A DNA stretch of 33,404 bases, from contig NZ_PUED01000010.1 in the NCBI RefSeq assembly GCF_003024925.1, positions 1-33,404 on the forward strand, read 5' to 3'. Position numbers and translations under genes: made by a program. Below are positions 1 through 33,404 of this stretch, one piece after another. The DNA comes from Paramuribaculum intestinale. GTDB lineage: Bacteria; Bacteroidota; Bacteroidia; Bacteroidales; Muribaculaceae. A model generated the notes under the pieces. It did no database searches. It was not told the origin of the DNA and worked only from the letters and a program-made list of their open reading frames with translations. Numbering within the stretch: position 1 is the stretch's first letter; each line of letters opens with the position of its first letter.

Positions 1-123
1 TCTTCAGACAGCCGACGACCCCCGACGCTCCTCCGCTCCCCTCTGACAAGGATGCACAGCCCCCGGGCTACGGCATCCACGCGCACCGCGCGTGCTGAAA
101 GGAAATAAAAAATAAAAACATAA
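1..123 (+). other. Region upstream of recJ; possible tail of a preceding gene
   Basis: No complete gene lies here. The frame starting at base 3 is open to a TGA at 96-98 and has mostly G or C in third codon positions, as real genes in this window do. It would encode a proline-rich tail ending in HAHRAC. The frames starting at bases 1 and 2 are also open for a while (stops at 106-108 and 44-46), so the assignment is uncertain. The last 20 bases before recJ are A-rich. No TAnnTTTG promoter box was seen, so recJ may be cotranscribed with a gene beyond the window edge. Confidence 0.3.
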
Positions 124-1851
124 ATGACAAGCAAATGGAACTATTCAACCCTTTCGTCAGAAGAGCAGAGCTACGAGTCACGACTCTCTAAGCGCTACGC
201 AGCTTGTCCGCCGATAAGCCGTCTGCTTGTGCAGCGCGGCATCACGTCGGTCGAGGAAGCGGAACATTTCTTCCATCCATCGCTCAAGGATCTTCACGAT
301 CCGTTCCTTATGCCGGACATGGACAAAGCCGTGGCCCGGCTCAACAAGGCCATGGGGGCGAAAGAGAGGATAATGGTCTACGGCGACTACGACGTGGACG
401 GCACCACCGCCGTGGCGCTCGTCTACCGCTATCTGCGCAACTTCTATTCCAACGTTGAATACTACATCCCGACACGCTACGACGAAGGCTACGGGATTTC
501 GAAGCGTAGCATCGACTACGCAGCCTCGCAGGGCGTAAGCCTTGTGATAATACTTGACTGCGGCATCAAGGCCATAGACGAGATCGACTATGCCCGCAGT
601 CTCGGCATCGACTTCATAATCTGCGACCACCACGTGCCCGACGACCGTCTGCCCGACGCCGTGGCCATACTCAATCCCAAGCTCGAAGGGAGCACATATC
701 CGTGCTCACACCTGTCGGGATGCGGAGTGGGCTACAAGTTCATGCAGGCCTTCGCGATTTCCAACGGCATCCCCGGAGCCGAACTCGAAGGGATGCTCGA
801 CCTGGTGGCTGTCAGCATTGCCGCCGACATCGTGCCGATGGTCGACGAAAACCGTATCATGGCCTATCACGGCCTGCGCCGTCTCAACTCCAATCCCAAC
901 CTCGGACTCAGAGCGATAATACGCATCTGCGGTCTGAGCGGGCGTGAGATCACCATCTCCGACGTGATCTTCAAGATCGGCCCCCGCATCAACGCCTCCG
1001 GACGCATGCAGAGCGGACGTGAGGCCGTGGATCTGCTTGTGGCCCGCGACTCCGCCGAAGCGCACGAAAAAGGGAAGGAGATCGACCGCTACAATCAGGA
1101 CCGCAAGGAGCTCGACAAACGTATCACCGAAGAGGCCAACGCCATACTCGAGGCCCGCGGCGAGGACTGCTCCGACAAGAAATCGATCGTCATCTACAAC
1201 AAAGACTGGCATCGTGGCATCATAGGCATCGTGGCCTCGCGCCTTACAGAACTCTATTACAAGCCCGCAGTGGTGCTGACCCTCAACAACGGCATGGCCA
1301 CCGGCTCGTCGCGCTCGGTGCAGGGCTTTGACGTCTACAAAGCCGTAGAAGCCACCCGCGACATACTCGAGAACTTCGGAGGCCACACCTATGCTGTCGG
1401 CCTGTCGCTGAAAGAGGAGAACATACCGGAATTCACACGCCGGTTTGAGGAATACGTATCGGCCAACATACAGCCCAACCAGCTCACTCCCCTGCTTGAC
1501 ATCGACGCACAGATCACATTCGCGCAGATCACCAGCGAGTTTGTGGCAACACTGCGGCGTTTCAACCCGTTCGGGCCGGGCAACCAGAAACCGGTGTTCT
1601 GCGCCCGCTCTGTGATGGATTTCGGCACGAGCAAGCTTGTTGGCAAAAACCTCGAGCACATAAAACTCGAACTTGTCGACGACACCTCGGGCAAGGTGTT
1701 CAACTGTATCGCCTTCAACATGGCGCAACACTTCGACTACATCCACTCGCGGCGTCCGTTTGACATAGCCTTCACCATCGAGGACAACAAGCATCAGGCA
1801 GCCGCCGGAGCCATACAGCTACTGATCAAGGAAATCCGCATTCCCGAATGA
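124..1851 (+). CDS. recJ: Single-stranded-DNA-specific exonuclease RecJ
   Basis: RecJ degrades single-stranded DNA 5' to 3' in recombination, mismatch repair and fork repair. The 575-residue product has the DHH-family signatures in order: motif I DYDVDG (about residues 88-93), LDCG (144-147), the DHH motif in CDHH (167-170), and the DHHA1-type GGHTYAVGL motif in the C-terminal half, followed by an OB-fold-like nucleic-acid-binding region. The length is normal for RecJ (about 570 residues). The ATG follows an A-rich stretch typical of Bacteroidetes translation starts. The stop overlaps the recQ start in an ATGA junction, so the two are almost certainly cotranscribed and coupled. RecQ unwinding supplies RecJ with single strands in the RecF-type pathway, so the pairing makes functional sense. 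Confidence 0.96.
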   Translation: MTSKWNYSTLSSEEQSYESRLSKRYAACPPISRLLVQRGITSVEEAEHFFHPSLKDLHDPFLMPDMDKAVARLNKAMGAKERIMVYGDYDVDGTTAVALVYRYLRNFYSNVEYYIPTRYDEGYGISKRSIDYAASQGVSLVIILDCGIKAIDEIDYARSLGIDFIICDHHVPDDRLPDAVAILNPKLEGSTYPCSHLSGCGVGYKFMQAFAISNGIPGAELEGMLDLVAVSIAADIVPMVDENRIMAYHGLRRLNSNPNLGLRAIIRICGLSGREITISDVIFKIGPRINASGRMQSGREAVDLLVARDSAEAHEKGKEIDRYNQDRKELDKRITEEANAILEARGEDCSDKKSIVIYNKDWHRGIIGIVASRLTELYYKPAVVLTLNNGMATGSSRSVQGFDVYKAVEATRDILENFGGHTYAVGLSLKEENIPEFTRRFEEYVSANIQPNQLTPLLDIDAQITFAQITSEFVATLRRFNPFGPGNQKPVFCARSVMDFGTSKLVGKNLEHIKLELVDDTSGKVFNCIAFNMAQHFDYIHSRRPFDIAFTIEDNKHQAAAGAIQLLIKEIRIPE

Positions 1852-3770
1852 TGTCACGGCCTAATCAGCCGACACCCGAAGAGATCCTCCGGAAGTACTG
1901 GGGCTACGACTCGTTCAGACCGCTTCAAGGAGAGATCATCGCATCGGTGCTGTCGGGACACGACACGCTCGGACTTCTCCCCACCGGAGGAGGCAAATCG
2001 CTGACGTTTCAGGTGCCGGGAATGATACTACCGGGACTGACGGTCGTGGTCACCCCGCTGATTTCGCTCATGACCGACCAGGTCGACAATCTGGCGCGGC
2101 GCGGCATACGCGCCGTGTGCCTGCACTCCGGACTGACACGCGCCGAGCACAAACTCGGGGTGGACCGCTGCAACGCCGGACATGCGAAATTCCTATACAT
2201 CTCGCCCGAAAAGCTGCAGAGCGATACGTTTCTCGACACGCTGCGCCACATCGACGTCAGCCTGATCGTCGTCGACGAAGCTCACTGCATATCGCAATGG
2301 GGATATGACTTCCGTCCCTCCTACCTCAACATCGCCCGGCTGCGGACACTGTTTCCCGACGTTCCGCTTCTGGCGCTGACAGCCTCGGCCACTCCCGAAG
2401 TGCGCGCCGACATCATGGAGCGCCTCGGCTTCGAAGGCCGGAGGGTGTTCGCCGCAAGCTTTGCCCGCTCCAACATATCCTACATAGTCAGGGCGGCCGA
2501 TCACAAGGACGGACTGCTTCTGAAAGCGCTGCGTGGAACCTCTGGCTCGGCCATAGTCTACGTCAGATCACGACGACGCACGCGCGAGATAGCCGACATG
2601 CTTCAGGCCGAAGGCATATCGGCGGCACATTATCACGCCGGACTGGAGATCGAAGAGAAAAACGAGAGACAGAAACAATGGAAGGAGGGGCATATACGTG
2701 TCATGGTGGCCACCAACGCCTTCGGCATGGGGATCGACAAGCCCGACGTGCGCTTCGTGGCCCACTACGATCTGCCGCCATCGCTCGAAGAATACTATCA
2801 GGAGGCAGGCAGAGCCGGACGCGACGGCAAGCCGTCGTATGCTCTCACGATAGCCTCGCGCCACGACCGCGCCACACTCATGCGCAGACTCGCCGACGCC
2901 TTTCCGCCACGCGACTTCATCAAGGAGATCTATTCACAGGTGTGTGTGTCGCTCGGTATCGCCATCGGCGACGGCTACAATGCCGTCTACGAATTTGATC
3001 TCGACGACTTCTGCCGCAGGTTCGGCCGACAACCCCGCATGACTCGCAGCGCCATAGAACTGCTGGCCCGCTCCGGCTACTGGCAGTATGTCGACGACGT
3101 CGCCTCCCGGTCGAGAATCATGCTCACCATGCGACGCGACGAGCTCTACGGACTGCGCCTCGAAAAGACCGATGAGGATGTGCTGCAACAGCTGCTGCGA
3201 ACCTATACAGGCCTGTTTGCCGACTATGTTGCCATCAACGAAAACCAGATAGCCGGACGACTGGGGCTGACAGCCGACGAGATCTACCAGTCGCTTCTAT
3301 CACTGGGGCGACACCATGTGGCAAGCTATGTGCCCGCATCAAACAAGCCCTACATCTACTTCCTGACATCACGCGACGAGCAGCGCTACGTGCAGATACC
3401 CGTCAGCGTCTACGAGCAGCGCAGGGAGGTCATGAAGCGACGTCTCGACGCCATGGCCGACTTCGTGTTCAATGCAGGTTCATGCCGTGTGGTCCGCATG
3501 CTCCAGTACTTCGGCGAGAAGGATGCCTGCCGATGCGGCAACTGCGACGTGTGCCGTGAGTCAAGGCAGTCTACGCCTGGGCAGACTGCCGACTCCTGCA
3601 CGATGGAACAGACCATCGTTTACATCGCGTCACAGCCCGGCGGACACACGCTCGACCACATTGCGCTGCAGCTCCAGCGACCCGTCAAGGAGTTGATACC
3701 TGTCGTGCGCAGGATGCTCGACGAAGGAGTGCTGAGGCTCGAAGGCCTCAATATCATAAGTAACTCATAG
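1848..3770 (+). CDS. recQ: ATP-dependent DNA helicase RecQ, short form
   Basis: A superfamily 2 helicase that unwinds DNA 3' to 5'. The 640-residue protein shows Walker A TGGGKS (about 46-51), the DEAH box in VVDEAHCISQWGYDFRPSY, which includes the aromatic-rich loop, and motifs V/VI in ATNAFGMGIDKPDV and QEAGRAGRDG. A zinc-binding cysteine set (one Cys, then CRCGNCDVC) lies near residues 545-570, as in E. coli RecQ. After the zinc site there is only a short winged-helix-like tail of about 60 residues, and I see no HRDC domain. The ATG at 1848 overlaps the recJ stop. A second in-frame ATG at 1851 is equally possible and would remove one residue. Bacteroidales often carry more than one RecQ paralogue (from memory), and this looks like the shorter kind. 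Confidence 0.95.
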   Translation: MMSRPNQPTPEEILRKYWGYDSFRPLQGEIIASVLSGHDTLGLLPTGGGKSLTFQVPGMILPGLTVVVTPLISLMTDQVDNLARRGIRAVCLHSGLTRAEHKLGVDRCNAGHAKFLYISPEKLQSDTFLDTLRHIDVSLIVVDEAHCISQWGYDFRPSYLNIARLRTLFPDVPLLALTASATPEVRADIMERLGFEGRRVFAASFARSNISYIVRAADHKDGLLLKALRGTSGSAIVYVRSRRRTREIADMLQAEGISAAHYHAGLEIEEKNERQKQWKEGHIRVMVATNAFGMGIDKPDVRFVAHYDLPPSLEEYYQEAGRAGRDGKPSYALTIASRHDRATLMRRLADAFPPRDFIKEIYSQVCVSLGIAIGDGYNAVYEFDLDDFCRRFGRQPRMTRSAIELLARSGYWQYVDDVASRSRIMLTMRRDELYGLRLEKTDEDVLQQLLRTYTGLFADYVAINENQIAGRLGLTADEIYQSLLSLGRHHVASYVPASNKPYIYFLTSRDEQRYVQIPVSVYEQRREVMKRRLDAMADFVFNAGSCRVVRMLQYFGEKDACRCGNCDVCRESRQSTPGQTADSCTMEQTIVYIASQPGGHTLDHIALQLQRPVKELIPVVRRMLDEGVLRLEGLNIISNS

Positions 3771-3834
3771 AGCCTGCAGTCACGACGACTGACCATGCCC
3801 CCGCTCACCCGAACAACGACGTGTCAAAATAACA

Positions 3835-3864
3835 TCCCCTCACGGCCTCACGGTCGCAAGGGGA
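3835..3864. terminator. Candidate terminator between convergent recQ and ROK kinase genes
   Basis: Outer arms TCCCCT (3835-3840) and AGGGGA (3859-3864) enclose a second stem, CGGCC/GGTCG with one G-U pair, around a TCAC loop. On the + strand no U-run follows. On the - strand a T-rich stretch (TGTTATTTTG) follows, so it fits better as the end of the ROK kinase transcript, whose stop is about 65 bases away. Confidence 0.4.
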
Positions 3865-3928
3865 CATGCCATTTAACTAAACTTATGATTCTTTGCAAAA
3901 GTAGTCTGTTTCAAGAGCCGCTACCCGT

Positions 3929-4954
3929 TCAGGGCTGCGGCGCGGCCGGCGTGGCGGATGCCGGCGGAGGGGTGATGGCCACGCCGATAGGTTTGGCTTC
4001 CCAACCGAGAGCGCTTGCGCCCAGTATCGCGGCATCGGCTTCGCGAAGCTCCGACTGGAGCACCTTCACCTTGCCCTTGTAGATGCTGAGCATATTGCGC
4101 TCCATAGCCTCGCGGAGAGGCTTGAGGAGCAGCTCGCCACTCTTGGCGAGTCCGCCGAACAGCACGAATGCCTCGGGCGACGAGAATGCCGTGAAGTCAG
4201 CGAGTGCCTCGCCGAGTATTGTGCCGGTATAGACGAAGATCTCCTTCGCTATCTTGTCACCGGCCATTGCGGCGTCGTAGACATCCTTCGACGTGATGGC
4301 GTCGACGGGTATGTCACGGAGCGTCGAGGGCTCGGTGCGGATTTCGAGAAATTCGCGTGCGGTGCGCGCCACTCCGGTGGCCGAGCAATATGTCTCGAGA
4401 CAACCGGCGCGTCCGCATCCACAGAGGCGTCCGTTGTTGCGCTTCACGATCACGTGGCCAAGCTCTCCGGCAAAGCCGTCGTGGCCATAGACGAGCTGAC
4501 CGTTGATCACGATACCGCTGCCGACACCGGTGCCGAGCGTGATCATTATGAAGTCCTTTATGCCACGTGCGACACCGTAGGTCATCTCACCTATAGCAGC
4601 CGCGTTGGCGTCGTTGGTGATCGCCACGGGGATACCGAACTTCTCCGAAAGCAACTGCGCGAAAGGCACCGGGGTGGGCCATGGAAGGTTGACGCCGTCC
4701 TCTATCATGCCGGTGAAATAGTTGGCATTGGGAGCGCCCACGCCTATGCCGAAGATCTTGCCTTCGGCGTCGATCGCGCGAACAAGCCTCATGGTTTCCG
4801 TATATAGCTCGTCGATATAATCGTTTATATTCGAATGTTTTTTCGTTTTGATCGAGTCGCTCGTCAAAACCACGCCGCGAGCATCGACAATGCCGAACAC
4901 CGTATTGGTGCCACCCATGTCGATACCGATCACATAAGGCTTGCTGTTTACCAT
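3929..4954 (-). CDS. ROK-family sugar kinase (glucokinase-like)
   Basis: ROK kinases phosphorylate hexoses such as glucose or N-acetyl sugars with ATP in the cytoplasm. The N-terminus has the phosphate-binding motif GIDMGGTN (residues 10-17). The middle has the ATP-site LGTGVGSGIV and a glycine-rich GHDGFAGELGHVIV. These are followed by the zinc-binding CGCGRAGCLE cluster diagnostic of ROK proteins. There is no N-terminal helix-turn-helix, so this is a kinase and not a NagC/XylR-type repressor. At 341 residues it is slightly long for the family. The extra length is a C-terminal Pro/Ala-rich tail of about 25 residues (ending APQP) that looks disordered. Sugar specificity cannot be read from sequence. 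It is monocistronic, divergent from the SGNH gene, with its own promoter box at 4996-5003. Confidence 0.9.
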   Translation of the reverse strand: MVNSKPYVIGIDMGGTNTVFGIVDARGVVLTSDSIKTKKHSNINDYIDELYTETMRLVRAIDAEGKIFGIGVGAPNANYFTGMIEDGVNLPWPTPVPFAQLLSEKFGIPVAITNDANAAAIGEMTYGVARGIKDFIMITLGTGVGSGIVINGQLVYGHDGFAGELGHVIVKRNNGRLCGCGRAGCLETYCSATGVARTAREFLEIRTEPSTLRDIPVDAITSKDVYDAAMAGDKIAKEIFVYTGTILGEALADFTAFSSPEAFVLFGGLAKSGELLLKPLREAMERNMLSIYKGKVKVLQSELREADAAILGASALGWEAKPIGVAITPPPASATPAAPQP

Positions 4955-4995
4955 CGTAGTTTGATTTAAGAGAATTACTTTTCTTTACGTCCCTG

Positions 4996-5003
4996 CAAAG
5001 TTA
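4996..5003 (-). promoter_or_regulatory. Bacteroidetes -7 promoter box of the ROK kinase gene
   Basis: The - strand reads TAACTTTG, matching the Bacteroidetes sigma -7 consensus TAnnTTTG exactly. It lies about 42 bases before the ATG at 4954. Upstream, at the -33 distance, there is a TTTTC stretch instead of a clear TTG. Confidence 0.7.
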
Positions 5004-5144
5004 ATGTAAATCCTGAAAACTCCTTATGATTTAATATTTTTTTGCGTTTCAAAACGGCCACACTTTACTTCACGCCGGAGGATGTCGCGAGCCGGAGGGT
5101 GAAGAAAAACGACAAAAGCAACCCGGTTTTCATTACAGAATGTT

Positions 5145-5152
5145 TAATTTTG
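5145..5152 (+). promoter_or_regulatory. -7 promoter box of the SGNH-hydrolase gene
   Basis: TAATTTTG matches TAnnTTTG exactly and sits 46 bases before the ATG at 5198. It also argues against the in-frame upstream ATGs at 5042 and 5156, which would lie before or at the expected transcription start. Confidence 0.65.
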
Positions 5153-5197
5153 CCAATGTCAAACAGACAAAACCTCACAAACCACAACCCGACTGCC

Positions 5198-6727
5198 ATG
5201 GACAAATCATTATCGCGAGTCATGCTGAAGTCATCAATCATTGCGGCGCTCACAGCTGTATGCGCTCCCGTCGGCGCATACACCCATCCGGACTCCACGC
5301 TATGGCACGATCCCTCATGCAAAACACAGATTATCCACGAAGAGAACCACACGCCGGCATTGCTTTACGCTGTACCTTCGACCGTTTTCTTCACCGACTC
5401 CAAGGAGATCAAGACAAGAGCGACCACTGACGATGCGGGACGGCTATACCACGTTGACCGCGACGGCGTATGGCATTTATGCCGACCCGCAAATACAGCG
5501 CCATATCTGACATATCATGCCAAGGCAACGCATGGAGCCAGTGAGGAATATCGCTACTATCCGCCACTGACACATCATGTGTCACATATTGAGATAGGCA
5601 CGGAGTCGGGAGCCACATTCAGATTTGCAGCAGCTGACTCCTCACGTCCGAACATCGTGTTTTGCAGCGATGACACCGAAGCAGGAGTGGAATGGATCAC
5701 CGACATGCAGCGCAATCTTGACCTGCCGACCGCAATCATGACGATATCATGCGTCGGAAAAACCGATACGGCAATCACCGCCCTGACAAAGCAAACCACA
5801 GCCAGGCTATACATCCTCGACTTCACAGACAGCACCGATACCGACCCACGATCATACGCCGCGACAATAACAGGCGTCATCAGTGAAACAGGACAGAACA
5901 GCCCGGCAACGCCGATTCTCGTCGTCAGCGACAGCAAAGTGATTCAGGCCGTATGCGACTCGATCAACCACAGCACATCCGCAACCATCCATTACCTTCC
6001 GACTCCTGACGCCAGACGACGCGCCTCGTCGGTAGAAACGAAAGTGAGGGAGATACTGGGCATGAGGCAGGGCAACGCACCGACGTGCGTCGAAGTCAGC
6101 CAGCGACGCGATATCGGAGCATACGACTGGCATCAACGCCATCATGACATCTGCCATTACATTGACAGCGCACGGCCATCCAATCTGATTATCGGCAATT
6201 CCATCGTGCACTACTGGGGCGGCAAGCCGGGCAATATCCGCGTACATGGCCCGGAGACATGGCGCACGACAATGGAACCTGAAGGATTCGTCAACATGGG
6301 GTGTGGATGGGACAAGATCGAGAATGTGCTGTGGCGAGTGTACCACGGCGAACTTGACGGAACGGATGCCGAAAACATCGTGGTCATGATCGGCACCAAC
6401 AACATCGCGTTCAATACACCCGACGAGATCGCCGAGGGTATCGGACACCTCGTAGAAGCGATCGAAACGCGACAGCCTGACGCTCGCATCATACTCGCCG
6501 GACTACTTCCGCGGCGCAACCTCGAACCTACAGTAGCGACCATCAACAGACTGCTTGAGCAGATCGCTAAAGATAAGGGCGCCCGATATATAAATCCGGG
6601 CATCATGATGCTGCAATCCGACGGCAAAATCAACGAGAGCCTCTTTATCGACGGACTTCACCCCAACGACAAAGGCTATGCCATAATAGCCCCACAGATA
6701 GTCGCCGCCATGAAGCGCAAAAAATGA
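5198..6727 (+). CDS. Exported SGNH/GDSL hydrolase with a degenerate extra domain
   Basis: Probably a carbohydrate or acyl esterase acting in the periplasm or at the surface. The start at 5198 gives 509 residues with a signal peptide (MDKSLSRVML, hydrophobic core, then APVGA). An N-terminal beta-rich part (VWHLCRP to SHIEIG) resembles the GxDLY-type N-domain found before Bacteroidetes SGNH enzymes. Next comes a region with SGNH-like order (NIVFCSDDT, ARLYILDF, TPILVVSD) that lacks the catalytic Ser motif and a DxxH. The C-terminal half is an intact SGNH domain: GNSIVHYWGG (block I), GTNNI (block III) and DGLHPND (block V, catalytic Asp/His). The ATG at 5042 is open in frame but lies upstream of the promoter box. 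Neighbours are a sugar kinase and a GH95 enzyme. Substrate unknown. Confidence 0.82.
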   Translation: MDKSLSRVMLKSSIIAALTAVCAPVGAYTHPDSTLWHDPSCKTQIIHEENHTPALLYAVPSTVFFTDSKEIKTRATTDDAGRLYHVDRDGVWHLCRPANTAPYLTYHAKATHGASEEYRYYPPLTHHVSHIEIGTESGATFRFAAADSSRPNIVFCSDDTEAGVEWITDMQRNLDLPTAIMTISCVGKTDTAITALTKQTTARLYILDFTDSTDTDPRSYAATITGVISETGQNSPATPILVVSDSKVIQAVCDSINHSTSATIHYLPTPDARRRASSVETKVREILGMRQGNAPTCVEVSQRRDIGAYDWHQRHHDICHYIDSARPSNLIIGNSIVHYWGGKPGNIRVHGPETWRTTMEPEGFVNMGCGWDKIENVLWRVYHGELDGTDAENIVVMIGTNNIAFNTPDEIAEGIGHLVEAIETRQPDARIILAGLLPRRNLEPTVATINRLLEQIAKDKGARYINPGIMMLQSDGKINESLFIDGLHPNDKGYAIIAPQIVAAMKRKK

Positions 6728-6798
6728 AACGGAGCCTTCACAATCCCCCAAACATCAAAAAAACACTACAAGACACAGAAACTTACAGTTTCATTCAC

Positions 6799-6806
6799 TA
6801 ATTTTG
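6799..6806 (+). promoter_or_regulatory. -7 promoter box of the GH95 gene
   Basis: TAATTTTG, an exact match to TAnnTTTG, 29 bases before the ATG at 6836. The GH95 gene can therefore be transcribed independently of the SGNH gene, which ends 71 bases upstream of the box. Confidence 0.65.
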
Positions 6807-6835
6807 TAGAATCACTCACACCGGGGCACCGCTCC

Positions 6836-9337
6836 ATGAAAAAACATATCCACAGCATGAAATTCAAGACAATCATCGCATCGTTAGCGCTGATCCCTGC
6901 GGCTGCCATAGCCGGATGCGAAGGAGAAAAGGCCACAATACCCTCACCCGACGAGTACATCGCCGGCAACTCCATCTGGTTTGACACTCCCACATCTTCG
7001 CAAATGAGCGAACCATGGAAGATACACGATTTCTCAGGCTCTCCCGTCAACCCCGACAGAGAATGGGAGTCGCGCTCGCTTCCTATCGGCAACGGCTCGC
7101 TTGGCGGATCGATACTCGGATCCGTCGGGAGGGAGCGTGTGGTAATCAACGAAAAGACGCTATGGACGGGAGGCCCCGGCACAGGGACCGAGCAATACTG
7201 GGCCATGAACCGCAAGGTGAATCCGGCCACGCTCGACTCCATACGCCAGTTGCTTGCAAAAGGCGACAAAGCAACGGCCGGACGCATGGTGTCGGCCGAA
7301 TTCCGCGGCACGGTAGACTATGACCGCCATCGCTTCGGCACCTATACCGAAATGGGCGAACTGCTTGTGAACACCTCGATCGACGAGTCGGCGGTGAGCG
7401 ATTACCGCCGTGTGCTCAACATCGACAAATCGGTGGCTCTGGTCAGCTTCACCGCCGACAGTGTGAAATATGCGCGCCGCTATTTCTGCTCCTATCCCGA
7501 CAGCGTGATGGTGTGGCGATTCCAGTCGGAAGGCGGCTTGCAGAATCTTGAGCTCGCTTTCGTCACCCCACAGACGATTGACAAAGTGACAGCCGTCGAC
7601 GGCAACAGCCTCCTCTATCAGGGTCACATAGACAACAACGGCATGCAGTGGGCCATGCGTGTCGAAGCCCGCGTGAACGGAGGCGGCACTGTCAAAACCG
7701 ACGCCGACACACGCACCCTCTCTGTCAGCGGCACCGACGACGTGGTATTCCTCATAGCCGGCGACACCGACTACCGAATGAACTTCGATCCTGACCCCGC
7801 TGATCCAAAAGCTTTTGTCGGAGGCGATCCGGCAGTCATCGTCAACAAGATCATCGACACTGCCTCGCGCAAGAGCTACGACAAGCTCTACGCCGACCAT
7901 CTCGCCGACTACCGCAGCCTATACGACAGAGTGAAGCTCGCCATCAACCCCGGAGAGCAACGCCCCGCCCCGCTGCCCACCGACCGCCGTCTGGCCGCCT
8001 ACCGCGACTGCGCTGCCGACCACGGTCTGGAAGAAACCTATTTCAACTTCGGACGATATCTGCTCATATCATCGTCGCGTCCCGGCAGTATGCCGGCCAA
8101 CCTGCAGGGAATCTGGCACAACAATCTCGACGGACCGTGGCGCGTGGATTACCACAACAACATCAACGTGCAGATGAACTACTGGCCTGCAACATCGACC
8201 AACCTGCTCGAATGCTTCGTGCCATATATAGACTATATCCGCGGCCTTGTCAAACCGGGTGAAAACACAGCCCGCGACTACTGGAACGCCCGCGGATGGA
8301 CAGCCGGCATATCCACAAACATATTCGGGTTCACCGCTCCGCTCAACTCGGGCGACATGACATGGAACTACAACCCGAGCGCCGGTCCCTGGCTCGCGTC
8401 GCAGATATGGGAATACTACGATTATACCCGCGACACCGACTGGCTCCGCGAAACAGGCTATCCGATCATAAAGTCGAGCGCCGACTTCGCTTCCGACCTG
8501 CTCTATAAGAACGGAGACACCTACACGGCCGCCCCGAGCTATTCGCCTGAACATGGGCAGTGCGATCTCGGAGCCACCTACGCCAACGCCGTCACCCGTG
8601 AGATATTGCTTGACGCGATAGAGGCCGCCCGGATACTCGATACCGACCAGGAGTCAGTCAAAGAATGGCAGAGCCTTCTCGACAGCATCGCCCCCTACCG
8701 CATAGGCAGCCACGGACAGCTTCAGGAGTGGAGCGACGACATCGATGATCCCAACGACCTTCACCGCCACACCAACCATCTGTTTGGACTGCATCCCGGA
8801 CGCTCGATCAATGCCATGACCGATACCCTACTGGCTAACGCTGCCCGTCAGACGCTCCGCGAACGCGGCGATGCCGCCACCGGCTGGAGCATGGGCTGGA
8901 AACTCAACCACTGGGCACGCCTCTTCGACGGCGACCACGCCTATACGCTCTTCAAAAACCTGCTGCGCCAGGGCACAGCCGACAATCTCTGGGACGTCCA
9001 CCCGCCATTCCAGATCGACGGCAACTTCGGCGGCACGGCCGGCATAGCCGAACTGTTCATGCAGAGCCACACGGGCACGATCAACCTTCTGCCGGCTCTT
9101 CCGTCGGACTGGGCCGACAGCCAGATCGAAGGCCTGCTTGCTCGCGGAAATTTCGAAGTATCGGTATATGCCCGCGGCGGCAATCTCGACCATGCGCTTA
9201 TCAAGTCAGTCAAAGGAGGTCCGTGCAAGATCGCCTACCGCGGACTTGAGACATCGGTCGACACCAAGCCCGGCGACATCGTCAAGATCACAGCCGACGA
9301 AAACGCGGGAACACTCACCGCAACCATCGGCCACTGA
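6836..9337 (+). CDS. GH95 glycoside hydrolase, predicted alpha-L-fucosidase lipoprotein
   Basis: GH95 enzymes are mainly inverting alpha-1,2-L-fucosidases acting on host glycans and plant polysaccharides; some members act on alpha-L-galactosides. The 833-residue protein starts with a lipoprotein signal ending AIAG-Cys28, with acidic residues after the Cys, so it is probably an outer-membrane lipoprotein. The N-terminal domain has the family hallmark LPIGNGSLGGSILG followed by INEKTLWTGGP. The catalytic region shows NNINVQMNYW (N442 and N444, matching the Asn pair that activates water in GH95), SPEHG (E572, likely acid) and IDGNFGG (D728). Length is normal for a single-domain GH95. In-frame Met8 is an alternative start. 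No susC/susD pair is in the window, so it is not in a classic polysaccharide utilisation locus here. Confidence 0.93.
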   Translation: MKKHIHSMKFKTIIASLALIPAAAIAGCEGEKATIPSPDEYIAGNSIWFDTPTSSQMSEPWKIHDFSGSPVNPDREWESRSLPIGNGSLGGSILGSVGRERVVINEKTLWTGGPGTGTEQYWAMNRKVNPATLDSIRQLLAKGDKATAGRMVSAEFRGTVDYDRHRFGTYTEMGELLVNTSIDESAVSDYRRVLNIDKSVALVSFTADSVKYARRYFCSYPDSVMVWRFQSEGGLQNLELAFVTPQTIDKVTAVDGNSLLYQGHIDNNGMQWAMRVEARVNGGGTVKTDADTRTLSVSGTDDVVFLIAGDTDYRMNFDPDPADPKAFVGGDPAVIVNKIIDTASRKSYDKLYADHLADYRSLYDRVKLAINPGEQRPAPLPTDRRLAAYRDCAADHGLEETYFNFGRYLLISSSRPGSMPANLQGIWHNNLDGPWRVDYHNNINVQMNYWPATSTNLLECFVPYIDYIRGLVKPGENTARDYWNARGWTAGISTNIFGFTAPLNSGDMTWNYNPSAGPWLASQIWEYYDYTRDTDWLRETGYPIIKSSADFASDLLYKNGDTYTAAPSYSPEHGQCDLGATYANAVTREILLDAIEAARILDTDQESVKEWQSLLDSIAPYRIGSHGQLQEWSDDIDDPNDLHRHTNHLFGLHPGRSINAMTDTLLANAARQTLRERGDAATGWSMGWKLNHWARLFDGDHAYTLFKNLLRQGTADNLWDVHPPFQIDGNFGGTAGIAELFMQSHTGTINLLPALPSDWADSQIEGLLARGNFEVSVYARGGNLDHALIKSVKGGPCKIAYRGLETSVDTKPGDIVKITADENAGTLTATIGH

Positions 9338-9381
9338 CACCGGCGACTGACCGGCACTTACACAGACAACTACAGCCCCTA

Positions 9382-9426
9382 CAGCTACGCTGTGTCGAAA
9401 TGCAATATTTCGACACAGCGTAGCTG
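9382..9426. repeat. Perfect 20-bp inverted repeat, possible terminator
   Basis: Arm CAGCTACGCTGTGTCGAAAT (9382-9401) is followed by a GCAAT loop and its exact reverse complement (9407-9426). It lies 44 bases after the GH95 stop and 51 bases before the next -7 box. The downstream sequence (ATTTACTTCCTTAT) is T-rich but lacks a proper T-run, so a terminator role is plausible and not certain. Each arm also contains its own small palindrome (ACAGC-TAC-GCTGT in the left arm), so alternative folds exist. Confidence 0.9.
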
Positions 9427-9477
9427 ATTTACTTCCTTATGCCAACCGCCCTTTTTCGCCATCTGCGGCAAAATTCG

Positions 9478-9485
9478 TAACTTTG
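9478..9485 (+). promoter_or_regulatory. -7 promoter box of the C11 protease gene
   Basis: TAACTTTG followed by GCAAAAT, an exact match to TAnnTTTG, 23 bases before the ATG at 9509. A T-rich CTTTTTCG lies roughly where a -33 element would be. Confidence 0.7.
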
Positions 9486-9508
9486 CAAAATCTCCCACAA
9501 CTTCACAC

Positions 9509-10705
9509 ATGAGAAGACACCTTACCAACATATTCACTTCATTGCTTGCGGTCATATCGGCCGCAGTGATGCCGTCATGCTCAGGCTCCGACGAACCGAC
9601 ACCGGAACCTGAACCTGATGCGACAGACCGCACCATACTCGTCTATATGGTGGCCGACAACAACCTCGGTTCGTATTACCATGTCGATGACGACAACATC
9701 GCACAGATGGAGGCGGCCGCCCGTGCCGGTCACCTCAACGGCGGCAATTTAGTGGTGTATCACGACGGCGCTTCATCGGCGCCCGAGCTCCGCGTCATCA
9801 CCCCCGAACAGACCATCGTCATCAAATCCTATTCCGAGAACGAATCGAGTCTGTCGGTCAGCCGGATGCAGCAGGTGATCGAGGATGTGCGCACCCTGTT
9901 TCCCGCCACACAGCGCGGGCTTGTCATGTGGAGTCATGGCACAGGATGGCTCGACGACGCGGCTTCACGCACCACAGCGTCGACCTACTCCTTCGGGCAG
10001 GATGACAACTCCTCGGCCGGACGAACCACAATGAAGATCACCACACTCGCGCAGGCTCTCGACGGCGAAGACTTCGACTTCATCTATTTCGACTGCTGCC
10101 TCATGGCAAGCGTCGAAGTGGCCTATCAGCTGCGCACAGCCGCCAAAGCGATCATATCGTCGGGCACCGAACTGCCAATTGAAGGGATGCCATACGCGGT
10201 CAACATCCCTGCCATGTTCGAACAGGATCTTGATCTTTCGAAAATCGCGGCCAACACACTTGATTTCTACCTCGGCCCAACGGTACAATACAAATACTGC
10301 ACAATCTCCGTGGTGATGACCGAACCGCTGCAGCAGCTCGCGCAGGCCACCGCCGACATCATGCGCACCGGCGCCACACCGCCGTCAAACTATGTCAGAG
10401 TGCCATATTTCCGCCGCAGCGTGCCCTCCTACACATGGGACATGGCCGATTATATCCGCGCGCTGCCCGTCGACCCGCGACTGCTCGACGCATGGAACGA
10501 CGCTTTCGGCCGCACAGTAGTATATGCCGGAGCTACGCCGCAGAGCTACGGCCTCGACATGAGCCGCCACACAGGCCTCGGATGCTTCATACCGTCGGTC
10601 ACCACCGACAGCCAGGGGATAAAATCCATCAGATGGTATAACCACCGCGACCTCGACTGGCACCGCGACGTCACCTCGCTCAATCCCTCCTACCATATCG
10701 ACTGA
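9509..10705 (+). CDS. Clostripain-family (peptidase C11) cysteine protease, lipoprotein
   Basis: C11 peptidases cleave after Arg or Lys, usually after self-processing. The 398-residue protein has a short signal peptide ending at Cys24 (VMPSC; the residues before the Cys are a weak lipobox), followed by SGSDEP and a Pro/Glu spacer, as in surface lipoproteins of this phylum. The caspase-like fold is recognisable: TILVYMVADNNL (first strand), LVMWSHGTGW (catalytic His143) and YFDCCLMASVEVAYQL, where Cys197 aligns with the catalytic Cys of the usual FDACLM motif. SSGTELPIEGMPY follows, as usual in the family. The gene has its own promoter box. The mscS-like gene starts 27 bases after its stop without a box of its own, so the two are probably cotranscribed. 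Confidence 0.9.
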   Translation: MRRHLTNIFTSLLAVISAAVMPSCSGSDEPTPEPEPDATDRTILVYMVADNNLGSYYHVDDDNIAQMEAAARAGHLNGGNLVVYHDGASSAPELRVITPEQTIVIKSYSENESSLSVSRMQQVIEDVRTLFPATQRGLVMWSHGTGWLDDAASRTTASTYSFGQDDNSSAGRTTMKITTLAQALDGEDFDFIYFDCCLMASVEVAYQLRTAAKAIISSGTELPIEGMPYAVNIPAMFEQDLDLSKIAANTLDFYLGPTVQYKYCTISVVMTEPLQQLAQATADIMRTGATPPSNYVRVPYFRRSVPSYTWDMADYIRALPVDPRLLDAWNDAFGRTVVYAGATPQSYGLDMSRHTGLGCFIPSVTTDSQGIKSIRWYNHRDLDWHRDVTSLNPSYHID

Positions 10706-10732
10706 ACACTACATCCGAACACATAACACTAC

Positions 10733-11839
10733 ATGATGATACACAATTTTTACAGACTGCTCTCTCAGATACCTATCTCGCTACCCTCCGACTCGATCCC
10801 TGACGCGGCGCAGGATCTCAAAGCGCTGAAGTCACTGTCGTTCGACGAACTGATCAACCGCATGGTATCGGGTCTGATAGAGTTCGCCATACATCTGGCA
10901 ATAGCCATAGTGGTGTTCTATGCCGGCAAATTCATCATCAAGCGCCTCTTCACCATCACCGCCACGATACTCCACCGGCGCAACGTCGAACAGTCGCTGA
11001 CCACCTTCGTGCTGAGCTTTATCAAGATATTGCTCTACTTCATACTGATCATCACCGTCATAGGCATACTTGGCATCAACACATCTTCATTCCTGGCCGT
11101 ATTCGCATCGGTCGGCGTCGCCATCGGTATGGCACTGAGCGGCACCCTCCAGAACTTTGCCGGAGGAGTGCTGATACTGCTCCTCAAGCCCTATCGTATC
11201 GGCGACTATATCGAAGCGCAGGGATTTGCCGGCACTGTGACCGAAATACAGATATTCCACACCATCATCTGCACTCCCGACAACAAATCGATCATCATAC
11301 CCAACGGCGGGCTGTCGACCGGCAGCATCAACAACTGGTCGCGCCAGGAGTATCGCCGGGTACAGTGGGATATAGGCATTTCATACGGCGACAGCTTCGA
11401 GACGGCCGAAAAAGCCATACTCGACATATTGGCCGGCGAACCTCTTGTAGTGCGCGCCGCCGACGTAAAGCCCGAAGAAGTCGATCCGGACAGCGACAGC
11501 AACGGAATCAAAACGGCATCGGACAGCGAGATGTCGCAGAAAAGTTCCTGGCTGCGCCGCCTATTCAGCTCTCCGCGCCGCAGGCTTCTCGCCCACCAGC
11601 GTCAGACCGAGGCCGCCATACGCGCACTGACAAAAGTGCCCGTGACCGATCCTACGGTAGACATTGCATCGCTCGCCGACAGCAGCGTCAACCTCACGGT
11701 ACGCGCCTGGGCCCGGACATCGGACTACTGGGGACTCTACAACTCCGTCATACGCCGCATCTACACCGAGCTGCCCGCCTCCGGCGTAAGCTTCCCCTTC
11801 CCGCAGATGGACGTGCACATAGTCAGCACCCCCGAATGA
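10733..11839 (+). CDS. MscS-family small-conductance mechanosensitive channel
   Basis: An inner-membrane channel that releases solutes on osmotic downshock. The 368-residue protein has hydrophobic segments at about 50-68, 95-120 and 123-157. The last is the pore-lining helix in FASVGVAIGMALSGTLQNFAGGVLILL, followed by the beta-domain signature KPYRIGDYIEAQGFAGTVTEIQIFHT and IIIPNGGLSTGSINNWS. The C-terminal alpha/beta domain resumes with DSSVNLTVRAWARTSDYW. Between the two halves, about residues 244-310 form an extra segment with an acidic stretch (EEVDPDSDSN) and a basic one (PRRRLLAHQR) that ordinary MscS proteins lack. Two Mets open the frame (10733 and 10736). It lies 27 bases after the C11 protease gene. 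Confidence 0.93.
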   Translation: MMIHNFYRLLSQIPISLPSDSIPDAAQDLKALKSLSFDELINRMVSGLIEFAIHLAIAIVVFYAGKFIIKRLFTITATILHRRNVEQSLTTFVLSFIKILLYFILIITVIGILGINTSSFLAVFASVGVAIGMALSGTLQNFAGGVLILLLKPYRIGDYIEAQGFAGTVTEIQIFHTIICTPDNKSIIIPNGGLSTGSINNWSRQEYRRVQWDIGISYGDSFETAEKAILDILAGEPLVVRAADVKPEEVDPDSDSNGIKTASDSEMSQKSSWLRRLFSSPRRRLLAHQRQTEAAIRALTKVPVTDPTVDIASLADSSVNLTVRAWARTSDYWGLYNSVIRRIYTELPASGVSFPFPQMDVHIVSTPE

Positions 11840-11865
11840 CGGTTGGCGATTTGGAAGATAGTAAG

Positions 11866-11873
11866 TAACTTTG
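11866..11873 (+). promoter_or_regulatory. Promoter of ychF
   Basis: TAACTTTG is an exact -7 box, with a TTG at 11843-11845 exactly 20 bases upstream. This is the best -33/-7 pair in the window. It lies 29 bases before the ATG at 11903 and shows that the in-frame ATG at 11843 cannot be the start. Confidence 0.75.
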
Positions 11874-11902
11874 CACACCAAAACACGAAAATCACTGAAA
11901 TC

Positions 11903-13006
11903 ATGGCATTACAATGCGGCATAGTAGGCCTGCCCAACGTAGGCAAGTCAACCCTTTTCAACTGTCTGTCGAACGCCAAGGCGCAGTCGGCCAATTTCCC
12001 GTTCTGCACCATCGAGCCGAACGTCGGAGTCATAACCGTCCCTGACGACCGTCTGACAAAACTCGTCGAGATGTGCCAGCCCAAGAGCGTGGTACCCGCC
12101 ACCGTGGAGATTGTCGACATAGCCGGACTGGTGAAAGGAGCCAGCAAAGGCGAGGGACTTGGAAACAAGTTTCTGGCCAACACCCGTGAAACGGACTCTA
12201 TCATCCACGTGCTCCGCTGCTTCGACGATGACAACATCACCCATGTCGACGGCTCGGTAGATCCCGTGCGCGACAAAGAGATAATAGACTACGAGCTGAT
12301 GGTGAAGGATCTTGAAACCGTCGACTCGCGCATGGCCCGCACCCAGAAACAGGCTCAGACCGGCGGCGACAAAACGGCAAAGCTGCAGTATGAAGTGCTG
12401 TCGGCCTATCACGACGCACTGTCGGCGGGACGCCCGGCGCGCTCGGTGAAGTTTGATACGGTCGACGAGCAGCGCTTTGCCCGCGAACTGTGCCTGCTCA
12501 CCGACAAGCCTGTGCTCTACGTGTGTAACGTCGACGACTCGTCGGCAGCCACCGGCAATGCCTACGTGGAGGCTGTCAGAAAAGCGATCGAAGGCGAGAA
12601 CGCACAACTGCTGATAGTGGCCGCACAGACCGAAGCCGAGATAGCCGAACTCGACACCTTCGAGGAGCGCCGCGAATTTCTGGAATCGATCGGCCTCGAA
12701 GAGAGCGGCGTGTCGCGCCTCATACGCGCGGCCTATTCGCTGCTCGACCTTCAGACCTACTTCACAGCCGGCCCCGACGAAGTGAGAGCCTGGACATTCA
12801 TGCGCGGCAGCAAAGCCCCAAAATGCGCCGGAATCATCCACACCGACTTCGAGAAGGGATTCATACGCGCCGAAGTGATCAAATATCCCGACTACGTGTC
12901 GCTCGGTTCAGAAGCCGCTGTCAGAGCCGCCGGCAAGATGGGAGTCGAAGGCAAAGAGTATGTGGTGGAAGACGGCGACATAATGCACTTCCTCTTCAAC
13001 GTATGA
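11903..13006 (+). CDS. ychF: Redox-regulated ATPase YchF (OBG family)
   Basis: YchF (OLA1 in eukaryotes) is a ribosome-associated P-loop NTPase that prefers ATP over GTP. The start chosen at 11903 (MALQCGIVGLPNVGKST) gives 367 residues, the standard length. The ATG at 11843 precedes the promoter box. Motifs: G1 GLPNVGKST (8-16), NFPFCTIEPNVG (switch I region), G3 DIAGLVKGASKGEGLGNKFL, and NVDD at the usual G4 position (YVCNVDD), where YchF departs from NKxD. The C-terminal TGS domain has the highly conserved FEKGFIRAEVIKYPDYV. The gene stands alone, with its own promoter and a hairpin after the stop. Confidence 0.96.
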   Translation: MALQCGIVGLPNVGKSTLFNCLSNAKAQSANFPFCTIEPNVGVITVPDDRLTKLVEMCQPKSVVPATVEIVDIAGLVKGASKGEGLGNKFLANTRETDSIIHVLRCFDDDNITHVDGSVDPVRDKEIIDYELMVKDLETVDSRMARTQKQAQTGGDKTAKLQYEVLSAYHDALSAGRPARSVKFDTVDEQRFARELCLLTDKPVLYVCNVDDSSAATGNAYVEAVRKAIEGENAQLLIVAAQTEAEIAELDTFEERREFLESIGLEESGVSRLIRAAYSLLDLQTYFTAGPDEVRAWTFMRGSKAPKCAGIIHTDFEKGFIRAEVIKYPDYVSLGSEAAVRAAGKMGVEGKEYVVEDGDIMHFLFNV

Positions 13007-13061
13007 CACCGCTACGTGCGGTCTGAACCCACCCTCACCGCCACACGCAGATAAAACGCAA

Positions 13062-13090
13062 AGGAGGAGCCGGCTGAGCCGACTCCTCCT
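13062..13090 (+). terminator. Hairpin after ychF
   Basis: AGGAGGAGCCGGC pairs with GCCGACTCCTCCT across a TGA loop with a single mismatch. It starts about 55 bases after the ychF stop. The following sequence (CTCACGTTTCAACTATTTATTTATG) is only moderately T-rich. Confidence 0.6.
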
Positions 13091-13370
13091 CTCACGTTTC
13101 AACTATTTATTTATGAGAGCCCTGCAGCCCGGTATCACTACCCGATCAACAGGGACGAGGGATGTAGAATTGCATATAGTCCTGTTGGTGCGTCACGTTC
13201 AATAGTCTTTCAAACATCTATGCGTTTCAGTAAAGACAACAATCCTGGAGCGCAAAATGACTTATCCGCCCATACATAAAAGAACTTAAAAAAACTCAAA
13301 AATAGGGTGCCTTGAATCTGTCACCCGCCATTTTTGGCATAAAAATAAAGCGGATTGAGATATTTTTGGG
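13091..13370. other. Gene-free gap before dut with possible RNA structure
   Basis: No gene of normal size fits here. Two pairings stand out: GGTA-TCAC-TACC near 13132-13143, and CAACAGGGAC (13147-13156) with GTCCTGTTG (13179-13187), one bulged base. The - strand has a 23-codon open frame at 13217-13146 (starting MFERLLNV, ending YIPRPC) across the same hairpin. I do not recognise it. The right part (13260-13370) is A/T-rich and includes ATTTTTGGCATAAAAAT, a small inverted repeat just upstream of the dut promoter box. A small RNA or a decayed sequence are both possible. Confidence 0.35.
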
Positions 13371-13378
13371 TAATTTTG
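13371..13378 (+). promoter_or_regulatory. -7 promoter box of the dut operon
   Basis: TAATTTTG, exact match to TAnnTTTG, 79 bases before the dut ATG. The leader of roughly 70 bases is longer than for the other genes here. No other box lies within the following four-gene cluster. Confidence 0.65.
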
Positions 13379-13457
13379 TTGTTTGAATCCTTGAGCAGTA
13401 TGAAACTGTTACAGCATACATGCTCTTAATCGTCAATCACGAAATCATCGAATACAA

Positions 13458-13901
13458 ATGGACAGAGTGACTGTAAAGATCGTCAACCGTTCGGGCCACA
13501 GTCTGCCCACCTACGAAACTCCTCAGGCCGCCGGAATGGATGTCCACGCATGCCTGGAGGCGCCCGTCACGCTCATGCCTATGGAGCGCGCCCTGATCCC
13601 TACCGGGCTGCGCATAGCACTTCCCGAAGGCTATGAATGCCAGATGCGTCCCCGCAGCGGCCTGGCTCTCAAAAGCGGCATAACACTTGTAAACACCCCC
13701 GGCACCGTCGACGCCGACTATCGCGGCGAGATCGGCGCCATATTGATCAACCTGTCCGACAAGCCGTTCACCATTAACGACGGCGAGCGCATCTGCCAGA
13801 TGGTAGTGACGCGCTATTCGCAGGTGGAATGGGAGCCCGCCGAACAACTTGAGGCTACCCGGCGCGGCGACGGAGGATTCGGACATACCGGACTCGAATG
13901 A
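13458..13901 (+). CDS. dut: dUTP diphosphatase (trimeric dUTPase)
   Basis: Hydrolyses dUTP to dUMP and pyrophosphate, keeping uracil out of DNA and feeding dTMP synthesis. The 147-residue length is standard. All five trimeric dUTPase motifs are present in order: AAGMDVHA (motif 1), PRSGLALKSGI (2), GTVDADYRGEIG (3, with the catalytic Asp), NDGERICQMV (4) and the C-terminal arm RRGDGGFGHTG (5), where His replaces the common Ser (FGSTG). It is the first gene of a cluster in which each gene overlaps the next by 1-4 bases. Confidence 0.97.
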   Translation: MDRVTVKIVNRSGHSLPTYETPQAAGMDVHACLEAPVTLMPMERALIPTGLRIALPEGYECQMRPRSGLALKSGITLVNTPGTVDADYRGEIGAILINLSDKPFTINDGERICQMVVTRYSQVEWEPAEQLEATRRGDGGFGHTGLE

Positions 13902-15655
13902 TGAACACCACCACGACAATGCGCATGGCCGCCCTGCTGGCCGCCATAGCCGTAGGCATCGCCGCCATAGGCGCCCGACAGCGCCACGACCGCAACGCCG
14001 AGGCCGACACGCGCAAGGCCGACTACATCTTTCTCGAAGGGCAGCGACAGAACCAGACCGGGCATCCCGACGCCTACTACGAGCTGCTCAAACGCGCCCA
14101 CGAGCTTGACTCCTCTGACAAATACGTAGGCATGGAGCTGGGCTACATGCGCATGAGGCTCGCCAGAGGCGACAGCGCCGAAATGGCCCGGGGCTACCAG
14201 CTCATGGCCGACTATGCGGACTCCAATCCCGACGACTTCTATGGATGTGTGCTCTTTGCCGCCGTATCGTCGCAGATCGGACGCAACGACCGCGCCATAG
14301 ACGTATGGGGGCGGCTTCACAACACCCAACCTCACCGTCCCGAACTGACACTCCGGCTGGCCGAAGCGCTGACCGCCGAAGGCTCGGACAGCGCGCTCGC
14401 CAAGGCCGGACTGCTCTACGACTCGCTGTGGACATCGGAAGGCCCGAGCGTGCGCCTGGCCCAGATGATGGTGCAGCTACACTATCAGCAGGGCGACACC
14501 GCCGCGATGATCGCCGACGCCCGCCGGCTCGTGAACGCGGCTCCCGGAGTGGTGGACTACAACATATTCGCCGGCAATGTGGAGATGGATCTCGGCGACA
14601 CCGACTCGGCGCTCGTCTACTTCAACCGCGCCGTGGAGATCGATCCCGGCAGCGGCATCGCCTACTACTCGCGCGCCAACTACTACAACGCCACCGGCGA
14701 CAGCGCCGCCTACGACGCCGACATATTCCGCGCCCTCGAACAGGAGAGCCTCGACGTGGCTCCCAAACTGCAGATCATACGCGACTACACCGCGTCGCTC
14801 TATCAGGACTCCGTGCAGCAGCCCCGCATCGACAAGATGTACAAGCGGCTCGTGGAACTGCATCCTCATGAAGCCGACGTACGCAACCTCTACCGCGACT
14901 ATCTCATAGCGATCAACGACTACGAAGGAGCGGCCGAGCAATCATCTTACTCGCTCGACATCAACCCCAACGACGAACGGCAGTGGCTCGCACTGACAAG
15001 CCTCTACATGCAGAGCGGGCGGATGGATAACGCCGTGAGCACAGCCGAACGCGGGCGGCATTTCTTCCCCGAAAACCCCACCCTGCCTATACTCGAGGCT
15101 GCCGGACTGACACAGATCGAGCAATACGACTCGGCGCTCGTCATGCTCGGAGTGGCACGCATGATCACCCCTCCCGATGACACCGAACTGCTCAGCGACA
15201 TAGCCACCGCACGCGGCGACGCACGATATGCCAAAGGCGATCTCGACAGCGCCTTCGCCGACTACTCCCAGGCACTCGCGCTGAATCCGGAGAACATGAC
15301 CGCGCTCAACAACTGCGCCTATTATCTCGCCTGCGAAAACCGCGATCTCGACCGCGCCATGGATATGATATTGAAAGTAGTGGCCGCGCGTCCCGAAGAG
15401 GCGACCTCGCTCGACACCTACGCGTGGGTGCTCTTCATGAAGAAGGAATACGAGCAGGCACGCGAGGCCATTGACAACGCCATGGCACACACCGACGACC
15501 CGTCGGCCGAACTCTACGAACACGCAGGCGACATCTATTTCATGGACCGCAAGCCGCAGGAAGCTGTAGCCTTCTGGAAAAAAGCCCTCCAGCTCGATCC
15601 GGAGAATGAAACGCTTGCACGAAAAATACGTCTGAAAAATATCTACACCGAATGA
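13898..15655 (+). CDS. Exported or membrane-anchored TPR-repeat protein
   Basis: A 585-residue tetratricopeptide-repeat protein. The N-terminus has a hydrophobic segment (MAALLAAIAVGIAAIGA) that is a signal peptide or membrane anchor. TPR units follow along the whole length. The clearest are near GIAYYSRANYYNATGD, ARYAKGDLDSAFADYSQALALNPEN, TSLDTYAWVLFMKKEYEQAREAIDNA and LYEHAGDIYFMDRKPQEAVAFWKKALQLDPEN. No enzymatic domain is visible, so it is presumably a scaffold for envelope proteins. ATG at 13898 overlaps the dut stop (ATGATG gives a second start at 13901), and its own stop overlaps the DUF4292 gene by 4 bases. Its partner may be the DUF4292 lipoprotein or the EnvC-like protein encoded next. 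Confidence 0.88.
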   Translation: MMNTTTTMRMAALLAAIAVGIAAIGARQRHDRNAEADTRKADYIFLEGQRQNQTGHPDAYYELLKRAHELDSSDKYVGMELGYMRMRLARGDSAEMARGYQLMADYADSNPDDFYGCVLFAAVSSQIGRNDRAIDVWGRLHNTQPHRPELTLRLAEALTAEGSDSALAKAGLLYDSLWTSEGPSVRLAQMMVQLHYQQGDTAAMIADARRLVNAAPGVVDYNIFAGNVEMDLGDTDSALVYFNRAVEIDPGSGIAYYSRANYYNATGDSAAYDADIFRALEQESLDVAPKLQIIRDYTASLYQDSVQQPRIDKMYKRLVELHPHEADVRNLYRDYLIAINDYEGAAEQSSYSLDINPNDERQWLALTSLYMQSGRMDNAVSTAERGRHFFPENPTLPILEAAGLTQIEQYDSALVMLGVARMITPPDDTELLSDIATARGDARYAKGDLDSAFADYSQALALNPENMTALNNCAYYLACENRDLDRAMDMILKVVAARPEEATSLDTYAWVLFMKKEYEQAREAIDNAMAHTDDPSAELYEHAGDIYFMDRKPQEAVAFWKKALQLDPENETLARKIRLKNIYTE

Positions 15656-16290
15656 AACGTCTAAACCTGACCACAGTCACCGCGATAATAATGACTCTGC
15701 TGGCCACAGCATGTCTGGAAGGATGCCGCAGCCACAAGGAGAGCGCCGTGACGGCCACATCGCAATGGAGCGCGCTCAGCATCCCCGTGAAGATCCGGAT
15801 AGCAGAGCCGCAGAAGGCATCGCTCAGCGGCACCGCCATATTCGAACGCGGCCGCGCGGTCAACCTGTCGTTCAGAATGCTCGGCATGGAGGTGGCACAG
15901 GCCCGGCTGACCGCTGACTCGGCCATGGTGATCGACAAATTCCACAAGAAGTATATCTGTGTCGATCCGGCCGACTTCATGCGTCGCTCCGGACTCGACA
16001 TGACCACCCTCCAGAACCTGCTGCTCGGCATTGACGACACTGCATCGAGCGCCACCGTCAGGGGCAGCTCCGACGCGATCTCCATAGAGCAGACCGATCC
16101 GACCGCTACACCCTACGGTACGATGGCCGCAAAGACAACGTGGCGCTCCGAGATCAAAGGAAAGAGCATCAGCGGCACCATCGAATGGGACTTCGGACGG
16201 GCACGCTGGAACGATGACGCGACCGCACGGCCTATAACCATTCCCGAAGGATACAGCGAAGTAGATCTGACGAAACTGCTAACCCTCTAA
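15652..16290 (+). CDS. DUF4292 lipoprotein
   Basis: A 212-residue protein of the Bacteroidetes DUF4292 family, whose function is not established; the fold is thought to resemble LolA/LolB-type lipoprotein carriers (from memory, not shown here). The signal peptide (MKRLNLTTVTAIIMTLLATA) ends at Cys21 or Cys25 (LEGC), so it is a predicted lipoprotein. Family-like stretches are LSIPVKIRIAEPQKASLSGTAIFERG, LGMEVAQARLTADSAMVIDKFHKKYI and FMRRSGLDMTTLQNLLLG. The start overlaps the TPR gene by ATGA, and the stop shares one base with the EnvC-like gene (TAATG). This linkage suggests a joint envelope function. Confidence 0.85.
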   Translation: MKRLNLTTVTAIIMTLLATACLEGCRSHKESAVTATSQWSALSIPVKIRIAEPQKASLSGTAIFERGRAVNLSFRMLGMEVAQARLTADSAMVIDKFHKKYICVDPADFMRRSGLDMTTLQNLLLGIDDTASSATVRGSSDAISIEQTDPTATPYGTMAAKTTWRSEIKGKSISGTIEWDFGRARWNDDATARPITIPEGYSEVDLTKLLTL

Positions 16291-17639
16291 TGAGATCAAT
16301 CATCACATTTCTTGCCGCCGCACTCATCGTAGCAGCCACTGCCGACGCAGCGACACAGAAAAAACGTCGGGCGAAGCGCGACATCAACAGCGTGCGCACC
16401 GAACAGCGAGATACGAAACGCGAGATAGCCGAAACCTCGAAAAAAATCACGGCCAACACACGCGAGACAAGCCGGCAGCTCGCACGGCTCAATGCCCTCT
16501 CGGGCGAAATCACCAACACCACGCGTGAAATCGGAAAAATGCAGCAGGGAGTCGACTCGCTCGACAGCCGCATAGCAGCCACCGCCGATTCAATAGCCGC
16601 GCTGCAAAGCCGCGTGGAGGCGATGCGACAGGCCTACGCCTCGGCGTTGAGAAGTACCCAGGGGAGCAACGGAGCGATGAACACTCTCGCCTTCATATTC
16701 TCATCCGAAACATTCAGCCACGCATGGCAGAGAGTACGCTACCTGCAACGCTTCGGCCAGTGGCGACGCAACCAGACAGAGCGCATCAGCCGCGCAGCCG
16801 ATTCGCTCGAGCTCCATCGCCTTGGCCTCGACACCCTCCGCCGCGAGCGCAGCGTGGCCGTGGCACGCATGTCGCTGTCACAGCGGCAGCTTGAGGCACA
16901 ACGCAAGGAAACCGACCAGCTCGTGGGCAAGCTGCGCAGCGAAGGATCATCGCTCAAAGCTCTTCTTAAAGAGAAAGAGCGGAAAGCTCGCGCCCTCGAC
17001 AGCGAACTTGACAAACTGATAGCCGAAGAACAACGCCGGCGGGAGAAAGAGCAGCGCGAGGCCGAACGCCGCGAAAAGGAAGCGCAGCGCAAAGCCGGTA
17101 ATGCAAAATCGACCGGCAAAGCCACTGCCGAAGCGAAAACACCGGCAACCTCCACTGCGGCGAAACCTACCAAATCCACAGCAGCCGCTCCGACAAGCGT
17201 CGCAGCTGCCGACCGCGCCCTCACAGGAAGCTTCGAGAGCAACAAGGGACGGCTCTTGTTTCCTGTGGCCGGACGCTACCGTGTGGTACGCGGATTCGGA
17301 CGCCAGAAACACCCCGAACTCGAACATGTGGAGACCGACAATTCAGGCATCGACATAGAGGCCGTAGGGGGCGGCAAAGCCCGCGCAGTGTTCAAGGGCC
17401 GGATATCTGAAATATTCAAGCAGCCCGGCTACGGCACGATCATCATGGTGCGTCACGGCAACTACCTGACCATCTACGCCAATCTATCGCAGATTGATGT
17501 CCATAAAGGGCAGGATGTAGATGCCGGACAGACACTCGGCACCATATATCCCGACCCTGACGAAGATGACCGCTCCATACTTCACTTCGAGCTGCGCAAA
17601 GAGCGCACCAAGCTCAACCCGATGCTCTGGGTGAAATAA
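16290..17639 (+). CDS. EnvC-like murein hydrolase activator (degenerate M23/LytM domain)
   Basis: A 449-residue exported protein with signal peptide MRSIITFLAAALIVAATADA. A long coiled coil follows, roughly residues 25-270, rich in Glu, Arg, Lys and Gln. A Lys/Ala/Thr-rich linker leads to a C-terminal LytM (peptidase M23) domain, VVRGFGRQKH to NPMLWVK. The zinc ligands of active M23 enzymes are largely missing: NSGIDIEA stands where HxGxD is expected and IYANLSQ where YxHL is expected; only LHFELRKE keeps a His. This coiled-coil plus inactive-LytM layout is that of EnvC, which activates cell-wall amidases during daughter-cell separation. It is the last gene of the dut operon, before a strong terminator. 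Confidence 0.88.
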   Translation: MRSIITFLAAALIVAATADAATQKKRRAKRDINSVRTEQRDTKREIAETSKKITANTRETSRQLARLNALSGEITNTTREIGKMQQGVDSLDSRIAATADSIAALQSRVEAMRQAYASALRSTQGSNGAMNTLAFIFSSETFSHAWQRVRYLQRFGQWRRNQTERISRAADSLELHRLGLDTLRRERSVAVARMSLSQRQLEAQRKETDQLVGKLRSEGSSLKALLKEKERKARALDSELDKLIAEEQRRREKEQREAERREKEAQRKAGNAKSTGKATAEAKTPATSTAAKPTKSTAAAPTSVAAADRALTGSFESNKGRLLFPVAGRYRVVRGFGRQKHPELEHVETDNSGIDIEAVGGGKARAVFKGRISEIFKQPGYGTIIMVRHGNYLTIYANLSQIDVHKGQDVDAGQTLGTIYPDPDEDDRSILHFELRKERTKLNPMLWVK

Positions 17640-17714
17640 CGCCCGGGAACGGAACCCGGTGCCATAACAGCTCCGGCAACATTCTATGCCACGCCGATAA
17701 AATCAAAAGAATAT

Positions 17715-17752
17715 AAATCAGGCCGCGACTTGCTGAAGCCGCGGCCTGATTT
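17715..17752. terminator. Strong intrinsic terminator, likely bidirectional
   Basis: A perfect 13-bp stem: AAATCAGGCCGCG (17715-17727) and CGCGGCCTGATTT (17740-17752), 12-base loop, followed by TTATAAG. It sits 75 bases after the EnvC-like gene. The A-rich left flank gives a U-rich tail on the - strand too, so it can also end the hppA transcript, whose stop is at 17823. Confidence 0.8.
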
Positions 17753-17822
17753 TATAAGCTACCCGCATGAATAGGCTGCGAGTGGTTTTTGAGATTAATT
17801 TGTCACAGTCATAATGGTGCGA

Positions 17823-20024
17823 TCAGAAGAGCGACCAGCTGACTGTCAGTCCGGCCATCACGATGGCCACCATTGACATCAGCTTGATAAGGATGTTGAG
17901 CGACGGGCCGGAAGTGTCCTTGAACGGATCGCCCACTGTATCGCCGGTGACCGTAGCCTTATGCACTTCACTTCCCTTGCCGCCGAAGTTGCCCTCTTCA
18001 ACATATTTCTTGGCATTATCCCAGGCACCGCCTGAGTTGGCCATGAATATTGCCAGCACGAATCCGGCCGACAGTCCGCCGGTCAGCAGGCCGATCACTC
18101 CGGGCACTCCAAACACGAGTCCGGTGATGATCGGAGCCACAATGGCGAGCACCGACGGAAACACCATCTCGCGCTGCGCTCCTTTTGTGGAGATCTGCAC
18201 GCAGCGTGCATAGTCGGGATCGGCTTTCCCTTCGAGAATACCCTTGATCTCACGGAACTGGCGGCGCACCTCGTCGACCATGTGGGCTGCTGCGCGTCCG
18301 ACGGCGTTCATGGTCAGTCCGCAGAACAGGAAAGCCATCATGGAGCCGATAAACATGCCCGAAAGCACCTTGGGGCTCATAAGGTTGACCTCAAAATAGG
18401 CCATAAAATCAGTAAACGTAGCGTCGTGGAGAGCCACCGCACGGTCGCCGAGCTGTATGAAAGTCTGCCCCAGACGGTCGAGACCTATGCGTATTTCTTC
18501 GATATATGAAGCTAACAGCGCCAGTCCGGTCAGAGCTGCCGATCCGATCGCGAATCCCTTGCCTGTGGCGGCCGTAGTGTTGCCGAGCGAGTCGAGCGCG
18601 TCGGTGCGCTTGCGCACACTCTCGCCGAGTCCGCTCATCTCCGCGTTGCCGCCGGCATTGTCGGCGATCGGGCCGTAGGCGTCGGTAGCGAGTGTGATGC
18701 CGAGTGTCGACAGCATGCCTACCGCCGCGATGCCTATGCCGTAAAGTCCCATGCCCACATTGGTGAAGTCGAATCCCGACGCAAACCAGTAGGAGAGTAT
18801 TATGCCCGCCACCACAGCTATTACCGGTATTGCCGTAGACACCATGCCGAGCCCCACACCCGATATGATCACCGTTGCCGGCCCGGTCTTTCCCGATTCG
18901 GCGAGCCGCTGTGTAGGCTTATAGCTCTGCGAGGTATAGTACTCCGTGGCCTGTCCGATGACAATACCCACGAGCAGCCCCACCACCACCGAACATCCGA
19001 TGAGCGCCCAGTTGGTGATCTGAAGCACCCAGAGTATGCCGAACGTGGCGGCCACGATCAGCGCCGAACTGAGATTGGTGCCGCGCGACAGAGCCTTCAG
19101 AAGTCCCTTCATGTCGGCGTCCTCGCGTGTGCGAACCGTAAATATACCTATGATAGACAATATGATGCCCACTGCCGCTATAAGCATCGGGGCGATGACC
19201 GCCTTGACCTGCATGGCCGGATCGGGAACCGCAGCCTGCATGAATGCGGCTGCTCCGAGTGCGGCTGTGGCAAGGATAGAGCCGCAATAGCTCTCGTAGA
19301 GGTCGGCGCCCATGCCAGCCACGTCGCCCACATTGTCGCCCACATTGTCGGCTATAGTCGCGGGATTGCGCGGATCATCCTCCGGTATGCCGGCCTCGAC
19401 TTTACCTACAAGGTCGGCGCCCACGTCGGCGGCCTTGGTATAGATGCCGCCTCCCACTCTGGCGAAAAGCGCCTGCGTGGAAGCACCCATGCCGAATGTC
19501 AGCATGGTAGTGGTGATCATAGTCATCTTCTGCATGGGATTGGCATTGTCGACAAACATATTGAGCAGCACATACCATATCGAGATGTCGAGCAGTCCCA
19601 GCCCCACGACAACGAGTCCCATGACAGCGCCGGAGCGGAATGCCACATTGAGGCCTCCGTTAAGGCTCTCACGCGCGGCATTGGCTGTTCGGGCTGAAGC
19701 ATTTGTGGCTGTCTTCATGCCCAGAAAGCCCGACAGTCCGGAGAAGAATCCTCCGGTCAGGAATGCCACCGGCACCCATGGATTCTGCAGCTGGAATCCG
19801 TAGGCCATAATCGAAAACACGATCACCAGAGCCAGAAACACGATGCCAACGATCTTGTATTGCTGGCGCAGATATGACATAGCTCCCTTGCGCACGTGAG
19901 ATGCTATTCGCTGCATCGTTTCGGTGCCCTCGCTGCGGCGCATCATCCCTCGATAAAAATACCATGCGAGCAGGAGAGCTATGACAGCTGCCGCAGGCAC
20001 AATCCAGAATAAAGTCTGTTCCAT
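17823..20024 (-). CDS. hppA: Membrane-bound ion-translocating pyrophosphatase, K+-dependent type
   Basis: An integral-membrane enzyme that couples pyrophosphate hydrolysis to Na+ and/or H+ export. The start at 20024 (MEQTLFWIVPAAAVIALLLAWYF) gives 733 residues with about 16 hydrophobic segments, normal for the family. The frame is open back to 20093, but the promoter box at 20063-20070 excludes those starts. The active-site loop is complete: GGGIYTKAADVGADLVGKVEAGIPEDDPRNPATIADNVGDNVGDVAGMGADLYES (its key Asp and Lys residues are all present), as are the C-terminal DNAKKYVE and GDTVGDPFKDTSGPSLNILIKLM. In the GNTTAATGKG motif, Ala485 and Gly488 match the K+-dependent class; K+-independent enzymes have Lys at the first position. 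Na+ versus H+ transport cannot be settled by eye. Confidence 0.96.
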   Translation of the reverse strand: MEQTLFWIVPAAAVIALLLAWYFYRGMMRRSEGTETMQRIASHVRKGAMSYLRQQYKIVGIVFLALVIVFSIMAYGFQLQNPWVPVAFLTGGFFSGLSGFLGMKTATNASARTANAARESLNGGLNVAFRSGAVMGLVVVGLGLLDISIWYVLLNMFVDNANPMQKMTMITTTMLTFGMGASTQALFARVGGGIYTKAADVGADLVGKVEAGIPEDDPRNPATIADNVGDNVGDVAGMGADLYESYCGSILATAALGAAAFMQAAVPDPAMQVKAVIAPMLIAAVGIILSIIGIFTVRTREDADMKGLLKALSRGTNLSSALIVAATFGILWVLQITNWALIGCSVVVGLLVGIVIGQATEYYTSQSYKPTQRLAESGKTGPATVIISGVGLGMVSTAIPVIAVVAGIILSYWFASGFDFTNVGMGLYGIGIAAVGMLSTLGITLATDAYGPIADNAGGNAEMSGLGESVRKRTDALDSLGNTTAATGKGFAIGSAALTGLALLASYIEEIRIGLDRLGQTFIQLGDRAVALHDATFTDFMAYFEVNLMSPKVLSGMFIGSMMAFLFCGLTMNAVGRAAAHMVDEVRRQFREIKGILEGKADPDYARCVQISTKGAQREMVFPSVLAIVAPIITGLVFGVPGVIGLLTGGLSAGFVLAIFMANSGGAWDNAKKYVEEGNFGGKGSEVHKATVTGDTVGDPFKDTSGPSLNILIKLMSMVAIVMAGLTVSWSLF

Positions 20025-20062
20025 TGATTGATATTGAAGTTTAAGGTAAGACATTGAGTTAA

Positions 20063-20070
20063 CAAAGTTA
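20063..20070 (-). promoter_or_regulatory. -7 promoter box of hppA
   Basis: The - strand reads TAACTTTG, an exact -7 match, 38 bases before the ATG at 20024. It lies back to back with the box of the DUF3078 gene about 90 bases away. Confidence 0.7.
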
Positions 20071-20158
20071 GTCAATTTTATTAAAACTTCCACCTTGCCG
20101 TGAGCGCAAAAACCGAAAAAACGCCCATGTCAACACATTATTTTATAAAAAAAATATG

Positions 20159-20166
20159 TAATTTTG
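20159..20166 (+). promoter_or_regulatory. -7 promoter box of the DUF3078 operon
   Basis: TAATTTTG, exact match, 24 bases before the ATG at 20191. It overlaps the in-frame ATG at 20164, which therefore cannot be the translation start. Confidence 0.7.
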
Positions 20167-20190
20167 CAATTCACGTTTCTTGTAATGACA

Positions 20191-21603
20191 ATGAAAAGAC
20201 TGATACTGCACATGACCCTATTGGCTCTTTCAGCCATTTCAGGAGCCGTAGCGGCCGCCACACCGCTGAGATCCGCGCTCTGCCGTGAAACCATTCAGCC
20301 TGCGTATGGCGAAACAGCGCACACTGTGTCGAACGATCCCGACACTGTCATCATCCTGCCCTGGTTTGACGACGAGCTTGCCGACGACATCCACATGCTC
20401 GATACCGCCAACATAGAGCCCGACACCATCATCACGGACTATTACAGAACGATTTTTCCAATACCTGCCGGCGACTACTCGAAACCGGTATTCGACGGCT
20501 ACCAGTTTCTCGACACCCTGACTCTGGAACGTCCCGAGCATTCAGCCATAGCCGGCGACGCATATTACTGGCTCGACGACCTGAAACGGGGCCGGCTTCT
20601 GGTCGCACGCGCGCGTCAGCAATACATGTCGCAGAATCCGCAAGCGGTGAGATACAACGTGTGGATGCTTCCCGAGCGCCCCAAGGAATATGCGGCGATA
20701 ATCAATCCGCACACCCGGCGCATCGAGATGCAGGAGCGCGCCGTCGGCGACCGCCGCAACGAAGTCACCTCCCTTGCTCCAGAGATCGACCGCAAGATAT
20801 GGATACAGAGCCTGGCTGTCACCGCCCAGTTCTCACAGGCCTATGTGTCGCCCAACTGGTATCAGGGCGGCAACCGCAGCCTTATAATGCTGGTGAACGC
20901 CGCCTATAACGTGAAGCTCAACCAGCATTATTATCCCAATCTGCTCTTCGAAACATCGGCCGGCTACAAACTCGGCACCAACACCGCCCCCGACGACACC
21001 ATCCGCTCGATGAACATATCGGAGGATCTGCTGCAGATCAACTCCACATTCGGCTACAAAGCAGCGCGCAGATGGTACTATTCGCTCAATCTGCAGTTCA
21101 AGACACAGCTTTTCAACTCCTACCCCTCCAACTCCGACAAACTCAAATCGGCATTTCTCTCGCCGGGCGAGCTAAACCTCGGTCTCGGTATGACCTACAA
21201 CTATCAGAACGACAAGAAGACATTTGATTTCAACGCTACTATAGCTCCTTTGTCGTGGCAGCTCTCTACCTGCATCTCGCAAAGAATCAACGAAGAATCA
21301 TACGGTATACGTCCGGGACGCAATGCCCGTTGCGAATACGGTTCAAACGCCGAATACAAGCTCAGCTGGAAGATAACCTACAACATCAAGTATCAGTCGC
21401 GACTGTTCCTCTTTTCGGATTACTCACGCTTTCAGGGCGACTGGGAGCACACCCTGTCGTTTAACATCAACCGTTATCTCTCGACCAACATATACGCCCA
21501 CATGCGCTATGACACGTCGAGCGTACGCGACGGCGGCTGGTCGAAATTCCAGTTCAAGGAGATCCTGTCGTTTGGATTCGCCTACACGTTTGCCAATACA
21601 TGA
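20191..21603 (+). CDS. DUF3078 predicted outer-membrane beta-barrel protein
   Basis: About 470 residues with signal peptide MKRLILHMTLLALSAISGAVAAA. An ATG two codons upstream (20185) is an equal alternative; the one at 20164 is ruled out by the promoter box. After an N-terminal extension (to about residue 200) the protein shows the DUF3078 signature FSQAYVSPNWYQGGNRSLIML. A series of alternating amphipathic strands follows (YYPNLLFETSAGYKLGT, LLQINSTFGYKAARRWYYSLNLQFKTQLFN, LNLGLGMTYNYQNDKKTFDFNATIAPLSWQL), ending LSFGFAYTFANT with an aromatic near the C-terminus as in barrels. The family is widespread in Bacteroidetes and has no established function. It heads a cluster with two small exported proteins and an acetyltransferase. 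Confidence 0.85.
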   Translation: MKRLILHMTLLALSAISGAVAAATPLRSALCRETIQPAYGETAHTVSNDPDTVIILPWFDDELADDIHMLDTANIEPDTIITDYYRTIFPIPAGDYSKPVFDGYQFLDTLTLERPEHSAIAGDAYYWLDDLKRGRLLVARARQQYMSQNPQAVRYNVWMLPERPKEYAAIINPHTRRIEMQERAVGDRRNEVTSLAPEIDRKIWIQSLAVTAQFSQAYVSPNWYQGGNRSLIMLVNAAYNVKLNQHYYPNLLFETSAGYKLGTNTAPDDTIRSMNISEDLLQINSTFGYKAARRWYYSLNLQFKTQLFNSYPSNSDKLKSAFLSPGELNLGLGMTYNYQNDKKTFDFNATIAPLSWQLSTCISQRINEESYGIRPGRNARCEYGSNAEYKLSWKITYNIKYQSRLFLFSDYSRFQGDWEHTLSFNINRYLSTNIYAHMRYDTSSVRDGGWSKFQFKEILSFGFAYTFANT

Positions 21604-21615
21604 ATCTGACACGAC

Positions 21616-22167
21616 ATGTTCCGTCCTCTCCTCCTTGCTCTCATGCTTCTGACCGTCCAGGCCATCAGCGCCACCGGCTTCAGCCGAGGGTATGACAACA
21701 TTGACTCCGTGGCGGCACGGATCATAGCCTCCGGCCCGCATCCGATCGAAGGGATATGGCAGTTTCCCGCCGACGGCTCACTTATGGCCATCGAACGCCG
21801 CGACGATCCCTCAGGAGCCACTGTCTACAGGCTTACGGTGGTCAGCAGCGCCGACCGCACCGTTCGTCCCGGAACCCTCATAGGCGAGGCCACTCCGGCC
21901 GGCGACTCCACCACTTTCGACGCACGGATCTCCACCGACGGGCAGGGACGCCTATCAGGCGGACGATTCACCATAAGGCTCGGAGAGGAAGCCTCGCGGC
22001 TGGCCTTCACCAAAGCCCGCGGCGAATATTACCTTGACCTCACCCGCCTGCTCCCATATATGTTCAGACGGGTGATACGTCACCGCCGCGCCACACCTCA
22101 GGCCGCACAGATATGCTTCAAGATCATACCACAACCGGCCATTCCGGCCACTCCGCGATATTTATGA
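21616..22167 (+). CDS. Unrecognised exported protein
   Basis: A 183-residue protein that I do not recognise. It has a clear signal peptide (MFRPLLLALMLLTVQAISATG). The mature part looks beta-rich, beginning HPIEGIWQFPADGSLMAIERR, with glycine- and charge-rich turns, then EYYLDLTRLLPYMFRRVIRHRR and a basic tail. The GIW... opening recalls small lipocalin-like or calycin folds, but that is only an impression. The start is 12 bases after the DUF3078 stop, and the stop overlaps the next gene by ATGA, so it is in the same operon. Third-position GC matches its neighbours, which supports it as a real gene. Confidence 0.72.
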   Translation: MFRPLLLALMLLTVQAISATGFSRGYDNIDSVAARIIASGPHPIEGIWQFPADGSLMAIERRDDPSGATVYRLTVVSSADRTVRPGTLIGEATPAGDSTTFDARISTDGQGRLSGGRFTIRLGEEASRLAFTKARGEYYLDLTRLLPYMFRRVIRHRRATPQAAQICFKIIPQPAIPATPRYL

Positions 22168-22676
22168 CACGGCCACTCGTCACGATCGCCGCTCTCGCAG
22201 CCATGATCATTGCCGCCGCAGGGACTCCCGACCGCACTACCCGGCGCGGTCTGCGGCCACAGACGCGGCTGTCGGCTCCAACAACGGCCATGACAGCGGA
22301 CGCCGCCGACACGGTGACCCCATCGCATGGCATGATCGACGTTTCGGGCTACGACAAGCCGCTCAGGTCGGCCAGCGAAACCCTTTTCATAACCAACCAC
22401 AGCCGACGCCGGCTGACGGGGGTACAGCTCAGGATAACGTATCTCGACGCACACGGCCGTCAGCTCCACGAAGCGACGATGTGGCTTGACACCGACATAC
22501 CACCCGGCGAAACACGCCGTATGAAATTCAAATCGTGGGACATACAGCGCACCTTCTACTACCGCCTGACGGGAAAACCGCGCCGCTCGGACGGAACGCT
22601 CTACGACGTAAGCATACGTCCGCTGCGTGCGGTATATCCGACTGCCGGACACAGCACACATTCACCGGAGCAATAA
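22164..22676 (+). CDS. Unrecognised exported protein, possible FxLYD-like beta-sandwich
   Basis: A 170-residue product from the ATG at 22164, chosen because it overlaps the preceding stop (ATGA) and begins a signal-like stretch (MTRPLVTIAALAAMIIAAAG); the frame is open back to 22113. After a low-complexity linker the C-terminal part reads SASETLFITNHSRRRLTGVQLRITYLDAHGRQLHEATMWLDTDIPPGETRRMKFKSWD. Its layout (N-S, then V-xx-tYlDa-G, then ippGe) resembles FxLYD-type beta-sandwich domains. No catalytic motif is visible. It lies in the DUF3078 operon, with the GNAT gene starting 10 bases after its stop. Confidence 0.72.
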   Translation: MTRPLVTIAALAAMIIAAAGTPDRTTRRGLRPQTRLSAPTTAMTADAADTVTPSHGMIDVSGYDKPLRSASETLFITNHSRRRLTGVQLRITYLDAHGRQLHEATMWLDTDIPPGETRRMKFKSWDIQRTFYYRLTGKPRRSDGTLYDVSIRPLRAVYPTAGHSTHSPEQ

Positions 22677-22686
22677 AAACCAACAG

Positions 22687-23226
22687 ATGAAAACCGAGAC
22701 ACTTCTCAATGACGGAACGATATCCCTGCGCGCACTCGAACCGTCGGATCTCGATGCGATGATCCGATGGGAAAACGACACACGGCTATGGTCGGCCGGA
22801 AGCCAGGGAGCACCGCTATCGCGGCATGCAATAGCCGAATATATCGCCAATTACGACGCCGATCTATTCGCTGCGCGGCAGTTGAGGCTGATCGTTGTTG
22901 AAAACGCCACAGGCAATGCCGCAGGTGCCGTGGATCTCTACGACTTCGATCCGCTGAGCCTTCGTGCAGGCATCGGAATCATCATTGATGAAAACGCACG
23001 CGGCCACGGCTTCGGCACACGCGCCCTGACACTTTTATGGCAATACGCATCGCTGCATCTCGGCATGAATCAGCTCTGGGCCATGACGGCAATCGACAAC
23101 ACTGCCGCATGCCACGCATTCACCAGTGCCGGATTTACGACAGCCGGCCGCCTGCGGAGCTGGATCCGCCGCGGCCGGCAATGGGTCGACGCGCTGATGT
23201 TTCAGCGGTTGAATATCGAGGCGTAG
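22687..23226 (+). CDS. GNAT-family N-acetyltransferase (RimJ/SpeG-like)
   Basis: Acetyl-CoA-dependent acetyltransferase; the substrate could be a protein N-terminus, polyamine or small amine. The ATG at 22687 (MKTETLLNDGTISLRALEPSDLDAMIRWEND) gives 179 residues, standard for this group; the upstream in-frame ATG at 22627 lies inside the previous gene. The acetyl-CoA binding signature is IGIIIDENARGHGFGTRAL (R-x-x-G-x-G/A form: RGHGFG). The family's C-terminal AIDNTAACHAFTSAGFTTAGRLRSW and the final strand (VDALMFQRL) follow. Its 3' end overlaps the 3' end of the oppositely oriented TPR gene by 25 bases. Confidence 0.88.
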   Translation: MKTETLLNDGTISLRALEPSDLDAMIRWENDTRLWSAGSQGAPLSRHAIAEYIANYDADLFAARQLRLIVVENATGNAAGAVDLYDFDPLSLRAGIGIIIDENARGHGFGTRALTLLWQYASLHLGMNQLWAMTAIDNTAACHAFTSAGFTTAGRLRSWIRRGRQWVDALMFQRLNIEA

Positions 23227-24800
23227 CGCACCATCAGCTGATGGAAGCGCGGATCAGAGCGCAACGGCTCCACGTTGACATATCCGAGATCGAGATCCAT
23301 CCAGTTGTGATAGTCGGCATATCCGTTCTGCATGGCAAGCTGCGCGCAGTCGACAGCCCGGTCGATCATGCCACGGCGGGCATAATAGCATGATGCATAA
23401 TAATGGATCATCCCGTCATAGTCGGGCTGTGAATTGAGTATATTCTCCATCCACCGGTCGGCCTCTTCTACGCGTTCGAGCTGCAGCAGCGCGAATCCGA
23501 GAAGCGACCGCACATTATCGGGCGACATATCCGAGGCGGCTTCGACCGCACGCTGGCAGAGAAGCTTCGAGAGCGGCGCCTGGTCAAGACTGTCGGAGCA
23601 CACCCACGCGCGAAGCAGCAACAGCCGCGGATCGTTGGGGCTGTCGAGTATTGCCTCAGCCAGACTCACCGATGCGTCGTGAGGATGTCCGAGCGCCAGA
23701 TCGGCTGCCGCCTTAGCCTCCAGACCCTCTACCAGTCCCGGCTGCTTGGAAAGCGCCTGATCGGCATTGACAAGAGCCTCGCGGTATTCGCCGAGCGCAC
23801 AAAGGATACGCGCCTTCAGAGCGTAGTAAGGAGCGTTTTCCTCAGTGGCCGATATGGCGTAGTCGGCATTTGCCAGAGCGGTGTCATACTGTCCGATAGC
23901 ATAGAAACATTTGGCCAGCGACGAATTGAGCCCGGCATAGGAATAGAGGCCGTCGTTGAGTATCTTGTCGTAGTCCTCGATCGCGGCCGTGTAGTTGTAG
24001 TGGCTCTCGGCGATCGCCGCGCGGATATAGTAGAACATCCCGACTCTCGGCGCCTGGCGTATGGCTCTCGACAGTCCGTTCATGACCGCCGGGTAATTGG
24101 TGCGGGCAAGCACCACAAGCTCGTTGAGTGCCTTGGCATTGACATTGCTGTCCATCGACAGGGCTATGATATAGTCGTCGACAGCCCCCTCGGTGTTGCC
24201 GAGCAGAGTGCGGACCGAAGCACGCCGTATGTAGCTCTCGGCCTTGTCGGGGGCGTAATCGACAGCACGGTCGGCCAGATCGTTGGCCATGCCGAAATTC
24301 TGCTCCCGGGCGGCACAGCGCGCAAGGCCGAAGACAGCCTCCTGCGAGTGAGGGAACTGACGCTGCAACCGCTGATAGTCGGCCCGCGCATCGGCGTAAC
24401 GGCCAAGTTCGTAGAGCACGTTGGCTCTCTGGTAGAGACATGTATAGGCCGACGGATCAAGCTGCAGCGCGGCATTGAGGTCGTCGAGGGCATCGCTGTA
24501 GCGACCCATGCGCTCTCTCGCTCCGGCACGAAGCTGATGGGCGGAGAAACGCACCTCACGAGCCGATTCGGGCGCGTAGCGGAGCGCCTGATCGAGATCG
24601 GAGATCGCCTTGAGATACTCGTCGCGGTTGTATAGCTCACCGGCTCTTGCCAGCAGAGTTTCGTAGTCGGTCGGATCATTTTCGATCATTTTGTCGTAGA
24701 CCCTCATCACGGCCACGCTCATGGCCGAATTGGATGACGACTGCGCCACGCAGGGTATGGGCGCGGCCATCAATAGCAGAAATGCGATGAACGGTTTCAT
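23202..24800 (-). CDS. Exported TPR-repeat protein
   Basis: About 532 residues starting at MKPFIAFLLLMAAPIPCVAQ, a signal peptide cut after AQ; an ATG three codons upstream (24809), two bases after the kdsA stop, is an alternative. Many TPR units are visible, for example DYETLLARAGELYNRDEYLKAISDLDQALRYAPES, MGRYSDALDDLNAALQLDPSAYTCLYQRANVLYELGRYADARADYQRL and EAKAAADLALGHPHDASVSLAEAILDSPND. No enzymatic domain is visible. It is a periplasmic scaffold by inference. It is the last gene of the long - strand unit, directly after kdsA, and ends inside the tail of the convergent GNAT gene with no hairpin between them. Confidence 0.87.
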   Translation of the reverse strand: MKPFIAFLLLMAAPIPCVAQSSSNSAMSVAVMRVYDKMIENDPTDYETLLARAGELYNRDEYLKAISDLDQALRYAPESAREVRFSAHQLRAGARERMGRYSDALDDLNAALQLDPSAYTCLYQRANVLYELGRYADARADYQRLQRQFPHSQEAVFGLARCAAREQNFGMANDLADRAVDYAPDKAESYIRRASVRTLLGNTEGAVDDYIIALSMDSNVNAKALNELVVLARTNYPAVMNGLSRAIRQAPRVGMFYYIRAAIAESHYNYTAAIEDYDKILNDGLYSYAGLNSSLAKCFYAIGQYDTALANADYAISATEENAPYYALKARILCALGEYREALVNADQALSKQPGLVEGLEAKAAADLALGHPHDASVSLAEAILDSPNDPRLLLLRAWVCSDSLDQAPLSKLLCQRAVEAASDMSPDNVRSLLGFALLQLERVEEADRWMENILNSQPDYDGMIHYYASCYYARRGMIDRAVDCAQLAMQNGYADYHNWMDLDLGYVNVEPLRSDPRFHQLMVRYASIFNR

Positions 24801-24811
24801 TGGCAACATTT

Positions 24812-25624
24812 TTATGATTCTGTCACTATTTCGTTTATAACGGTGCGGATGCGCGTGAGTCGCTCAAGCAGTCCGGGCAGAAGATCGAGCCGGAGCATAT
24901 TGGCGCCGTCGCTCTTTGCCTTCGAAGGCTCGGGATGTGTTTCGATGAAGAGTCCGTCGGCACCGGCGGCTATGCCGCATCGGGCTATGGTCTCGATCAT
25001 GTCGGGACGTCCGCCCGTGACTCCGCAGGTCTGATTGGGCTGCTGAAGCGAGTGAGTGCAGTCGAGCACCACCGGACAGCCAAAACTCTTCATGACCGGT
25101 ATGCCGCGGTAGTCCACCACCAGATCCTGATAGCCGAATGTCACTCCGCGCTCCGTCACAGCAACATCGTCGCAACCGGCGTCGCGCACCTTCTGCACGG
25201 CGAACTCCATGGCTTCGGGCGAGAGAAACTGGCCCTTCTTGACGTTGACATCACGGCCGGTGCGGGCCGCCGCCACAAGCAGATCGGTCTGACGGCACAG
25301 GAATGCCGGGATCTGTAGCACGTCGACAAACTCCGCGGCCATGTCGGCCTCCTCAGGCGAGTGTATGTCGGTCACCACAGGCACTCCGAACTCCTCCCTG
25401 ACTTTGGCGAGAATCCTCAGTGCCTCAAGGTCGCCGATGCCGGTGAACGAATCGAGCCGCGAGCGGTTGGCCTTGCGATAGGAGCCTTTGAACACATAGG
25501 GTATGCCCAGGCGGCTCGTGACCTCCACTATACGCCCGGCAATGTCGAGAGCCATGCGCTCGCCTTCGATCACGCACGGACCGGCGAGAAGAAAGAAATT
25601 ATCCGATGGTTTTATTGATTTCAT
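24812..25624 (-). CDS. kdsA: 3-deoxy-8-phosphooctulonate synthase (Kdo-8-P synthase)
   Basis: Condenses phosphoenolpyruvate with arabinose-5-phosphate to Kdo-8-phosphate for lipopolysaccharide inner core. The 270-residue length is typical. Motifs: LAGPCVIEGERM, FKGSYRKANRSRLDSFTG, VTDIHSPEEA, QIPAFLCRQTDLL, VVLDCTHSLQQPNQTCGVTGG and LFIETHPEPSKAKSDGANML. Cys17 in GPCVIE, together with the later His, Glu and Asp, marks the metal-dependent class (as in Aquifex); the metal-independent E. coli type has Asn at this position. The ATG overlaps the rsmE stop by 4 bases, and the TPR gene begins within a few bases of its stop. Confidence 0.96.
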   Translation of the reverse strand: MKSIKPSDNFFLLAGPCVIEGERMALDIAGRIVEVTSRLGIPYVFKGSYRKANRSRLDSFTGIGDLEALRILAKVREEFGVPVVTDIHSPEEADMAAEFVDVLQIPAFLCRQTDLLVAAARTGRDVNVKKGQFLSPEAMEFAVQKVRDAGCDDVAVTERGVTFGYQDLVVDYRGIPVMKSFGCPVVLDCTHSLQQPNQTCGVTGGRPDMIETIARCGIAAGADGLFIETHPEPSKAKSDGANMLRLDLLPGLLERLTRIRTVINEIVTES

Positions 25625-26355
25625 ATTTCTGGATTATCTGTGATTGAACGGTATTGGTCGAGTATATGGATAGCGTCGACAGCCCGCAGAGCCGCCGTTT
25701 CGGTACGCAAACGTTCCGGGCCGAGAGCCACCGGTTTCCAGCCCGCGTCAAGCGCCGCCTTGATCTCTTCGGGAGCGAAATCGCCCTCCGGGCCGATCAT
25801 TATGGCTGTGACAGGCGCTCCGCTGCGATATGTCGCCACAAGCTCGCGGCGCGGTATCGAACGGTCGCAGTAGGCTATCAGCGCCTGTGCTCCGGCATAG
25901 CGTGCCGTCACCTCGCCAACCGGGGTCATCGGTTCGACGACCGGAAGCACAGCCTTGAGCGACTGCTTCATGGCCGCCACAGCAATCTTTTCGAGCCGTT
26001 CGGGCTTCAGCTCACGTCGTTCCGAACGGCGGCACAGCAACGGTATGATACGGTCAACACCTATCTCGGTCAGCTTTTCGGTCATCCACTCCATGCGGTC
26101 GAGATGCTTTGACGGCGCCACCGCGGCCACTATCTCGCCCGACCACGAAGGGAGCAGCGTCTCGGATGAGAGAATCTCCACGGTGGTGTGGCGCTGATGC
26201 GCACCGGTGATGACGCAACGGTAGCGGCGTCCCTTGCCGTCGACCACTGTCAGCTCGTCGCCCTCGCGAAGGCGCAGCACTCTGACGGCGTGCTGCGAAT
26301 CGCTTTCGGGAAGCGTGAGCGTGTCGGCTATGTCGGGTGCATAGAACTGTATCAT
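25621..26355 (-). CDS. rsmE: 16S rRNA m3U1498 methyltransferase RsmE
   Basis: A SPOUT-class enzyme that methylates N3 of U1498 in 16S rRNA with S-adenosylmethionine. The 244 residues include an N-terminal PUA-like domain (SQHAVRVLRLREGDELTVVDGKG) and the C-terminal knotted domain with AVAPSKHLDRMEWMTEKLTEIGVDRIIPL, ERLEKIAVAAMKQSLKAVLP, IGPEGDFAPEEIKAA and the cofactor loop ALGPERLRTETAAL. These match the family well. It starts one base after the stop of the upstream transporter gene and overlaps kdsA by 4 bases. Confidence 0.96.
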   Translation of the reverse strand: MIQFYAPDIADTLTLPESDSQHAVRVLRLREGDELTVVDGKGRRYRCVITGAHQRHTTVEILSSETLLPSWSGEIVAAVAPSKHLDRMEWMTEKLTEIGVDRIIPLLCRRSERRELKPERLEKIAVAAMKQSLKAVLPVVEPMTPVGEVTARYAGAQALIAYCDRSIPRRELVATYRSGAPVTAIMIGPEGDFAPEEIKAALDAGWKPVALGPERLRTETAALRAVDAIHILDQYRSITDNPEI

Positions 26356-26356
26356 A

Positions 26357-27733
26357 TCATTCTATCTCCAGAGCGGCATCCTCCGCCTTGGCAATACTGC
26401 GGCGGTCGGGTGCCGGATTATGACGGTACTTGAAGAATATCGCGAACAGAATGGCCACCACCAACGCATAGAGTGCAAATATAGTCCATGGGGTCGACCA
26501 GTCGCCAAGCATATAGGACCGTCCGTCGGGCATGGTCTGCCAGCTGACATAGCGGTTGACCACCGCTCCTGCTATCAGCGTGCCTACGGATGCTCCTATG
26601 CCATTGGTCATCAGCATAAACAGTCCCTGTGCCGACGACTTGACTCGCTCTGAAGTCTCCTGCTCGACAAACAGTGCGCCGCTGACATTGAAAAAGTCGA
26701 AAGCCACGCCGTAGACTATCATCGACAGGATGAAGAGCCACACCCCCGGACCGGGATTGCCTATGGCGAAAAACTCGAAGCGCAGCACCCATGCCAGCAT
26801 GGCTATGAGCATCACACGCTTTATGCCGAAACGACGCAGACAGAACGGGATAAGCAATATGCACAGCGCCTCGCTGACCTGCGACAGCGAAGTGAGCAGA
26901 GTGGCGTTGTTGGCTCCGAAAGTCGAAGCATATTGTTCGACCCCTTTGAAGGAGGTGATAAACGTGGTGGCAAAGCCATTGGTAATCTGCAGGGCCACTC
27001 CGAGCAACATCGAGAAGACGAAGAATAGAGCCATGCGACGGTCGGCAAACAGCCTGAATGCCGAGAGGCCGAGAGTGTCGGCCACGCTGCGTCCCTGCGC
27101 TGCGCTGCGGTCTACGGGGCTGACCGGAAGAGTGAACGCGAACACGCCGAGAATCAGTCCGAGCACGGCCGAAGCGAGCAGCTGCATATCGGTGTACTGG
27201 AAACGATAGGTGCTCATCGGGTTGGCGTCGGAGAGCGTAAAGCCCCACTCTCCGGCATGATAATAAACTGAATTGACAAACCACATCGACGCGATGAATC
27301 CGACTGTGCCGAGCGTGCGGATGGGAGGGAATGCCGCCACTGTGTCGTAGCCTTTCATCTTCAGTGCCTTGAAAGCTGTGGAATTGGCCAGCGCGATCGT
27401 AGGCATATAGAATGCCACGCTCAGCGTGTAGAGCGTGAAAAACGGCGCGAACTCAAGCTGCGGATGGGTATGGCCATACCACCAGGCAGCTCCCATGAAC
27501 AGAGCCGCGAGCAGATGACAGATGCCGAGCACACGGTTGACCGGAATCCAGCGGTCGGCCAGTATTCCCATCAGAGCGGGCATGAATATCGACACCATTC
27601 CCTGCACCGAATAGAACAGAGCTATGTCGCTTCCCAGACCTGCCGCGCCGACATACTGACCCAGACAGGTGAGATAAGCTCCCCAGATAGCGAACTGTAG
27701 AAAATTGAGGATTATAAGCCGTAATTTAAGCAT
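26357..27733 (-). CDS. MFS transporter of the nucleoside:H+ symporter (NupG) type
   Basis: An inner-membrane uptake carrier, probably for nucleosides. The 458-residue protein has about 12 hydrophobic segments. It opens with LKLRLIILNFLQFAIWGAYLTCLGQYV, typical of the NupG/XapB group. MGILADRWIPVNRVLGICHL is the MFS loop 2-3 motif region, and FPPIRTLGTVGFIASMW and LFMLMTNGIGASVGTLIAG also fit the family. Substrate is inferred from family resemblance only. The gene is 1 base upstream of rsmE. The 76 bases before it contain no TAnnTTTG box, so it is probably read from further upstream. Confidence 0.85.
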   Translation of the reverse strand: MLKLRLIILNFLQFAIWGAYLTCLGQYVGAAGLGSDIALFYSVQGMVSIFMPALMGILADRWIPVNRVLGICHLLAALFMGAAWWYGHTHPQLEFAPFFTLYTLSVAFYMPTIALANSTAFKALKMKGYDTVAAFPPIRTLGTVGFIASMWFVNSVYYHAGEWGFTLSDANPMSTYRFQYTDMQLLASAVLGLILGVFAFTLPVSPVDRSAAQGRSVADTLGLSAFRLFADRRMALFFVFSMLLGVALQITNGFATTFITSFKGVEQYASTFGANNATLLTSLSQVSEALCILLIPFCLRRFGIKRVMLIAMLAWVLRFEFFAIGNPGPGVWLFILSMIVYGVAFDFFNVSGALFVEQETSERVKSSAQGLFMLMTNGIGASVGTLIAGAVVNRYVSWQTMPDGRSYMLGDWSTPWTIFALYALVVAILFAIFFKYRHNPAPDRRSIAKAEDAALEIE

Positions 27734-27809
27734 TGCTGTAGACTGTCGGTATAATGTGATTATCGAGTTGTGATGGTGTCAATTTGGTGTCCTGCAACAG
27801 GTGCGGATC

Positions 27810-28421
27810 TCAGTCGGCGTCGTCCGACGGGCGTCGGCGCCGCTTGTCTTCGAGTATGCGGCTCACACGTGCCGCCTCCTCGTAGTTTTCCTCGCCTATA
27901 AGCTTCTGCAGGGTGCGCTCAAGCTCTTCGACCGCATAGTTTTCAAGCCGCGGCTCCGGATCGGAAGACTCTTCGCGGTCATCGCGGTCGGAAGGGTCGT
28001 CGGTCGTTTCCTCCACCTCGAATCCGGTTTCGTCAAGAATCGCGCGCGTGGTGTAGATAGGCGCCGATGTGCGCATCGCTATGGCTATGGCGTCGGATGT
28101 ACGTGAATCGATAGTCACCGTGCGGTCACCGTCGGTAAATGTCAGCTCGGAGGAGAATATCCCGTCCTCAAACCGATAGATGAACACCTCGCGCAGCTTG
28201 ACGCCGAAGGCGTGGGCGAAGCTGACAAACAGATCGTGGGTCATAGGCCGCGGAGGAGTCACGCTTTCCATCCTTATGGCTATCGACTGGGCTTCGGCCG
28301 GCCCGATCACGACCGGAATGCGTCCGGGGCCATCGGCCTCGGCAAGTATCAGCGCGTATGCGCCGTTCTGCAGCTGGCTGTACGACAGCCCGAGCACTCT
28401 CAGTCGGATTCGTTCTGACAT
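27810..28421 (-). CDS. Bifunctional nuclease (DUF151) domain protein with UVR-like tail
   Basis: A 203-residue protein from the ATG at 28421 (MSERIRLRVLGLSYSQLQNGAYALILAE); the longer open frame back to 28781 only shadows mnmA. The N-terminal 130 residues match the DUF151/bifunctional nuclease family: RIPVVIGPAEAQSIAIRMESVTPPRPMTHDLF, then FEDGIFSSELTF and DSRTSDAIAIAMRTSAPIYTT. An acidic linker (about 140-165) leads to ENYAVEELERTLQKLIGEENYEEAARVSRILEDKRRR, which has the form of a UVR (UvrB/UvrC-type) helical hairpin. Nuclease activity is reported for plant members; the bacterial role is unsettled. The start overlaps the mnmA 3' end by 22 bases. Confidence 0.9.
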   Translation of the reverse strand: MSERIRLRVLGLSYSQLQNGAYALILAEADGPGRIPVVIGPAEAQSIAIRMESVTPPRPMTHDLFVSFAHAFGVKLREVFIYRFEDGIFSSELTFTDGDRTVTIDSRTSDAIAIAMRTSAPIYTTRAILDETGFEVEETTDDPSDRDDREESSDPEPRLENYAVEELERTLQKLIGEENYEEAARVSRILEDKRRRRPSDDAD

Positions 28422-29521
28422 GGCTGTGTGAGTTTGAAATGACGAGGATCGTCGGTGGTGATGATGCCGCTGCCTAGACAGATGCGCCTGTCGGGGGTAT
28501 ATATCACGGCAAACTGCCCCGGAGCGATTCCCTGCACCGGCTGCGAGCTTTCTATGACGTAGCGCGACTGTCCGAGGCGTGTGAGTGTGGCCTCTATGAA
28601 TTCCGGCATGTGACGGTTTTTGAACACTATCGGCTCGGCGTCGCACCGGTCGGGCCAGGGATCGCGCGTGATCCAGTGCATCTCGTCGAGACATATGGTG
28701 CGGCCATACTGCCTCAGAGTGCCGTAGCCTCCGCTGACGTAGACGGCATTGTCCACGATGTTCTTTCCCACCACATACCATGGTCCGCCGCTCAGACCGA
28801 GCCCCTTGCGCTGTCCGATCGTATGAAACCAGTAGCCGCGGTGCTCTCCGAGCTTGCGGCCGCTCTCTATCTCGATAATCGGTCCGGGACGCTCGCCGAG
28901 ATGACGGCGTATGAAGTCGTTGTAGTTGATTTTTCCGAGGAAGCAGATCCCCTGGCTGTCGCGTCGTCGGGCGTTGGGCAGATTCAGCTCCACAGCCATC
29001 CGCCTCACTTCCGCTTTGGGCAGGTCGCCGATCGGGAACATCGCGTGACTCAGCTGGCGATAACTTATGCGCGCCAGAAAATCGGTCTGATCCTTGACAG
29101 GATCGGGCGCCGTGGCAAGATATACGAGCCCGTCGGCCGGGTCGGTCAGCGTGCGTGCATAATGCCCCGTGGCCGTATAGTCAAACTCGTAGCCGCGGCG
29201 CTCCTCGAAGTAGCCGAACTTGATGAACCTGTTGCACATTATGTCGGGATTGGGAGTCAGTCCCTGACGGACCGTGCGGAGGGCATACTCCATGACACTT
29301 TCCCAGTATTCCTTGTTGAGATCGACCGTATCGAGCGGCAAGCCATAGCGCGACGCGATCAGACGGCACATCTCGAGATCTTCTTCGGCCGAGCAGTCGC
29401 CGCGGCCGTCGTCGGACGCGATACGGATATAGAACAGGCTGACGTCGTGACCCTGCTCCACCAGCCGGTGGACAGCCACGGCGCTGTCGACGCCACCTGA
29501 TATCAACGCTGCGATCCTCAT
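28400..29521 (-). CDS. mnmA: tRNA-specific 2-thiouridylase MnmA
   Basis: Thiolates U34 in the wobble position of Lys, Glu and Gln tRNAs, using sulfur relayed from a cysteine desulfurase. The 373-residue length is normal. It has the ATP-pyrophosphatase PP-loop SGGVDSA (residues 8-14), the first catalytic Cys in TPNPDIMCNRFIKFG, YTATGHYAR, and the second Cys in QGICFLGKINYNDFI. Other family features are HTIGQRKGLGLSGGPWYVVGK and a C-terminal beta-barrel ending in VYTPDRRICLGSG-like sequence (VIYTPDRRICLGSGII). The start is 3 bases after the DoxX gene; the bifunctional-nuclease gene starts inside its last codons. Confidence 0.96.
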   Translation of the reverse strand: MRIAALISGGVDSAVAVHRLVEQGHDVSLFYIRIASDDGRGDCSAEEDLEMCRLIASRYGLPLDTVDLNKEYWESVMEYALRTVRQGLTPNPDIMCNRFIKFGYFEERRGYEFDYTATGHYARTLTDPADGLVYLATAPDPVKDQTDFLARISYRQLSHAMFPIGDLPKAEVRRMAVELNLPNARRRDSQGICFLGKINYNDFIRRHLGERPGPIIEIESGRKLGEHRGYWFHTIGQRKGLGLSGGPWYVVGKNIVDNAVYVSGGYGTLRQYGRTICLDEMHWITRDPWPDRCDAEPIVFKNRHMPEFIEATLTRLGQSRYVIESSQPVQGIAPGQFAVIYTPDRRICLGSGIITTDDPRHFKLTQPCQNESD

Positions 29522-29524
29522 GGT

Positions 29525-30037
29525 TCAGACATCTTCAAGCTCCTCGTCGCCGCTCTTGCCCTGACGGCTTATCAGGAACAGCGAGATGAAATAATCAAGC
29601 GAGATCTTGCCCGGCCCGGCCAGCAAAATATACAGGTAGATGCCTATGAACATTATGGGCAGACAGCCCGGCTGCGTGTCCGACAGGCCGTAGACCGACA
29701 CGTTGGGCAGCAGATTATGGAGCATATAGTACTCCGCCGCCATCATTGACAGCGCAGGTGGCACCACAGCTATCCTGGTCAGGAAACCCACCATAATGAA
29801 CAGCGAGCACACGATCTCGATCACAATCATGATGATCAGACACGTTTCGGAATGAAGTCCGAACATAGACGGGAATGTATGGCGCAACTGCTCGAACGCC
29901 ACAAGATGGCGTATGCCGAACTGCATGAACATCACTCCGACAAAAAGGCGCATGAACAGCCGGGCCATGTTGCTGTAGGTATAACCCGTGCATTTCACGA
30001 ATGTATGCGCTATGAGTTTATTGAGTTTCGACATCAT
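29525..30037 (-). CDS. DoxX-family membrane protein
   Basis: A 170-residue inner-membrane protein with four hydrophobic segments: MRLFVGVMFMQFGIRHLV, CLIIMIVIEIVCSLFIMVGFL, IAVVPPALSMMAAEYYML and LPIMFIGIYLYILLAG. The arrangement and the FMRLFVGVMFMQFGIRHL opening match DoxX-like proteins, a broad family with roles in thiol or quinone-linked redox in some members. The C-terminal tail is acidic. It lies between a thioredoxin-fold protein gene (50 bases upstream) and mnmA (3 bases downstream), consistent with a redox or sulfur link, but that is inference. Two Mets open the frame. Confidence 0.82.
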   Translation of the reverse strand: MMSKLNKLIAHTFVKCTGYTYSNMARLFMRLFVGVMFMQFGIRHLVAFEQLRHTFPSMFGLHSETCLIIMIVIEIVCSLFIMVGFLTRIAVVPPALSMMAAEYYMLHNLLPNVSVYGLSDTQPGCLPIMFIGIYLYILLAGPGKISLDYFISLFLISRQGKSGDEELEDV

Positions 30038-30087
30038 GAAGAGTTTTTATGTTAAGGGACATGACGGCGCCCGACGGCCGGAGCGAG

Positions 30088-30978
30088 TCAAAGACGCGAC
30101 ATGATAGTCAGAACGGTGTCGATGTTCGCATTCTTCATTCGTATCACCGAATTCTCGTCAAGTATATAGAACGACGGGGTCGACTTGATATCATAGACCG
30201 TATCGATGTCGGGGGCAGAGCCGACGGTCCATGTCGACGGGAAATTCTTAACTTTCTCACGCCACTCCTCGTCGGGTTCCTCGGCCGATATGGCCACAAC
30301 CCTTACCAGTCCGGCATCAAGATATCGCGAGGTCGGTATGTTGGCGTTAAGGCGTGTACGCGCCAGATGACAGTCGCTACACTCTGTGTCGAAGAAATAG
30401 ATCAGCGTCACCTCGGCCGAATCCGGAGCGAAGGTGCGCCGGTTGCCGTCGCGGTCGGTAAAGTCAAATACGGGAGCCGACATGCCCACCTGCGATGCCG
30501 AAAGCACCCTCACCTGATGTTCGTAGCGCGCCTTTATGCTTTTGTCGACGCGCTTGTTGTCGACCACCGCGCGTATGAATGGCAGATACAGCTCGTCGGA
30601 GTAGATCTCCGATGTGTCGGAATGCACATGCTGCTCGGCCGTATTGGCCAGAAACGTCATATCTTCGGGACGTTTTTCAAGTGTCTTGAGCAGCTTTGCG
30701 ATGCATTTATGGGCCTGTCGGGCCGAGGCGTGGGGCATCAGATTGAGATAGGACCTGAAGCTCTCTCCCATGCGCTCGCGATTGCTGAAAGCCTTGTTGA
30801 AATCACAGAAATCCCAGTAGTGTTCGATCAGATAGTCGACTCTTGGCTGCAGTCCCTGAAGCGAGTCGGGCACTATAGGCAACTGGAAATAGGTATCCTG
30901 AGCCGTCATTCGCGGCGCGGCCACGAAAGCGATCATGACAACGGCCACTCGGATTATGACATTATGTAACTTTTTCAT
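30088..30978 (-). CDS. DUF5106 / TlpA-like thioredoxin-fold protein, exported
   Basis: A 296-residue periplasmic protein with signal peptide MKKLHNVIIRVAVVMIAFVAAPRMTAQ. The N-terminal half (about 30-160, FQLPIVPDSLQGLQPRVDYLIEHYWDFCDFN onward) is the helical DUF5106 domain found with thioredoxin folds in Bacteroidetes. The C-terminal half is TlpA/AhpC-like: VGMSAPVFDFTDRDGNRRTF, then LIYFFDTECSDCHLARTRLN with the active-site pair Cys200 and Cys203, a cis-Pro loop in KSTPSFYILDENSVIRMKN and a final helix. It is likely a thiol-disulfide reductase of envelope proteins. It is the first gene of the - strand unit and has a promoter box at 31001-31008. Confidence 0.88.
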   Translation of the reverse strand: MKKLHNVIIRVAVVMIAFVAAPRMTAQDTYFQLPIVPDSLQGLQPRVDYLIEHYWDFCDFNKAFSNRERMGESFRSYLNLMPHASARQAHKCIAKLLKTLEKRPEDMTFLANTAEQHVHSDTSEIYSDELYLPFIRAVVDNKRVDKSIKARYEHQVRVLSASQVGMSAPVFDFTDRDGNRRTFAPDSAEVTLIYFFDTECSDCHLARTRLNANIPTSRYLDAGLVRVVAISAEEPDEEWREKVKNFPSTWTVGSAPDIDTVYDIKSTPSFYILDENSVIRMKNANIDTVLTIMSRL

Positions 30979-31000
30979 TGTGGCATACTGTTTGCAGTTA

Positions 31001-31008
31001 CAAAATTA
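31001..31008 (-). promoter_or_regulatory. -7 promoter box of the DUF5106-to-TPR unit
   Basis: The - strand reads TAATTTTG, an exact match, 22 bases before the ATG at 30978, with a TTG (31033-31031) 22 bases upstream. It is the only clear box found for the eight genes down to 23202. Confidence 0.7.
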
Positions 31009-31213
31009 GACATTCTGGCCGAATTTACGGCAAGCAAGCAGTAAAAATGTTGGCAATTACCAACTTTTGCCGTCGTGAGATTGTTAGAAAATCAGCAGAC
31101 GGCAGATCCCTGCGGTCAGCCGCCGCATCACACCGACAGCTTGCAACCCGCCGGGGCGCACATGCCGGCATCCGGTCGGAGCCACAATCCGGTCAAGTCC
31201 AGCAAAGAATCTA
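31009..31213. other. Gap between the DUF5106 promoter and the fold-back element
   Basis: No gene is supported; short open frames here lack family features. GTTGG-CAATTA-CCAAC (31049-31064) is a small inverted repeat that could be an operator. It overlaps AACTTTTG (31062-31069), which matches the -7 consensus except for the first base, and might serve clpB. The remaining sequence to 31213 is GC-rich and unremarkable. Confidence 0.35.
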
Positions 31214-31397
31214 AGAGTATGTTTGAATTTAACACGAAAAATATATATGAACTTCTTTCTATCCCCTCAAAGGTCTTTTCGGGCGATTTGCGTCAAGTCT
31301 CATCGGTCACGATGCCCGCATCGCTCCCTCTTCAACTCACGCAAATCTCTCCGAAAATCCTCTTGGAGTGAATAGAAGTAAAATTCAAACATACTCT
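31214..31397. mobile_element. 184-bp fold-back (MITE-like) element upstream of clpB
   Basis: The ends AGAGTATGTTTGAATTT (31214-31230) and its exact reverse complement (31381-31397) are 17-bp terminal inverted repeats. The interior also pairs: ACTTCT, then TTTTCGG, GATTTGCGT and CGATGC in the left half recur in order on the opposite strand of the right half. The whole element therefore folds into one long imperfect hairpin, the left half being longer by about 18 bases near its end. The centre is CGATG-CCCG-CATCG. It encodes no transposase. A 50-codon frame (31219-31371, starting MFEFNTKN) and a 30-codon frame on the - strand arise from the repeat and are probably not genes. No clear target-site duplication was seen. 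It ends 25 bases before the clpB ATG. Confidence 0.75.
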
Positions 31398-31422
31398 AAA
31401 AAACTGTTTATTTATCCAGGAT

Positions 31423-33404
31423 ATGAATTTCAATAATTTTACCATCAAGTCACAGGAAGCCATCCAGAAAGCAGTGGAGCTGACACGCGCCAACGGCTGT
31501 CAGGCCATTGAGCCGGTGCATATCCTTAAGGCCGTGATGTCGGAGGGCGAGTCGCTCGTGAAGTTTATCTTCGCGAAGACCGGCGCCAATATCACCACCG
31601 TCAATGCCGCCATAGACCGCGAGATAGCATCGCAGCCCAAAGTGTCGGGCGGAGAGCCATACCTGAGCCGCACGTCAAACGACGTGCTGCAGAGAGCCAT
31701 AGACATCGCCAAGAAGCAGGGCGACGAATATGTCACGCTCGAAGCGCTACTCACCGCACTATTCGAGATCGCCTCGCCCGCGTCCTCCATCCTGAAGGAC
31801 TCCGGACTGACCGACAAAGAGCTGAAGGCGGCCATCGAAGAGTTGCGCAAAGGCAAGAAAGCCACCGACCAGAGCGCTGAGGAAACCTACAATTCACTCA
31901 ACAAATATGCCATAAACCTCAACGAACGCGCACGTCAGGGCAAACTCGACCCGGTGATAGGGCGCGACGACGAGATACGCCGTGTGCTCCAGATATTGAG
32001 CCGACGCACCAAGAACAATCCCATGCTCATAGGCGAGCCAGGCACCGGCAAGACTGCCATAGCCGAGGGTCTGGCACAGAGAATCGTGCGCGGCGACGTG
32101 CCTGAAAACCTCCGTTCCAAACAGATCTTCTCGCTCGACATGGGCGCCCTCGTGGCCGGAGCCAAATACAAAGGCGAGTTCGAGGAACGACTGAAAGCCA
32201 TAGTCAACGAGGTGACACAGAGCGACGGAGAGATAATATTATTCATCGACGAGATCCACACCCTTGTCGGAGCCGGAAAAGGAGAGGGAGCCATGGACGC
32301 CGCCAATATTCTCAAGCCGGCACTCGCCAGAGGCGAACTCCGCAGCATAGGCGCCACCACACTCGACGAATACCAGAAATATTTCGAGAAGGACAAGGCT
32401 CTTGAACGCCGATTCCAGAAGGTGATGGTCAACGAACCCGACGAGATGAGCGCAATAGCCATCATGCGCGGACTGAAAGAGCGATATGAGAACCATCACA
32501 AGGTGCGCATCCGCGACGAGGCGATCATAGCCGCCGTGCAGCTCTCCGAGCGCTATATCACCGATCGTTTCCTCCCCGACAAGGCTATCGATCTCGTGGA
32601 CGAAGCTGCCTCCAAACTGCGTCTGGAAATGGACTCCGTGCCGCAGGCTCTCGACGAGATCACCCGCATGATAGCCCAGAAGGAGATCGAGCGGGAGGCC
32701 ATAAAGCGCGAAGGCGACAGCGAGAAAGTCAAGGAGATCGAGAAGGATCTCGCGCAGATGAGAGAGGACGAGAAGGAGTTCGCCGCAAAATGGAAGGCCG
32801 AGAAAGATCTCATAAACCGCATACAGCAGAACAAGATCGACATAGAGCAGCTCAACTTCGAGGCCGAGCGCGCCGAACGCGAGGGCGACTACGCCAAAGT
32901 GGCGGAGATACGTTACTCGAAAGTGCAGCAGAAAGAGACTGAGAATACCCAGATACAGGAACAGCTCGCCATGATGCAGGGAGAGAAAGCCCTGATCAAG
33001 GAGGAGGTCGACGCCGAGGATATAGCCGACGTGGTAAGCCGCTGGACCGGCATTCCGGTCAACAAGATGGTACAGAGCGAAAAGGAGAAACTGCTCCACC
33101 TCGAAGCCGAGCTTCACGAACGCGTCATAGGTCAGGAGGACGCAATCCGCGCCATAGCCGACGCCGTGCGCCGCAGCCGTGCCGGACTCAACGACCCGCG
33201 CCGCCCCATTGGATCGTTCATATTCCTGGGCACTACCGGAGTCGGCAAGACCGAGCTGGCAAAGGCACTGGCCGAATATCTCTTTGACGACGAGAACATG
33301 ATGACCCGCATCGACATGAGTGAATATCAAGAGAAGCACACAGTGTCGAGGCTTGTCGGAGCGCCTCCGGGATACGTAGGCTACGACGAAGGCGGACAGC
33401 TGAC
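31423..33404 (+). CDS. clpB: ATP-dependent chaperone ClpB, 3' end beyond the window
   Basis: A hexameric AAA+ disaggregase that rescues aggregated proteins with DnaK. The first 660 residues (of about 860 expected) are present. The start [20 protein letters not shown] opens the Clp N-domain repeats. NBD1 has Walker A GEPGTGKT (204-211), Walker [15 protein letters not shown] and the pore loop [13 protein letters not shown]. The charged coiled-coil middle domain (about 410-530) separates ClpB from ClpA/ClpC. NBD2 begins [10 protein letters not shown] and has Walker A GTTGVGKT (603-610), with Thr where most ClpB have Pro (GPTGVGKT). The frame is still open in [13 protein letters not shown] at the edge. 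The leader is unusual: the fold-back element sits just before it. Confidence 0.96.

Follow-up and report, generated by a model that had tools for sequence, protein, structure and literature searches.

Among the mobile sequences described so far in bacteria, those close to the element reported here include the Correia or NEMIS elements of Neisseria, which are short and non-autonomous, have terminal repeats and a conserved core, duplicate their target, and reach about 120-250 copies per genome (PMC2649163). These elements can also sit between a promoter and its gene, where the RNA hairpin that results is a substrate of RNase III (PMC2649163). MITEs with hairpin transcripts are already known as well (PMC2229807, PMC10969869), and the IS1031 group of the IS5 family is characterized by a 3-nucleotide insertion site and a single ORF (PMC2516522).

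Here we analyze an element located in front of clpB in a stretch of 33,404 nucleotides of Paramuribaculum intestinale DNA (contig NZ_PUED01000010.1, positions 1 to 33,404), hereafter the window. The usual definition of a MITE rests on its ends; in the family to which this element belongs, the conserved part is an interior fold.

Results

Borders, copies and mobility of the element

Reading the flanks of copies across the genome placed the element at positions 31215..31396 (182 bp), a position supported also by an empty site in a relative and by the target duplications, and we assign it to the minus strand because its conserved hairpin reads on that strand. The copies likewise identify its perfect 16-bp terminal inverted repeats, GAGTATGTTTGAATTT on the left (31215..31230, plus strand) and the complement of the same sequence on the right (31381..31396, minus strand). 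On both sides lies a copy of the target-site duplication TAA (31212..31214 and 31397..31399, both given on the plus strand), recognized from the flanks of other copies and from the empty site in genome G012. An earlier note on this DNA, made from the sequence alone, had proposed perfect repeats of 17 bp and an element of 184 bp; these figures need correction, as the 17th paired base is part of the TAA duplication. The almost full-length hairpin without a transposase that the same note described is, on the other hand, real: as single-stranded DNA, positions 31214-31397 are predicted to fold at -36.3 kcal/mol, compared to -13.5 +/- 2.9 kcal/mol for shuffled sequences (z -7.8), and none of 200 shuffles did as well. 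There is no transposase inside the 182 bp, the 98-aa ORF that spans the element being a mechanical one. Pairing in the hairpin is imperfect, and its conserved mismatches are its most informative part. Within the terminal repeat, the sequence TATGTTTG fits the -7 box of Bacteroidetes promoters (TAnnTTTG) and faces inward at both ends of the element; given a suitable flank, such a box could generate a hybrid promoter elsewhere.

The prediction that the element would be repeated many times was borne out. A DNA search of its own genome (2.87 Mb, in 378 contigs) returned 30 matches, about 24 of which are whole or clear partial copies, and 10 copies besides that of the window are 92-95% identical to it over their full or nearly full length; when relatives were searched in the same way, related MITE families were found elsewhere in the genus. 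Most complete copies in the own genome are flanked by TAA/TAA or TTA/TTA duplications, and TWA duplications also flank most complete related elements in other genera. One MITE is nested in another with TTA duplicated, and its removal restores a site like that of a relative. At clpB itself, comparison with the nearest relative (G012, whose ClpB is 98% identical over the compared stretch) revealed an exact empty site with a single TAA, TCTAAAAAACTGTTTATTTATCCAGGATATG, which corresponds to the window minus the element and one TAA. No match to the hairpin model was found near clpB in 29 other genomes of the genus. A single copy conserved in front of clpB in distant relatives, which according to the earlier note would have pointed to a regulatory element of this gene, is thus not what we see. 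The empty site and the absence near clpB elsewhere identify a mobile MITE rather than a clpB element, and show that its insertion is recent and lineage-specific.

Being short, lacking a transposase, and having terminal repeats, a target duplication, an empty site and dispersed copies, the window element is a MITE, more precisely one copy of a multi-copy, transposase-less MITE that inserted at a TAA site in this lineage, and the description of it as a non-autonomous mobile repeat holds. Other loci of the same genome show further states of such elements. In two relics (L027, G000:C17:8431-8468, and L024, G000:C113:21606-21668) the hairpin has been lost nearly in full, leaving little beyond the two terminal repeats, as expected for a deletion between hairpin arms, while L010 and L021 (G000:C90:24240-24503) are two MITE copies arranged head to tail around a common TAA, the second of them truncated.

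Relation to the IS5 family

The terminal repeat of the window element is of the same type as that of L111, a 901-bp insertion sequence found in genome G016, whose terminal repeat GAGAGTGTTTGAATTTAAA is a variant also carried by MITEs of the P. intestinale genome; the L111 repeat GAGAGTGTTTGAATTT is one of the variants found there. The transposase of L111 matches the IS5 model NF033580 with 182.6 bits, compared to a cut-off of 110, and also matches PF13340 and PF01609. By inspection, a MITE in genome G008 matches the ends of L111 over its first 20 bases and roughly its last 27. In the P. intestinale genome itself, contig ends fall in an insertion sequence with the repeat GAAACTGTTTAAATTT and a related transposase tail, which means that the assembly has broken up the matching insertion sequence; none of the PF01609 proteins of this genome has such terminal repeats, and no intact autonomous element with the exact GAGTATG repeat was found in this fragmented assembly. 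Of the traits of the IS1031 group, TWA duplications are present and L111 has a single ORF, but the elements with two hairpins described below appear disrupted or frameshifted. Ends of the IS5 family (transpos_IS5_3 type), combined with a 3-bp TWA duplication, strongly support the view that a transposase of this type moved the MITE in trans. The conserved hairpin is absent from L111, in spite of the shared type of ends, which argues that such transposases do not as a rule depend on it.

A conserved and covarying hairpin core

When relatives were searched at the DNA level, families with differing ends turned out to have positions 58-150 of the element in common. The corresponding model (R1) matches the window only once, at 31261..31372 on the minus strand, with 111 bits. 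An alignment of 20 diverse cores supports a single long hairpin with 32 pairs, 26 of which have both partners substituted in one or more sequences, with 111 cells showing such double changes versus 41 +/- 5 in shuffles, and among 91 covariance-model matches the corresponding values are 632 versus 199 +/- 15. Because relatedness can inflate these counts, and because the model itself had guided the second alignment, a tree-based null was also run on 65 sequences, with two weak order-level matches that are probably false (L167 and L168) left out of the covariation tests. At E 0.05, 12 of the 32 pairs of the structure passed, along with only 2 other pairs, both adjacent; when MAFFT aligned the sequences without regard to structure, 8 of 10 significant pairs fell on the same helix. 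Covariation therefore exceeds what phylogeny accounts for in both alignments, as expected of a structured element.

Conservation in the core peaks outside the stems, in two tandem GA/GA mismatch modules that lie on either side of an apical stem in 33 of 43 families with less than 80% identity. In the window this pattern, GAGGGAGC-GATGCGGGCATC-GTGACCGA, occupies 31303..31330 on the minus strand. The modules are parted by 1 to 3 bp that themselves covary (GG-CC, AG-CU, G-C, AGC-GCU), and in 61 of 86 rows the pair that closes the inner module is G-U. In a family of genome G105 (L400-L433) this closing position is polymorphic among copies, which read either GTGACC or GAGACC, and this polymorphism is a natural test of the position. 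The stretch from the terminal repeat to the core is far less conserved than the core itself. Within two single-genome families, constraint on the motif was suggestive only, in a test that was underpowered. The core matches no described RNA family, and searches of the window and ten related loci with Rfam covariance models at permissive thresholds yielded only unrelated chance matches. Several more familiar identities were considered and set aside: symmetric tandem GA/GA loops fit the alignment better than a kink-turn; a hammerhead-like ribozyme, brought to mind by CCGAUGA near GAA, has neither a third stem here nor an Rfam match; and no T-run follows the hairpin, as an intrinsic terminator would require.

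Comparison across families shows an interior fold, overlooked in the earlier note, that is kept by compensatory change in Bacteroidales MITEs with differing ends and that is found also at some IS5-family ends. This fold, conserved across families with unlike ends and sequences, seems to be the target of selection. In 42 of 43 families, the predicted fold of the strand that carries the core is more stable than that of the opposite strand, with a mean difference of 14 kcal/mol, and G-U wobbles outnumber A-C ones 95 to 33, or 66 to 33 if the conserved G-U pair is left out. These values point to a strand-specific fold, in RNA or in single-stranded DNA, although the asymmetry is partly circular as the structure was inferred on that very strand.

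Distribution and forms

The hairpin model matched 151 of 247 Muribaculaceae genomes, in 21 of 30 genera, as well as 13 of 295 Bacteroidales genomes taken from a range of families and 2 of 395 Bacteroidota genomes, both of which are Bacteroidales; family and phylum names follow the titles of named records and the earlier note. An exact-pattern scan of named genomes gave at least 118 stretches, and the titles among the matches listed belonged to Bacteroidales, including Prevotellamassilia timonensis. Matches per genome (E 0.001) numbered 44 in the genome of the window, 53 and 50 in two others, 93 in a single-contig genome of 3.3 Mb, and 29 in another single-contig genome. Three forms are represented in the genome with 93 matches. 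Single-hairpin MITEs measure 161 bp, MITEs of 336-350 bp mostly contain a pair of inverted hairpins, and an IS5-type insertion sequence of 1180 bp has one hairpin at each end; TWA duplications mostly flank these elements. Genome G144 offers examples of the longer forms. L362 (contig 1, about 2.236 Mb) is a 1180-bp IS5-type element with a covarying hairpin inside each terminal repeat, TAA duplications, and a transposase reading frame that appears split; L368-L398 are MITEs of about 348 bp, most with two inverted cores, whose terminal repeat is GAGCTTGTTTAATAATAAATGTTA, and about 20 copies of this family were counted among the loci read.

Insertion sequences with two hairpins are present in genome G006, too. 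In two-hairpin elements, each hairpin lies about 24 bp inside the terminal repeat, in the same relative orientation, and reads inward. Overall, single hairpins occur in MITEs whose terminal repeats differ, and inverted pairs of them in some IS5-family elements; MITEs and IS5-family insertion sequences are the only contexts in which we saw the hairpin. Using a simple gene caller, none of 98 single elements fell inside a gene. Orientation with respect to neighbouring genes (37 sense versus 25 antisense) showed no significant bias (p 0.16), and hence gives no sign that the hairpin RNA serves its neighbours.

The clpB leader

The clpB gene (31423..33402, plus strand) is open at the end of the window and has orthologues in 32 of 34 genomes of the genus; its ATG lies 23 bases from the end of the right TAA copy. 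Further upstream, at 31062..31086 on the plus strand, we identified a bipartite block that resembles a promoter or operator, AAC-N17-TGTTA in the window and AAC-N17-YGTTW in general, whose spacer is exactly 17 bases in 27 of 30 genus genomes, while spacers of 12-22 bases are otherwise found in no more than 2 genomes each. This block, which is unlike the usual TTTG / TAnnTTTG promoter, is a candidate promoter or operator of clpB for the Muribaculaceae. A promoter of the Bacteroidetes type (TTG-N16-20-TAnnTTT) was not found on either strand between 30981 and 31423. In the window, the conserved block is intact and lies above the MITE, 361 bases from the start codon versus 179 in the nearest relative. 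The earlier note had left it open whether the element was in the clpB leader or replaced its promoter; with the block intact upstream, leader insertion is favoured, and the MITE probably sits in the 5' leader of clpB. The leader RNA with the element is predicted to form one long hairpin, and as transcribed on the clpB strand it carries the complement of the conserved core. The clpB leader would be roughly 185 nt longer and contain a strong hairpin, which would be expected to change the stability or the translation of the clpB mRNA rather than its promoter.

Discussion

The explanation that best accounts for these results jointly is that of an IS5-type MITE, probably inserted in the clpB leader, with a conserved strand-specific hairpin, and we put its probability at about 0.8. 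Two other explanations concern clpB directly. A leader position in a heat-shock gene, together with the strong hairpin predicted in the leader RNA, is what one would expect of a conserved regulatory element such as a thermosensor or an attenuator, but an ancestral clpB element is refuted by the exact empty site in G012, the lack of a match upstream of the gene in 29 genomes, and the copies at many unrelated loci, so that we find this explanation hardly credible. That the MITE supplies clpB with a new promoter is very improbable, even though the box in its terminal repeat has the appropriate sequence and Correia elements make hybrid promoters in Neisseria (PMC2649163), as the boxes at the two ends point inward, no TTG box is found at a spacing of 16-20 on either strand, and the conserved block upstream of clpB is intact.

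With regard to the hairpin itself, an ordinary MITE might carry it as a by-product of folding back, the symmetry of its arms being maintained by template-switch correction without selection. Long foldback structures are common in bacterial MITEs (PMC2229807, PMC10969869), and correction between arms would create compensatory changes, too. Such correction, however, should erase mismatches, and the GA/GA mismatches are the best-conserved part of the core across families less than 80% identical, whereas conservation is much lower in the stretch that joins the core to the terminal repeat; we therefore regard this explanation as unlikely. The main rival is a role of the hairpin as DNA, in which a single-stranded or extruded, strand-specific fold would be bound by the transposase or by a host protein during transposition. 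The restriction of the hairpin to MITEs and IS5-family insertion sequences, its placement about 24 bp inside the terminal repeats in a constant relative orientation where there are two, and the lack of significant orientation bias to genes all agree with this role, and tandem G-A pairs are stable in DNA as well. It is harder to reconcile with L111, which has the same type of terminal repeat and no hairpin, or with the G-U wobble kept beside the inner GA module in 61 of 86 rows, as expected of RNA; furthermore, we know of no single-stranded intermediate established for IS5-type transposition. A DNA-level role is hence a serious but clearly minority possibility, and a role at neither the RNA nor the DNA level seems to us less probable still.

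We are inclined toward a role at the RNA level, in the element's own interest, in which the hairpin would function as a folded RNA in transcripts that start outside the element, and consider the chances of this putative role to be about even. This preference follows from the hairpin not being simply a transposase requirement, from its retention with compensatory changes by MITE families of different genera, which argues that it is not merely the fossil of one parent, and from the inward reading of both hairpins in two-hairpin elements, due to which every transcript that runs in from a flank would include a hairpin. In insertion sequences with two hairpins, transcripts entering from either side would carry the hairpin and could thereby damp transposase expression, while in MITEs a compact, processable RNA hairpin would soften the effect of insertion. 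It is almost as likely as not that we are dealing with a previously undescribed, Bacteroidales-wide structured RNA, the hairpin with its two tandem-GA modules, that resides on a superfamily of IS5-family elements under self-serving selection, and that ranks among the most abundant structured motifs of the Muribaculaceae. Numbering as many as 93 in a finished genome of 3.3 Mb, these elements amount to a large supply of unannotated hairpins in the leaders and intergenic regions of common gut bacteria. They also raise the question of why an element moved by a DDE transposase keeps a strand-specific hairpin, and with the hairpin model one can annotate such elements and measure how they affect clpB and other genes.

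With the IS5 family (transpos_IS5_3, IS1031-like), the window MITE shares a cognate transposase, GAG ends and a 3-bp TWA duplication, but it lacks the transposase carried by the autonomous elements, which are about 0.9-1.2 kb long. To our knowledge, subterminal hairpins are not a described feature of this family. The MITEs of Porphyromonas gingivalis (MITEPgRS/464, BrickBuilt) belong to the same order, are intergenic, and have IS5-family terminal repeats (GAGACTGTTGCA and similar), but their interiors are described as tandem direct repeats, and we saw no mention of a conserved hairpin core in them (PMC4596501). ERIC, CIR and other hairpin MITEs are likewise intergenic and 100-200 bp long, with long stem-loop transcripts, but we saw no description of a double tandem-GA core that they keep across differing ends (PMC2229807). 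In the open literature we found no description of a covarying core common to different-ended MITEs and insertion-sequence ends in Bacteroidales. The Correia or NEMIS elements resemble the window MITE in size class, non-autonomy, terminal repeats, target duplication and possession of a conserved core. Their target is TA, and that of the window family TWA; with ends that read GAGTATGTTTGAATTT and TWA targets, the window MITE is not a neisserial Correia repeat. Correia elements belong to another phylum, differ in sequence, and form their hairpin by pairing of the terminal repeats, whereas the family described here keeps an inner, covarying core with GA modules in spite of its differing ends, and carries that core also at the ends of insertion sequences.
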